Assembly (NCBI GenBank): GCA_937931785.1
Contig: CALHAX010000004.1
Coordinates: 1 to 50,951, forward strand
DNA from: an uncultured Hyphomicrobiaceae bacterium
Lineage (GTDB): Bacteria > Pseudomonadota > Alphaproteobacteria > Rhizobiales > CALHAX01
DNA length: 50,951 nucleotides
Direction: 5' to 3'
How positions within the stretch are numbered: position 1 is the stretch's first letter; every line of letters starts with the position of its first letter. Shown one piece after another: positions 1-50,951 of the stretch. The notes under the pieces are model-generated. The model was not told the DNA's origin. It saw nothing but the letters and a program-made list of their open reading frames with translations, and did no database searches. Both the position numbers and the translations under genes were made by a program.

Positions 1-834
1 CGCGATGGGGACCTGGAACCAGGCAGCACGTTCTCGGACTGCGCACTTTGCCCTCAGATGATTGTCATTCCAAAGGGCAGCAATGTCTTCGGCAGTCCCG
101 AGTCTGCAGAAGATCGCCCAGCGAACGAAAAACCACAACGCAACGTTACGATGTTCGAGAATTTCGCCGTCAGTCAGCATGAGATTTCTGTCAGCGAATT
201 CAAATCATTTACTGAGGACAGCGGTTATCAAATAAGCGAAAACTGCAATACCGACGGTGTCGGTGGTCCGAAGGCAAATTACTTGAGCCCTGCCATGGAA
301 CAGGACGACAAACACCCTGTTGTGTGCGTTAGCGCGATCGACGCCCAGAAATACACGGTATGGCTCGCACAGCGAACTGGCCGATCATACCGCCTCTTGT
401 CGGAAGCAGAATGGGAATACGTGCGGCGCGGCGCCAAAAGTGTGGAGGAAGCCAAGGCCCCACTCGAAGGTCCACCTGAGTCAGGCAATATCAAGGGGGA
501 CGCCTGGATTGCCAGCACGACGCCGGCTGCATCATTTAATGCGAACGCGTTCAAGGTGTTCGACATGATGGGCAATGCTGCTGAATGGACGCAGGATTGC
601 TGGCACGACAACCATGACTATCTCCCTGCATCGGGTGCAGCTCGAACTGCGAGTGGCGACTGCCTGGCACGCTCCGTGCGCGGCGGTTCATGGGACAGCA
701 AGGCTCCACGCACACGTCCACAAGCACGTCAGCGGGTAGAGGCCGCACTTAGGGATTGGCGCATCGGCATCCGCGTCATGCGTCCTATTACACGAAAAGT
801 GGAACCAGGCGACGCTGTAACGAATAGCGAATGA
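1..834 (+). CDS. FGE-sulfatase (SUMF1/EgtB-type) domain protein, 5' truncated
   Basis: The reading frame is already open at base 1. The first codons encode FSDCALCPQMIVIP, which matches the start of the formylglycine-generating-enzyme-type fold (usually FRDCPxCPEMVVIPxG), so the gene begins before the window and the ATG at 58 is internal. Family hallmarks follow: SEAEWEYVRRGA, an FDMMGNAAEWTQD segment, RGGSWDSK, and a terminal GIRVMRP. Members of this family oxidise sulfatase cysteines or act in other cysteine or iron-linked chemistry; many bacterial copies have no assigned substrate. The substrate here cannot be assigned. No sulfatase gene lies in the window, and the gene converges on the DMT transporters downstream. 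Confidence 0.85.
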   Translation, partial: RDGDLEPGSTFSDCALCPQMIVIPKGSNVFGSPESAEDRPANEKPQRNVTMFENFAVSQHEISVSEFKSFTEDSGYQISENCNTDGVGGPKANYLSPAMEQDDKHPVVCVSAIDAQKYTVWLAQRTGRSYRLLSEAEWEYVRRGAKSVEEAKAPLEGPPESGNIKGDAWIASTTPAASFNANAFKVFDMMGNAAEWTQDCWHDNHDYLPASGAARTASGDCLARSVRGGSWDSKAPRTRPQARQRVEAALRDWRIGIRVMRPITRKVEPGDAVTNSE

Positions 835-920
835 AGACGGAATAAAATGTATCGTGGCGTGTCATCCAGAGTACCATTGCCGCCATATAGCCCGTTGGCT
901 TGCCACCCAACATCATGCGC

Positions 921-1844
921 TCAACGTCGCGCTGCGATGATCCCAGCAAGCGTGATCATGATCATGCCGACAAGCGAAAGTCCGTCTGGTATTTCTGCGA
1001 AAAAGACGACGCCCCACAGCACGGCAAACGCAAGATAGCCATAGTCGAACGTGGCAATCACGGACGACGGACCATTTTGATAGGCATACGCCGAGGCTAT
1101 ACTGCCAACGACAATGATCACGGCCAATGCCGCTACGATACCCCACACCAACGGGCTCATATGGCTCCATTGTGCAAGCAGGAATGGATACGTTTCAAGC
1201 CATGCGCTTGATGGTGGAGAAATATACAGCAGTCCGGTCATCATTCCACCAACCGCAATGAAGGTGAGATTGAGCACAAGGGACAACACAAGCGGCGACT
1301 CCTCCTGGCACTTTGTCCGCGTCAGGATCATGGCCAACGCGTACAGAATGGCAGCGAACACGGGAAGCAGCGCATAGGCATTGAAGCCCGCAGCGTCCGG
1401 CTTGAGCATGACAAGCATGCCCACGAAGCCAAGCAAGATGGCAAACCATCTCTTTCCCCCGACATGTTCTCCGACAAACACCGCGGCGAACAGCGTAATG
1501 AAAAGCGGAATCGTATAGTAAGCCGCCGCAGCAACGGACAAGGGCATGAATGGCAGTGCCGCGTAGTACGCCACCCACATGACCGAAAGCAGCAAACTGC
1601 GCGCAATCGCCCAGAACGGTGCAAGCGGAACACGCGATAGATGAGGCACCCGCCAGGCAAGCAGTCCCAGCACAAGAACAAGCGCGATTACGGACCGCAG
1701 CACGAACATCTGCCATATGGAAAACGTGACGCTGGAGAGCTTGATCAGCGCATCACCGAACGAGAGCGCCAGAACGGCAAGGAGGATTGCAGAAATTGCG
1801 AGCAGCGTTTTGCTGCGTGCATGATGGTCCAATGGTGTAGTCAA
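921..1844 (-). CDS. EamA/DMT-family permease (copy 1)
   Basis: A protein of about 307 residues with around ten hydrophobic segments and the two-fold EamA repeat. Landmarks are LALSFGDALIK in the first helix, AAAYYTIPLFITLFAAVFVGEH at the end of repeat 1, and FDYGYLAFAVLWGVVFFAEIPD at the end of repeat 2. DMT permeases of this type export or import small metabolites; the substrate is unknown. I chose a TTG start at 1844 because AGGGGA sits just upstream at a suitable distance. An ATG at 1901 is also in frame but has no convincing ribosome site and would add a polar, basic extension. It lies 76 bases downstream of a paralogue on the same strand and is probably co-transcribed with it. Confidence 0.85.
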   Translation of the reverse strand: MTTPLDHHARSKTLLAISAILLAVLALSFGDALIKLSSVTFSIWQMFVLRSVIALVLVLGLLAWRVPHLSRVPLAPFWAIARSLLLSVMWVAYYAALPFMPLSVAAAAYYTIPLFITLFAAVFVGEHVGGKRWFAILLGFVGMLVMLKPDAAGFNAYALLPVFAAILYALAMILTRTKCQEESPLVLSLVLNLTFIAVGGMMTGLLYISPPSSAWLETYPFLLAQWSHMSPLVWGIVAALAVIIVVGSIASAYAYQNGPSSVIATFDYGYLAFAVLWGVVFFAEIPDGLSLVGMIMITLAGIIAARR

Positions 1845-1920
1845 ATCAGTTCCCCTGCCCCTGCCGATCCTATGGCGCTCACACAGACCTACTGACACCA
1901 TCCGTCAGCAGTGCACCGCG

Positions 1921-2865
1921 TCAATGCCATGGCCGCAGAATCCAGCGCATCCATTTCGGACGCGGCGACAGGCGAGTCTCACGAAACACAATATAGAGAC
2001 CAGACGCCGCAACAATCGCCGCCCCCACGACCGTGAATTGGTCCGGTGTTTCATTCCAGATCAGATAGCCAAACAGCATCGCCCACAGCAAAGCGGTGTA
2101 GTTGAAGGGAACAAGAATTGCGACATCTGCAAACCGGGAGGCACGTGTGCGCAACAATTGTGCGATGCCGCCCAGGATACCGATCCCGGCCAACATCGCA
2201 AAATCCAGCGGCCCAGGCGTTGCCCAGTAAAACGGTAACACGACAGCCGCACATATCGTCGTGGTCATTGTAAAATAGAACACGATGGACTCAGTCGTTT
2301 CAGTGCGTGTCATCTTGCGAACGTAAATCGTGGTGACACCGATACAGGCTGCTCCGAACAAGGCGAGCAAGGCCACAGGCTCGAACGCATGACTGCCAGG
2401 CCGCACGATAATCAGAACGCCAATGAAGCCAGCCAGAACAGCTCCCCAGCGATGCGTCCCCACTTTTTCTCCCAGCATGGGCACAGACAGCGCAGTTGCA
2501 AACAGCGGCGCGGCAAATGTGATCGCCACCGCATCAGACAGTTTCATGGATGTGTAGGCTGTGAACACGGTCACCATGGCGAGGACACCCACAAGCGAGC
2601 GAATGATATGACCATTCAGGTTGACCGGCTTGAGTGCGCTCCATCTCCCGGAGCGCCAAACGCTCCAGGCGATTGGAAGAAGAGCAAAAACACTGCGAAA
2701 GAATACGATCTGAACGACAGAGAAAGCCGCGCCCTGCCATTTGACCAGCACATCCATGAGCGAAAACAGGGTGACGGCGCTGAATGCAAGCGCGATCGCC
2801 ACAGCAACACCGTGACGGGGACTCGATTGGGTAGATGAAGACCGCGACGCGGCGGCGAATGACAC
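1921..2865 (-). CDS. EamA/DMT-family permease (copy 2)
   Basis: A 314-residue integral membrane protein with about ten hydrophobic helices and the EamA duplication. Recognisable segments are AVTLFSLMDVLVKWQG in helix 1, AITFAAPLFATALSVPMLGEKVG closing the first half, and FNYTALLWAMLFGYLIWNETPD closing the second. The pattern matches bacterial DMT-superfamily efflux permeases; the transported compound is unknown. The start is a GTG at 2865 with only a weak GAAAG upstream, so the first few residues are uncertain. It is the first gene of a two-gene minus-strand unit with the paralogous permease downstream. Tandem pairs may act separately or as heterodimers; the sequence does not decide. Confidence 0.87.
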   Translation of the reverse strand: MSFAAASRSSSTQSSPRHGVAVAIALAFSAVTLFSLMDVLVKWQGAAFSVVQIVFFRSVFALLPIAWSVWRSGRWSALKPVNLNGHIIRSLVGVLAMVTVFTAYTSMKLSDAVAITFAAPLFATALSVPMLGEKVGTHRWGAVLAGFIGVLIIVRPGSHAFEPVALLALFGAACIGVTTIYVRKMTRTETTESIVFYFTMTTTICAAVVLPFYWATPGPLDFAMLAGIGILGGIAQLLRTRASRFADVAILVPFNYTALLWAMLFGYLIWNETPDQFTVVGAAIVAASGLYIVFRETRLSPRPKWMRWILRPWH

Positions 2866-2991
2866 AGCTCAAACTTTCAGGACAAACGTCTCGAAACGCA
2901 AGCTTTAACTCTGCAGCAAAAAAGAGCAATGCGTAAGGTGTGGCAGCTCACGTCGGGCATGCACACACAGCATGGCATGGTCGTCGATGTA

Positions 2992-3183
2992 TCAGTTTAG
3001 AGATACATTTTCGTCAGTTAGCGCAAGGTACCGTCGTGCATTTTCAATTTCAGCGCGAACAACAACCAGTGGGTCAGGACACAAGACTTCGTTGGTAGTT
3101 TCGGCCATATCAAGCACACGCAACGCCTGCGTGAGGTTCTCCAGCGCCTGGGATGTCGGGGAGCGATCAAGACCATCAAGCAT
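2992..3183 (-). CDS. Small hypothetical protein (63 aa)
   Basis: A short gene with a strong GAAGGAAAA ribosome site placed correctly before the ATG at 3183. The product is acidic and predominantly helical (two amphipathic stretches, around residues 11-28 and 43-55) and has no signal or membrane segment. I do not recognise a family. Codon use resembles real genes and there is no competing frame. It is divergent from the methyltransferase at 3451. The 270-base gap between them holds a Crp/Fnr-type palindrome at 3261-3286, which may control either gene. Confidence 0.6.
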   Translation of the reverse strand: MLDGLDRSPTSQALENLTQALRVLDMAETTNEVLCPDPLVVVRAEIENARRYLALTDENVSLN

Positions 3184-3260
3184 CGCGGTTTTCCTTCAAA
3201 TCAGTTGGAATTGACGCGATACAAATCTCTTGTTTGAGCTATATGCCGAAGAAGGGAGGC

Positions 3261-3286
3261 AAAAATGTGATGTACGTCACATTTTT
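3261..3286. promoter_or_regulatory. Crp/Fnr-type palindromic operator
   Basis: Ten-base arms AAAAATGTGA and TCACATTTTT are perfectly complementary around a six-base centre. The core TGTGA-N6-TCACA at 3266-3281 is the classical Crp half-site pair with Crp spacing. It lies between the small minus-strand gene (start 3183) and the methyltransferase (start 3451), 75-83 bases upstream of the former. Binding by the Crp-family regulator at 19414-20100 is possible but not shown. Confidence 0.7.
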
Positions 3287-3450
3287 GCGGAACTCCACCA
3301 AACAGTCATATGACGCGACTGGCCAATGAAACCAGACAATGTCTTGTCATCCCGTGTGTTCTGTTCAACCTTGCGACAAGGCTGAATCAAAGAATTTCCA
3401 ACAGCGACCAGGCCCTGAAGTCTTGAACGCAGAGATGAGAGATCAGGCCC

Positions 3451-4092
3451 ATGACAGAAAGAAAATCATCGTTCCTCGACGCCGCATATGGTTTCAGCGA
3501 CACCGACACGTCGGAGAAGATCAAGGCGCACTACGATGCCTGGGCGTCACATTACGACGCAGAACTGGTCGACCAACAGCAGTATGTCATGCCAAGTCGA
3601 GCAGCGGCGGCCATCGCCTCGCATTGTACTGAAAAAACCGCATCCATCCTCGATATCGGTTGCGGAACAGGTTTGTCGGGCAAGGCACTCGCTGATCGTG
3701 GGTTTAACACGATCGACGGTTGCGACCTCAGTCCCGGCATGCTGGCGAAGGCCGCCACTCTCGACATCTACGGTCGTCTGTTCGAAGCGGACCTCACCAA
3801 ACCGCCGCTTGATGCAGCAGACGCCAGTTACGACATCATGACCGTCGTTGGCGCGTTCAGTTTCGGCCACATCCCTGTTGATGCCATGGACGACCTTTTG
3901 CGCGTCATCAAACCAGGGGGTCTGTTTCTCATCACCACAAACGATCACTACTACGATGAGGGAACGATCCAGCCAAAACTCGATCAACTTGTTGCGGATG
4001 AAATGGTCACAATGCTGATGGCGGAACACGGTGCCCATATCGAAGGATTGAATGTCAGCGGATGGGTTTTTCTCATGCGCAGCACCACCTAG
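3451..4092 (+). CDS. Class I SAM-dependent methyltransferase
   Basis: A 213-residue Rossmann-fold methyltransferase. Motif I is ILDIGCGTGLSG (about residues 66-77). It is followed by GCDLSPGMLAKA for the acidic loop that binds the ribose, an ADLTKP motif, and a PGGLFLITTN strand near residue 150. The N-terminal IKAHYDAWASHYD is typical of the family that includes the WBSCR27-like enzymes, which methylate small molecules or proteins of mostly unknown identity. The start has a GAGAG-rich leader. It stands alone on the plus strand, divergent from the 63-aa gene, with a Crp-type palindrome upstream and the tct operon downstream. The substrate is unknown. Confidence 0.88.
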   Translation: MTERKSSFLDAAYGFSDTDTSEKIKAHYDAWASHYDAELVDQQQYVMPSRAAAAIASHCTEKTASILDIGCGTGLSGKALADRGFNTIDGCDLSPGMLAKAATLDIYGRLFEADLTKPPLDAADASYDIMTVVGAFSFGHIPVDAMDDLLRVIKPGGLFLITTNDHYYDEGTIQPKLDQLVADEMVTMLMAEHGAHIEGLNVSGWVFLMRSTT

Positions 4093-4276
4093 GACATTGT
4101 GCAATGCAACATTCCCATCCTCGCAACGCAGCATTCACAATATGCTTGTTCGTCACATTTTAAGCCGCTAGCTTGGCGCATCAGTCGTGGCACCCACAGA
4201 AGGTCGCCCGATGGATCAGTCTGGCCGGAGCGGGCGCTTATGCCTCCCAACCGGCCGTCAATATTTGGGAGGACTC

Positions 4277-5305
4277 ATGACATTTAGAACCAAGACAACT
4301 GCAGGCATTGCCACATTCGCAGCTACACTTATGCTCAGTGGAGCCGCTTTTGCAGCGCAATGTGAAACAGCAGATATGGCCGCCATGGACAAGCCTGGTG
4401 GTTTTCCAGAACGCGCGCTGACCATGATCGTACCTTATGGCCCGGGTGGGGGCTCAGGCCAGGTTGCAAGAGCGATGGCCGAAGCCGTCACAGCGGTTAC
4501 CAAAGTCAACATCAACCGTGATCACAAACCAGGTGGTTCCGGCACGGTTGGCATGACAGCCTACATGGCGACACCAGCTGACGGCTACAATGTGCTCGAG
4601 CACATTGATGATGCCTCCTCGGCACATGCTCTTGACTCGTCCAAGCCAAATCCAGCTGAAGACCTGATCCCGCTGGTCACGTCACAAGTCACGTTCTCGC
4701 AGGTTTACATCCGCACGAACGAAACACGCTTTACCGACTGGAAGTCGTTCGTTGCGTGGGTGAAGGCCCAGGGTGGCAAAGCGTCCATTGCCAACGTCTC
4801 CAAGGAAGGCTCCATGGAACGCGTTTCGATGAAGTTCATCACAGACGCAACCGGCATGGAAATCCAGCAGATTTCGTTCGATAAAGGCGCTCCACGTTAC
4901 GGCGCGCTGCTCGGCGGACAGGTGGATGCACTTTTTGAACAGCCAGGCGACGTGCGCAAGTTCCTCGATGCTAAAAAGTTCAAGCCAATCCTGACGATCT
5001 TCAGCGAACGCCCTGCAGCGTTCCCTGACACACCAACACACGTTGAAGAAGGCATGTCCTTCGCCCCGCTGGTCCGTTTCCGTGGCTTCTACGTTCACGC
5101 AAAGGCTCCAGCTGATCGTGTGAAGTGGTTGCAGAACGCATTCCAGCGCGCTTACTGCCATGACAGCTATGTCGCATACAACAAGTCCAAGTTCATGGAT
5201 GCGATCCCAAGCTATCGTGACACAGCAGGTTCGAAAGAGCTGATCACGAAGACAATCGGTCAGTACCGTGAAGTCTACAAGGCTATGGGCCTGAAAGTGA
5301 AATAA
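4277..5305 (+). CDS. tctC: Tripartite tricarboxylate transporter substrate-binding protein
   Basis: The periplasmic receptor of a TctABC-type transporter, which delivers a carboxylate to the TctA/TctB membrane pair. I chose the ATG at 4277 because GGGAGGA lies directly upstream; the longer frame from 4187 has no such site. The protein is 342 residues. A clear signal peptide is present (TTAGIATFAATLMLSGAAFAA, residues about 7-27), and the TctC hallmark follows as PERALTMIVPYGPGGGSGQVARA. The C-terminal region carries the usual conserved blocks. It leads an operon with tctB and tctA and is separated from tctB by a strong hairpin. The ligand cannot be read from sequence. Confidence 0.92.
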   Translation: MTFRTKTTAGIATFAATLMLSGAAFAAQCETADMAAMDKPGGFPERALTMIVPYGPGGGSGQVARAMAEAVTAVTKVNINRDHKPGGSGTVGMTAYMATPADGYNVLEHIDDASSAHALDSSKPNPAEDLIPLVTSQVTFSQVYIRTNETRFTDWKSFVAWVKAQGGKASIANVSKEGSMERVSMKFITDATGMEIQQISFDKGAPRYGALLGGQVDALFEQPGDVRKFLDAKKFKPILTIFSERPAAFPDTPTHVEEGMSFAPLVRFRGFYVHAKAPADRVKWLQNAFQRAYCHDSYVAYNKSKFMDAIPSYRDTAGSKELITKTIGQYREVYKAMGLKVK

Positions 5306-5338
5306 GGGTTTCGTCCATAGGACAACCTGACAAATCGG

Positions 5339-5366
5339 GGCCCGGCGGCGACATCACTGCCGGGCC
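5339..5366 (+). terminator. Hairpin between tctC and tctB
   Basis: A perfect 8-bp stem, GGCCCGGC with GCCGGGCC, around a 12-base loop, followed by the pyrimidine-rich TCTTCTTGT. It sits 34 bases after the tctC stop. It may act as a partial terminator or as a 3'-end stabiliser that keeps the binding-protein message more abundant than tctBA. The T tract is poor, so full termination is not certain. Confidence 0.6.
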
Positions 5367-5504
5367 TCTTCTTGTAAAGTAGCAGTCTATGGTGCTTCAA
5401 ACTTGATCTGCAGCGCCATAGGTAGGCAAGAGCCTTCTGTAGTTGCACATCATGATTCAAGCTGAATCAGAAGCGCAATAGTTGCGTTGGGGAGCGTACG
5501 CGTT

Positions 5505-6071
5505 ATGGGCAATCTGTCCCGACAGCATATCGTCGAAACGGTGGTGTGGCTGGCAATGGCCGCCGTGTTGTTTGTCTACTCTTTCGAATTCAATCAGAGT
5601 GGCGAGATCTACCCACCAGGGCCTTCGGCATGGCCACGCGCTGTGATCGTTCTCCTTGTGCTGGCAGCCTTTGGAAATCTGTATTTCCATCACAAGAACG
5701 GTGACAGTCTTCAGGAAGGTCGCATCGGCCTGACACGGGATGACGAAACGCTGAATGCGCAACGAAGTCTTGGTGCAAACTTGCGCATCGGGTTGATACT
5801 CCTGCTCCCCTTCGTTTTCGCCTTGTCGCTAAAACCGATGGGCTTCTACAGCGCCGCTCCCTTATTCATTGTTGGAATTATTGTCCTCATGGGCGAGCGT
5901 CGCCCCATGGCGATCTTGGGCATAACCATTCTCATCTACGTCTTGCTGATCATTTTCTTTCTCGTCCTGCTGAATGCCAACCTGCCGCAAGGTACGGTGA
6001 GCCCATTCTACGACATAAGCAGTCAGTTCCTGATCTGGAACACCCAGTTTCACAACTGGCTAGGTAAATAG
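5505..6071 (+). CDS. tctB: Tripartite tricarboxylate transporter small membrane subunit
   Basis: A protein of 188 residues with four hydrophobic segments, the standard TctB architecture. Helix 1 (VETVVWLAMAAVLFVYSF) is followed by the conserved short periplasmic loop with PPGPSAWPRAV. The last part contains a long aliphatic helix pair, ILGITILIYVLLIIFFLVLL. I favour the ATG at 5505, ten bases after GGGGAG; a TTG at 5487 is in frame but lies upstream of that site. tctA begins 18 bases after the stop, so the two membrane subunits are translated from one message. Confidence 0.88.
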   Translation: MGNLSRQHIVETVVWLAMAAVLFVYSFEFNQSGEIYPPGPSAWPRAVIVLLVLAAFGNLYFHHKNGDSLQEGRIGLTRDDETLNAQRSLGANLRIGLILLLPFVFALSLKPMGFYSAAPLFIVGIIVLMGERRPMAILGITILIYVLLIIFFLVLLNANLPQGTVSPFYDISSQFLIWNTQFHNWLGK

Positions 6072-6089
6072 GTTCAGGAACAAGCAGTC

Positions 6090-7634
6090 ATGATCGATAA
6101 CTTCCTCGCAGGCACACAAGCCCTCTTCAGCGACCCATTCACAATCTTCATTTTCATCTGTGCGGTCATCGGCGGCATGCTGTTCGGCGCGATCCCGGGC
6201 GTCAGCATGCTCACGCTTGCCGCAATCATCTTGCCGTTCACAGGTGCACTTGAACCGGCCCAGGCGATCATGCTGTTCGCGGTGATATATTGCACAGGCA
6301 CCTATGGCGGCGCCATCACGGCGATCCTGTTCAACATCCCAGGGTCTGCTGAAAACGCTCCAACAGCCTTTGATGGTTACCCGATGACCCAAAACGGTCA
6401 GGCCGGCAAAGCGGTCGGTTCCGCGGTGTTGTGTTCCGCTATCGGCGGTGTCGCATCTGCACTCGTCATGATGGCAGCAACTGAGCCAATAGCGAACTGG
6501 GCCATTTCCAATATTGCCGCTCCGGAAATCTTCGCCCTCGTCTTTTTCGGACTGGCCGTCGCTTCGTCGGTCGGTGGCAACACGATCTGGAAAGGCTGGC
6601 TGTCCGTAATTCTTGGCGTTATGATCGGCACCGTCGGACAAGACCCGATCGATGGGGTCAACCGCTACACGTTCGATTTCGTGGATCTCGCAGCCGGCAT
6701 CGCGTTCGTCCCCGTCATTCTCGGTCTGTTTGCTGTGTCAGAAGTCTTCACCCAGGCCGAGAAAAAAGCAGTCGGCACCTATAACGCACCCAAATTCAGC
6801 CTGAACTTTCCAAAATTTGCAGAACTGTGGAGAGAGAAAGTTGCCGTGCTTCGATCCATTTTGATCGGTTTCTTCTGCGGCATTCTTCCAGGCATTGGCG
6901 CCACACTCGCGGCGTTCATGAGTTACGGTGAAGCCGTCCGCTGGTCGAAGAACAAGGAAGAATTCGGACGCGGAAAACTGGAAGGCGTCATTTCATCGGA
7001 AACCGCAAATAACGCTGCAACAGGCGCAGCCATGATCCCGCTTCTCGCACTTGGCCTGCCAGGTGGTGCATTGACCGCCATTATGGTTGCTGCATTCGAG
7101 ATGCATGACCTCGAACCAGGACCGCTTGTGTTCTGGAATTCACCAGATCTGATCTGGGTTGTTTTCGCTGCGATGTTCTGGGCCAACCTTTCCATCCTGT
7201 TTATTGGGTTGCTGGAAACCAAGACGATCCTTTATCTTCTGAAGATCCCGTTCCAGTTCTTGGCACCATTGATCCTTCTGCTTGCAACTGTGGGAGCCTA
7301 CCTCACACGTGGTCTCGTGCTTGATGTCCTGGTCATGTTCACCGCAGGCATCGTGGGCTTTCTGCTCCGGCGCTCCGGCTACTCGATGGCTGGCCTCGTG
7401 CTCGGCGTCATTCTGGGCAAGGTCGGCGAAGGAAACTACGCCCGCGGTATGCAGATGATGCACTTCGAGCCATTTTCAGTCAGCACGGGTTACTTCGGTC
7501 GTCTGGCACCGATAGATCTGGCCTTCACGACGATCTATTTGCCGATCGGATTGCTCCTTCTCATCGGCGGTTTGATCACGCTCGCTGCAAGTGTCTGGGC
7601 TGCACTCCGCGCACGCCCCAGCCAAATGAGCTAA
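6090..7634 (+). CDS. tctA: Tripartite tricarboxylate transporter large permease
   Basis: The large membrane subunit of the TctABC transporter, 514 residues, close to the family norm of about 500. It carries the two glycine-rich TctA signatures. One is in the N-terminal half (GGMLFGAIPGVSMLTLAAIILPF, then GTYGGAITAILFNIPG). The other is in the C-terminal half (GFFCGILPGIGATLAAFMSYGEA, then GVISSETANNAATGAAMIPLLALGLPGG). About twelve hydrophobic segments are visible. It ends the tctCBA operon. No tctDE two-component genes are present nearby, so regulation is not evident. Confidence 0.95.
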   Translation: MIDNFLAGTQALFSDPFTIFIFICAVIGGMLFGAIPGVSMLTLAAIILPFTGALEPAQAIMLFAVIYCTGTYGGAITAILFNIPGSAENAPTAFDGYPMTQNGQAGKAVGSAVLCSAIGGVASALVMMAATEPIANWAISNIAAPEIFALVFFGLAVASSVGGNTIWKGWLSVILGVMIGTVGQDPIDGVNRYTFDFVDLAAGIAFVPVILGLFAVSEVFTQAEKKAVGTYNAPKFSLNFPKFAELWREKVAVLRSILIGFFCGILPGIGATLAAFMSYGEAVRWSKNKEEFGRGKLEGVISSETANNAATGAAMIPLLALGLPGGALTAIMVAAFEMHDLEPGPLVFWNSPDLIWVVFAAMFWANLSILFIGLLETKTILYLLKIPFQFLAPLILLLATVGAYLTRGLVLDVLVMFTAGIVGFLLRRSGYSMAGLVLGVILGKVGEGNYARGMQMMHFEPFSVSTGYFGRLAPIDLAFTTIYLPIGLLLLIGGLITLAASVWAALRARPSQMS

Positions 7635-7653
7635 AAGAACACTCAAAGTCGGC

Positions 7654-7689
7654 AAAAGAAAAAGAGGCACCATCATGAGATGGTGCCTC
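7654..7689 (-). terminator. Rho-independent terminator
   Basis: An 11-bp perfect stem (GAGGCACCATC with GATGGTGCCTC, 7664-7674 and 7679-7689) with a 4-base loop. Read on the minus strand it is followed by TTTTTCTTTT, so it terminates the membrane protein gene whose stop is at 7751. On the plus strand there is no T tract after it. Confidence 0.88.
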
Positions 7690-7750
7690 CTGCAGTCCCC
7701 CCCGATGGGCAACACTCTCGCGAAGAGCCCTGCCAATCAGAAATAGTTGT

Positions 7751-8983
7751 TTACGCCGCAACCACACCAAGTGGCGCAGTAACGGTATCCGTTTCATCAA
7801 CGGTTTCAGCAGCACTCAACCGGATACCAATGTAGCGGATACGTCCCGCAATCTTGGCCTTGTTGACACCCAATTCACCGAACTGTCGACCAAACATCGG
7901 AAGCGCCATCGGTTCTTTTGAAAGTTCGTCACACCAGGCGCAGTAGTCTTCATAGAGCGCCGTCGCTGTGAGGCTGCACCCTTCAGCAGCATCGATCCGA
8001 TCACGATAAAACCGTTCGACATCATTGTCCGGAACAGCAGCCAGCTTCGGTGCCGCCGCAGCCGCTGCAAGCGATGTTGCCGCCATAGGCATGGCCACCG
8101 GTGCAGATGGCATAGCCACAGGCTCTTCAGAAACCGAACGATTGTCGTTTGCAATCTCACGTGTGCGCGCCCGTGGACGTGCCATCGGAAGTGGTCTGCG
8201 ATCTTCGTAGATATTCCACTGCGAGAACACGACGTAGAAGCCAAGTGCCGAACCAAATTCGACCAGCAAAGCCATCAGGACAATCAAGCCCATCTGAACC
8301 AGAGTTTCGTCCTGTCCGAGCAACTTGCCGAGGAAGTGCGACTGCGGATCAGCAAGTGTGTTCGCTGTGACGCCTTGCGGTGCGGAAGCGAGTTCAGCTT
8401 TCAGGCTTGCGATATGTGCCTCGATCTTTGCAGCCTCACGCCCTGCCGCAGCTTCAGCGGAAAGAGTATGATAGGTCTGGCAGAACGAAATACTCTTGCT
8501 TGCCGTCGCGTCCGTACATCCTGCAGACGTGCGCCACCGACGGTTTTGCTCCATGCTCCGCATTTCCGCCGCAACCGTGGCAGCGGGGCGATGTTGTGGA
8601 ATCCAGCCAAGGCGTTCACGACTACGCTTCAAATCAATTCGCTTGTCGGCATAGTTGACCGCCTGCGCTTCGCGTACGTTCGCCGTATCTTTTCGGTTCA
8701 TGGCCGAAAAACCGAGTGCCGACGTGATCGAGAACGCCAGACATACCGTCCAGAGCGTTCCACCTGCGAGAGCCTGGCTCCAGCTTTTCTGCTTCCATGC
8801 CGCAAAGATAAAGAACGGCAAAAGCGCCTTCATGCCGTCCGCGGCAGCGCTTGCAAAACCGAGAATGTTGGCGTTCATCGCCGTGGTGCCAAGCCCAGCG
8901 CCGAACTGCCAGTTCATCGCCGCCGATACGAACAGCAGCACACCAGCCGCCATTAGTCCAAAAATACCTAGTATATGTCTCAT
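7751..8983 (-). CDS. Membrane protein with C-terminal primase-like winged-helix domain
   Basis: A 410-residue protein with a strong AGGAGG site before the ATG at 8983. Hydrophobic segments lie at about 4-24, 40-62, 71-93 and 229-253. The charged region 100-200 between helices 3 and 4 is helical and may be coiled. An alanine/proline-rich linker (285-318) leads to residues 324-390. That part contains ALYEDYCAWCDEL, a MFGRQFGELGV block and RIRYIGIRL, resembling the winged helix at the C-terminus of P4/D5-type phage and plasmid primases (LYxAYxxWC...FGRxLxxxG...RxYxGIRL). No primase or helicase domain is present. The role is unknown; a membrane-anchored DNA-binding protein is an inference. It ends at its own terminator and is flanked upstream by an unusual non-coding region. 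Confidence 0.72.
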   Translation of the reverse strand: MRHILGIFGLMAAGVLLFVSAAMNWQFGAGLGTTAMNANILGFASAAADGMKALLPFFIFAAWKQKSWSQALAGGTLWTVCLAFSITSALGFSAMNRKDTANVREAQAVNYADKRIDLKRSRERLGWIPQHRPAATVAAEMRSMEQNRRWRTSAGCTDATASKSISFCQTYHTLSAEAAAGREAAKIEAHIASLKAELASAPQGVTANTLADPQSHFLGKLLGQDETLVQMGLIVLMALLVEFGSALGFYVVFSQWNIYEDRRPLPMARPRARTREIANDNRSVSEEPVAMPSAPVAMPMAATSLAAAAAAPKLAAVPDNDVERFYRDRIDAAEGCSLTATALYEDYCAWCDELSKEPMALPMFGRQFGELGVNKAKIAGRIRYIGIRLSAAETVDETDTVTAPLGVVAA

Positions 8984-9630
8984 TGCCCCTCCTCACGGTG
9001 CCCATCCCCCGACAGGCACATCCTGAGTGCTTTACTGAAAACGCAAACTGGTTGTGTGCTGATGCTTGACCCGTGTTGGGTCCGAGTGCGGCGGAGCGTA
9101 CAGTTTCTTCGCAACACTGACGCATCACACAGTTTGGCCGCACAAACTGTGCGTTTTCCACATTGCCGATCGGAGCAACTGTGGATGCCTTTGGTTCGTT
9201 TTCAACAGACATCACAGAGCGCAATGCCGAAGACCGATTCCCGGGAAGGTAGTTGATTCGGGCAATTTTGTTAACCATTACGGCGCGTTGGAGGCATCGC
9301 ACCACACTTGTGACGGGAATCAGGCACGTCTCACGATGACAATCCCGTTGTGTATTTCCTCTACGTTATCCACAGACACATCAGATGTTTGCGCACAGCG
9401 CGGCCTATATTGTGCACAAGCAGATTTTTGGCACCATATATGGCCGCCTACATGTCAGGGCATGTCAATCATGCCGCGAAGGTGGATCCATTGCCACATC
9501 CAAGATTCGGAAAACCCAGCGCTCTCAAGCGTTTACCTTGTATCCGCACCACTCTATCATTAGTTTCATCGTTAACGTGTTCCCCGGGGGTTAGAGGAAC
9601 ACGAACTGGTTCTGGTTTGGAGTATCGTGC
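8984..9630. other. 650-base non-coding region with DnaA-box-like sites and inverted repeats
   Basis: This region lies between two divergent genes and holds no convincing coding sequence. It contains one exact DnaA box, TTATCCACA (9366-9374), and two related sequences, TTTTCCACA (9154-9162) and TGTGGATGC (9180-9188). An inverted repeat CACAGTTT/AAACTGTG (9128-9135, 9144-9151) overlaps a second hairpin, CGCACA-AAC-TGTGCG (9139-9153). Further CAGTTT or AAACTG copies lie nearby (9046 and 9103 areas). It may be a regulatory region, or less likely an origin-like element. Confidence 0.4.
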
Positions 9631-10908
9631 ATGTTGCGGGTCTCAACACTGATTGTTCTGTTGGGCACAATCTGGCTGGCTTATACAGCCGTGCCCGAGG
9701 CAGATGCCCAACGGCGCCTCGACAGAATTGTAGGCATCAGCCTGGATAGCGACCCTCGGGCTAAAGCTCTCAATGCCACGGTCCTTGAGCAACATAACGC
9801 ACAGGCAAGTTACCGATCTGCCGCTCAGGTATTCGGTCTGGGCACCCCGGAACCAGAGACACAACCACAACGCGTTGCGATGCAAATTCCGGATCGCAAA
9901 CCTTCAGAGCTTGCGGTCCCGCGCCCCTCCAGTGTGACTGAATACAAGGTGACCGCAGTCCATAAACTGGTGTCAGCGCCTCAAGCGTCGATGCCGATCC
10001 CCGGGAGCGAAGCCCAGATAAAGATCATCAATGCAACCGACACACAACCGGTTGCCGACACTGCAGTACTTACGTCCAATATCTCTGAAGCAGAATCCGA
10101 CACGGCATTATCCCCACGGGAACGCCGTCGCGTTGTACGTCACATCCAACGCGAGCTGCGTCGTGTGGGGTGTTACACAGGTGCAGCAGACGGCGTATGG
10201 GGAAAGAATTCAAAAGCGGCCATGGGCGCCTTTGCCACAAAGATTTCAGCAACAGTGCCGCTTGATCGTCCAGACTATGTGGCATTGATGCTCGTAGAGA
10301 CTTATGATGCGCAGGCTTGTGCCCCCGATGTCGAAGCTGTTGCAACTGTCGTTGCAAACAACACACCCAAATCAAAAAATCTCGCCTTGCAAATCGCAGA
10401 CACGACCTATGTCGCCCGCACTGTTCCTGCTGTCCCAAAAGCTTCCCCACGACGCGGTGAAAAAGTCCGCGTTGTACGAAGAACCAGGAAAAACAGGTCA
10501 CCGGCTCTGCGTGCCGTCGCAACCGAAAAACCACGTGTCGCAAGCATCACGACGCGCAAACGCCCGAACGAGACCTCTACAAACGCTGAACGTCAACGCG
10601 TAACGGCCGCAACACGGTTAGCTGAAAGTCGCACAAACCGCGAACGTCTGCGCAAGGCGCGAGAAAACAGTGCCATCAAAAAACAGCGCCTCCGCAGACA
10701 TCGCATTGCGCGCGCACGCCACACAGTGAAACGCCGTCGAATTGCATCGGCACGAGCGCGTAAAAGTGCACGCCGTCGTGCAGTCCGAGCACAACGTCAG
10801 CAGATCGCCAAGAGGCGTGCGTCGCGCCGTTATTCAAGAAAACGCACGGTTGGCTTTCGCCGCCCTGGTCGGGCATGGGTAAGGCACGCGTTCACTCAGA
10901 AACGCTGA
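9631..10908 (+). CDS. Exported peptidoglycan-binding-like protein with very basic C-terminal tail
   Basis: 425 residues. The N-terminus is a signal peptide or anchor (MLRVSTLIVLLGTIWLAYTA...ADA). Around residues 160-225 there is a domain of the peptidoglycan-binding type: a helix RRVVRHIQRELRRVGC, then YTGAADGVWGKNSKAAMGAF, closing with a second cysteine that may pair with the first. From about residue 270 the protein becomes extremely rich in arginine and lysine (for example RRHRIARARHTVKRRRIA) and is probably disordered. GGAG lies before the ATG. Such a tail could bind anionic cell-wall polymers or lipids, but this is inference. It is monocistronic, with the structured non-coding region upstream. 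Confidence 0.7.
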   Translation: MLRVSTLIVLLGTIWLAYTAVPEADAQRRLDRIVGISLDSDPRAKALNATVLEQHNAQASYRSAAQVFGLGTPEPETQPQRVAMQIPDRKPSELAVPRPSSVTEYKVTAVHKLVSAPQASMPIPGSEAQIKIINATDTQPVADTAVLTSNISEAESDTALSPRERRRVVRHIQRELRRVGCYTGAADGVWGKNSKAAMGAFATKISATVPLDRPDYVALMLVETYDAQACAPDVEAVATVVANNTPKSKNLALQIADTTYVARTVPAVPKASPRRGEKVRVVRRTRKNRSPALRAVATEKPRVASITTRKRPNETSTNAERQRVTAATRLAESRTNRERLRKARENSAIKKQRLRRHRIARARHTVKRRRIASARARKSARRRAVRAQRQQIAKRRASRRYSRKRTVGFRRPGRAWVRHAFTQKR

Positions 10909-11073
10909 AGTGCCCCTCTCCGGAAAGAACCGAAATCTGTCAGATCGGCTTTGCGGGACAATAAACATTTATGTGACGTACGACACAGTTTGTGAAATAC
11001 ACATCTCATAAATGTGAAACTTGCGGCTCGACTGGACCGCGCGTATTGCACGATTGAGGCCTGTACATCTGAA

Positions 11074-11469
11074 ATGCCTGCACCCGCTCTCCTAGCTCTC
11101 ACTCTTATGGCGTGCTTCCTCATCAAACATGCCGTCGCCGATTACGGTCTGCAGTCCAGTTACATGTTTACGAACAAAGGGCGTTACGGGCACCCTGGTG
11201 GACTGTTTCATGCAGGCCTGCACATCATGCTGTCTGCACCGGTTCTCCTTCTGCTCCCGCCGCCAAACCTCCTGATACTTGCCCTGGTCCTCGGCGGTGA
11301 ATTTCTGATCCATTACCACATTGATTGGGCCAAAGAGCAGATTAACAGTCGTCGTGAACTGCAACCGAACTGCCAGCGCTTCTGGCGCCTTCATGGTTTG
11401 GACCAAATGCTCCATGGCCTGACCTATGTTGCTATCGTTGCGGTGCTTTTTGCGTCCCAGAACACCTGA
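11074..11469 (+). CDS. DUF3307 family membrane protein
   Basis: An integral membrane protein of about 131 residues matching DUF3307: [31 protein letters not shown], then [36 protein letters not shown], and a last block with [18 protein letters not shown]. The conserved histidines, aspartates and lysines in the helices are typical of the family, whose function is unknown. I prefer the ATG at 11074; an in-frame GTG at 11014 would add 20 residues that do not fit the family. Neither has a strong ribosome site. nadK follows after 109 bases on the same strand. Confidence 0.78.
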
Positions 11470-11578
11470 GCGCTACGCGAGTGAGGCCAGAGTTCACCGC
11501 GCAACTCGGCAATCAACAATCTCACCATCCACATACGTGCTTGCATCCAGCCCATACCAGGGCCAAGACAGTCCGGTC

Positions 11579-12361
11579 ATGCTCGCAAACGCAATCACTC
11601 AAGGCTCGATCGCCTTTGTCGCCAGTTCAGCACCAGAGGCAGTGGCCGCGCGCGCGCGTCTTGCCCGGCTCTACGGCAATGCCCCACTTGATCAGGCCAA
11701 CGTCATCGTGGCACTCGGCGGCGACGGCCTGATGCTGCAGACCATGCACGCACACATGCAAACCGGCATTCCGATCTACGGCATGAATCAAGGCTCCGTA
11801 GGCTTCTTGATGAACGACTACAATGAGGACGACCTCGTTGAGCGCCTGACAAACGCACAACTCACGACAATCCATCCGCTTTCGATGACCGTGACCAACA
11901 AGGATGACAAAACGTTTTCCGCCCTCGCGATCAACGAAGTGTCCGTTTACCGCCAGACTCATCAAGCCGCGAAACTGCGGATCACGATCGATGGCAAGGA
12001 ACGCTTGAACGAACTGATCTGTGACGGTGCGCTTGTCGCAACACCCGCCGGAAGCACGGCTTACAATTTGTCGGCGCACGGTCCGATCCTGCCGATCAAC
12101 TCCCCCCTGCTTGCGCTCACACCCATTAGTCCGTTTCGCCCACGGCGCTGGCGTGGCGCAATTCTGCCGGATCATGGGCACATCCGCTTTGAAGTGCTTG
12201 AGCACACGAAACGGCCTGTCAGCGCCGTCGCAGATCATGAAGAAATCCGTTTTATCCGCGACGTCGAAATTCGCATGAACAAGTCCATCGACCTTCTGAT
12301 GATGTTCGATGCTGATCGCGCTCTGGACGAACGCGTTCTGACAGAGCAATTCCTCTACTGA
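11579..12361 (+). CDS. nadK: NAD kinase
   Basis: ATP-dependent phosphorylation of NAD to NADP in the cytoplasm. The protein is 260 residues from the ATG at 11579, the normal size in alphaproteobacteria. The diagnostic GGDG motif occurs in [16 protein letters not shown]. It is followed by [17 protein letters not shown], the NAD-binding NEV in [10 protein letters not shown], and [23 protein letters not shown], the conserved NAD-kinase block. The frame is open upstream to 11426 but has no family similarity there. The gene converges on the transglycosylase gene with only 13 bases between stops. Confidence 0.95.
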
Positions 12362-12369
12362 ACCTGCGC

Positions 12370-12387
12370 GACGCTCAGTTGAGCGTC
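12370..12387. terminator. Short hairpin between convergent nadK and transglycosylase genes
   Basis: A perfect 7-bp stem, GACGCTC with GAGCGTC, around AGTT. It overlaps the stop codon of the minus-strand gene. No T tract follows on either strand, so its action as a terminator is uncertain. Confidence 0.35.
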
Positions 12388-13286
12388 AGCAATGTTGCAC
12401 CGCTGGCTTTTGTCTCTCCTTGCAGGAACAAAACGGAACCGCGCAACAATGCCCCGATCGGATCAAGTCCACCGCCCGTATCCGCAACCTGGATCCCTGG
12501 CACAGAACGTACGGAACCAGCAGCAGGTTTCATAACGGGAAGCGGCAAGGCAGCATGTGCTGCAGCACGTTTTTCTGCCGCCCTTTTGCGCAATGCCAGA
12601 ACTCTGGCACGTTTTATCGCCTTGGCATCAACCGTCACGATATGCGTTGACCAGGAACTGTTCTTGAGGTTTCCCGCCTGCCGGTACGTCCGCACCAGTT
12701 TGTTGTAAACCTCACGCACGCCACGGGCCCGCTTGCGATCGTAGAAAATACTGCGGTTCGCTCTTGCGGCTTGCGGAAACGCACGGTCCGCACGCCAGTG
12801 CGGATTGCTTTTCTTAAGCTTGATCATGCGCACTGCATCAGAAGCACCCAGAAAGTGCGCAAGATAAAGCTCTCCGCCTGTCGGAGGCCTCCCGATTTGT
12901 TGCGCCAACATTTCAGAATTGCTGCGTGTGAACGCACCAGCCATAAGAGCCGAGATCTTTGGATCGTGCCGCAGTTTCAGAATTTTTCGCCGTGCCACGT
13001 GATCCGGAACATAATAACGGCCTGAGCGCGTACGAAAAATCTGGTCCGCAAGGTGCTGCATGCCGTATTTGCCCCCCTCTTCCTTGAGGGTTCGCAACCA
13101 CGTGCCTTTGATAAACTGGAAAAGTCCGCGCGCTGAAGAGGTGCGCGCCACAGCCGCAGGCCGAAAACTACTCTCCCGTGCGGCCGTCTTCATCAAATAA
13201 TCAAAATCGGCACCCGTCGCAGTGCTGGCCAGCGAAAGGGCAAGGGCAACCTGCTGAGGGACTTCAAACAAACTCGTACCGGACAT
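12375..13286 (-). CDS. Lytic transglycosylase-like (SLT) protein
   Basis: 303 residues from the ATG at 13286, which has AGGGT upstream; a longer frame to 13361 has no signal peptide and no ribosome site. A lysozyme-like SLT domain is seen at about residues 20-110. AARESSF contains the catalytic glutamate; SSARGLFQFIKGTWL is the conserved GLxQ block; GELYLAHFLG is the usual third motif. Enzymes of this fold cleave the MurNAc-GlcNAc bond of peptidoglycan. The C-terminal half is basic (KRARVLALRKRAAEKRAA) and ends in a proline/glycine-rich region. No signal peptide is evident, as is common for alphaproteobacterial SLT proteins that travel with secretion or flagellar systems, though none is encoded nearby. 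Confidence 0.82.
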   Translation of the reverse strand: MSGTSLFEVPQQVALALSLASTATGADFDYLMKTAARESSFRPAAVARTSSARGLFQFIKGTWLRTLKEEGGKYGMQHLADQIFRTRSGRYYVPDHVARRKILKLRHDPKISALMAGAFTRSNSEMLAQQIGRPPTGGELYLAHFLGASDAVRMIKLKKSNPHWRADRAFPQAARANRSIFYDRKRARGVREVYNKLVRTYRQAGNLKNSSWSTHIVTVDAKAIKRARVLALRKRAAEKRAAAHAALPLPVMKPAAGSVRSVPGIQVADTGGGLDPIGALLRGSVLFLQGETKASGATLLTLN

Positions 13287-13496
13287 ACTAAAATTACCCT
13301 GAACTCGACACGCAACAAAACTCGGGACAGACAAAACATATCCATGCCCTGAAACAGACACTGCGGGTTTCCGATTGAAAAAGTCTTAACGCACGCCTCG
13401 AAATGGCACGAATTGAATTCAGGGTGTGACTTGCCAACCGACCGTCAGCACGCCACAAAACGACATGCAAATCTAGGATGGAGGCCAGAACGTCGC

Positions 13497-13955
13497 ATGA
13501 AAGGAAAATACTTCGAGGAATTCCAGATCGGAGAAACCTACGATCATCCCATCCGCCGCACCGTCACAGAGATGGACAACATGATGTTCTCCACCATGAC
13601 ACATAACCCGCAACCACTGCACATCGACCGCCATTTCTGCGAAACCGAGACCGAATTCGGCCAACCGCTGATGAACAGTCTTTTTACGCTTGGCCTGATG
13701 ATCGGTATTTCAGTCAACGACACGACGCTTGGCACAACCATCGCCAACCTTGGCATGACCGATGTGCGCTTCCCGGCTCCACTCTACCAGGGGGATACAG
13801 TGCACATCACGACAGAGGTGAAGGAAAAACGCGAAAGCAAGTCCCGGCCCGATGCCGGCATTGTCACGTTCGAACACAAGGCTTTCAACCAGAACGATGT
13901 GCTTGTCGCGATCTGCACCCGACAAGCCTTTATGCGTCGTCAGACATCGGGTTAG
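13497..13955 (+). CDS. MaoC-family (hot-dog) dehydratase
   Basis: A single hot-dog domain of 152 residues. The start is an ATG at 13497 with GGAGG upstream. The N-terminal GKYFEEFQIGETYDHP and RRTVTEMDNMMFSTMTHNPQPLHID are typical of MaoC enoyl-CoA hydratases; the position often occupied by Asp in the DxNPxHxD motif reads HNPQPLHID here. VRFPAPLYQGDTVHITTEV is the conserved second block. Family members hydrate or dehydrate CoA thioesters such as mesaconyl-CoA. Twelve bases after its stop a CitE-like lyase begins, so the pair probably processes a hydroxyacyl-CoA in two steps, with the exact CoA ester unknown. Confidence 0.87.
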   Translation: MKGKYFEEFQIGETYDHPIRRTVTEMDNMMFSTMTHNPQPLHIDRHFCETETEFGQPLMNSLFTLGLMIGISVNDTTLGTTIANLGMTDVRFPAPLYQGDTVHITTEVKEKRESKSRPDAGIVTFEHKAFNQNDVLVAICTRQAFMRRQTSG

Positions 13956-13967
13956 AGAGAATTGCTC

Positions 13968-14819
13968 ATGCGTTCCCTTCTTTTTGTTCCTGGAGACAGT
14001 GAATACAAACTTGCGAAGGCGGGCGCGTGTGGTGCCGATGCGCTGATCCTCGATCTTGAAGATTCTGTCGCCCCCGAGCGCAAGGAAACGGCCCGAAGTG
14101 TCACGCAGGATTACCTGAAGTCGAACACCTCGAAGAGCCCACGTTTGTGTGTGCGGATCAACAACCTTGAAACGCCGTTCTGGCAGGCCGACCTCAACGC
14201 AATGTCAGCAACGCCACCTTCATTGATTATGCTCCCCAAGGCACGCGGCGGCGCAGATGTCCGCACCCTCGCAAACGCCTTGGTCGAGCGTGGCATGCTC
14301 GAAACCCGGATTATCGCATTGATCACGGAAATCCCCATTTCTGTGCTGCGACTGGAGACATATCTCGAAAGCGCAGATGCCCTCGAAGCGGTGACATGGG
14401 GTGCAGAAGATCTCAGCACCGAATTGGGCGCGCGCGCAAACCGGACCGAAGACGGGCGTTTCACCTCTCCTTATGAGATGGTCCGCAACCTGACACTCAT
14501 CACGGCAGCTGCCGCTGGCACCTCTGCCATCGACACGGTATTCACAAACTTTCGCGACACCCCCGGCCTGGAGCGCGAGGCCGCAGACGCGGCCCGCGAC
14601 GGCTTCACTGGCAAGATGGCTATCCACCCGGCACAAGTTGATCCCATCAACGCTGCGTTCACCCCCACCCGCGAACAATGCGCCCGCGCCACTGCAATCA
14701 TCAACGCCTTCGCGGCAGCTCCACCGGGCACGGGTGTCATAAACCTCGACGGTGAAATGATTGATGAACCGCACCGCCGACACGCAGAAAGATTGCTTGC
14801 GCGTGCAGAAGGAGACTGA
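13968..14819 (+). CDS. HpcH/HpaI-type (CitE-like) CoA ester lyase
   Basis: A 283-residue TIM-barrel of the CitE/malyl-CoA lyase family. SLLFVPGDSEYKLAKA is the usual N-terminus. ALILDLEDSVAP carries the acidic metal ligands, and LCVRINNLETPFWQAD has the R-x-N motif. VTWGAEDLSTELGA holds a second acidic cluster, and GFTGKMAIHPAQV is the C-terminal phosphate/CoA-binding block. These enzymes split or form malyl-, methylmalyl- or citramalyl-CoA with Mg2+. The ATG at 13968 follows GAGAGA. It forms an operon with the MaoC dehydratase just upstream, suggesting acyl-CoA catabolism. Confidence 0.9.
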   Translation: MRSLLFVPGDSEYKLAKAGACGADALILDLEDSVAPERKETARSVTQDYLKSNTSKSPRLCVRINNLETPFWQADLNAMSATPPSLIMLPKARGGADVRTLANALVERGMLETRIIALITEIPISVLRLETYLESADALEAVTWGAEDLSTELGARANRTEDGRFTSPYEMVRNLTLITAAAAGTSAIDTVFTNFRDTPGLEREAADAARDGFTGKMAIHPAQVDPINAAFTPTREQCARATAIINAFAAAPPGTGVINLDGEMIDEPHRRHAERLLARAEGD

Positions 14820-14923
14820 CGGATATCCGTGACACGCCATGGACGTGAAGAGGCACCAAAGATACCTTACAACCGGAATTTTTCGTTCGCCCGCAGCTGG
14901 ATAACGTCGGCCACATAAGAAAA

Positions 14924-15292
14924 CTATGCCACAACGACAACCTGATCGTTGTCGATCTCAACATCATAGATTTTCAGGCGCAGATGTTGTCGCTTGGCAT
15001 TCTTGACCACAGGATGCCCGGTTTGCATGTCGAATGCGAAGCCATGCCAGGGACAACGCAAGATCTGAACGCCGGTGTCGACCGTGATCATGTTCGCTTC
15101 ATCGCCCTGAGTCAGATGACTGACACAGCCGAATTCCAATCGGGCTCCTTGATGCGGACACACACCAGAGAAAGCCCTGATTTCATCAAACTGCGAACGA
15201 AAGAGGACAATAGAGATCCCACCGTCCAGCGTCACCGGTGTCAATTCTCCAACCACGATATCGTCGCGTGCACATACAGTGTGTCTGGCCAT
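14924..15292 (-). CDS. Stand-alone Rieske [2Fe-2S] ferredoxin
   Basis: 122 residues from the ATG at 15292. The two cluster-binding loops are present: CPHQGA (Cys and His) and CPWHGF (Cys and His), separated by about 38 residues as in Rieske ferredoxins. A conserved FDMQTGHPV follows. There is no signal or membrane segment, so it is a soluble electron carrier or an oxygenase-associated ferredoxin. A TTG at 15310 would extend it into the upstream gene. It lies 4 bases downstream of the amidohydrolase gene and is very likely co-transcribed with it. No matching oxygenase large subunit is in the window. Confidence 0.9.
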   Translation of the reverse strand: MARHTVCARDDIVVGELTPVTLDGGISIVLFRSQFDEIRAFSGVCPHQGARLEFGCVSHLTQGDEANMITVDTGVQILRCPWHGFAFDMQTGHPVVKNAKRQHLRLKIYDVEIDNDQVVVVA

Positions 15293-15296
15293 GCAC

Positions 15297-16364
15297 TTAT
15301 TCCGCCGCAATCGCAGAAGCTGGTGGCATGCTCAGGTCGTAGAAAGATGCTGCATTCTTCCACATGATTTTTTCACGGAGATCTGCTGAGAGATTGTGAG
15401 GAATCGAGGCGTCCGGATCGTCAAAATCAAAATGCGGATAGTCGGTCGCAAAGACGAGAATGTCGTCAGTCCCCATCAGATCTACAATTTTCTCCCATTC
15501 GTCAGAACGCAAATCTTCCGTCGGCTGCGTGGCAAGTTTCAGACGCTCCCGGCAATGCTCACTTGGCAGTTTCTTGATCCACGGCACTTCGACGCGCCCT
15601 TGCCTGTATTCACGGTCCAGCCTCCACATGACACTTGGCAACCACGTGAATCCCCCTTCCAGAACGATGAACTTCAGGTTGGGATAGTTATCAAATGTAC
15701 CGTTGCAAATGAGGCTGATGACCTGAGACATCATTGCGGTCGGTAGCAACGCATGGCGCTCCATGTAATGCAGTCCCATCCCATACGGCCCTTCCGCCAG
15801 CACGGTGTGATGAAAGGCGACCTGAAGACGATTGCGCTCAGCCGCTTCGAAAATCGGTCGATAGTGAGGATCACCGTAAGCGATGTCATCGACCACCGGC
15901 AACATGACCTGGCGCATTCCGGGATGGTCAGCCATGCGATCAATCTCACGCGCCGCAGCCTGCGGATCACGTGCAAATACCTGAATTGATCCCAGCAGGC
16001 GGTCGTCCACCGTCAGCCAGTGATCAACAACATAGTCGTTGTACGCGCGCGCAAGAGCACTCGCCAAGCCATACTGCAGCTTGAGCATTGTGGGATAGAA
16101 ATACCCGGTGAGCACCGCATAGGTGATGTCATATTTGTCGAGCACCAGCTCTTTCAGAAGGTTCGGATCTGACGCCGACGGTGAACCATCCGGAGACTTC
16201 ACATCTGCCCGATTGCCATTGCCAGGCGAGGTGTAACAGAAGGGCTGCGAGAACCCACGCCATGCTCCGCTTGCAATCCAGTCCTTGTAGGGGTCCGCAA
16301 GATAAGGAACGAGATCCTGCAAGCTGGCAAAACTCTCGTGAACGTCGGTATCGATGATCGGCAT
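15297..16364 (-). CDS. Amidohydrolase family 2 metal-dependent hydrolase/decarboxylase
   Basis: 355 residues from the ATG at 16364, which follows GGAAGG. The N-terminal IIDTDVHE motif, an internal [19 protein letters not shown] and the C-terminal [15 protein letters not shown] are the metal-ligand and active-site blocks of the ACMS-decarboxylase/gamma-resorcylate-decarboxylase branch (PF04909-type). Members act on aromatic carboxylates or related ring-cleavage products. It is translationally close to the Rieske ferredoxin gene. Together with the neighbouring nitronate monooxygenase, flavin reductase and nitroreductase it suggests breakdown of aromatic or nitro compounds, though the substrate is not known. 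Confidence 0.85.
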
Positions 16365-16588
16365 GTCGCCTTCCAATCGCGCGCTGGAACAGTGAGAGTT
16401 ACAACAGCACGGCAACGACACAGGCGTATGTCAGCAAGATGACAATTCAATTGGAACCCCGTTCACCGAAGGCAAACGAGGTGATGAAGCACGGTCACTG
16501 TTCGACTTCTGCATGTAGCAGACAACCTGACGAACCGATATTGGCACCGCAATAAGCCGCTCAAGACGCAACGGCGACATCCGCAAAA

Positions 16589-17665
16589 TCACGTTCCTTG
16601 CAGCTCTACCCAGAGATCTCGCGTAAACTGTGTGGCAGAAATCGTGCGGGCGAGCCGTGCGCTCTGGCCCGTCCATGCACTCATACAATCTATGTTGTCG
16701 TCTTTGCTCGCTTGACTCCGCATAGCCTGCGTCAATCTTCGCTGTATGGGATAGGGAGCAGGTGCGGGGACATCAGGTCCATCCATTGCCAGAGCAAACT
16801 TATTGGCAATAGCTCGCCCAACCCGACCGGAATACGCAGGCGTCATTATCGTTTCATCCGGCGCGGCGCATCCGATGGCATTTGCCCAAGCAGGTGCGAT
16901 ACCAGCCTCAGGCGTTCTTAAGTAACCAGTTCCGATTTGTACCGCAGAAGCACCTAGCACCATTGCAGCCATTGCCGTGCGGGCATCCGCAATTCCGCCC
17001 GTGGCAACAATGGGGATATCTACTGCATCAGAAATTGCCGGGAGAAGCGACATCAACCCGGCCTCGCAACGTCCAGCATCAATTGGATTGAAGGCTGCGG
17101 AATGCCCGCCGGCTTCTATTCCCTTGGCGACGATCACATCTGCGCCTGCAGCCTCCGCCTGTTGAGCCTCTCGTACGGTCGAGACATTCGCAAACCACTT
17201 AATGCTCCGGGCTTTCATTTGCGCCACATAGTCCGGATCAAACACTCCCATGATCGACGATATGATCGGTGGAGCCGCTTCCAGCAACGCAGCGCATTGA
17301 GAAGAAAAATCTGGACCTGGAATAGCTGCAACGTCGGCCCCCACGAACGGCCCCCAGGTTTCAAGATAGGAACGCAGCTCACCCTCCTGGCGCTGGTTAC
17401 GATCTGGAATTGCATCCGGAATCCAGAGATTCATTTGAAAAGCTCCACCAGATAACGTTCTGAAATCACCAGCCCATCGTAGAATTTCATCAGGCTCAAA
17501 CGACAACGCACCGCACGCTCCCGTGCCGCCGCCATTTGACACTGCTACGGACAGTTCAACAGGAGAAGCACCTGCCATCGGCGCCAGCATAATGGGGCTC
17601 TCTAGATCAAATGTTTTTGCAAATGCATTCGATCTAGCAATGTGATCTGTGCCGAAGCGTGTCAT
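16589..17665 (-). CDS. Nitronate monooxygenase (2-nitropropane dioxygenase-like)
   Basis: A 358-residue FMN-dependent TIM barrel. The N-terminal PIMLAPMAGASPVELSVAVSNGGGTG, the central GADVIVAKGIEAGGHS and the phosphate-binding PIVATGGIADARTAMAAMVLGASAVQIGT are diagnostic for the nitronate monooxygenase family. These flavoenzymes oxidise alkyl nitronates, for example propionate-3-nitronate, to carbonyl compounds. The ATG at 17665 has AGGA upstream. The gene is divergent from an HxlR regulator, and two palindromic operators lie between them, so control by that regulator is very plausible. Confidence 0.9.
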   Translation of the reverse strand: MTRFGTDHIARSNAFAKTFDLESPIMLAPMAGASPVELSVAVSNGGGTGACGALSFEPDEILRWAGDFRTLSGGAFQMNLWIPDAIPDRNQRQEGELRSYLETWGPFVGADVAAIPGPDFSSQCAALLEAAPPIISSIMGVFDPDYVAQMKARSIKWFANVSTVREAQQAEAAGADVIVAKGIEAGGHSAAFNPIDAGRCEAGLMSLLPAISDAVDIPIVATGGIADARTAMAAMVLGASAVQIGTGYLRTPEAGIAPAWANAIGCAAPDETIMTPAYSGRVGRAIANKFALAMDGPDVPAPAPYPIQRRLTQAMRSQASKDDNIDCMSAWTGQSARLARTISATQFTRDLWVELQGT

Positions 17666-17702
17666 CGTGTATGTCCTGTATGGAGAGAGTTAAATTCGCA
17701 AA

Positions 17703-17742
17703 GCTACATTAAAAGTAGCAAAATAGCTACAATAACTGTAGC
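17703..17742. promoter_or_regulatory. Twin palindromic operators, probable HxlR-type sites
   Basis: Two copies of GCTAC-N7-GTAGC occur at 17703-17719 and 17726-17742, centred 23 bases apart, in the 110-base divergent promoter. The arms are identical in both copies while the spacers differ, which is the pattern of a repeated dimer-binding site. The HxlR gene starts at 17776 and the nitronate monooxygenase gene at 17665. Confidence 0.8.
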
Positions 17743-17775
17743 AAACCGACAAGTCTTCAGCGAAAGGATTGGCCA

Positions 17776-18105
17776 TTGGTAGACATTCCAACACCGGGAA
17801 AACCTGTAAGGGGATCACGAACGGGAAAGCCTGTAATGGCACTACTCGATCTGCTGGGTCGTCGGTGGGCGATGAGTGTTCTCTGGCACCTCAGCGACAC
17901 CAACCGAACTTTCAGGGAAATTCAGGGGCGTTGTGATGACGCGTCACCAACTGTTCTGAGCACTCGATTGAAAGAACTTAGAGCAGCAGGATTGGTCACA
18001 AAAGCAGATCGAGGATACGCATTGACGGAAGATGGACGTGCACTCTACGCCTTCCTGGAACCTCTTGATGAATGGGCAAAGGTTTGGGCAAAGAACTTCC
18101 GATAG
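17776..18105 (+). CDS. HxlR-family winged-helix transcriptional regulator
   Basis: A 109-residue protein with the HxlR signature: ALLDLLGRRWAMSVLWHLSDTNRTFREIQ, then SPTVLSTRLKELRAAGLV as the recognition helix, and the wing RGYALTEDGRALYAFLEPLDEWAKVW. These dimers typically sense reactive or electrophilic small molecules and repress an adjacent gene. The proposed TTG start at 17776 follows AAAGGA at normal distance; an ATG at 17836 would cut into the first helix. The N-terminal cysteine used by redox-sensing members is absent, so another effector is likely. It is divergent from the nitronate monooxygenase gene, and the twin palindromes lie within 75 bases of its start. Confidence 0.92.
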   Translation: MVDIPTPGKPVRGSRTGKPVMALLDLLGRRWAMSVLWHLSDTNRTFREIQGRCDDASPTVLSTRLKELRAAGLVTKADRGYALTEDGRALYAFLEPLDEWAKVWAKNFR

Positions 18106-18198
18106 CCCACCTTAGCAACCGATGGCAATTACTGCAGTCGATGTCTTTTCCGGAGGGGAAAGCGATAGAGCATCGCGTGAGCCACAGCGGTTTGTATT

Positions 18199-19308
18199 CT
18201 ATCGGACCTCAGCATCCGTCACCGTAAAACGCTCGATCTTCTCGCGATCCGGCTCTGGCCAATACCCGGCAGGCAGTTGAATGGCTCCGCCTTCCACACG
18301 CATTGGGTTCGCGACAATCGCTTCACGCGTACGCAAAAACCCGTTCATTTCACCTGCAGTCGCAACTTGTTCTCGCGCGGCGCAAGTTTCCATCCAGCAC
18401 CCCGGATCGCTGGCAACGCCATTCCCGAGCACCGCCTCCATACCCAGGAACTTGATGTGCTCAAGGCCGGCTGCGAGTGCATCGAGGGAGCCCGCTTTCA
18501 TCAACTTGAGCTTGACGAATTTCGCACCGATATCTGCGGCTCTGTCGATATCTTCAGGACCGTAAATCGACTCATCCAGCATGATCGGTACATTAGACAC
18601 CTTGATGACCTCTTCAAGTGCGCACCAGTCATCCATGTGGCAAGGTTGCTCCAGGAGCTCGATATTGTCTCCACTGACAGCGCTCGCAAAGCGTTGCCCG
18701 TCTGCAAGATTGTACCCTTGATTGCCATCGATACGCAGCGACATGCGTCCGCTATTTGAGTTCTGAATATGCCGCACACGCCGCAAGTCGGCTTCGACGT
18801 CAAAGCCCACCTTGACCTTGACCGTCCGATATCCTTGCGCGAACGCCCGATCCAGTTCGCGATCAATGGCATCGTAATCGGTTGGATTCAATCCGAAGAG
18901 AAGCGGCACTGACACAGTCTCAGGGGTCTTCAGAATCGGATGGCCTAACGCCATTTCCAAAGCAGTTGTAAACATCGTTGCCGTAAAGGGGGCCCGTTTG
19001 TTCTCTTGTTGTATGCGCTTGACTACGCAACCAAGCGGCATGCCGGGCAGAGCTCCAACAAGATCCTTCGCAATGTCCCAGGCCTGGGCGATCGTCTCCG
19101 GCGTATAACCGGTAAGGATTGTGGCTTCCCCCCACCCCAACCGTCCCTCGATCTCGACTTCTGCAATCATCGTATCGAACGCAACAACGTCGCCAAATGC
19201 CAGCTTGTAAGGCACGCATAACGGCAGACGAAGGCGCGTGACCCGGACGCGATCAGGCACGACATCCGTGTTTGTTGAGAATATGGGAGAAAACGTAGGC
19301 GTCGGCAT
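18199..19308 (-). CDS. Enolase-superfamily enzyme, muconate cycloisomerase-like subgroup
   Basis: 369 residues from the ATG at 19308 (preceded immediately by an in-frame TTG). The N-terminal capping domain precedes a barrel with the catalytic set of the muconate-lactonising subgroup. A TVKVKVG motif gives the first lysine pair. The three metal ligands are the Asp of RIDGNQGY, the Glu of ELLEQP and the Asp of IMLDESI, and the Lys of FVKLKLMKAG closes the site. Reactions in this subgroup start with proton abstraction next to a carboxylate (cycloisomerisation, racemisation, dehydration or epimerisation). The exact substrate is not assignable. It is followed downstream on the plus strand by the end of HxlR (converging), with the Crp-family gene upstream on the same strand. 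Confidence 0.88.
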   Translation of the reverse strand: MPTPTFSPIFSTNTDVVPDRVRVTRLRLPLCVPYKLAFGDVVAFDTMIAEVEIEGRLGWGEATILTGYTPETIAQAWDIAKDLVGALPGMPLGCVVKRIQQENKRAPFTATMFTTALEMALGHPILKTPETVSVPLLFGLNPTDYDAIDRELDRAFAQGYRTVKVKVGFDVEADLRRVRHIQNSNSGRMSLRIDGNQGYNLADGQRFASAVSGDNIELLEQPCHMDDWCALEEVIKVSNVPIMLDESIYGPEDIDRAADIGAKFVKLKLMKAGSLDALAAGLEHIKFLGMEAVLGNGVASDPGCWMETCAAREQVATAGEMNGFLRTREAIVANPMRVEGGAIQLPAGYWPEPDREKIERFTVTDAEVR

Positions 19309-19413
19309 CAATAAGGCATCACCTGGTGGGGGAAAAATCGGTCAGACGTACACCATGTGACGTGTTTGATGTAGCAGGTCTGTCAGCAAGATGACAATTG
19401 AGCGAAATTTCAC

Positions 19414-20100
19414 TCAGGTGTTGGGCAAGAGGTGAGACAGGCGCTTCCGATCCACGACATCGATCGCGCGCCCGTTCTTTTCAATCAGACCATCCGCCGC
19501 AAATCTATTGATGATGGCCGTGATCGTCGGTCTTCGTGCACCAAGCAAACTGGCAAGTTCCTCATGGGTCAACCGGATAAGCGAACGACTGTTTTCGCCC
19601 GCACACTCAGGATCTGACCGCGAAATCGACAACAGTGTCTGCGCGAGCCGCTGCTCGACATTCTGTGCCAGGAATTCACCAACGCGATAGTGAAAATCAC
19701 TCATTCGATTGGCGAGCAGTTCAACAACATGAAGCCCGAAAGAGGTATTGCTTGCCATCAGGGATTGGAATTGATCGCGATCAATCCTGATCAGCTCGGC
19801 TTCATCGATAATGGTCGCCTCGGCATCCCTCACCGCCGCGGTGGAAAGCGCCGTCAAACCCATCAGACTGTGTGGCAAATGAATACGGAGCAGACATTCC
19901 CCTCCGTCCCTGCTTCTCAGAACCGATTTGGCCTGCCCCGATAGCAAAAAGTAGACATCCGTTGCCACGTCACCCTGCGTGTACACGGGTTGGTCCTTGG
20001 CAAGCGCGATCTTGTGCCCCGCGCTCATGAGTTGATGCACCAGATCAGCATCCAGATTGGACCCGATCTCCATGAGGGTGCCGATGCTGTATTCACGCAT
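19414..20100 (-). CDS. Crp/Fnr-family transcriptional regulator
   Basis: 228 residues from the ATG at 20100; an in-frame TTG at 20130 is possible. A cyclic-nucleotide-binding-type beta roll covers about residues 10-125 (VYTQGDVATDVYFLLSGQAKSV). It is followed by the long dimerisation helix and a winged helix-turn-helix with LTHEELASLLGARRPTITAIINRFAADGLI. There is no N-terminal cysteine cluster, so it is not an oxygen-sensing Fnr. The recognition helix (ARRPTITAI) differs from the canonical Crp/Fnr RxxxSR pattern, so its operator may differ as well. It lies downstream of the flavin reductase gene on the same strand, 93 bases away. Confidence 0.88.
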   Translation of the reverse strand: MREYSIGTLMEIGSNLDADLVHQLMSAGHKIALAKDQPVYTQGDVATDVYFLLSGQAKSVLRSRDGGECLLRIHLPHSLMGLTALSTAAVRDAEATIIDEAELIRIDRDQFQSLMASNTSFGLHVVELLANRMSDFHYRVGEFLAQNVEQRLAQTLLSISRSDPECAGENSRSLIRLTHEELASLLGARRPTITAIINRFAADGLIEKNGRAIDVVDRKRLSHLLPNT

Positions 20101-20193
20101 GTCAGCCTGCTGAATTGGAGCCTTCTGCAAAGTAAGAGTAACACGTTCTCAAAGCGTGTGCTCCGTCTGTGCATTGCTGATCTCAGCCCGGCT

Positions 20194-20793
20194 CTACCCC
20201 GGACGCTCCAGCGTAAAGAAATCATCGATGACCGCGTAGTCCATATACCCTAACCGCGCGATCGGCTTGAGGCGGCGGATATCAACGCGGCCATCCACGA
20301 TCACGTCATCGTCGATGTGAATACCAACCACCTTGCCGATGACGATCGTGTAGTGATCCAGCGCACCGGTCTTGCCCGGCAGGTGTACGACATCATGCAG
20401 CACACATTCAAACGCAACAGGTGACGCCGCAACGCGCGGCGGGCGCACCAGTTTACTCTCCGCTTTTTCAAGCCCCGCCAGCTCGAACTCATCGACGTCA
20501 GAGCCAACACCGGCGGATGTTGTGTTCATCGCCTCGCGCAAATCCCACGTTGCGAGCGAACAAACGAACTCCTTCGTTGCCTCGACATTCGCCTGACTGT
20601 CCTTCGATCCTGCAGCTCCGAAAACGAGGTATGAGGGATTGTCCCCCATCGCGTTGAAGTAACTGTAGGGGGCAAGATTAACCGTACCGTCCGCCGCAAT
20701 CGATGACACCCACCCAACGGGACGCGGCACAACGAGTGCCTTGAACGGGTCACGTGGCAAGCCATGATCATTTGTCTCTGTTTCGTAAAACAT
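20194..20793 (-). CDS. Flavin reductase-like FMN-binding domain protein
   Basis: A 199-residue split-barrel protein. RPVGWVSSIAADGTVNLAPYSYFNAMGDNPSYLVFG is the classical FMN-binding start. The later FVCSLATWDLREAMNTTSA and the central VAFECVLHDVVHLPG complete the family pattern. Such proteins either supply reduced flavin to two-component monooxygenases or act themselves. It sits between the nitroreductase and Crp genes on the same strand, 46 bases after the nitroreductase stop, consistent with a small redox operon. Confidence 0.9.
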   Translation of the reverse strand: MFYETETNDHGLPRDPFKALVVPRPVGWVSSIAADGTVNLAPYSYFNAMGDNPSYLVFGAAGSKDSQANVEATKEFVCSLATWDLREAMNTTSAGVGSDVDEFELAGLEKAESKLVRPPRVAASPVAFECVLHDVVHLPGKTGALDHYTIVIGKVVGIHIDDDVIVDGRVDIRRLKPIARLGYMDYAVIDDFFTLERPG

Positions 20794-20839
20794 CGGAGCT
20801 CACTCTTTGTGTAGGATAGATGAAAGTTGGTCTGGGCAG

Positions 20840-21442
20840 CTAGTCGACAACCGGTACCTGCCCCGGTATTTGCCATTGCCCAACCACCTGGTCCAGCACC
20901 GGGCGCCCGCGCTCTTTCGGCGCCTCTTTCGCCGTACCAATGTAAACGAAACCGGCCACCCGCTCACCCTCTCCGAGCTGCAGCACCGGGCGCAAACGTT
21001 GGCTGTAGGCAAGCCATTCCGTCACCCACTGCGCGGAATACCCGAGCGCGCTCGCTGCGATCAGAATGTTCTGACACACGGCCCCCGCCGAGAGAATTTG
21101 CTCCCATTGCGGCACAGGCTTGGTATCTTTCATCTTCGAGATGACGGCGATCACAATGGGCGCGCGTTCAAAGCGCACACGTTCCGCCTGAATCGCATCC
21201 GCTGAAAAGATGAGTTCCTCGTTCTCAAGACAGGACACCCCCGCCAGAATCGCTCCGAATGCGCGTCTGCCGTCCCCTTCAAACACGGTAAGCCGCCATG
21301 GTGACAGCATCTTGTGATCAGGCACACGCACTGCCGCAGTCAGAATCATCTCAAGTTGTTGGGCATCCGGTCCAGGCTCCATCAGCATCTTTGCGACCAC
21401 TGAACGGCGGCGGTGCAGAAGTTCAAGGGCAGTTTCGCTCAT
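20840..21442 (-). CDS. Nitroreductase family protein
   Basis: 200 residues from the ATG at 21442 with GGAG upstream; the frame extends further 5' but without family similarity. The start LLHRRRSVVAKMLMEPGPDAQQLEMILTAAVRVPDHKMLSPWR contains the FMN phosphate-binding basic cluster. SAGAVCQNILIAASALGYSAQWVT is the central helix, and the end has GFVYIGTAKEAPKERGRP. It probably reduces nitro groups or quinones with NAD(P)H. The frame could be read further upstream into the VWA leader, but that part is not protein-like. It heads the minus-strand group with the flavin reductase. Confidence 0.88.
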   Translation of the reverse strand: MSETALELLHRRRSVVAKMLMEPGPDAQQLEMILTAAVRVPDHKMLSPWRLTVFEGDGRRAFGAILAGVSCLENEELIFSADAIQAERVRFERAPIVIAVISKMKDTKPVPQWEQILSAGAVCQNILIAASALGYSAQWVTEWLAYSQRLRPVLQLGEGERVAGFVYIGTAKEAPKERGRPVLDQVVGQWQIPGQVPVVD

Positions 21443-21566
21443 CTCGCATTGCGCTCCAAAGGCACCACGGTTCGGATATCTACAGGAAGTCGCTAACCCA
21501 GCCTTGCGGGCAAGACAATGGTCAGGGACAATCGCACAAGCGAACGATGTTGCGAAGATCATCATC

Positions 21567-21572
21567 AGGAGG
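21567..21572 (+). promoter_or_regulatory. Shine-Dalgarno that fixes the GTG start of the first VWA gene
   Basis: AGGAGG eight bases before a GTG at 21581. The first in-frame ATG after it (21635) has no comparable site, so the GTG is the likely start despite lengthening the region before the signal-peptide core. Confidence 0.75.
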
Positions 21573-21580
21573 CACGATCC

Positions 21581-23623
21581 GTGCGCGGGGACACGCACAA
21601 AAAAATCCGACCGGGCTACGGCCCAACGCGTACAATGCAATACTGCATCGGCGCACTGCGTTCGGCTGTCCTGCTTACAGCCCTTGTAATCTTCGCCAAC
21701 TTCACCGTTCCCCGTGCAACGCACGCTGCAGACACACCCCCACGCGCCGTTGTCATCTTCGATGGTTCAGGCTCCATGTGGGGGCGCATTGGCGCACAAA
21801 CAAAGTTCGAGGTCGCACGAACGTCGATGGCCGCGATACTCCCCAGCTATAACCGGCAAATCGCACTTGGCCTGATTGCCTATGGTCATCGCCGCAAGAG
21901 CGATTGTAACGACATCGAAGTGCTCGCCCCTCCTGAAGTCGGCCTTGCCGGTGATATTGTGGACAGCATCAATGCCATGCGTCCACGCGGAAAAACTCCC
22001 ATCGCGTCTGCATTGGAAAGTGCCGCAACCCTTCTGGTGGACACCGAGGCAGGCCACATTATCCTTTTGACTGACGGGGCCGAAAACTGCCGCAAGGATT
22101 TGTGCGAGACCGTGGATGCCATCCGCGAAGCCTCTCCACGTCTCACCATCAGTACAATCGGCTTGGGTCTGCGCAACCGCGACGTGGCACGCGTGCAGTG
22201 TGTCGCCAAGAGTGGGGGTGGCCGGATGGTTCTGGCCAGCACAAAGGACGAACTCCGAGACGGATTACTCAATATTCTCGACGATGTCGCATCTGGCGTG
22301 ACCTTCGCGCCGCCTCTGGTCACAAACGAACAACCGGTTGCCGTCGCTCTGCCTGCCGAACCTGTCGGTCCGCCCATTCTGCAACTGCGCGCCCTTCAGG
22401 CACAAACCGGTCCATTGATTGAGGACGAGGTCCACTGGCAGGTGACCCGCGTCGATGGATCATCTCCAGAAACGATTTACGCGAAAAACAGCATCAGCCC
22501 CGATGTGGAAGTCCCAAACGGACAGTACCGTATTGAAGCGCGGCTGGGTCCGGCAACAGCAGCACGCGACATCACAATCTCGCAAGGTGGTGCAAGATCT
22601 GTCCACGTGCCAATGAATGTTGCCCGGATTGATCTGCAGATGGCGGCTCCATTGTTGCGCGGCGAGACTATTGCCATTGTGCAGACGAGCCCCAGCGGTG
22701 ACGTTCAAATCCCACCTCGCCTCGTCACCGGGCGGAATGTGACAAGTGAGCGGTTTTTCTTGCCTCCAGGAGACTATACCATCCGCCGGGACGGAACTGC
22801 AGTCGGAGAAACACGTTCCGTATCGCTGCAGGCCGGGGACAACGATGCGCTGACATTCGACACCAGAATGGGCACGCTGAAACCACGCATGAAAGACACG
22901 GCACTGACTGGAGTTGAGGGCGCGTTTCTCCACATCGTCCAGCAGAAATCTACGGGTAATCCTGACACATGGCGGGAAGTCGCCCGCTCCGCAGCCTTAA
23001 CCCCTTCATTTGCATTACCAGCAGGAGCCTACAGACTTGTCTCACGTGCAGGTCGAGCAGAAATGCGACAAGCTGTAACCGTTGCGGCAGGCCAGGTCGC
23101 CAAACCGGAAATTTTTCTCCCGGTCGGCAAATTGAAATTATCAGCAATCGATCTGTCTGGTCGCACACTTCCATCACCGTTGCGGTATGTGGTGACGCCA
23201 ATGGGAAAATCGTCTGGCACCCCGATCAGAACGAACAGGTCAAACCCGACACTTGTTGTGTCTGCAGGCACCTACAAGATCGAGGCGACCGCAGGCTACA
23301 CCAACGTGAGGGCAATCACGGAAGTCACACTCGCTGCCGGAGCAGAGGAACCGGGCGAAGTGTCCTTCAATCACGCCCGGCTGAAATTTTCTATTGAGAA
23401 AAAAGACGGCGCCGCGCTCCCACGGAATATCTCATGGCAGGTCACCACGCCAACCACTGACGGCACATCGCGCGTCCTTTGGAATGGCAATCGCAATACT
23501 TCGGAACTTGCGCTGGCCCCCGGACAGTACACCATCATAGCCCGCATCGAAGATCGTGCGACAACCCGGCGCGTCACACTTTCAAGTGGGGAAACGCAGA
23601 CGATCACATTGCCGCAGCCGTGA
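21581..23623 (+). CDS. Exported von Willebrand factor A protein with intact MIDAS
   Basis: 680 residues from the GTG at 21581. A signal peptide with a long basic start ends near THAAD (about residue 50). The VWA domain covers about 55-250. The metal-ion-dependent adhesion site is complete: DGSGS (Asp61, Ser63, Ser65), GKTP (Thr139) and LTDG (Asp165). Paired cysteines occur in SDCND, AENCRKDLC and VQCVAK. The C-terminal 400 residues are repeated beta-rich units of roughly 90 residues, each ending near a pattern like GxYxIxA (for example NGQYRIEARLG, AGTYKIEATAG, PGQYTIIARIE). This is probably a periplasmic or surface binding protein. A shorter paralogue follows after 287 bases. Confidence 0.85.
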   Translation: MRGDTHKKIRPGYGPTRTMQYCIGALRSAVLLTALVIFANFTVPRATHAADTPPRAVVIFDGSGSMWGRIGAQTKFEVARTSMAAILPSYNRQIALGLIAYGHRRKSDCNDIEVLAPPEVGLAGDIVDSINAMRPRGKTPIASALESAATLLVDTEAGHIILLTDGAENCRKDLCETVDAIREASPRLTISTIGLGLRNRDVARVQCVAKSGGGRMVLASTKDELRDGLLNILDDVASGVTFAPPLVTNEQPVAVALPAEPVGPPILQLRALQAQTGPLIEDEVHWQVTRVDGSSPETIYAKNSISPDVEVPNGQYRIEARLGPATAARDITISQGGARSVHVPMNVARIDLQMAAPLLRGETIAIVQTSPSGDVQIPPRLVTGRNVTSERFFLPPGDYTIRRDGTAVGETRSVSLQAGDNDALTFDTRMGTLKPRMKDTALTGVEGAFLHIVQQKSTGNPDTWREVARSAALTPSFALPAGAYRLVSRAGRAEMRQAVTVAAGQVAKPEIFLPVGKLKLSAIDLSGRTLPSPLRYVVTPMGKSSGTPIRTNRSNPTLVVSAGTYKIEATAGYTNVRAITEVTLAAGAEEPGEVSFNHARLKFSIEKKDGAALPRNISWQVTTPTTDGTSRVLWNGNRNTSELALAPGQYTIIARIEDRATTRRVTLSSGETQTITLPQP

Positions 23624-23910
23624 ACCCTGACGGCGAATGACGGTGTATAAAATCAGCCCCTGGTCGAATGCCCCCAGTGCAACACAAGCGTGTGGCGTTC
23701 TGAACACCCTTTCCCATCAAACTCAATAATCACGCCACACTGGTTCCATATTCGAAACCGCTTATGTAGGCCCTTGTTCATGGAATGCGCTGGCGTTACG
23801 TCACGCACGTCAAATTGGGCAGGACGCACGCGTTGCGTTAAGCTACCCAACGATTGAAGCCGTCGATGATTCTCTGGTCGTCGAACCTGAAGTGAGCCTT
23901 GTCCAACCCC

Positions 23911-25467
23911 ATGCTGCGCCATCTGGCTATCATCTGCTGTGTCGCGACACTCGGGTTCGCCCTCCAGCCCGTGCCGTCTTTCGCCCAGTCTGCTGAAGCG
24001 CCCGCCGTGGGAATTCTCATCGATTCTTCCCGCGCAATGGCAAGCAAGCTCAACGGTGCCAGCAAAACCGCACTGGTTGGCAATGCGCTGGCGACCAATT
24101 TCGTAAAATATGATGGCAAATTGAATATGTCGCTTGCCGTCTTCGGGCATGAAAAACGCGAGGGATGCTCGGCGGTTGACGTGGTGCAGGACCTCGAGCC
24201 CCTCCGCGCGACGACGTTTGCCAGAGCGCTCGTCAATCTCAAGACGGTCGGAGTGGCGCCACTCGCCCTTGCGCTGGAAACCATGGCGACATCCCTGGTG
24301 GAAGACGACAACGCCCGGGATTTGATCGTAATCACCACCAGTCGCGATAGCTGCAAGCGAGATCCATGCAAGATCGCGGCAAAAATCAAACGCCGGCAGC
24401 CAGACCTCCGCATCAATATCATCGGTATTGATGATCCGAATTCCGGTACACTCAACACACTGCGATGTGTCGCCGATCAAACTGGCGGAAGTTTCATGGT
24501 GCTCGCCGATGAAACGGATCTGACAAACGCAATCGACCAGACAATCAATACTGCGCTGTCCGGACGGCGCACTGCGATCCTGCCAGACGTGAACACACCA
24601 GATACAGGACTGGTGCAGCCAAAGGAAAACGAGAGCACATCCGGTTGGTCTATCGAACCTGAAGAACAGGCTACAAAGCCGGAACCGGAAGCTCCCACTA
24701 TTCCCGGGCAGGGCACCATCCGTCTCGTTGCATTGCTGACGGATGGTCAAAAACCAATTCCAGCGGGTCTGACCTGGCGTGTCTTCGCCACAAAGAAGGC
24801 CGCGGATGGAACGCATCCTCTGTTGAGTGAACAACGCGACTGGGCACCCGTTCTGCAACTCCCGGCGGGAGAATATCTTGTAAATGCTGCTTACGGTCGA
24901 GCACATCTGACCCGCAAGATCCGCGTTACCGAAGGCGCACCACGGGTTGAACAATTCGTTTTGCAGGCAGGCGGTTTGCGCCTGCGTGCCGTCGATACCC
25001 AGAACAGGCCCGTGCGCAGCAATGTCACGTATAGCGTACTCAGCGGCGATCGCGACCAGTACGGTAACCGGAGAACTATTATTGCCAACGTACGCCCAGG
25101 CCTGATTGTGCGTCTGAATGCCGGCATCTACAATGTGATCAGCCGGTACGGAGATGCGAACGCCATTGTCCAGACCGATGTGACGGTAGAGCCCGGAAAA
25201 CTCACACAGATTGCCATGACCCACATTGCAGGGACCGCAACATTCAAGCTGGTCTCACGCCCAGGCGGAGAAGCAATTGCCGGAACGCAATGGAGTATCC
25301 GCACACCCGATGGTACGGAGATCAAGCGCTCTCAGGGCGCCTTGCCAAGTCACATTCTTGCGCCTGGAACATATCGCGTTTTCGCAACACTCGGTGGCCG
25401 CACGTTTGGAGGCCAGTTCCTGATCGATGCGAACGAAAACAAGCAAATCGAAATCGTGATCAAGTAA
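23911..25467 (+). CDS. Exported VWA-like paralogue with degenerate MIDAS
   Basis: 518 residues from the ATG at 23911; a TTG at 23899 is also in frame. The signal peptide ends near SFAQS. The fold and cysteine pattern match the upstream VWA protein (EGCSA, RDSCKRDPC, LRCVAD). The metal site has changed: the DGSGS motif reads DSSRA (38-42), the GKTP threonine is Ala116, and the LTDG aspartate is Thr143. The C-terminus keeps three of the beta-rich repeat units (AGEYLVNAAYG, AGIYNVISRYG, PGTYRVFATLG). It may have kept a structural or partner-binding role without metal binding. The gene is intact, with no frameshift, so this is not simple decay of the reading frame. Confidence 0.82.
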   Translation: MLRHLAIICCVATLGFALQPVPSFAQSAEAPAVGILIDSSRAMASKLNGASKTALVGNALATNFVKYDGKLNMSLAVFGHEKREGCSAVDVVQDLEPLRATTFARALVNLKTVGVAPLALALETMATSLVEDDNARDLIVITTSRDSCKRDPCKIAAKIKRRQPDLRINIIGIDDPNSGTLNTLRCVADQTGGSFMVLADETDLTNAIDQTINTALSGRRTAILPDVNTPDTGLVQPKENESTSGWSIEPEEQATKPEPEAPTIPGQGTIRLVALLTDGQKPIPAGLTWRVFATKKAADGTHPLLSEQRDWAPVLQLPAGEYLVNAAYGRAHLTRKIRVTEGAPRVEQFVLQAGGLRLRAVDTQNRPVRSNVTYSVLSGDRDQYGNRRTIIANVRPGLIVRLNAGIYNVISRYGDANAIVQTDVTVEPGKLTQIAMTHIAGTATFKLVSRPGGEAIAGTQWSIRTPDGTEIKRSQGALPSHILAPGTYRVFATLGGRTFGGQFLIDANENKQIEIVIK

Positions 25468-25499
25468 ACTCACAGGTACTGATCCCGACACAGACGAGA

Positions 25500-25528
25500 A
25501 CGGGGACGGTTCAACGAACCGCCCCCGT
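25500..25528. terminator. Hairpin between convergent genes
   Basis: A stem CGGTTC-AAC-GAACCG extended outward by ACGGGG/CCCCGT with one mismatch. It lies after the VWA paralogue stop (25467) and before the stop of the Tat-exported gene (25575). There is no clear T tract, so it is a candidate bidirectional terminator only. Confidence 0.45.
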
Positions 25529-25574
25529 CATGTGAGATACTGGCACGAGGTCAGTTCCCGGGAGCCTTATGCCT

Positions 25575-26165
25575 TCAAGCGACGCTGAAGTCGGCGATGA
25601 ACTGGGCTGTCTGCGCTCGATCATCCCAGGCAACAGGCGTCAGCATTGATGGGTCGTGCAAAGCATTGGCCATGTAACCCGGATTGGCATCCAGCCAGAG
25701 GGAGCGGCTCAATCGGCGACCGTCCTGCGTTTCAATATTAAAACGCACTTCAGCATTCTGTGGCAAAGCCGTGACGAGTTGTCGTTCGTCCACGGGCGCA
25801 ACAGACCACCACGTATGCAGACCGAACACACCGTCATCGTCAGTCCACACCCCCATCCAGTCCGGTGCTTCCCAGGATTGGACATCAATAACCGAGGTGG
25901 AACCACTAGGTTTCCAGTCACGCACACGGTGCTGCATGATTTCCACGTAAGCACGCTTCTCCGGCATGCCGTGACTGTTCGTAATGCGTCCTGCGATGCT
26001 GATCAGCCCGGCTGAATCGGTTGTGGCGCTTGCAGACAGCCCAGCTTCAACAACACCTGGCAATGCGGTAATAGCGATGCCAGCCGCTCCTGCAGCACCA
26101 ACGCCAGCAACAAAAGAGCGACGGTTCATCGCTCCAGTTTGCATAGCAGTATTCTTGGGATTCAT
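25575..26165 (-). CDS. Tat-exported protein resembling intradiol ring-cleavage dioxygenases
   Basis: 196 residues from the ATG at 26165, which follows AGGTGA; an ATG at 26180 lies too close to its GGAGG. MNRRSFVAGVGAAGAAGIAI is a twin-arginine signal (Arg15-Arg16). The mature part begins ISIAGRITNSHGMPEKRAYVEIMQHR, and a WTDDDGVFGLHTWWSVAP block follows. These match the beta-sandwich of the intradiol dioxygenase or carboxypeptidase-regulatory-like families (G-x-V-x-D-x-x-G-x-P-x-x-x-A-x-V-E-I-W-Q and D-x-D-G-x-F). The iron ligands (two Tyr, two His) are not evident, so catalysis is doubtful. A 12-base direct repeat lies in its upstream region. Confidence 0.5.
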   Translation of the reverse strand: MNPKNTAMQTGAMNRRSFVAGVGAAGAAGIAITALPGVVEAGLSASATTDSAGLISIAGRITNSHGMPEKRAYVEIMQHRVRDWKPSGSTSVIDVQSWEAPDWMGVWTDDDGVFGLHTWWSVAPVDERQLVTALPQNAEVRFNIETQDGRRLSRSLWLDANPGYMANALHDPSMLTPVAWDDRAQTAQFIADFSVA

Positions 26166-26201
26166 ATCTTTCACCTGCATTCCTCCAGTTCACGACATAG
26201 G

Positions 26202-26237
26202 TTATGACAAATATCCAACACATGATTATGACAAATA
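26202..26237. repeat. Two direct repeats of TTATGACAAATA, 24-bp period
   Basis: Identical 12-mers at 26202-26213 and 26226-26237, exactly 24 bases apart, 37-72 bases upstream of the Tat-exported gene start. The region lies in the divergent promoter with parA. Spacing of about two helical turns suggests an operator for a regulator, or a promoter element. No regulator is identified. Confidence 0.6.
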
Positions 26238-26379
26238 CATGTAGAATGCAACCCTCTCGTGTCACCCTGTCGATGAAAAGAGCAACCACCTGTGCATGGC
26301 CCTCCAAGCACTCATGACGACATCTCCCAACGCAGCTATGTAGAAGTGAGACACGCCACAGCCCGCGGAAGGATCACGC

Positions 26380-27264
26380 ATGACCCATTTCATCACCGTG
26401 ACGAACCGCCGGGGTGGCGTTGGCAAAACAACAACAACATCAATGCTGGCCTATGCCTATGCCGTAATCGGCTTCCAGAAAGTGCTGGTCATTGATTTCG
26501 ACGCGCAATCCAGCACGTCCATTACGCTGCTTGGCCATGAGCGCTGGAAAAACGCGCGCATGGAAACGCGTACGGTCGCCGGCCTCTTGCGCGCGCTCTA
26601 CAGCGACACCCCTCCGGACATTTCCCGCTACATTTCTCATCAGGCTGGCGACGTTCACATCACACCCGGCAATCGCGCACCGGAACTCTCGGTCATTCCC
26701 GGATCCTTCGCTCTTGATGATACGGAACGCGAAATGCTGTTGACGCACTACGCCGGTCCGGCAGGTGCGCAAGGGACGGACCTTGCAAGCATTTTCTCAG
26801 ATATGCAGCAACGGATCACGAACCTAATTAGAAAGCTCGACGGCCTCTACGACGTGGTCATCATGGATTGTCCCCCCGGTCTCTCGAACGTCGCATGGGG
26901 CGCGGTGCAAGCTGGCGATTTTATCGTCGTGCCCTATGTGCCAGACGCAACTGCGGAAGATAATGTTGGCTGGTTGGTCAACCGACTGGAGACAATCGAA
27001 CGCGGCAAGAAAATCCGCTTGCTCGCCAATCGCGTCCGCATGAACAATCCATATCAGCGTGGCATCATCGACAGTATCATGGCGCGCTATCCTTCATTGG
27101 GCATCGTGATGCCACAGCGTGCCGCAATCGAGGGAGCATTGGAGTTCCGTGCAGCTCCGCAATCACTCAATCAGAAGTTTGGCGATGGTCGCCCGATCGT
27201 CGAAGAGCTCTTTAACGCAATGCTCGCATGGGTCGAAGATACTGGAGTCAGGGCCGCATCATGA
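26380..27264 (+). CDS. ParA/MinD-family ATPase with altered signature lysine
   Basis: A 294-residue P-loop ATPase. The deviant Walker A is RRGGVGKTT (Arg11 to Thr18). The usual KGGxxK signature lysine is replaced by Arg11 while the second lysine (Lys16) is kept. VLVIDFDAQSS is the A' motif and VVIMDCPPGLSNV the switch II/Walker B region. The C-terminal PYVPDATAEDNVGWLV and the long basic region fit chromosome- or cargo-partition ATPases rather than MinD, since no amphipathic tail is seen. A small gene overlaps its stop codon. No ParB or centromere-like parS sequence was noticed, so it may position a protein cargo instead of DNA. Confidence 0.88.
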   Translation: MTHFITVTNRRGGVGKTTTTSMLAYAYAVIGFQKVLVIDFDAQSSTSITLLGHERWKNARMETRTVAGLLRALYSDTPPDISRYISHQAGDVHITPGNRAPELSVIPGSFALDDTEREMLLTHYAGPAGAQGTDLASIFSDMQQRITNLIRKLDGLYDVVIMDCPPGLSNVAWGAVQAGDFIVVPYVPDATAEDNVGWLVNRLETIERGKKIRLLANRVRMNNPYQRGIIDSIMARYPSLGIVMPQRAAIEGALEFRAAPQSLNQKFGDGRPIVEELFNAMLAWVEDTGVRAAS

Positions 27265-27662
27265 GCAATGAAAAAAAGAAACCTGACGATCATCTCGAAG
27301 CGGTTTTCAAGACTGTCATCGACGAAGCACGCAACAATCCAGCGTTTGCGAAGCGGATCCAGGCAGCATTGGCAGGTAAAGGAGAAGGTAAAGCAAAACC
27401 GCGCGTACCACAGCATTCTGAAACTCCGCACACACCCGACGTTCACGCCGTCAACATTCTCCGCCAACACGGAGAACAGATGCTTCGTGGGCGACTTTCG
27501 AATCTGCGCACCAAGGCCGACTTACTTGCAGTAGCCAAACGCTCGGGCCTTCGCCTCACTGGCACAGCCGCAAAGAAAAACGCCTCCCGCCCGGATATCA
27601 TTGACGGAATCGTCATCGCAGCACATCACTACGACAGCCAGCGCGAGGCTGCAGAAGGATAG
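27261..27662 (+). CDS. Small partner of the ParA-like ATPase, SAP/Rho-N-like C-terminus
   Basis: 133 residues from the ATG at 27261, which overlaps the upstream stop as ATGA, so the two are translationally coupled. The N-terminal helix (about 12-37, with NNPAFAKRIQAALAGK) is amphipathic. A charged, proline-containing linker follows. Residues 80-125 contain LRTKADLLAVAKRSGLRLTG and PDIIDGIVIAAHHYD, which resemble the helix-extended-loop-helix of SAP or Rho N-terminal modules that bind nucleic acid. This similarity was judged by eye. No known family name is assigned. It may be the adaptor that the ATPase moves, or a DNA tether. Confidence 0.72.
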   Translation: MSNEKKKPDDHLEAVFKTVIDEARNNPAFAKRIQAALAGKGEGKAKPRVPQHSETPHTPDVHAVNILRQHGEQMLRGRLSNLRTKADLLAVAKRSGLRLTGTAAKKNASRPDIIDGIVIAAHHYDSQREAAEG

Positions 27663-27691
27663 AATTGTATTCTGTCAATGCAGACCAGACG

Positions 27692-28822
27692 TTACTGCAG
27701 CGCGGTGAGATGATTGTCCCATGCAAAGACCTTGCTCGCACTGCGTTGTTGTTGCGCCCCATCACCTGCCGAACGAAAAAGCGAGCCTTCACCAGTCGTA
27801 AAATAGAACGAATCCGCCTCCACACCACGAGCGACACCGCTCACGTCGGCAATCGGCAACACCTGAACAACAGATTTTTTATCCAGATCGAACGTGAGCG
27901 CCATACTCCCCTTGGCAGAGGTCGCCATGGCGTAGCGCCCCGTGCGGTCTAACGCGATTGAGCTGACATAGTTGCGCAGCAATCCGTAGGTCCTTGACGG
28001 GGCTGGAAGGAGTTTGATTGGGTGCTGACGGCGATGCGTTCCGACAAGCATCGGAATATCCGATTTAGGTCCGACGAACTGACACCCAATCACCACTTCG
28101 TCTGTCGGTGTCACAGACAGATGCCGGATAGACAATTTGTGCAATGCGTCCGAGAGCACGTGGCGCTCCAACAGCCCACCGGTATGCGAGTCCAGGTAGA
28201 CGAGATTCGGTTGCATGGACGCCAGATTGAGCATCCGGCGCCCCTCATCGGGATGGGTTGAGATGCCCCCGTTGGCGATCACCAGTGTGCGTCCATCGGA
28301 AAGAACAGCAAGATCATGTGGCCCTACGCCATGAGAGGGAAACTCGCCGACCTGACAATATCCGTTCGTCGCATCACGAATTCCAATCATGCCGCGATCG
28401 TTGACGAAATCATTTTCGGTCGTGAAGAGCAATCGACCGTCTGCACTGAAAACACCATGACCATAGAAATGCCGAGCGGAGGTGGTTTCAAACGGTAGCG
28501 GCGGCAGTCCGTTCGGGCGATTGAAAGCAATGGCGAACGTCCCGGGGCGACGCGCAAATACAACGCATTCACCTGTTGTCCGCCGCACCGCAACGTCATG
28601 ACCTCGCGACGGAAGCAGGACAGTGGCAACGTCCTTTCCATTGGAATCGAAGACCGCACCCTCAAAGTTATCTTTGTTCAATCGTCGCGCCGCGGCGAAG
28701 AGTTGTCGTTCGCCTGGGACAGCCTCAAGAGCGTCCATAAATCCACTGGCGTGCGTGGAGATCGCTTGCGAAAATCCGCCCGTCATCAATCCAAGACATA
28801 ACTTGCGGCGATCAATCTCCAT
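27692..28822 (-). CDS. DUF1513 family exported protein
   Basis: 376 residues from the ATG at 28822, which overlaps the end of the imelysin gene by 11 bases. The start RRKLCLGLMTGG resembles a short Tat-like signal. The remainder is a seven-bladed beta-propeller-like protein with DUF1513 features: SRGHDVAVRRTTGECVVFARRPGTFAIAF, HFYGHGVFSADGRLLFTTEND, and GVGPHDLAVLSDGRTLVIANGG. In alphaproteobacteria DUF1513 proteins are encoded with imelysins and a di-haem oxidoreductase in iron-responsive operons. Here the same order survives, but the di-haem gene is only a remnant. Confidence 0.85.
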   Translation of the reverse strand: MEIDRRKLCLGLMTGGFSQAISTHASGFMDALEAVPGERQLFAAARRLNKDNFEGAVFDSNGKDVATVLLPSRGHDVAVRRTTGECVVFARRPGTFAIAFNRPNGLPPLPFETTSARHFYGHGVFSADGRLLFTTENDFVNDRGMIGIRDATNGYCQVGEFPSHGVGPHDLAVLSDGRTLVIANGGISTHPDEGRRMLNLASMQPNLVYLDSHTGGLLERHVLSDALHKLSIRHLSVTPTDEVVIGCQFVGPKSDIPMLVGTHRRQHPIKLLPAPSRTYGLLRNYVSSIALDRTGRYAMATSAKGSMALTFDLDKKSVVQVLPIADVSGVARGVEADSFYFTTGEGSLFRSAGDGAQQQRSASKVFAWDNHLTALQ

Positions 28823-29915
28823 CTGAAGCATTGAATCCCAGAGACAGTGATGCATGCTGTTTCAAAAGGCCGGAGACATGGAACATGATCGATTTCATTG
28901 GAAACCCCATGGAAATCGCATGTTCCCGAGTCGGGTCCTGCGTCAGGGAGCCCATGGGATTTGCGTCGAGTTCCTTCGCAGCTTTCAGAGCTTCCCTGAA
29001 TTGCCACTCCACTGTGCTGGTCTGCAAGGCATCGAATTGCCGAAGCGCCTTTCCAAGCCCTCCCACGTCGAACATGTGCTGCAACCCCGTGACACCACCG
29101 CGCAGGTATGTCGTGCTCAATCCTGAAGCTGCAAATAAGGGACGATAAACCCGGCCAAGCCGTTGCTTCACAAAACCAAGCGGTGCAATGAGATGACGGC
29201 TACGCAACTCTTCCATTCCCTGCAGAAATGAATGAGCAAACTCACGCGTCACTTCAAGCTGTGAAAGGTAGATCCGGTTCCCCTGCTCCGCCGACAACCA
29301 TCGTTGTGACCAGGTGCCGTTCGTGTCCCACGACTTCGATACGTCTCGGGCAATCACTTCAAGATTATCGCCGATAGCACCTGCGTATGAGCAGGCGAAC
29401 GAGCCAAGCTTATCGACACGTTTGCTGTTGGCGCGTGTGCCGTATAGAATAATCTCCAGTGCCGTGAGCCCCTGCAACGCGACACTCTTTCGGCTGAGCA
29501 TTGTCGAATCCAGTTTCGGTTGTAATCCTTCTGTTCCGCTTCGAAGGTGTTTGCGCACTTGTTTGCGACCACGCCCTTTGCGATCTGGCCAGAACACGAT
29601 GCGCTCATAGCGGTTCTGCTCTGTAACTGGACCGAAGCGAAGGTGAGACGCCCTCGCCCATGACAGGACGGCGTTGCGATAGGCGATGTTCAAACGATCA
29701 AGCTCATTGGAACTGGCTGCGCCATCTGCACATACGTCTTGCGTTGTCGCACGCAGCTTGGCGAATGACGCAGCAAGAGTGCGATACGTCGGACGGATAT
29801 GGCTTTCAAGCATCTGCCGACCAAGTTCCGCATGTGGAAACGTTTGCGCACTCGCTGACGTGCAAGTGAAGGCAATCAACGCAACCAGCATGGTCGTCCG
29901 CGTATAACCAGTCAT
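28812..29915 (-). CDS. Imelysin-family exported protein
   Basis: 367 residues. An N-terminal signal peptide (TMLVALIAFTCTSASAQ) precedes an all-helical imelysin-type domain. The family segment usually written as GxHAIEFLLWG appears as LQGLTALEIILYGTR, so the His is replaced by Thr. Other blocks are AYRNAVLSWARASHLRFGPV, RIVFWPDRKGRG and TREFAHSFLQGMEELR. Imelysins are linked to periplasmic iron uptake, and the motif change may affect metal binding. Its start overlaps the stop of the di-haem oxidoreductase remnant as ATGA, and the DUF1513 gene overlaps its end. This indicates one transcript, now likely driven from thrS or an internal promoter. Confidence 0.88.
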   Translation of the reverse strand: MTGYTRTTMLVALIAFTCTSASAQTFPHAELGRQMLESHIRPTYRTLAASFAKLRATTQDVCADGAASSNELDRLNIAYRNAVLSWARASHLRFGPVTEQNRYERIVFWPDRKGRGRKQVRKHLRSGTEGLQPKLDSTMLSRKSVALQGLTALEIILYGTRANSKRVDKLGSFACSYAGAIGDNLEVIARDVSKSWDTNGTWSQRWLSAEQGNRIYLSQLEVTREFAHSFLQGMEELRSRHLIAPLGFVKQRLGRVYRPLFAASGLSTTYLRGGVTGLQHMFDVGGLGKALRQFDALQTSTVEWQFREALKAAKELDANPMGSLTQDPTREHAISMGFPMKSIMFHVSGLLKQHASLSLGFNASDGD

Positions 29916-30022
29916 TGGGACCTCACGAACTTGATCGGATCGGCACGGTCTTCAGCAGGCAGTCTGGCAAATGCATCGCATACGATGCCTGCCGCTCCAT
30001 CGTACCAAAGGACCTCTTCCAT
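29912..30022 (-). pseudogene. 3' remnant of a di-haem (DUF1111-type) oxidoreductase gene
   Basis: Too short for normal ORF listing, but the 36 codons between thrS and the imelysin gene read EEVLWYDGAAGIVCDAFARL followed by PAEDRADPIKFVRSQ. This matches the C-terminal tail of the DUF1111 di-haem oxidoreductases that usually precede an imelysin gene (E-x-x-L-W-H-x-G-E-A, then F-x-x-L-P-x-x-D-R-x-x-x-x-x-F-x-R-S). The stop overlaps the imelysin ATG. An ATG overlaps the thrS stop as TGATG, so it may still be translated as a short peptide. I infer a deletion that removed the front of the gene and brought thrS against it. The match is by recall of the family, not by a search. Confidence 0.72.
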
Positions 30023-31965
30023 CACCCACGCAGATCCGGCGGCGTTGCTTCATCCACCAACATCTGAATCGCTTCGGCGAGCGGCATCACGGTCTGATCC
30101 TTGGAGCCAAGGCGACGGACAGACACGGTGCCTTCTTCAGCTTCGCGACGCCCGGCGACAAGAATAACGGGAATATGCGCAACGGAGTGCTCTCGCACCT
30201 TGTAGTTGATCTTCTCGTTACGGAAGTCCGTGTCGACCCGAAGACCATGCGCTTCAAGTTGCCGTTGCACGCCGCCCGCATAATCATCCGCTTCGGATAC
30301 AATCGTTGCAACGACGATTTGCCGGGGTGCCAGCCAGAGCGGGAAACGCCCGGCATAGTTTTCGATCAGAATACCAATGAAGCGCTCGAATGATCCAAGG
30401 ATCGCACGGTGCAACATCACTGGCATGTGACGATCACCGTCCTCGCCCACAAACTCAGCCTTCAGGCGATCCGGCAAGACAAAATCAACCTGCCATGTGC
30501 CACACTGCCAGTCCCGGCCAATGGCATCAGTCAAGACGAACTCAAGCTTCGGTCCGTAGAACGCCCCTTCGCCAGGATTCAACTCATACTCACACCCGGC
30601 CGCCTTGGTGGCCGCCATCAGCGCACCTTCTGCCTTGTCCCAGACGTCGTTGCTGCCGGCGCGCGTTTCCGGACGATCGGAAAACTTCACCTTGAAGTTT
30701 TCGAATCCGAAATCCTTGTAGATCGATGCAAGCAGTTCGATGAAAATCTCTGTTTCCGGCTCAATTTGCTCTTCTGTCGCAAAAATATGCGCATCGTCCT
30801 GCGTGAATCCCCGCACCCGCATGATGCCGTGCATGGCACCCGACGGCTCATATCGGTGGCATGACCCAAACTCCGCCATCCGCAACGGAAGTTCACGATA
30901 GGATTTCAATCCCTGATTGTAGATCTGAACGTGACACGGACAATTCATCGGTTTGAGCGCATTGACACGCTTCTCGCGCGCACCGTCCTCATCCACTTCA
31001 ACGATGAACATGTGCTCCTGGAATTTCTCCCAGTGCCCGCTCTCTTCCCAGAGCTTGCGATCAACAACTTGCGGCGTCTTCACTTCCTGATAACCAGCAG
31101 CATCCAGCCGACGACGCATGTAGGCTTCCACGATGCGCCAGATCTGCCAACCGTTCGCATGCCAGAACACCATGCCCGGCGCTTCTTCCTGCATGTGGAA
31201 GAGATCCATCTCGCGCCCGATCCGGCGATGATCGCGTTTCGCCGCTTCCTCAAGCATGTCGAGGTGCGCCTGAAGTTCTTTCTTCTCTGCCCAGGCCGTG
31301 CCGTAGATTCGTTGCAGCATGGCGTTGTTGCTGTCTCCACGCCAATACGCACCAGCAACCCGTTGCAGCTTGAACGCATCGCCGATCTTGGCTGTCGATG
31401 TCATGTGTGGGCCACGACACAGGTCGGTCCACGCACCCTGCGCATAGAAATTGACGTCCTCGCCCTCAGGAATCATGTCGACCAGCTCGACTTTATATTT
31501 TTCTCCCTTCGCAGAAAAATGTGCTTTCGCGTCATCGCGCGACATCACCGTTTTGGTGAACGGTTTGTCGCGTTTGATGATCTCGCGCATTTTCGCTTCA
31601 ATCTGCTCGAAGTCCTCCGTGGAGAACGGTTCGGCACGGTCGAAGTCGTAATAGAAACCGTTTTCGATCACAGGACCGATGGTAACTTGTGTTTCCGGCC
31701 AGATTTCCTGCACAGCTTCAGCCAACACGTGCGCGCAATCATGGCGTATGAGCTCAAGGCATTCTGGATCGTTCCGCATCAAGATCTGCACGGTGGCGTT
31801 TTCCACCAACGGATCGGCCAAATCTCGCACGTCGCCGTCCACTTTCATGGCGACAGCTTTTTTCGCAAGCGACTTGGAGATCGACGCCGCCAGTTCGGCA
31901 CCGGTCGTTCCAGCCGCCACATTTCGCGAATTGCCATCGGGAAACGTGATCGTGATATCGGACAT
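30022..31965 (-). CDS. thrS: Threonyl-tRNA synthetase
   Basis: 647 residues, complete. An N-terminal TGS domain ([20 protein letters not shown]) precedes the editing domain with the conserved [12 protein letters not shown] and HSAKGE-like region. The class II core holds [21 protein letters not shown] (zinc ligand cysteine in NCPCH), the motif 2 region [20 protein letters not shown], and motif 3 [26 protein letters not shown]. The C-terminal anticodon-binding domain ends [11 protein letters not shown]. It charges tRNA-Thr. Upstream 137 bases contain a long perfect hairpin that could act as a leader structure. Its neighbours yidD, Fe-S scaffold and folE are the usual alphaproteobacterial arrangement. 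Confidence 0.97.
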
Positions 31966-32059
31966 GGTGCAAAACGGCGTGTCGCCGCCCTCGTGATTGG
32001 AAGCTGGGTGCAGTCGTACGGGGTTATATGTCAGTCGTTTGATCCAACGCGGTGGTTCT

Positions 32060-32099
32060 ATCTGCTTCGCGCGCCCGTGTCATCGTCAGCGAAGCAGAT
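32060..32099. promoter_or_regulatory. Long perfect hairpin in the thrS leader
   Basis: ATCTGCTTCGC and GCGAAGCAGAT form an 11-bp perfect stem around an 18-base loop. It begins 4 bases after the yidD stop (minus strand) and lies 95-134 bases upstream of the thrS ATG. There is no T tract on either strand. It may be a processing or stability element, or a leader structure for thrS. Confidence 0.5.
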
Positions 32100-32102
32100 C
32101 AT

Positions 32103-32432
32103 TCATGATGCATTGGTCCGGCTGACATCTGCGTTCACCTGCGCCCTGGTCCATCGTCCATATCGCCAGGGCTGCGTCAGATGATGTTCACACGCGATAT
32201 CTGGAACCGGGTCATAACCATCCGTTCCCCCGGGGCGACAACGACACAGCCGCGACGCCGTTAACCACCCGCCGCGCCAGGCCCCGTTGCGATCGATTGC
32301 CTCAAGGGCATACTCGGAACATGTCGGCAGATGGCGACATTGCCAGCCGACGTAAGGCTTCAGTGTCCAGCGATAAAGATGAACCGGGGCCTTCAGAGCA
32401 AACTTCGCGATCTGGCCAGGCCATGCAGACAT
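32103..32432 (-). CDS. yidD: Membrane protein insertion efficiency factor YidD
   Basis: 109 residues with the YidD pattern: a first amphipathic stretch with LYRWTLKPYVG, then CRHLPTCSEYALEAIDRNGAWRGGWLTASRLCRCRPGGTDGYDPVP. The conserved cysteines and the CSEYALEA motif are complete. The factor assists YidC-dependent insertion at the inner membrane. Its start lies 2 bases after the stop of the Fe-S scaffold gene, showing co-transcription. thrS follows downstream. Confidence 0.94.
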   Translation of the reverse strand: MSAWPGQIAKFALKAPVHLYRWTLKPYVGWQCRHLPTCSEYALEAIDRNGAWRGGWLTASRLCRCRPGGTDGYDPVPDIACEHHLTQPWRYGRWTRAQVNADVSRTNAS

Positions 32433-32434
32433 CG

Positions 32435-32902
32435 TCAGACGTCCACTGAAACCGCTTGCTGTGCATCAGCACGGCGCTCGATCTGCGCAATAGCATCCTC
32501 CACAGCATCGAAGACCAACAACGCCGATGTGTGACGTTGCGGATAGTCCCGCACGGCCTCGAGAACAGCGAGATCTGCCCATTCGCCATCCGGGACAGGT
32601 CCATCTCCCTTGAGCATGGCACGCATCGTGTCCCCGACAGCCCGAAGCTCATCGCCGGTCCGTCCGACAATATGGTGCCCCATGACAGCCGCCGCCGTCT
32701 GCCCGAGCAAACACGCTTTGACGGTCTGTCCATAATCCGTGACAACACCGTCCTTCATGGAGAGATCAAGCGATATCTTGGACCCGCAGAGCTTGGAATG
32801 CGCGTCCGCAGTTGCATCAGGCATTTCAAGACGCGTGGTTCGCGGTATATTGGCTGCGAGCGCCAGTATCTTTTCGCTGTAGATGTCGCTCAGATCGGTC
32901 AT
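32435..32902 (-). CDS. NifU/IscU-like iron-sulfur scaffold protein
   Basis: 155 residues from the ATG at 32902; the longer frame to 33109 has no family similarity. The start SDIYSEKILALAANIPRTTRL is followed by SKLCGSKISLDL (first Cys), VKACLLGQTAAAVMGHHIVG (second Cys) and RHTSALLVFDAVEDAI, where the third IscU cysteine is Ser. This cysteine loss is also usual in the alphaproteobacterial scaffold found beside yidD, so it is not a defect of this copy. It may bind clusters transiently. It is the first gene of the unit with yidD, divergent from folE. Confidence 0.88.
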   Translation of the reverse strand: MTDLSDIYSEKILALAANIPRTTRLEMPDATADAHSKLCGSKISLDLSMKDGVVTDYGQTVKACLLGQTAAAVMGHHIVGRTGDELRAVGDTMRAMLKGDGPVPDGEWADLAVLEAVRDYPQRHTSALLVFDAVEDAIAQIERRADAQQAVSVDV

Positions 32903-33056
32903 TGGCCCAGATTCTCGCATCGCAATGCTTCGACAGTAACCAACGGCAATGCGCCACATAACGTTTCCCGCCGGACACCCCCATGATATGGCAACGCAAA
33001 TTGATTTGGGCAAGTGACGGCGCGCAAGGGCTTCACACCGAAAAGAGAGCAGACTG

Positions 33057-33692
33057 ATGGATGCAGCCGTGAAAAAGAAGAGCAGCAAAACCCGCCCGGT
33101 TGTTGGCAAGGGGCCTCAAATCGAGCGTCCGTCGCGTGAAGATGCAGAAGCCGCTGTTCGGACCCTGATTGCATGGGCCGGCGATGACCCGTCACGCGAA
33201 GGCCTGCTCGACACCCCGAAACGCGTCACAAAGGCCTACAAGGAATTCTTTGGCGGATACGACGATTGCCCGATTGAAGCCCTGTCGCGCACGTTTGACG
33301 AAGTCAGCGGCTATGACGACATCGTGATGCTGCGCGACATCGATTTTGCCTCGCACTGCGAGCATCACATGGTGCCCTTCATCGGCAAGGCGCACATTGC
33401 GTATTATCCGACAAACTCGGTTGTCGGCATTTCCAAACTCGCCCGCGTCGTCGACATATTTGCAAAGCGGCTCCAGACTCAGGAGACAATGACCGCACAG
33501 ATTGCAACCGCGATCGAAGATGTCCTCAAGCCCCGCGGCGTGGCAGTGATGCTGGAGGCGGAACACCAGTGCATGTCGATGCGCGGCGTGAGCAAACAAA
33601 ACGTATCAACGATAACCACGCAGTTCGGCGGGATCTTCGAGGACGATGCCGAACAACGGACCCGTTTCATGTCCCTCACCCAGCAGCGCTAG
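33057..33692 (+). CDS. folE: GTP cyclohydrolase I
   Basis: Converts GTP to dihydroneopterin triphosphate, the first step of tetrahydrofolate synthesis. The protein is 211 residues; zinc ligands are Cys101 and His104 in HCEHHMVPF, and Cys172 in [47 protein letters not shown] and the C-terminal TTQFGGIF are the usual blocks. The N-terminal 20 residues are basic and probably flexible. hisI begins 13 bases after the stop, and the NifU-like gene is divergent, as in many rhizobial relatives. Confidence 0.97.
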
Positions 33693-33705
33693 GCTGGATC
33701 GCCAA

Positions 33706-34164
33706 ATGTCGAAGACCAACACGGAAGCTCTGGAAAAAGGGCTTGCCTTCACACCACGCTTTGCAGCGGACGGCACCATTCCTGCTGTCGCCACGGATGT
33801 CGAAACGGGCGACGTCGTCATGCTCGCTTACATGAATGAAGCCTCCCTCCGCCAGACAATCGAAACCGGCATCGCAACATATTGGAGCCGCTCGAGGCAG
33901 TCCCTTTGGGTCAAGGGGGAAACAAGTGGCAACCGCCAGCACATCGTAGCCATGCGCACCGACTGTGATCAGGATGCACTATGGATCACTGTGCGTGTCG
34001 AAGGACACGGCGCATCGTGCCACCGTGGGTACCATTCGTGTTTTTACCGTGCTGTCCCAACGGAAATTGTTGGAGCAGGCACCGTTGGCGAAAATGTCCC
34101 TCTGGAATTTTGCGAAGCGGAACCTGTTTTCAATCCCTCCACTGTTTATGGAAAAAAATCATAG
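33706..34164 (+). CDS. hisI: Phosphoribosyl-AMP cyclohydrolase
   Basis: The third step of histidine synthesis, opening the adenine ring of PR-AMP. The protein is 152 residues from the ATG at 33706. VVMLAYMNEASLRQTIETGIATYWSRSRQSLWVKGETSGN is the N-terminal signature. RTDCDQDALWITV has the metal-binding D-x-D-x-D, and GASCHRGYHSCFYR carries the zinc cysteines. The C-terminal extension is typical of the monofunctional alphaproteobacterial form. It follows folE closely and likely shares its promoter. Confidence 0.96.
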   Translation: MSKTNTEALEKGLAFTPRFAADGTIPAVATDVETGDVVMLAYMNEASLRQTIETGIATYWSRSRQSLWVKGETSGNRQHIVAMRTDCDQDALWITVRVEGHGASCHRGYHSCFYRAVPTEIVGAGTVGENVPLEFCEAEPVFNPSTVYGKKS

Positions 34165-34365
34165 CGGCGGTCGTTAGAATATGTCGTACACCTTTTCTGA
34201 TAACCATCCCGATGAACAAACTCCACCTTATCCATCGCATTAACGTTGTTGTATCCATTGTGGCATGCGCGATGCTCCAACAACTCGATCCGCGGCAATG
34301 CGGCAAGAGCAGTTGTACCACTCCGAAACGATAGAGAGTGGCATGAGCAGACGGTTGGGGCAGCA

Positions 34366-35031
34366 ATGCAGAACAGCACCAGTACGCGGCTTTTTGCCTA
34401 CTGGAACGATATTCGCGGGCCCCGCATGGCACCGCATCGTTTTGAAGTCGAACCTGCCCGCATCGCCGATATTCTCGCGCAGACGTTCATTCTTGAACAT
34501 GATGACGAAAACAAATTCCGGTTCCGCCTCGCGGGCACGCAAGTGTGCGATCACTTCGGGCGGGAGTTCCGCGGCCACGACATCCTGAACATGTGGGCAG
34601 GTGAGGACCGCATCAACTTCGAGCGCATCCTGCGCGGAAGTTCCCTGGAAGGCGCCGTTTCTGTCGTTGCATTCGAAGCACAAACCGCTGATGGCCGTAC
34701 CGCCTCATTCGAGATGCTCATTCTTCCTCTTGTCCACTCTGGCAATGCCATAACCAGATTGTTGGGTTGCATCAGCGCCGACGACAATCCACCAGCCTGG
34801 CTCGGAACGCAGCCCGTCGCAACTCAACGCGTCAAACGAATCAGCATGATCTGGCCAGACGGGCGCCCACACGCCATTCTACAAAAATCAGACAAGCAAC
34901 TCCCGTTTTCCCAAGTCCCGGGACACAAGCGTGTCGTATCGATCGACCGGCGCAACTTTCGTGTCTACGACGGAGGTCGCTCAGACCTCCCCCGCGCGCC
35001 CCGAGTCTCCGGTGAACATTCAGATCAATGA
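34366..35031 (+). CDS. PAS_5-type PAS-domain protein
   Basis: 221 residues from the ATG at 34366. It matches the alphaproteobacterial PAS_5 family: TRLFAYWNDIRGPRMAPHRFEVEPARIADIL, then FILEHDDENKFRFRLAGTQVCDHFGREFRG, and a later FEMLILPLVHSGNAITRLLGCIS. No kinase, cyclase or DNA-binding domain is attached, so it is a stand-alone sensor or regulator module. The C-terminal 60 residues are polar. The frame is open upstream to 34246 but the family starts at the chosen Met. A double PilZ gene follows 190 bases later on the same strand. Confidence 0.82.
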   Translation: MQNSTSTRLFAYWNDIRGPRMAPHRFEVEPARIADILAQTFILEHDDENKFRFRLAGTQVCDHFGREFRGHDILNMWAGEDRINFERILRGSSLEGAVSVVAFEAQTADGRTASFEMLILPLVHSGNAITRLLGCISADDNPPAWLGTQPVATQRVKRISMIWPDGRPHAILQKSDKQLPFSQVPGHKRVVSIDRRNFRVYDGGRSDLPRAPRVSGEHSDQ

Positions 35032-35221
35032 TATGATATTTCACAACTCCCAAGCATACTGGGTAATTTCGATCCTCAAATTAGGTATTCGTTAAGCTGC
35101 ACCTCGGATACTACTTAGGTTGCCACGGCGCCTTCATGCGCGTTTGCGCGACATATGTTCACGATTTCAGCCATCCGATTCGTCGGAACCGGTTTGCCTG
35201 ACTGGAAAGCGAGACAGCGCG

Positions 35222-35845
35222 ATGACCCTCACGACAGCCGCTGCAAGCGAACGCGCCACCCCCACGCGTGTCGCCCCCGACCGTCGTCGCTATCGCCGTG
35301 TCGAACTCAGCCTCCTTGGCCGCTACATGCGCGCCAATCACGAGGAACACCATTGCCGCCTCGTGGATATTTCAGTGGGGGGAGCCAACCTCCAGGGTCC
35401 GTTGACCGTTGAGCTGAATGAAACGGTCATCGTATACTTTGACGAACTCGGTCGCCTTGAGGGCGTCGTGACGCGTCGCTTGCCTGATGGCTTTGCAATT
35501 GAATTCAAGGCGACCCCGCGCAAGCGCGAAAAACTTGCCGAACAACTTACCTGGCTGATCAACCGAAACATTCTTGGTCTGCCTGACGAGCGTCGGCACG
35601 AGCGCATTATTCCAACGAAAAAAGAAGTCACACTTCATCTTCCTAATGGCGCGAACATCGTCTGCAGTGTCATTGATGTATCCGTTGGCGGCGCATCGAT
35701 TACAACAGACGCGCGCCCAGAACTGGGAACCGAAATAGTACTCGGTCGGTTGCGTGGTCACATCGTGCGCCACCACGATACGGGGCTCGGCATCGAATTC
35801 ACGGACCTTCAGAACCATTCGGCGCTGCAACGCCACTTCAGCTAA
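35222..35845 (+). CDS. Protein with two PilZ domains (c-di-GMP binding)
   Basis: 207 residues from the ATG at 35222. Each half has the c-di-GMP pair of motifs: an RxxxR, then DxSxxG. The first is RRRYRR near residue 21 with VDISVGGANL near 48-57. The second is DERRHERI near 129 with IDVSVGGASI about 38 residues later. No other domain is visible. Both sites look intact, so the protein could sense cyclic di-GMP in the cytoplasm. It is flanked by the PAS protein upstream and, 165 bases downstream, an LapG-like periplasmic peptidase, a class often tied to c-di-GMP-controlled adhesion. Confidence 0.9.
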   Translation: MTLTTAAASERATPTRVAPDRRRYRRVELSLLGRYMRANHEEHHCRLVDISVGGANLQGPLTVELNETVIVYFDELGRLEGVVTRRLPDGFAIEFKATPRKREKLAEQLTWLINRNILGLPDERRHERIIPTKKEVTLHLPNGANIVCSVIDVSVGGASITTDARPELGTEIVLGRLRGHIVRHHDTGLGIEFTDLQNHSALQRHFS

Positions 35846-35910
35846 ATTCAGGTCGGTTGCAACTGTCTGTCGCGCAGATCCGGGCCTTGTGAACACGGTT
35901 AACAATCCCT

Positions 35911-35922
35911 TGTGACGTCACA
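35911..35922. promoter_or_regulatory. Perfect palindrome TGTGACGTCACA
   Basis: A 12-base perfect palindrome between the double PilZ gene and the LapG-like peptidase gene, 89 bases before the latter's ATG. The half-sites TGTGA/TCACA are Crp-like but spaced by two bases rather than six, so it may be a site for a different regulator. Confidence 0.4.
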
Positions 35923-36010
35923 CTTCATTTGACTTAAATCCGACCACCAATCTTGCCGGTTTTTGATCCTCTTTCTGGCACTATCTCCTCATTGAAGAGG
36001 GGAACAGGCC

Positions 36011-36646
36011 ATGCGCTTGGGTTGGATCATAGCGGTATTTGTACTGGTTGTTATGCCATGCGGCATGGCAATAGCTGGCACACAGGTCGTGAATGAGCGC
36101 TTCCTCACGGTCTACGGTCCTGCACAAGCACCTATCGGTTACCGGGCCTTCTGCGATCGCCATCGTCTCGATTGCGTGTTGCCAACACGCAAGGCGCACA
36201 TTGATCTGACGGCCAAACGCTGGGACGATCTTGAAACCATAAACATGATTGTGAACCGGACCGTCAAACCGGTCAGTGACTCCGATCTCTACGGCAGCAT
36301 CGAAGTCTGGACATATCCCTCCAATGCAGGAGATTGCGAGGATTATGTTCTGTTGAAGCGACGCATGCTCATGCAGCGAGGCTGGCCTGCAAGCGCACTT
36401 CTCATCACGGTGGTACGCGACGAAGCTGGTGGTGGACACGCAGTCCTCACTGTTCGAACAACGTCTGGCGATCTCATACTTGATAACCGGCTTGACGATG
36501 TCGTTGCCTGGCATGCCCTGCCCTACGATTTTATCAAGCGCCAATCCTCGGTGAACCCGATGGCGTGGGTTGCGCTGACACCATCAAACGGTGGCCTGTT
36601 TTATCAACTTGGCAAGACATCACACATCACGCAGGGATCACATTAA
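36011..36646 (+). CDS. LapG-like transglutaminase-type cysteine peptidase (BTLCP)
   Basis: 211 residues with a signal peptide (IIAVFVLVVMPCGMAIAG). The bacterial transglutaminase-like cysteine peptidase triad is present: Cys109 in NAGDCEDYVLLK, His143 in GGHAVLTV and Asp158 in LILDNRLDD. YGPAQAPIGYRAFCDRH at the start of the mature part is also typical. LapG, the studied member, cleaves a surface adhesin in the periplasm under control of c-di-GMP through LapD. Neither LapD nor an adhesin is in the window, but the neighbouring double-PilZ gene suggests a c-di-GMP link. A strong terminator follows. Confidence 0.88.
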   Translation: MRLGWIIAVFVLVVMPCGMAIAGTQVVNERFLTVYGPAQAPIGYRAFCDRHRLDCVLPTRKAHIDLTAKRWDDLETINMIVNRTVKPVSDSDLYGSIEVWTYPSNAGDCEDYVLLKRRMLMQRGWPASALLITVVRDEAGGGHAVLTVRTTSGDLILDNRLDDVVAWHALPYDFIKRQSSVNPMAWVALTPSNGGLFYQLGKTSHITQGSH

Positions 36647-36726
36647 ACCTCTGTTACACGATATTCCGAGTTAGGCCCGGCCGGTACTCACCCTGCCATC
36701 CCCGACCCCAGCGCCGGGCCTTCACT

Positions 36727-36763
36727 GAGCCGGTACTCTTGCCCGAGTACCGGCTCTTTTTTT
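36727..36763 (+). terminator. Rho-independent terminator
   Basis: A perfect 12-bp stem GAGCCGGTACTC/GAGTACCGGCTC with a 6-base loop followed by seven T. It ends transcription of the LapG-like gene. Confidence 0.95.
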
Positions 36764-36801
36764 CATGCAAAGCATTCTGATGGCGACCGGGACAAGCCAG
36801 T

Positions 36802-37335
36802 TCATTCTGATTGCAGTTTGAGACCATCAGTATAGCGGCGCGCATGGTCAACGTAGTGCCCCGCAAGACGTTCAAAGTGCGTGATGTCATCGTCGTTCAG
36901 TTCACGCACAACGCGCCCAGGTGTGCCGACAACGAGGGATCGCGGCGGAATATCCTTTCCCTCACCAACAAGCGTATGCGCCCCAATCACACAGTTATCG
37001 CCAATAACGGCACCGTTCATGATCGTGGCACCCATTCCAATCAGACACCCCTTGCCGATTGTGCAGCCGTGCAACATCGCCATGTGCCCAACCGTGCAGT
37101 TCTCACCAACAGTCAGGGGGAAACCGATATCTGTGTGCAAGACACATCCATCCTGAATATTACTCCCTGCACCAACATCTATGAGTTCGTTGTCACCGCG
37201 CAATGTTGCCTGAAACCAGACACTTGTGTCTGAAGCAAGCCGAACCTTGCCGATAACAGACGCATCAGGAGCAACCCAGTAGCGCCCGTCGTCCGGCAGC
37301 GTCACGCGTATACCATCGAGCTCGTAAAGCGCCAT
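36802..37335 (-). CDS. Gamma-class carbonic anhydrase-like protein
   Basis: A 177-residue left-handed beta-helix of hexapeptide repeats. The zinc-type histidines His67, His84 and His89 (VLHTD, VGHMAMLHG) are in the positions used by gamma-carbonic anhydrases and the related YrdA/PaaY proteins. It starts at the ATG at 37335, preceded by GGGGA. The C-terminal RELNDDDITHFERLAGHYVDHARRYTD helix is standard. It probably hydrates CO2 or has a related metal-dependent activity. It follows a small membrane-protein gene on the same strand and is close to cysE, another hexapeptide-repeat enzyme. Confidence 0.9.
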   Translation of the reverse strand: MALYELDGIRVTLPDDGRYWVAPDASVIGKVRLASDTSVWFQATLRGDNELIDVGAGSNIQDGCVLHTDIGFPLTVGENCTVGHMAMLHGCTIGKGCLIGMGATIMNGAVIGDNCVIGAHTLVGEGKDIPPRSLVVGTPGRVVRELNDDDITHFERLAGHYVDHARRYTDGLKLQSE

Positions 37336-37392
37336 AAGCGTCCCCATTCGATATCGGAAAAAGCGGCGGCGACAGAACACCTCGCATGTCGT

Positions 37393-37710
37393 TCAAATCA
37401 TCAACGACGTTATGATCATGATACCAAGCGACAAGCTCCATGCAATAACCAGAAGGCTTCCGACACTGACAAGCAGCGGTTGAAACTCTGTTGTCGCAAC
37501 ATGATGGAGAAAGCGGGCGACGAGGTAAGGTCCGGCGATAAGACGGATCAAAAACCCGCACAATCCGCCGATGAGTCCATTACCAGGTGCAATATCGAAT
37601 TTAAGCTCGCGCGCGGTCGTGTATTCGACCGCGCAGGCCGCAACACCTGCCATGACAAAGCCGAGCACAGTCCCATAGATCAACAGAAAATGCGCTGATA
37701 CAGAAAACAC
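37393..37710 (-). CDS. Small membrane protein of unknown function
   Basis: About 105 residues with three or four hydrophobic segments: HFLLIYGTVLGFVMAGVAACAV, GLIGGLCGFLIRLIAGPYLVARF, and a C-terminal FQPLLVSVGSLLVIAWSLSLGIMIITSLMI. I place the start at a GTG at 37710, after GTGAGG with six-base spacing; a GTG at 37722 is also possible. No family can be named with confidence. It lies 57 bases upstream of the gamma-carbonic anhydrase gene and is likely transcribed with it. Confidence 0.65.
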   Translation of the reverse strand: MFSVSAHFLLIYGTVLGFVMAGVAACAVEYTTARELKFDIAPGNGLIGGLCGFLIRLIAGPYLVARFLHHVATTEFQPLLVSVGSLLVIAWSLSLGIMIITSLMI

Positions 37711-37881
37711 GGCGAACCTCACGCAGTACTCGGATACACCAGTTCAATCACGAACCAGAGATACATTCAGCACGCCATTCCTGACGTGTCATGCCGCACA
37801 ACATACAGATCTACATGGCACTGCACGTCCACGAACAGGGTTCGGGGTTAACAGCGCCACCGCGACTTGAGAGACGTTCTG

Positions 37882-38274
37882 CTAGGACTCTTCAAGATCG
37901 TAATCAAGAATCGACATGTTGAAGGCATAAGAATACACGTCGCCGTCTTCGAACAGGACACCGACGAACTCATCGCCAATGTATAACTCTGCAGAATCAT
38001 CCTTGTTCGGACGTTGACGCACTTCAATCGTGTTCATCTGAAAACGATCGCGCATGAAGGTCTGCAACTTGTCGGCATCCGTCTCGATCTTCATGGAGAA
38101 ATCATAGGACAGTTCCCCCTCTTCTTCGTCCTTGAAGAGTTCCCCAAGCCGTTCATCTCCCAGATAAACTTCGCCGAACTCTCCTTTGGAGGGATGTTGG
38201 CGCACTTCAATAGCGCCAAGCTGGAAACGTTTGCGCAAGTAGGCTTCAAGTCGAATGATCTCTTCAGGTGTCAC
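37882..38274 (-). CDS. DUF3126 protein with internal tandem duplication
   Basis: 130 residues from the GTG at 38274, which follows AGGAGA with six-base spacing; the longer frame to 38331 has no family similarity. The single DUF3126 unit is normally about 70 residues. Here it occurs twice. Residues about 3-62 contain EEIIRLEAYLRKRFQLGAIE and EVYLGDERLGELFKDEEEGE. Residues about 65-125 contain DADKLQTFMRDRFQMNTIE and ELYIGDEFVGVLFEDGDVY. The two copies share the order of acidic and aromatic residues but differ in detail, so the duplication is old. The function is unknown. It lies downstream of cysE, the usual neighbour in rhizobial genomes. Confidence 0.85.
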   Translation of the reverse strand: MTPEEIIRLEAYLRKRFQLGAIEVRQHPSKGEFGEVYLGDERLGELFKDEEEGELSYDFSMKIETDADKLQTFMRDRFQMNTIEVRQRPNKDDSAELYIGDEFVGVLFEDGDVYSYAFNMSILDYDLEES

Positions 38275-38441
38275 TCGGATTCTCCTGGATCGAAATGTAT
38301 GGAGTGGCGTTCGGCAACCGCACAGGCGCACGAATGAGTCCGTGCACTACAAGTTGATGCAGGAGGACGCAAGCCTGTGAAACCATCCACACCGAACAGA
38401 TCGTGCTTCCCCACAGACCGCAAAATGCGCTGAACCGTTTG

Positions 38442-39284
38442 CTAGATCCCTTCGCCGGCAATGGCTTGCTGCAACATGTGATTCATCGTGCGGGACGGTT
38501 CATTGCAACCGGCTTCGCCAACAATGCGTGCCGGTACACCTGCAACCGTCTTTTTGGCAGGAACGTCTTCAAGCACAACGCTTCCTGCCGCAACACGCGC
38601 GCATTCACCAACACGTATATTGCCAAGAATCTTTGCGCCCGCACCGATCAGGACACCATCGGCAATCTTGGGATGACGATCTTCGTTATCCTTGCCCGTG
38701 CCACCCAATGTCACACCATGCAACATGGAGACATCATCACCAATGCGCGCCGTCTCGCCAACAACGATGGCATGACCATGATCAACAAAAATGCCCCGAC
38801 CGACGGAAGCACCGGGATGAATGTCGATCGAGAACACACGAGATGACTGGCTCTGTAGGTAATAGGCAAAATCCTTGCGTCCGGCCTTGTAGAGCTCGTG
38901 CGCAAACCGATGCGCCTGAACTGCGTGGAACCCCTTGAAATAGAGCAGCGGGTCAACAAACCGGTGGCACGCCGGATCGCGATCGATCACAGCAATCATG
39001 TCGCTGCGAAACAGTTCTCCAAGATGTGGAACATCTTCGAGTACGCTATCAAACGTCGTGAGCAGTAAACTGGCATCGACGTCTGGGCTGCTGAGACGTT
39101 GCGCCAAGCGATGCGCAATCGCATCTTCCAAGCGCGTCTGGTTGATCACCGTTGCGAACAGAAACCCGGCAAGCGCAGGTTCGTCATGCGCAATAACCTC
39201 GGCTTCGTCGCGCACACGCGACCATACGGGATCGAGTTGACTTACAGATTTCGTCGAAACGGATGCAGATTGACTAGCGGCCAT
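38442..39284 (-). CDS. cysE: Serine O-acetyltransferase
   Basis: 280 residues from the ATG at 39284, preceded by GAGG. The N-terminal helical domain (DPVWSRVRDEAEVIAHDEPALAGFLF) is followed by the left-handed beta-helix: SSRVFSIDIHPGASVGRGIFVDHGHAIVVGETARIGDDVSMLHGVTLGGTGK, with the acetyl-CoA and active-site histidines (DIHPGA, DHGHAI). It makes O-acetylserine for cysteine synthesis. The C-terminal tail is longer than the short Ile-ended tail of E. coli CysE but still ends in EGI, so it could dock with cysteine synthase. DUF3126 and gamma-carbonic anhydrase genes follow on the same strand. Confidence 0.96.
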   Translation of the reverse strand: MAASQSASVSTKSVSQLDPVWSRVRDEAEVIAHDEPALAGFLFATVINQTRLEDAIAHRLAQRLSSPDVDASLLLTTFDSVLEDVPHLGELFRSDMIAVIDRDPACHRFVDPLLYFKGFHAVQAHRFAHELYKAGRKDFAYYLQSQSSRVFSIDIHPGASVGRGIFVDHGHAIVVGETARIGDDVSMLHGVTLGGTGKDNEDRHPKIADGVLIGAGAKILGNIRVGECARVAAGSVVLEDVPAKKTVAGVPARIVGEAGCNEPSRTMNHMLQQAIAGEGI

Positions 39285-39437
39285 GACACATGCCTCGGCA
39301 AGTTGGGGGGATGAAAGCACACGGCAGCACGTATTCCGCCACCGCACCTGGGTAACGTCATACACCATCACGTTCAATTTGTCTGCGTTACCAGAGTCCG
39401 CTGTACGTCACACCGATCGAAGCAATACTTCTTGGTC

Positions 39438-39653
39438 CTAGCCGGTTGCCTCAAGATTCACAGCTTTTGGCCCCTTCCCGCGCGGATCAGCTTCTGTCTC
39501 GAATGAAACTTTCTTGCCTTCATCCAGCGTGGTCATGCCCGACTGTTCAACGGCTGAAATATGTACAAATACATCCTTTTCACCATCATCGGGCGTAATG
39601 AATCCGAACCCTTTGCTGGTGTTGAAAAATTTCACAGTGCCGGTTTGACGCAT
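39438..39653 (-). CDS. CspA-family cold-shock protein
   Basis: 71 residues with both RNA-binding motifs: RNP1 as [12 protein letters not shown] and RNP2 as DVFVHISAV. It ends with the usual [15 protein letters not shown]. It is a single-domain nucleic-acid chaperone. The ATG at 39653 lacks a very strong ribosome site in the adjacent sequence. A minus-strand terminator lies only 57 bases upstream of the start, so the promoter must lie in that short stretch or transcription reads through. Confidence 0.94.
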
Positions 39654-39709
39654 CTTGATATCTCCTCACCCCATTGCTCATGTCGGGCAGGGCACCGGAA
39701 AACAGACAC

Positions 39710-39737
39710 AAAAAAACCGACGTCACCCGACGTCGGT
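39710..39737 (-). terminator. Rho-independent terminator upstream of the cold-shock gene
   Basis: A 9-bp stem ACCGACGTC/GACGTCGGT (39716-39724 and 39729-39737) with a 4-base loop. On the minus strand it is followed by seven T. It would end a transcript coming from the small exported-protein gene at 39937-40209. Confidence 0.85.
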
Positions 39738-39936
39738 CAAGACACCATAAAGAGAGAGTCGTACACGTGGCTGCTGGTTTGGGGCATGACATTCCGGCTT
39801 CTGCATGTATGCGGAACAACACTGACAAACAATCGCAATCGATACAAAACGTCGCACCGCATGCTTGTTATGGGCGACTTCGCCGTTCCATGCAAGTGGT
39901 TGCGGTTACAAAACTGCTGTCCAGAAAGACCGGCAT

Positions 39937-40209
39937 TCACCCCGAAAAGACGACAAACGCGAACGCTGATGGAACCGAAAGGCCTAATGCACCAATGGTC
40001 GTTGATATGAGGCTTGGATCAGGCAGAGGGACGCTGAGATCAGCCGCCCACGCAACAACTGGTTCGCCGAGGAATATCGCGAGGTGCTCAGCCGCATCCT
40101 GAATATTGAAATTCATGCCGACTTCCACAGTACCGCTCAATGAATTCACAAGAGCGACTGTGGCTGTAAAGGCCGCAATCGCAAGAAGTGCTCCCAGAAA
40201 TTTCCGCAT
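39937..40209 (-). CDS. Small membrane-associated or exported protein (90 aa)
   Basis: A strong AGGAGG eight bases before the ATG at 40209. MRKFLGALLAIAAFTATVALVNSLSG is a signal peptide or membrane anchor. The remaining 64 residues are hydrophobic to neutral (for example EHLAIFLGEPVVAWAADLSVPLPD) and contain a second likely membrane segment near the end. I do not recognise a family. The gene is followed, 200 bases on, by a minus-strand terminator, so its transcript has a long untranslated 3' part. Confidence 0.65.
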   Translation of the reverse strand: MRKFLGALLAIAAFTATVALVNSLSGTVEVGMNFNIQDAAEHLAIFLGEPVVAWAADLSVPLPDPSLISTTIGALGLSVPSAFAFVVFSG

Positions 40210-40493
40210 ACCCCGGTCCTCCTGAACTCATATGACGTGTGGCAACGGCCTGGTTCTGTACCATGCACGCGCTTCAGCATTGTCTGCTTCAGCTATGGCG
40301 GCAGTTTGACGATGGCGTGTCTGGAGCATGGCTGACACAGAACTGCTGTTTGCCACTCAGACAACAATTGCATGCCTTAAAACGCATCGGAGCAATTGCG
40401 TCGCCCGATGCCAACGACTAGGAAACGTGACATCTGTCCAGATCGGCCGTCCCGGCCACCAATTCAAATCCGCCGTCAACAAGGACCTGTCCC

Positions 40494-41147
40494 ATGCCAA
40501 GCATCGAGGCCGCCATCATTCCCGTGACCCCGTTGCAGCAGAACTGCTCGATCATTTGGGACCACGACAGTATGGAAGGCGTGGTCGTCGATCCGGGTGG
40601 TGACGTCCCGGTTCTGCTCAAGGAAATCGAGGAACGCGGGATCCGCATTGAGAAGATTGTCCTGACACACGGGCATGTCGATCACGCTGCCGGGGCCGCT
40701 GAATTGCGTGAACATCTCGGCGTGGAAATCTGGGGACCGCACATCGCTGACGAATTCCTGCTCAACAGTCTCGTTCAGGCAGCGCGCGAATACGGTATTC
40801 CCGGCGCACGCAACGTCACACCTGACCATTGGCTTGAAGAGGGCGGCACGATCACGATTGCAAAACTGCCTTTCGAGATTTTGCACTGCCCCGGTCACTC
40901 TCCAGGGTCCCTCGTGTTCAGCAACACCGACATCAAGTTTGCCCTCGTTGGCGACGTTTTGTTCAACGGATCAGTCGGGCGAACAGACTTCCTGTATGGC
41001 GATCACGACGCGTTGATTAATGCCATTCATACCAAGTTGATGCCACTTGACGACGAAACCCAATTCATCTGCGGCCATGGTCCGGGGTCTTCGATCGGTG
41101 CCGAACGCGCATCCAACCCGTTCATCCGACAGGCACCGTCCTGGTAA
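40494..41147 (+). CDS. Metallo-beta-lactamase-fold hydrolase (glyoxalase II-like)
   Basis: 217 residues. The metal motif THGHVDH (His59, His61, Asp63, His64) is preceded by VVVDPGGD. HCPGHSPGSLVF and LVGDVLFNGSVGRTD give the third His and bridging Asp, and QFICGHGPGSSIGAER the last His. This places it in the YcbL/GloB-like subgroup of single-domain thioester or ester hydrolases, lacking the separate C-terminal helical domain of full glyoxalase II. The AAGGA before the ATG is well placed. It stands alone on the plus strand. Confidence 0.92.
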   Translation: MPSIEAAIIPVTPLQQNCSIIWDHDSMEGVVVDPGGDVPVLLKEIEERGIRIEKIVLTHGHVDHAAGAAELREHLGVEIWGPHIADEFLLNSLVQAAREYGIPGARNVTPDHWLEEGGTITIAKLPFEILHCPGHSPGSLVFSNTDIKFALVGDVLFNGSVGRTDFLYGDHDALINAIHTKLMPLDDETQFICGHGPGSSIGAERASNPFIRQAPSW

Positions 41148-41274
41148 ATGCACCAAGAAGCACGCTTTCAGGAACGCCAGGTCAATCAACTTTTGAACAG
41201 ATGAACTTTACACGGCCAAAGTTGTGGGAGACATTGCCTCAGGTTGATGACTTCAATTTTGCGGGTAAGCTCAT

Positions 41275-41805
41275 ATGCCGGTTTTGAATGCTTTGAAACA
41301 CTGTCTCGCCGCCGTCGGTCTCTTCATACTGGCGACATTGGCCATGGATCCCCCTCTATCAGGTGGATCATGGGGCGCAAAAGCCTACGCAGGGTCTGCC
41401 GTCATCGGTGGAAGGCGTATGAGTTGTCGGTTCGGCAAAATCGTTTTCAACGACAAGCTGCCGGACCTCGGCATGGCCTCACGCGGAACAATCTGGCTCA
41501 ACAAAAAACTTCTCAGAAAATTCTCCCCCGCATTTCAGCAATTTGTGTTCCTGCATGAATGCGCGCACCAGTACACCTTCGATGAAGCTGAGGCAGATTG
41601 CTGGGCCATCAAACGCGGCGTTTATCGCGGAGCTTTTTCAAGTGGTAACATCAACCAGATTTGCCGCGTGATGAAAAGCTGGAAAGGTGGCATCTGGCAC
41701 AACACAGGAACCGACCGCTGCGCCGGAATCAAGCGCTGTTTCCAGATCGCAAAATCCAGCCGGAAGAAATCCAAGCGCCGATCAGGTGTGAAGGCATCCC
41801 AGTAG
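41275..41805 (+). CDS. Exported protein with HExxH zinc-peptidase motif
   Basis: 176 residues. The N-terminus is hydrophobic (LAAVGLFILATLAM) and may be a signal peptide. The metal motif HECAH (His94, Glu95, His98) is followed after a short gap by FDEAEADCWAI (Glu104, Glu106, Asp108), as in gluzincin-like metallopeptidases (HExxH...E). Six cysteines lie at spread positions. The C-terminus is basic (SSRKKSKRRSGVK). No named family comes to mind for the whole protein. It may be a small secreted peptidase. A terminator lies 35 bases downstream. Confidence 0.72.
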   Translation: MPVLNALKHCLAAVGLFILATLAMDPPLSGGSWGAKAYAGSAVIGGRRMSCRFGKIVFNDKLPDLGMASRGTIWLNKKLLRKFSPAFQQFVFLHECAHQYTFDEAEADCWAIKRGVYRGAFSSGNINQICRVMKSWKGGIWHNTGTDRCAGIKRCFQIAKSSRKKSKRRSGVKASQ

Positions 41806-41839
41806 GGTTTGATGCAACAACCCGCAACGAAACAAAACT

Positions 41840-41872
41840 CGCACAGATCAAATCTGCTGCGGGTTTTGTTTT
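41840..41872 (+). terminator. Rho-independent terminator
   Basis: A hairpin CGCA-CAGAT/ATCTG-C-TGCG (one bulged base, 3-base loop) followed by the T-rich GGTTTTGTTTTG. It terminates the HExxH gene. The rest of the gap to 42128 shows only the upstream region of the next small gene. Confidence 0.75.
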
Positions 41873-42128
41873 GCACTCACTCTGGCGACAACTCCCGTAA
41901 CACTAATTCTTGAAATTACTCTATTTCAGTGTGCCTCAGAGAGACAATCTCTGCTGCTTTAACTCGCGTGAGAGATATTTCAGATCACCAGATTTTGTGA
42001 AATCCTCCCATGGTTTCGCCAAAGTCATAACACCTGCGAGCCGCGAAGCAGGTGCTTCTTTCGGCCAGCGCCAAACCGGAGCACACAGGTGTTGCGGTCT
42101 GGCGTTCGATCCAGAAAAGGAGATCAAA

Positions 42129-42320
42129 ATGAGCAAACTGACACTCACACTCGCCGTTGCAGGTTACGTTCTTGGAGCTGCTGCTCCGTTCACTGGGGCG
42201 GCCAACGCCTCAAGTCAGTCTGTGTTCCCTCCGGCAACAATCATCGCCGCGCAGGAAGACTGCAAGGAAGGCGAAACCTGGAACGAAGAAACCCAGAAAT
42301 GCGAAGTCAAGGACGGTTAG
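42129..42320 (+). CDS. Small exported protein with a cysteine pair (63 aa)
   Basis: AAGGAGA seven bases before the ATG at 42129. A signal peptide (TLAVAGYVLGAAAPFTGAANA) leaves a mature part of about 37 residues. It ends DCKEGETWNEETQKCEVKDG, a Cys-x2-G-x-x-x-N-x-x-T-x-x-C pattern seen in many small rhizobial secreted proteins of unknown role. The two cysteines probably form a disulfide. A good terminator follows. It is monocistronic. Confidence 0.75.
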   Translation: MSKLTLTLAVAGYVLGAAAPFTGAANASSQSVFPPATIIAAQEDCKEGETWNEETQKCEVKDG

Positions 42321-42394
42321 TCGTTCCTGAAACGCGAAATCTGGTGAAGCCGGTAAAGGCACTCAGGGCTTGACCTGAGCACCACATCCGGTTG

Positions 42395-42436
42395 CCGGGA
42401 AGTACGCACACAGTGCGGGCTTCCCGGTTCTTTTTT
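42395..42436 (+). terminator. Rho-independent terminator
   Basis: Stem CCGGGAAG/CTTCCCGG enclosing a smaller GC-rich stem, followed by TTCTTTTTT. It ends the small exported-protein gene. Confidence 0.9.
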
Positions 42437-42560
42437 GATGAAGCACCAAGTCGCCAGTGATCACCGATACCAACACAAAAGGCGCACGCGCGACAAAGAA
42501 GCAGACACAGCCGCCAGCGCCACAGTCATCAGAATAAGAAACAGCCGCAGCTTCAGCCTG

Positions 42561-42878
42561 TCAGCGCACGCAGTACGTTGCTGTTACGAGACATTTATAT
42601 TCCGTCCCGAACGGGCCAAGGTTCAAAAACACGTCGCACGTTGAAGTTTCCCGGCTTCGCACGAGATCATCAGATGGCCACCCGCGTTTCTTGGCGATCG
42701 TCTTCGCATAATCATCCAACTTGCCAAGTGCCTGCTTGATGGTTTCCTCCTTGCCGAATGCAATGTCGGACAACGGTGCACGTGTGCAACGGGCTGCCTC
42801 AGCACCATCCGGTTGAGACAGGACACCAAGACTGGAAAACATCACAAACACAGCAACGGCTCTAACCCACGACGTCAT
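42561..42878 (-). CDS. Small exported cysteine-containing protein (105 aa)
   Basis: An ATG at 42878, with GGAG seven bases before; a GTG one codon upstream is also in frame. The signal peptide (AVAVFVMFSSLGVLS...GAEA) leaves a mature domain of about 75 residues with four cysteines (ARCTRAP, TSTCDVFL, EYKCLVTATYC) and a central helix (EETIKQALGKLDDYAKTIAKKRGW). The family is unknown to me. A minus-strand terminator for the upstream neighbour lies about 70 bases upstream of its start, so it has its own promoter. Confidence 0.68.
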   Translation of the reverse strand: MTSWVRAVAVFVMFSSLGVLSQPDGAEAARCTRAPLSDIAFGKEETIKQALGKLDDYAKTIAKKRGWPSDDLVRSRETSTCDVFLNLGPFGTEYKCLVTATYCVR

Positions 42879-42948
42879 CACGATACTCCAGACTGATTGC
42901 GATCAACATTGCTCCAGCCATACCTGCCAGACGTGACACACCACAACG

Positions 42949-42981
42949 AAAAACCGCCGCCCGGGGGAGGGACGGCGGTTT
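42949..42981 (-). terminator. Rho-independent terminator
   Basis: Stem AAACCGCCG/CGGCGGTTT (42951-42959 and 42973-42981) with a 13-base pyrimidine-rich loop on the minus strand and TTTTT after it. It ends the arginine/glycine-rich protein gene at 43016. Confidence 0.88.
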
Positions 42982-43015
42982 CACTGGAACATCTTCTGCA
43001 GGAAGATTTCGTCAA

Positions 43016-43534
43016 TCAGTAACCAAGGCGTTTCACGAATTTGCAAACCCGCGCATCACCATAGTGATCGTAAACAAGGTCTGTGCGCCAGACGTAATCT
43101 TCGCCATAAACCCGTGCACACTTGCGTTTCGCAGCCCGATAGCCATTGCCGCGATGCGCATAAACCGGCTCGTGATCATAACGGCGGCGGTCATAATGAC
43201 GGTTCGCGAGAATTGCTGCACCGAGAATTCCGATACCGATCCCGATCGCTGCATTCCTGCGCTTGCGACGACGGCTCTTCCGGCGCTGGACCGCATAGTT
43301 GTTATAGCCCCGGCGACCAGCTCGGCCTCCGCGACCGCGCCGACCGACGCGGCCATTCCGACCAGCAACCTGAATAATGTTGGAGGTCGCATCCGTGCTG
43401 ATATCACCAAGTGTAGCAACACCACCAAGGCCGGCAGCGGATGCCGGTGCTGCAGCCAACAGTCCCACAGCCAGGACAGGCGCCATCAGTGAAGCCTTGA
43501 AACCAAAATGTGTTCGTTTGTTCGCGAGTGTCAT
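43016..43534 (-). CDS. Exported arginine/glycine-rich protein
   Basis: 172 residues from the ATG at 43534 with GAGGAG upstream; the frame runs to 43717 without similarity. A signal peptide (LMAPVLAVGLLAAAPASAA) is followed by RG repeats (GRNGRVGRRGRGGRAGRRGY) and a basic stretch. A glycine-zipper-like hydrophobic segment AIGIGIGILGAAILAN comes next, then a C-terminal domain with two cysteines (KRKCARVYGEDY, DARVCKFVKRLGY). Such a layout (zipper plus basic region) is common in envelope-associated proteins of this order, but no family is assigned. Confidence 0.7.
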   Translation of the reverse strand: MTLANKRTHFGFKASLMAPVLAVGLLAAAPASAAGLGGVATLGDISTDATSNIIQVAGRNGRVGRRGRGGRAGRRGYNNYAVQRRKSRRRKRRNAAIGIGIGILGAAILANRHYDRRRYDHEPVYAHRGNGYRAAKRKCARVYGEDYVWRTDLVYDHYGDARVCKFVKRLGY

Positions 43535-43775
43535 TTCTGAACTCCTCTGTCGACTGGCCCGGTTGCCTCCCAGCGGCGACCGTTTCAACCAGCCTGCGTA
43601 AAAACTTCGTCGGAACCATGTCCGTCGTTGTGTGAAGAGAATGGCATTCATCACCTGAACCGAACCTGAACGCCTTTTTGCGGAATCCCACATTATGAAC
43701 ATGGAGGTGTGAGACAAGATTGTGATGCGGTGGACGCGTTAACGATATGAGCGTTGTCGAAAATCAATCCAGCAG

Positions 43776-44381
43776 CTAGATCGGAAGCCCCTTCTGAAGC
43801 AGACCGTCGATCAATTGTCGTTCAATAATACCTCGGCTATCCCCGCCCCCAAAGCTCAGCAATCCAGAAGAAAACGTCGTTCCAAACGTGACGGCCAAAT
43901 TAACAGTTTGCCCGATCGCCGTCACGAACTGCCGATCATGCAACGCAGTCAGCGGATGAATATACGTCGCCCATAGAATTTCGCGTGCAACGGCATAACG
44001 GCTGTCCAGCGCCGTATCAAAATTCGCTTGCATCAGGCGTTTCATAAGATCCGCAGGCACATCGGCCACCGGCCCGATTGGTACCAGAATGCGCATCCGG
44101 TCATTTTTCGCATCCGTCACAATCATGACAGAGCGCTTCTCGACCTCGAACTGCCAAAAGCCCAAACGCGGACTCTGCGCTTTTTCATCCAGCCGTTTGA
44201 CGATCTCATCCATCCGTTCCAGCGTCATTGTGCCTTCGTGCTCGGGGCTCGGCACCTGAGGTGGTTTTTCCACAGATGGCGGCGTATCGGTTTGCGCAAC
44301 GGCGATTGTTGCGCCAGCAATCCAACCCGCCGCAACGGATGAAACCACCACCACAACAGACAGCAACCTGAACGGCGTCAT
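43776..44381 (-). CDS. Exported or anchored protein of unknown function (201 aa)
   Basis: AGGAGA precedes the ATG at 44381. The hydrophobic start (LLSVVVVVSSVAAGWIAGATIAVAQ) is a signal peptide or anchor. After a proline-rich spacer, residues 55-180 have an alternating helix and strand pattern (LGFWQFEVEKRSVMIVTDAKNDRMRILVPIGPV, DTALDSRYAVAREILWATYIHPL). This resembles the fold of type III secretion chaperone-like or YbjN-like proteins; the similarity is judged by eye. The C-terminus has an SFGGGDSRGIIERQLIDGLL stretch. No partner gene is recognised. Confidence 0.68.
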   Translation of the reverse strand: MTPFRLLSVVVVVSSVAAGWIAGATIAVAQTDTPPSVEKPPQVPSPEHEGTMTLERMDEIVKRLDEKAQSPRLGFWQFEVEKRSVMIVTDAKNDRMRILVPIGPVADVPADLMKRLMQANFDTALDSRYAVAREILWATYIHPLTALHDRQFVTAIGQTVNLAVTFGTTFSSGLLSFGGGDSRGIIERQLIDGLLQKGLPI

Positions 44382-45079
44382 GACAATCTCCTGCGTTCAT
44401 CCAAAGCGAATAGTTCAAAACCGAGTGTAACGCGCGTTCTTCTGGAACTTCCAGTCACGTCCACGTGCAGAACATTTTTTGCGAAATGGCGTGAACCTGA
44501 ACGGGCCATGGCGCGACAAAGAAACAATGGCAGACACAACATGCCGCGAGCTGCAACACGGAGGATGGAAAGCAGATCAGAACATACCCGATTCATTACA
44601 ATGACATATCGTCGATCAGCGCAAAGCCGAAACGGCATACATGTCGACGTGATGAAAAAGCTGCCGCGCTCCAATGCCCGGCAAGGCGGCAGGTCTGGTT
44701 CTCTCAGCCCGCGACCTGTCGTAGCGTGCGTCCACTCTCCCCCACGCCCGACGTGCGCAAGGAAGGCCCTCAACGTCTTCCGCAAAAGGCGTCATGGTTC
44801 GACGAGAACTCAAGACGTGACATGGCCCGCTCCCCAAACGGGTCATAACGCAGCTGGTTCCCGGGTACCGTCGTCTGGTCCGGGAGCCAGTTGTACTTCT
44901 GTGTTTCCGCAACAAATCCATCACACGACATATGCAGTCAGTTCTGTCACCAATGAATTCTGTTCACATGCTGGATTGGATTCCACAGTAATCGATATTC
45001 CGCAGGAGAGAATCGATTTTGCATGACTAATCCTCTGGCGGCACACCTTTGAAGAGGTTCCACCAGAGGATATCTGGGA
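44382..45079. other. 700-base non-coding region containing repeat copy A
   Basis: No credible gene is seen here. The open frames on both strands read as low-complexity basic protein without family patterns. The middle holds a structured repeat (44745-44908) that is found again at 46588-46754. The flanks show nothing further. Confidence 0.6.
44745..44908. repeat. Dispersed structured repeat, copy A
   Basis: About 164 bases, roughly four-fifths identical by eye to copy B (46588-46754) in the same orientation, including a 29-base exact block at 44875-44903. It contains a strong hairpin, CTGGTTCCCGG with CCGGGAGCCAG (44854-44864 and 44880-44890), 10 of 11 Watson-Crick pairs plus one G-U. The corresponding arms in copy B also pair. 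The copies bracket the beta-propeller gene. Confidence 0.82.
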
Positions 45080-46348
45080 CTATTTGACCAAAAGCCCATA
45101 ACTGCCGAGTTTTGGCAAACCAGAAACAGTTTGCTTGTGTTCGAGGTCACCGTTCTCCTTGATGTCGAGTATCATGACCTCTCCTTTATTTCCCACAAGC
45201 TGATAGATCTGCTTTCCATCCCGACTGATCTCAATATCACTGAAGAACAGCATTTCGGAAGCATCCTTGTATGCTGTTTCGTTGATTAACGTGACCGTTC
45301 CATTTTCACGAACTCTGAAAACACTAATCGAGCTCGACAATGCATTCGCAGCCCACACTTTCGTGCCGTCGAGTGATACCGCCACCCAACAGTTTGCAAT
45401 CTGACCACCTTCAATACTCGCACCGGTCAAAGCATCGCCAGAAACAAGAGAGATTTTTCCGGAATCATTCAACTTGTAACTGGACAATGATCCAGTCTGC
45501 CATGAATACAGAGGACTGAGTTTTACTTTGTCTTTATCTGCCCGAAATTTGAAATCGGCAGTAAGAAACCGCGCTTCGGACATCAGGATCGACTTGCCGT
45601 GAACGGCAAAGCCTACCGGGATTGCCTGGAACCGATCACTGGTATCTCGCGGCGAGTCGATCATGGATACAGGCTCGGCAGACAGGTTGCCGTTTTCGGC
45701 AGCGAATATCTTTATTTTCCCAGTCACCAGTTCGTTGACGATGACATACCGTCCATCGGACGAGAACTTAATTGTTGAGGGTCTAGCCTTCAGGTCTCGA
45801 CGGGAACCTTGAACCGGAACCAGTTTACCGCCACTAATCTTAAAAGCACTGATGCTTCCGGCGGCATTGCTCAAGCCAACTGACGCAGCAACCACCATGC
45901 TGCCCTTGACCGCCACACTAATCGGAAACTTGTCTGACGCAGGCGCAACGTTGACAGATTTAAGCGTAAAATCATCCCGCATCTTCATCAGGGAAATGGT
46001 TCCATCCCCTGGATTGACGGCAACCAGATATGAACGATCTTTATTGCCCGCAAGGGAGCCGGCGGAAATAAGTGGATCGTCGCCGTTGGCCAGCGGATTC
46101 GTTTCATCCTTTTTCAAATCCGGCACTTCAAGGTCGCCAGTCCCTTTGCCACCGGTTTCAAATTCACCAATCCGCACATACTTACCATCAGAACCCATCT
46201 TGAAACCGATAACAGAATTCTGCTCTACTTTATTAGTAATCGCATAAAATGCAGGACTGCTCGAAGCCAAAACATGAACGTTTGTATAAAACGTTCCTAA
46301 TAATGCAATCGCGCATATGTGAAGTGTTTTGGTGAAACCAAATTGCAT
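45080..46348 (-). CDS. Exported beta-propeller (lactonase-like) protein, lysine-rich
   Basis: 422 residues from the ATG at 46348, preceded by AGGATCAGG. A signal peptide (TLHICAIALLGTFYTNVHVLAS) precedes about seven WD-like blades. Repeated units such as SSDGRYVIVNELVTGKIKIF, SLDGTKVWAANALSSSISVF and SRDGKQIYQLVGNKGEVMILD match the lactonase/YVTN-type beta-propeller. No catalytic signature can be read. The protein is richer in Lys, Asn and Ser, and the DNA visibly richer in A/T, than its neighbours. With the flanking repeats, this suggests recent acquisition. It is monocistronic on the minus strand. Confidence 0.78.
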   Translation of the reverse strand: MQFGFTKTLHICAIALLGTFYTNVHVLASSSPAFYAITNKVEQNSVIGFKMGSDGKYVRIGEFETGGKGTGDLEVPDLKKDETNPLANGDDPLISAGSLAGNKDRSYLVAVNPGDGTISLMKMRDDFTLKSVNVAPASDKFPISVAVKGSMVVAASVGLSNAAGSISAFKISGGKLVPVQGSRRDLKARPSTIKFSSDGRYVIVNELVTGKIKIFAAENGNLSAEPVSMIDSPRDTSDRFQAIPVGFAVHGKSILMSEARFLTADFKFRADKDKVKLSPLYSWQTGSLSSYKLNDSGKISLVSGDALTGASIEGGQIANCWVAVSLDGTKVWAANALSSSISVFRVRENGTVTLINETAYKDASEMLFFSDIEISRDGKQIYQLVGNKGEVMILDIKENGDLEHKQTVSGLPKLGSYGLLVK

Positions 46349-46765
46349 CGAACCTGATCCTTTTCTGCTGTTGTGACGTACGGGTTCGGGCAAGTCGTAG
46401 CATTGGTCAGTTCGTCACAACCAATCATAAAGGCGTGTTCTCTTTGTAACAAATACGCGAACCTCCAACGGGGCATCGTTGTCTCTAATAACTCTCCATC
46501 GCCTCGACACTCATCAGCAAACGGAGTTCCATCTGAATTTTTATCCGCTCCAGCCCCCTCTCGCGCATTGCACGCGAACTCTGCTCTGCCCCGGCGCACG
46601 CAAGGAAGGCACCCAACGTCTTCCGCAACAGGCATCACGCTTCGACGAGAACCCCAGACGTTGACATGGCCCGATCCCCAAACGGGTCGTGAACACAGCC
46701 AGCTCCTGGGCACCACCGCCTGGTCCGGGAGCCAGTTGTACTTCTGTGGTTCTGGAATAAGTTCG
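46349..46765. other. 416-base gap containing repeat copy B
   Basis: Between the propeller gene start and the glutaredoxin gene end. The part nearest the glutaredoxin stop is repeat copy B; the part nearest the propeller gene presumably holds its promoter. No gene is seen. Confidence 0.6.
46588..46754. repeat. Dispersed structured repeat, copy B
   Basis: Direct repeat of copy A, with a 29-base exact block at 46720-46748 and several short indels elsewhere. Its hairpin arms GCTCCTGG and CCGGGAGC (46702-46709, 46725-46732) pair with one G-U wobble. It ends 11 bases before the glutaredoxin stop codon. Confidence 0.82.
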
Positions 46766-47422
46766 TCAGGCGGCGAGTGCAGCCGGCTCTGCCGTAAATG
46801 AACCCTGCCCGCGCTCCGGCTTGGACTCACCAGTGTCGATCGCCAGAATGTCAGCAAGTTGCTCTGCGCCACCAATATAAACTCCGTCAATCCAGATTTG
46901 CGGCACGGTGATTGGAGTTTTGGGACCGACAATCGGTTTCACGCGATTGATCATTTCATATAAAGCGCGAGGATTTTTCACGACATCATGATAGTGATAA
47001 TCGAACCCGACATCATCCATGATGCTTTTCGCCTGCACGCAATGTGGGCAGGTCGCTTTCCCGAATACATGTGTACCCGACATCCCAAACCGCTCGGTGT
47101 AAGCCGAGATCACGGCTTCGGCGAGCACACCGCGATTGAGTGCATGCCCTTGCCCGATGATCTTGCCTTCCACCATCACAATTGGCGCATGCCACCCACC
47201 CTTGAACAGCGGTTTCCACCAGTTCGACAACCAATCGAGTGTTTCCAGTTCCACCGGCACACCGGCCAACTCGGTTTTCATCGTGTCCTGAATAACGTCA
47301 CTGGTGAGTGCGCATTCCCCGCACGGAATGTTGACCTTGAACGGTCCCCACTTCCCGGCCCACCGATAGAGCGTGATCTTGATGGGCGCAGGGGGGGTAG
47401 ATGCGGGGGTCCGTGAGTTCAT
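46766..47422 (-). CDS. Two-domain glutaredoxin-like protein
   Basis: 218 residues from the ATG at 47422. The C-terminal half is a glutaredoxin: HVFGKATCPHCVQAKSIMDDVGF (CPHC, 125-128), then TVPQIWIDGVYIGGAEQL as the glutathione-binding loop. The N-terminal half looks like a second thioredoxin-fold unit, with CGEC at 34-37 in VNIPCGECALT and a later WHAPIVMVEGKIIGQGHALN resembling the cis-proline region. So it may be a fused pair of redox modules. The gene starts 64 bases from a Crp-type palindrome, which probably lies in its promoter. Confidence 0.85.
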   Translation of the reverse strand: MNSRTPASTPPAPIKITLYRWAGKWGPFKVNIPCGECALTSDVIQDTMKTELAGVPVELETLDWLSNWWKPLFKGGWHAPIVMVEGKIIGQGHALNRGVLAEAVISAYTERFGMSGTHVFGKATCPHCVQAKSIMDDVGFDYHYHDVVKNPRALYEMINRVKPIVGPKTPITVPQIWIDGVYIGGAEQLADILAIDTGESKPERGQGSFTAEPAALAA

Positions 47423-47485
47423 GCCTGTAATCTCCAATGCACATTGTCTGTTGCACTTTGGGTATCAAGCAGGGTCTCCCCGATG

Positions 47486-47501
47486 TGTGACGTGGATCAC
47501 A
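47486..47501. promoter_or_regulatory. Crp/Fnr-type palindromic operator
   Basis: TGTGA-CGTGGA-TCACA, perfect half-sites with Crp spacing. It is 64-79 bases upstream of the glutaredoxin ATG. A second gene starts at 47801 on the same strand and ends at 47547, so the site lies between two minus-strand genes and would mainly control the glutaredoxin. Confidence 0.72.
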
Positions 47502-47546
47502 TATTGCACCCCGGCCGTTCACAAGCACGCGAGGCAAGAGCTGCGT

Positions 47547-47801
47547 TTAGCGGAACGCCACCGCTGCAATTGAGCCGATCAGCATGGCAATCACAACGAT
47601 CCACACAATGGTTCCCGTCATGGCGCCCTTCTTGCCACGCACGCTGCGACGTTTGAATTCCTCGTTGATCATCGCCAGGATCTCGGGGTCTTCGGTGTCT
47701 TCCTGCAGATCCGCCAACTCATCGTCATCAAGTTGGTCGATAATTTTTCGCGGATCGCTCGCCGAAGCAATCGCCGCCGTGATGGCGCCAAGATCGAACA
47801 T
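47547..47801 (-). CDS. Small membrane-anchored protein (84 aa)
   Basis: The ATG at 47801 follows GGAG. The N-terminal half is acidic and helical (IIDQLDDDELADLQEDTEDPEILAMINEEF); the short basic RRSVRGKKG precedes a single C-terminal membrane helix (TGTIVWIVVIAMLIGSIAAVAF). This resembles a cytoplasm-facing tail-anchored protein. The family is unknown. It lies upstream of the glutaredoxin gene with a Crp-type palindrome between them. Confidence 0.65.
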   Translation of the reverse strand: MFDLGAITAAIASASDPRKIIDQLDDDELADLQEDTEDPEILAMINEEFKRRSVRGKKGAMTGTIVWIVVIAMLIGSIAAVAFR

Positions 47802-48215
47802 GATGGGACGTCTCCGTAGACACATGAGGACATATCGTAGCGGTTATGCCACGCCGCAGATCAGTTGTCGCGAAGGATATTGCGAGACATCAAGAGCATG
47901 CAGAGCCCACCCCGTTAACGGCAAATGCCAAAACTCACTGCGGTAATCCGAGTCTATGGTTCGCCCATCCAATCTGTAACAAACGCTCTGACGCAGACGT
48001 CAGTCGGTAGATGATTCTAATCTCCAGCGCGTATGACGGAGGCGTCACAGGGAGGGGTGTGGGCTGCTTGGACGTTATCGAGTTCCAGGCAAGTTCACGT
48101 GACGAATTGAAACCTCAAACAGCGCCCAGGTACACCGAGTCCAATCGCCAGTCGATGGAAACTCTACGGCCCATGGACGCGCCATTTGCGCATTGAGGGA
48201 ACGGGACGAAATACC
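47802..48215. other. Non-coding gap between divergent genes
   Basis: About 410 bases with no convincing gene. The short open frames here lack ribosome sites and protein-like composition. Nothing else was recognised apart from the presumed promoters of the two flanking genes. Confidence 0.5.
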
Positions 48216-48770
48216 ATGATCACCAGCACAGCTTACGTAACCATCGAGCGAGACGGTCACCTGGAATTACCAATTCGGCTGCATGAGCGCCCATCACGCT
48301 GGAAGACAGCAACATTCCTCAGCGCACTGCTTCCGGCGTTTCTCCTGGTATCCGTACCGCCCGTGATCGTGGCTGGCTATTTCCTCACCCGCAATTCTGA
48401 CGTCGTGGCGAATCTGAGTGCTAGCCCCATTCTCATTGGCGAATGCCTGTTTGCCCTCCTCCTGAGTGCGGCTTTGATCTGGGTTCTCGCAACCCATGTC
48501 ATTCCACGCACCTTTCGTTCACGCGTGATCACCATTGGTTCGAAGTCCGTGACGGTACGACAGAAGGGGCTCTTTGGCCGCAGGGAATGGACGGAACCGC
48601 TCTCGCAATTCCAGGGCGTGACCCGGGAAGTCACACCGACATTCGGCGGCTGGCAGCAACGCCTCGTGTTGCAGCACCCACGCGTTGAGCGAAACATCGC
48701 CCTGTGGGCCGGAAGCACCATTCCCGATCATCTCGAAGAGAATTTTGCGGCGCTTTGTTCGCGCGGGTAG
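48216..48770 (+). CDS. Membrane protein with two helices and a PH-like cytoplasmic part
   Basis: 184 residues from the ATG at 48216. Hydrophobic helices lie near 33-57 (FLSALLPAFLLVSVPPVIVAGYFL) and 72-96 (ILIGECLFALLLSAALIWVLATHVI). Residues 100-180 contain a beta-rich region (VITIGSKSVTVRQKGLFGRREWTEPLSQFQGV, LVLQHPRVERNIALWAG), which resembles bacterial PH-like domains in membrane proteins. The function is unknown. It precedes the restriction-modification pair by 170 bases. Confidence 0.7.
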   Translation: MITSTAYVTIERDGHLELPIRLHERPSRWKTATFLSALLPAFLLVSVPPVIVAGYFLTRNSDVVANLSASPILIGECLFALLLSAALIWVLATHVIPRTFRSRVITIGSKSVTVRQKGLFGRREWTEPLSQFQGVTREVTPTFGGWQQRLVLQHPRVERNIALWAGSTIPDHLEENFAALCSRG

Positions 48771-48940
48771 GTGCTGGCACAGAGCTGCTTGGGTCGGCGG
48801 CACGGTCGCTTTCACCGCCTGTATTTCATCGACATTGCGGCAACATGAAGAAGGTGATAAACCTTCGTGTTCCCGCTTTGTTCAACGCCATCATTCGTTG
48901 AACCATTGTGCACCGAGCGGGAATCGATGAGGTTCTTTTA

Positions 48941-49927
48941 ATGCAGGGATATTCGTTGGAATTGTGTGCAGGAGCGGGTGGTCAAGCTCTCGGGCTTGAG
49001 CAAGCTGGCTTCGAACATGTCGGTCTGGTTGAAATCGATCCACATGCTTGCGCAACGCTTAGGCTGAATCGTCCAGAATGGTGCGTTCACGAGGACGATC
49101 TCAATACGTTTGATGCCCGACTGTATAAGGGCATTGACTTGGTGGCAGGCGGTTTTCCATGTCCACCATTTTCAATCGCCGGCAAACAGCTTGGAGCAGA
49201 CGACGACCGTGATCTTTTTCCTATTGGGTTGCGAATTGCAGATGAAGTTCGCCCGAAAGCTATAATGATCGAAAATGTTAAAGGTCTACTAAGTCCTCGA
49301 TTCGAGGATTACAGATGTGACATCAACTCAGAGCTCGAGAAACTCGGTTACAGGACGTTTTGGAAATTGCTAAACGCCGCCGACTATGGCGTTGCGCAAC
49401 TGAGACCCCGTGTTCTAATCGTAGCGCTTCGTAAGCCATATGCAGATAATTTCTCTTGGCCTTCCCCGGCGAGGCGACAAGCAAAAGTTGGAAGCACACT
49501 TATCGATCTCATGAAGACGCGAGGTTGGAGAGACGCTGACGCTTGGAAGGACGGGGCATTGAGTATCGGACCAACAATTGTCGGCGGATCTAAAAAACAT
49601 GGTGGACCTGATCTGGGTCCAACACGCGCGCGAAAAGCCTGGGCTGAATTAGGTGTAGATGGTCTTGGTATCGCAAATGATGCACCTGACGAAGATTTTT
49701 CTGGAATGCCGAGACTTACAAATAGAATGGTTGCTCGATTGCAAGGTTTCCCTGACTCATGGCAATTTTCGGGGAAAAAAACAAATACATATCGCCAAAT
49801 CGGTAACGCAATGCCAGCACCATTAGCCAATGCAGTGTCAAAACAAATTGCAATAGCAATCAATAAGGGAATTAAAAACAGGCCCGTCCGTTCACAGCAA
49901 TCGCAGTGGCAGGCCGCATTATTGTGA
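48941..49927 (+). CDS. DNA (cytosine-5) methyltransferase
   Basis: 328 residues from the ATG at 48941; a GTG at 48908 is in frame but the TGAGG site favours the ATG. Motif I is ELCAGAGGQALGLEQAGF. Motif IV is GGFPCPPFSIAGK with the catalytic Cys74, motif VI is MIENVKGL (Glu111), motif VIII is QLRPR (153-157), and motifs IX/X lie near RLTNRMVARLQGFPDSWQF and YRQIGNAMPAPLANAV. The target-recognition region lies between motifs VIII and IX and gives no readable specificity. The stop overlaps the GTG of an HNH endonuclease gene, forming a type II-like pair. The DNA is richer in A/T than its neighbours, as often seen in transferred modification genes. Confidence 0.95.
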   Translation: MQGYSLELCAGAGGQALGLEQAGFEHVGLVEIDPHACATLRLNRPEWCVHEDDLNTFDARLYKGIDLVAGGFPCPPFSIAGKQLGADDDRDLFPIGLRIADEVRPKAIMIENVKGLLSPRFEDYRCDINSELEKLGYRTFWKLLNAADYGVAQLRPRVLIVALRKPYADNFSWPSPARRQAKVGSTLIDLMKTRGWRDADAWKDGALSIGPTIVGGSKKHGGPDLGPTRARKAWAELGVDGLGIANDAPDEDFSGMPRLTNRMVARLQGFPDSWQFSGKKTNTYRQIGNAMPAPLANAVSKQIAIAINKGIKNRPVRSQQSQWQAALL

Positions 49928-50472
49928 GCGCGAGAGATAGGCTACTCGATTATTTTTTAAGCAATGTTGGCGAAGTCGTTGACTCCAAAGCCTTATCGAC
50001 TGTGGCAGGAATATCGGAATGGGCAAGAAGGGTAAGGGAACTTCGTAATGAACATGGATATCAAATCCTAACACACAATGACCGAGCAGATCTGAAGCCA
50101 GGTGAATATATCTTGCAAAGTCCTGTTCCATCACCAGCGTTCGAAAGAGCAATTTCAAAAGAGCTGCGGGCGCTAGTGTTGGACAGGAATGGGTTCACTT
50201 GCCAAATGTGTGGCGCGGGCGCTGGTGAACCACACCCGACTGATCCCTCAAGGACAACGAGATTACACATCGGACACATAGTTGACAAATCAATGGGCGG
50301 TACAGACGAGTATTCCAACCTCCGCGCCCTTTGTTCTGTTTGCAACGAGGGGGCCTCAAACCTCACGAACGAACGTCCAGGGGCCATAAAGCTCCTTTCG
50401 CAAATCAGACGGGCGAACATAGCCGATCAAAAAGTTGTGCTTGAGTTTCTGGTGCGAAAATTCTCTGAGTAA
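49924..50472 (+). CDS. HNH-type restriction endonuclease with winged-helix N-terminus
   Basis: 182 residues from the GTG at 49924, overlapping the methyltransferase stop as GTGA; a GTG at 49906 is also possible. Residues 1-65 form a winged helix-like region (DRLLDYFLSNVGEVVDSKAL, then SEWARRVRELRNEHGY). The HNH zinc domain has CxxC (93 and 96), His115 and His118 in LHIGHIVDKSMGG, Asn132 in YSNL, and a second CxxCN (137-141). This is the arrangement of McrA-like or type II HNH nucleases. Coupling to the methyltransferase suggests a protective modification system. Specificity is unknown. Confidence 0.88.
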   Translation: MSARDRLLDYFLSNVGEVVDSKALSTVAGISEWARRVRELRNEHGYQILTHNDRADLKPGEYILQSPVPSPAFERAISKELRALVLDRNGFTCQMCGAGAGEPHPTDPSRTTRLHIGHIVDKSMGGTDEYSNLRALCSVCNEGASNLTNERPGAIKLLSQIRRANIADQKVVLEFLVRKFSE

Positions 50473-50474
50473 AC

Positions 50475-50951
50475 TCACTTCTTCCCACCCTTGCGATATT
50501 TCGCGCGGGCGTCCTGCCCCGGTTTCCCCATGGAACTGCGTCCGCGCGGGCGCTTCGTGGGAGCATCGCCCTGCACGGGCACCGAAATACTCGCGTGCGG
50601 CCCCATTTCATCCAGCGTTGGCTTGTGCGGCCCACGGATTTTTTCTCCGTAAGCGCCAGCCTTGTCCGTCACCTGATACTGACGCGCCAGCGGATCATCC
50701 ATGACGGCGAGTTCTGTGGCACGCAGGCGCTTCAACTCATCGCGCAGCCGTGCCGCTTCCTCGAACTCCAGATCAGCCGCCGCATCGCGCATGCGCTTCT
50801 CGATGTCGGCGATGACCGTTTCAAGATTGTGCCCGATGGTGGCCTGCGATGTCTCACTCGCCCCACCGACACCGGCATCGACCGTGACGTGATCCCCCTC
50901 GTAGATCGACTCCATGATGTCGCCGATCTGCTTCTTGACCGACTCCGGCGT
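50475..50951 (-). CDS. uvrB: Excinuclease ABC subunit B, 5' truncated (C-terminal end only)
   Basis: Nucleotide-excision repair helicase subunit. The window contains only the last 158 codons. The frame is open to the window edge and begins [25 protein letters not shown], which matches the conserved UvrB segment. The UVR motif follows in [37 protein letters not shown], the UvrC-interacting helix pair. The tail ([28 protein letters not shown]) is basic and probably disordered. The HNH nuclease gene ends 2 bases from the uvrB stop, so the transferred pair inserted directly at its 3' end. Confidence 0.95.

Follow-up and report, generated by a model that had tools for sequence, protein, structure and literature searches.

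The window analysed here is a stretch of 50,951 nucleotides from an uncultured Hyphomicrobiaceae bacterium (contig CALHAX010000004.1). It harbors two adjacent genes coding for exported-looking proteins, P0001 and P0002, each composed of an N-terminal VWA domain and a beta-rich C-terminal part (Table 1); in the following, P1 and P2 also denote their counterparts at other loci. The listed open reading frame of P0001 begins at position 21518, and the start at 21635 was chosen because the signal-peptide-like stretch comes after it. The spacer between the two genes contains a single promoter-like match (23701–23730), which is not above the number found in shuffled sequences.

Table 1. Features of the P0001–P0002 locus (positions in the window)
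Feature	Coordinates	Strand	Remarks
P0001 (P1)	21635..23623	+	exported-looking VWA protein, complete MIDAS, 662 aa
VWA domain of P0001	21734..22288	+	~residues 34-218; MIDAS D43, S45, S47, T121, D147
C-terminal beta-rich repeats of P0001	22367..23620	+	~residues 245-662; from secondary structure
P0001–P0002 spacer	23624..23910	+	287 bases
P0002 (P2)	23911..25467	+	exported-looking, 518 aa; ATG at 23911, stop ending at 25467, 518 codons open throughout
Likely Sec signal peptide of P0002	23911..23988	+	residues 1-26; by eye; pLDDT <50
VWA domain of P0002	24001..24546	+	~residues 31-212; damaged MIDAS
P0002 MIDAS loop 1	24022..24036	+	residues 38-42: Asp38 and Ser40 present, Ala42 replaces Ser
P0002 MIDAS loop 2	24256..24258	+	Ala116 replaces Thr
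P0002 MIDAS loop 3	24337..24339	+	Thr143 replaces Asp
P0002 linker	24577..24702	+	~residues 223-264; 223-253 predicted disordered (pLDDT <50)
P0002 conserved C-terminal module	24703..25464	+	~residues 265-518; read as three beta-sandwiches; order-wide part

The two proteins are homologous over both of their parts, since BLASTP aligned a segment running from the VWA domain into the C-terminal part with 26% identity (E 5e-23), and the C-terminal part with 27% identity (E 4e-12). The Pfam VWA model (PF00092) recognizes P0001 (E 4.4e-9; 37.2 bits, above the curated cut-off of 23.8), and P0002 falls below the same cut-off (E 2.2e-4; 21.9 bits); P0002 is therefore a VWA protein by its predicted fold and its homology to P0001, not by the Pfam cut-off. 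A CarboxypepD_reg match in the C-terminal repeats of P0001 is slightly below cut-off. Within its own genome, the only match to P0002 is the P0001/P0002 pair; a Pfam VWA search of the same genome retrieved four other places (L001–L004) and neither P0001 nor P0002, even though a direct scan places P0001 above the cut-off.

The first-pass annotation had described an adjacent pair of exported VWA proteins with a common cysteine pattern and beta-rich C-terminal repeats, the second one with a frame intact over 518 codons. These points were borne out: all four VWA cysteines align (C91, C152, C157, and C189 in P1 with C86, C148, C153, and C186 in P2), the homology extends over both parts, the frame is open, and the predicted model of P0002 has the expected beta-rich C-terminal part. 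The replaced MIDAS residues (Ala42, Ala116, and Thr143) had also been named and numbered correctly, according to the alignment of P1 with P2 (D43/D38, S45/S40, S47/A42, T121/A116, and D147/T143). Thus, all five residues of the MIDAS (D-x-S-x-S, Thr, Asp) are present in P0001 and two of the five in P0002. The description of the site as almost fully lost was overstated: three positions out of five are gone, and the remaining Asp38 and Ser40 could still allow weak metal binding.

The predicted model of P0002 has a mean pLDDT of 87.4 and a pTM of 0.52, the relative placement of its domains being unsure; in blocks of ten residues, pLDDT ranges from 86 to 97 in the VWA domain, with one block at 81, and from 86 to 98 in the C-terminal part. 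The VWA model superposes on 4fx5 (Z 23.5, rmsd 1.9, 175 residues) as a Rossmann-like VWA fold, and on the TFIIH subunit 4wfq (Z 22.5, rmsd 2.2, 177 residues), among many further solved matches. The P0001 model (mean pLDDT 82.1) has the same structural neighbours, with 4fx5 at Z 22.2; since this protein has an intact site and matches the same chains, the structural matches reveal the fold and not the state of the metal site. In a plain Foldseek run, carried out with the P0002 model and with the C-terminal module folded only within the whole protein, the best row was the pilus adhesin SpaC (6m48, E 6.5e-15), aligned to residues 24–518, that is, over both parts, in a loose joint fit (rmsd ~50). 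Probing the sequences of solved structures retrieved no match, either with the P2 alignment or with P0001.

As for the phylogenetic distribution, matches to P0002 occur in 371 out of 397 genomes sampled from the order Hyphomicrobiales; the best rows, which are those listed, reach the C-terminal module. Among these listed rows, not counting the window's own, the top 29 extend over most of P0002 and nearly all the later ones only over residues ~200–518. In a class-level sample of 86 genomes, which includes the window's own and one of its order, 15 match: the same-order genome in the C-terminal part (E 2e-35), and the other 13 in the VWA domain or in weaker stretches (best E 4.5e-24, over the VWA). 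The named organisms among the best 80 of 584 matches include Hyphomicrobium, Methyloceanibacter, and Sinorhizobium, all of which the taxonomy assigns to Hyphomicrobiales. The C-terminal module lies below every Pfam cut-off in P0002 and in five scanned P2 relatives, and no literature on this family was recognised by title. In view of its homologues throughout the order, P0002 was not taken for a chance open frame. An antisense open frame of 523 codons (23653–25224, minus strand) overlaps P0002; similar ones exist in many other loci, and such frames are probably shadows of codon usage.

The pair is flanked by a nitroreductase gene and by thrS, with a ParA-like gene, imelysin, DUF1513, and others between P0002 and thrS (six neighbours in the window were scanned with Pfam, giving nitroreductase, ParA-like, DUF1513, imelysin, thrS, and one without a match; the remaining ones were read by eye). 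In Sinorhizobium medicae (L118) and Methyloceanibacter methanicus (L087), P2 likewise lies between nitroreductase-family and threonyl-tRNA-synthetase-like genes, and, by eye, the same layout occurs in Mesorhizobium (L135). These common flanking genes support the orthology of the VWA-less and the VWA-bearing forms of P2.

In order to follow the state of the site, 121 loci were reduced to 111 distinct C-terminal sequences and, after dropping a fragment of 193 aa (L111), to 110. These are the best matches to P2 and not a random sample; they were found with P2, so that a P1 without P2 is invisible and P1 is counted only at a P2 locus, and the loci scored as having no P1 include short contigs such as L037. 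A further 20 loci were kept apart, among which L171, L172, L173, and L184 repeat the contigs of L106, L123, L126, and L085, respectively. If a Ser/Thr exchange at positions 2–4 is permitted, 17 loci have a VWA with intact MIDAS in the P2 frame and 15 have one with a damaged MIDAS; the other 78 frames are VWA-less, L108 being counted among them, as its VWA sits in the next frame. Under a strict rule without this exchange, 14 rather than 17 of the 32 VWA-bearing P2 rows are intact, the count of residues being lower for L040, L050, L054, L065, L066, L068, L069, and L070.

Considering both genes of the 110 loci, P2 is damaged beside an intact P1 in eight, beside a P1 without VWA in two, and with no P1 in five; P2 is intact with a damaged P1 in two and with no P1 in 13, and both are intact in two (one by the strict rule). 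Where P2 has no VWA, P1 is damaged in 28 loci (among them L106, an alignment gap, and L108, with a split P2) and intact in two. Neither VWA in P2 nor P1 is present in the remaining 48, where tblastn did not retrieve any VWA up to 4.5 kb upstream within the available stretch. The damaged state of P2 is widespread, occurring with open frames in several lineages, alongside relatives with the full MIDAS. The split of P2 in L108 (2492–4380, Methyloceanibacter marginalis) results from a shift of frame where the VWA ends, either real or a sequencing error.

The relationships of the window's own proteins were examined in trees of different kinds. In a VWA tree built with a quick method, with the MIDAS columns kept and without the P1 of L106, the window P2 groups with those of L078 and L045 (support 97), all of them damaged, and the corresponding P1 domains form a group as well (support 88), all of them intact. 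With the MIDAS columns of P1 removed, a joint tree of P1 and P2 (without L108 and the P1 of L106) supports the window/L078/L045 group at 59, and the tree of the C-terminal module leaves the place of the window without resolution. At the five MIDAS positions the window has D, S, A, A, T, L078 has D, S, R, A, G, and L045 has E, S, S, A, T. Provided that these three rows truly belong together, the site was damaged long ago, since the window P2 and that of L078 share 39% identity. The window VWA keeps 24 of 40 conserved positions outside the MIDAS, the joint lowest value of the 15 damaged rows, which fits either decay or long divergence. The pairing is not restricted to this genome, as pairs exist in other families. 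Conserved pairing with the degenerate site would, according to the first-pass annotation, support a functional role; L078 and L045, two distant relatives, also combine a damaged P2 with an intact P1. The pairing is not essential, however, as many loci have no P1 in the available stretch.

Where exactly one MIDAS residue is lost, it is nearly always the loop-2 Thr. With Ser/Thr exchange allowed, this is the case in all six such P2 rows, always to Ala, and in 26 of 27 such P1 rows (24 to Gly, L040 to Ala, and L054 to Met), the 27th, L106, having a gap at the Asp. The split P2 of L108 has Ala at the Thr position too. The Thr is absent from 14 of the 15 damaged P2 rows, L050 having Ser there. The 24 Gly-bearing P1 belong to one Hyphomicrobium-like clade whose P2 has no VWA (L057–L064, L089–L098, L100–L102, L105, L107, L109, and L110). 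Among the 20 further loci, the P2 of L182 and L183 and L166, which is cut by the contig end, lack the Thr only, and the other damaged ones repeat counted contigs (L171 that of L106, L184 that of L085). Since the rows are kin, the single losses counted here reflect few events, and they depend on the rule of counting: by the strict rule, the single change of L068 is not at the Thr (loop-1 Ser to Thr), and L069 and L070 have Ser for Thr.

The Thr has a role in the ligand-competent state of the MIDAS. In Mfa5, direct contacts to the metal come from two Ser and the Thr, those of the two Asp being mediated by water (PMC7835359); by analogy, the loss of the Thr would remove one direct metal ligand and leave the rest.

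The tree of the C-terminal module, built with a careful method from 82 of the 110 rows (including 20 of the 48 with neither VWA nor P1), requires five changes of the P2 MIDAS state among the VWA-bearing rows, nine of P2 VWA presence, and two of the P1 MIDAS state. The change counts give no direction, and we infer that the direction is loss because the deepest node divides the tree into two parts that both contain intact P2 sites. MIDAS residues appear to have been lost more than once, in P1 and in P2. Moreover, in L103 (Methyloceanibacter), L104, and L099, which lie within VWA-bearing clades, the C-terminal module stands without a detectable VWA; they are likely natural deletions of the VWA head, which suggests that the head is dispensable there.

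The strength of selection was estimated by pairwise Nei–Gojobori omega on 20 rows, some of which (e.g., L033–L035) are outside the 110; two identical pairs (L019/L083 and L028/L084) and two saturated ones were not computable, and dS is at or near saturation for L012, L015, and L023. In the VWA domain, omega is 0.031–0.059 in Methyloligella-like damaged rows (dS 0.63–1.70), 0.050–0.372 in Methyloceanibacter-like damaged rows (dS 0.15–1.77), and 0.112–0.135 in intact rows; hence, the Methyloligella-like values are lower than those of intact rows and most Methyloceanibacter-like ones are higher. Among the latter, the three closest rows gave 0.050–0.103 and the other pairs 0.196–0.372 (closest pairs 0.050, 0.091, 0.103, and 0.216). 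The corresponding values for the C-terminal module are 0.015–0.041, 0.022–0.243, and 0.046–0.134 in Methyloligella-like, Methyloceanibacter-like, and intact rows, respectively. In Methyloceanibacter-like rows, omega is higher for the VWA than for the C-terminal module (e.g., 0.267 vs. 0.121), in agreement with a relaxed constraint. In every computable pair, however, the VWA omega is well below 1, so that the damaged VWAs of these two lineages are constrained, strongly in one clade and less in the other, and the decay of a dead gene is unlikely. All these rows are distant from the window: a scan of genome contigs with the single sequence found no relative, and the window's family is represented by one genome, so that the omega of P0002 itself is not computable and selection on it is extrapolated from the other lineages.

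These data bear on the proposal of the first-pass annotation that retention without metal binding points to a functional role, against which it had set the finding of relatives with the full MIDAS in the second copy. A VWA poor in metal-site residues can persist under selection in this family, as the omega values of other lineages indicate, but the second copy is intact in 17 of the 32 VWA-bearing P2 rows, the very finding that the annotation had set against its reading. Of the roles it had suggested, that of a decoy has no evidence, and that of a partner of P0001 is plausible but unproven, given that in part of the lineages the locus is devoid of any intact MIDAS.

The reading that we favour, and that we hold to be somewhat probable, is that P0002 joins an order-wide exported module to a VWA head that is now a metal-free structural or docking domain, P0001 keeping the metal-dependent binding. 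The core of the family would be the exported C-terminal module of three predicted beta-sandwiches, which would carry out a conserved job throughout the order, and the N-terminal VWA head would be joined to it in a subset of lineages. This head, probably metal-binding in the ancestor, would have lost its MIDAS repeatedly, apparently starting from the Thr, and would be wholly missing in other lineages. In the lineage of the window, the VWA fold would have been retained without a usable metal site, which makes the head most likely a metal-independent structural or docking domain, presumably in the cell envelope; P0001, homologous over both parts, would retain metal-dependent binding. A more specific version is doubtful in our opinion: a stepwise switch-off that removes the Thr first, then the Asp or Ser, and finally the whole head, repeated in either member of the tandem with the fold under selection, and leading to an asymmetric P1/P2 pair for which one metal site is sufficient.

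Other scenarios can be depicted. The homologous modules of P0001 and P0002 might hold the two proteins together in a complex that needs a single metal site, so that the other drifts; this agrees with the adjacency of the genes and their homology over both parts, and has a precedent in the INTS13–INTS14 heterodimer of Integrator, which binds through the MIDAS pocket of INTS14 (PMC7347597). The latter is also a pair of proteins with a VWA followed by a beta domain (6sn1, Z 20.2 with the P0002 model); it is, however, a human nuclear complex, and the P0001–P0002 complex is hypothetical. Excluding L108, the 12 loci with two VWAs comprise eight with only P1 intact, two with only P2 intact, two with both, and none with neither, as such a complex would have it, but this distribution is not significant (Fisher p 0.09), the rows are related, and in three further two-VWA loci both sites are intact, the Thr of P2 being replaced by Ser (in another such locus, L169, P1 is broken into two frames at 1920–3950). 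Furthermore, 61 of the 110 loci have no P1 beside an intact or VWA-less P2, though some of them are on short contigs, and no intact MIDAS exists in the five loci with a damaged P2 and no P1 in the available stretch, in the two with a damaged P2 and a P1 without VWA, or in L065 and L066, with a damaged P1 and a P2 without VWA. A strict rule of one intact MIDAS per locus fails at these loci, which indicates that the metal site is not always needed, and we regard the complex as rather unlikely.

We are equally sceptical of a scenario in which the P0002 head, as a relic VWA, would be heading for deletion, carried along by the selected C-terminal module. The 78 P2 frames without VWA would agree with such a slow decay, as would the absence of the head from L103 inside the damaged Methyloceanibacter-like clade, the frame change of L108, the higher omega of the VWA in that clade, and the 24 conserved positions out of 40 kept in the window. 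On the other hand, omega is well below 1 in all the computable VWA pairs, and the window VWA retains its four Cys, an open frame, and a confidently predicted fold. Finally, the same face of the domain could bind a different ligand or metal through a rebuilt site, with Asp38 and Ser40 kept and Thr143 and Ser144 as potential ligands; the five positions differ among the window, L078, and L045, so that no new conserved site is seen, and we consider this very improbable.

Returning to the favoured reading of a metal-free structural or docking head, it has to be placed among known VWA proteins. The VWA fold often holds other proteins via a metal ion. According to PMC6509490, 46% of the VWA-family domains contain a MIDAS, and metal binding is described as unlikely for the VWA of TFIIH p34 (PMC4094531). 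In the ranking for the P0002 model, 4fx5 is followed directly by chains of this subunit and of its yeast counterpart (4wfq, 5ivw, and others); p34 differs in belonging to a eukaryotic nuclear complex and in its MIDAS being disrupted by a helical insertion (PMC4094531). The pilus adhesins SpaC (6m48), RrgA (2ww8), PilB (7b7p), and Mfa5 (6tnj, 6to1) combine a VWA and further beta domains in one surface protein, and the order of domains in SpaC, RrgA, and Mfa5, a VWA head with an Ig/Cna-like beta stalk, resembles that of P0002, as far as a match of the whole protein with a loose joint fit (rmsd ~50) can tell. As to sortase or pilus genes next to P0002, the Pfam matches among the six scanned neighbours are to the families given above. 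Mfa5 differs in its complete MIDAS and its isopeptide bond (PMC7835359). In a 36-row P2 alignment, none of the columns that are invariant or nearly so holds a Lys for such a bond, a Lys in some rows being possible, and an isopeptide-bonded pilus stalk was thus rejected for P2.

Candidatus Liberibacter asiaticus belongs to the same order as the bacterium of the window. Its TadE/F-VWA proteins each keep the MIDAS and have an N-terminal TadE/F-like domain (PMC3399792). McaA of Magnetospirillum is, like P0002, a bacterial VWA protein with a signal peptide, and its VWA is periplasmic; it differs in having a transmembrane domain and in needing an intact MIDAS (PMC9512821), most of which P0002 has lost. 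The MIDAS is also needed in Bd0875 (PMC11003981). A VWA without MIDAS is therefore ordinary; what is new to us is the pairing in tandem, the order-wide C-terminal module, and a loss that recurs and apparently begins with the Thr. Two tandem paralogues in one order, which has laboratory species among its members, offer a natural series from an intact MIDAS through a single-residue loss and a fuller loss to absence, which allows the function of a VWA without metal and the order of site loss to be tested, and which points to an uncharacterised exported beta-sandwich module in most of the order genomes examined.

Two further observations concern the genes next to the pair. P0002 is adjoined by a gene for a 201-aa protein (25575–26180, minus strand) with no Pfam match at E 0.001, whose start, by eye, has the look of a Tat signal. 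Between P0002 and thrS, a ParA-like gene and a small gene lie at 26380–27662, and both of these families also adjoin the pair in L039 and L040.
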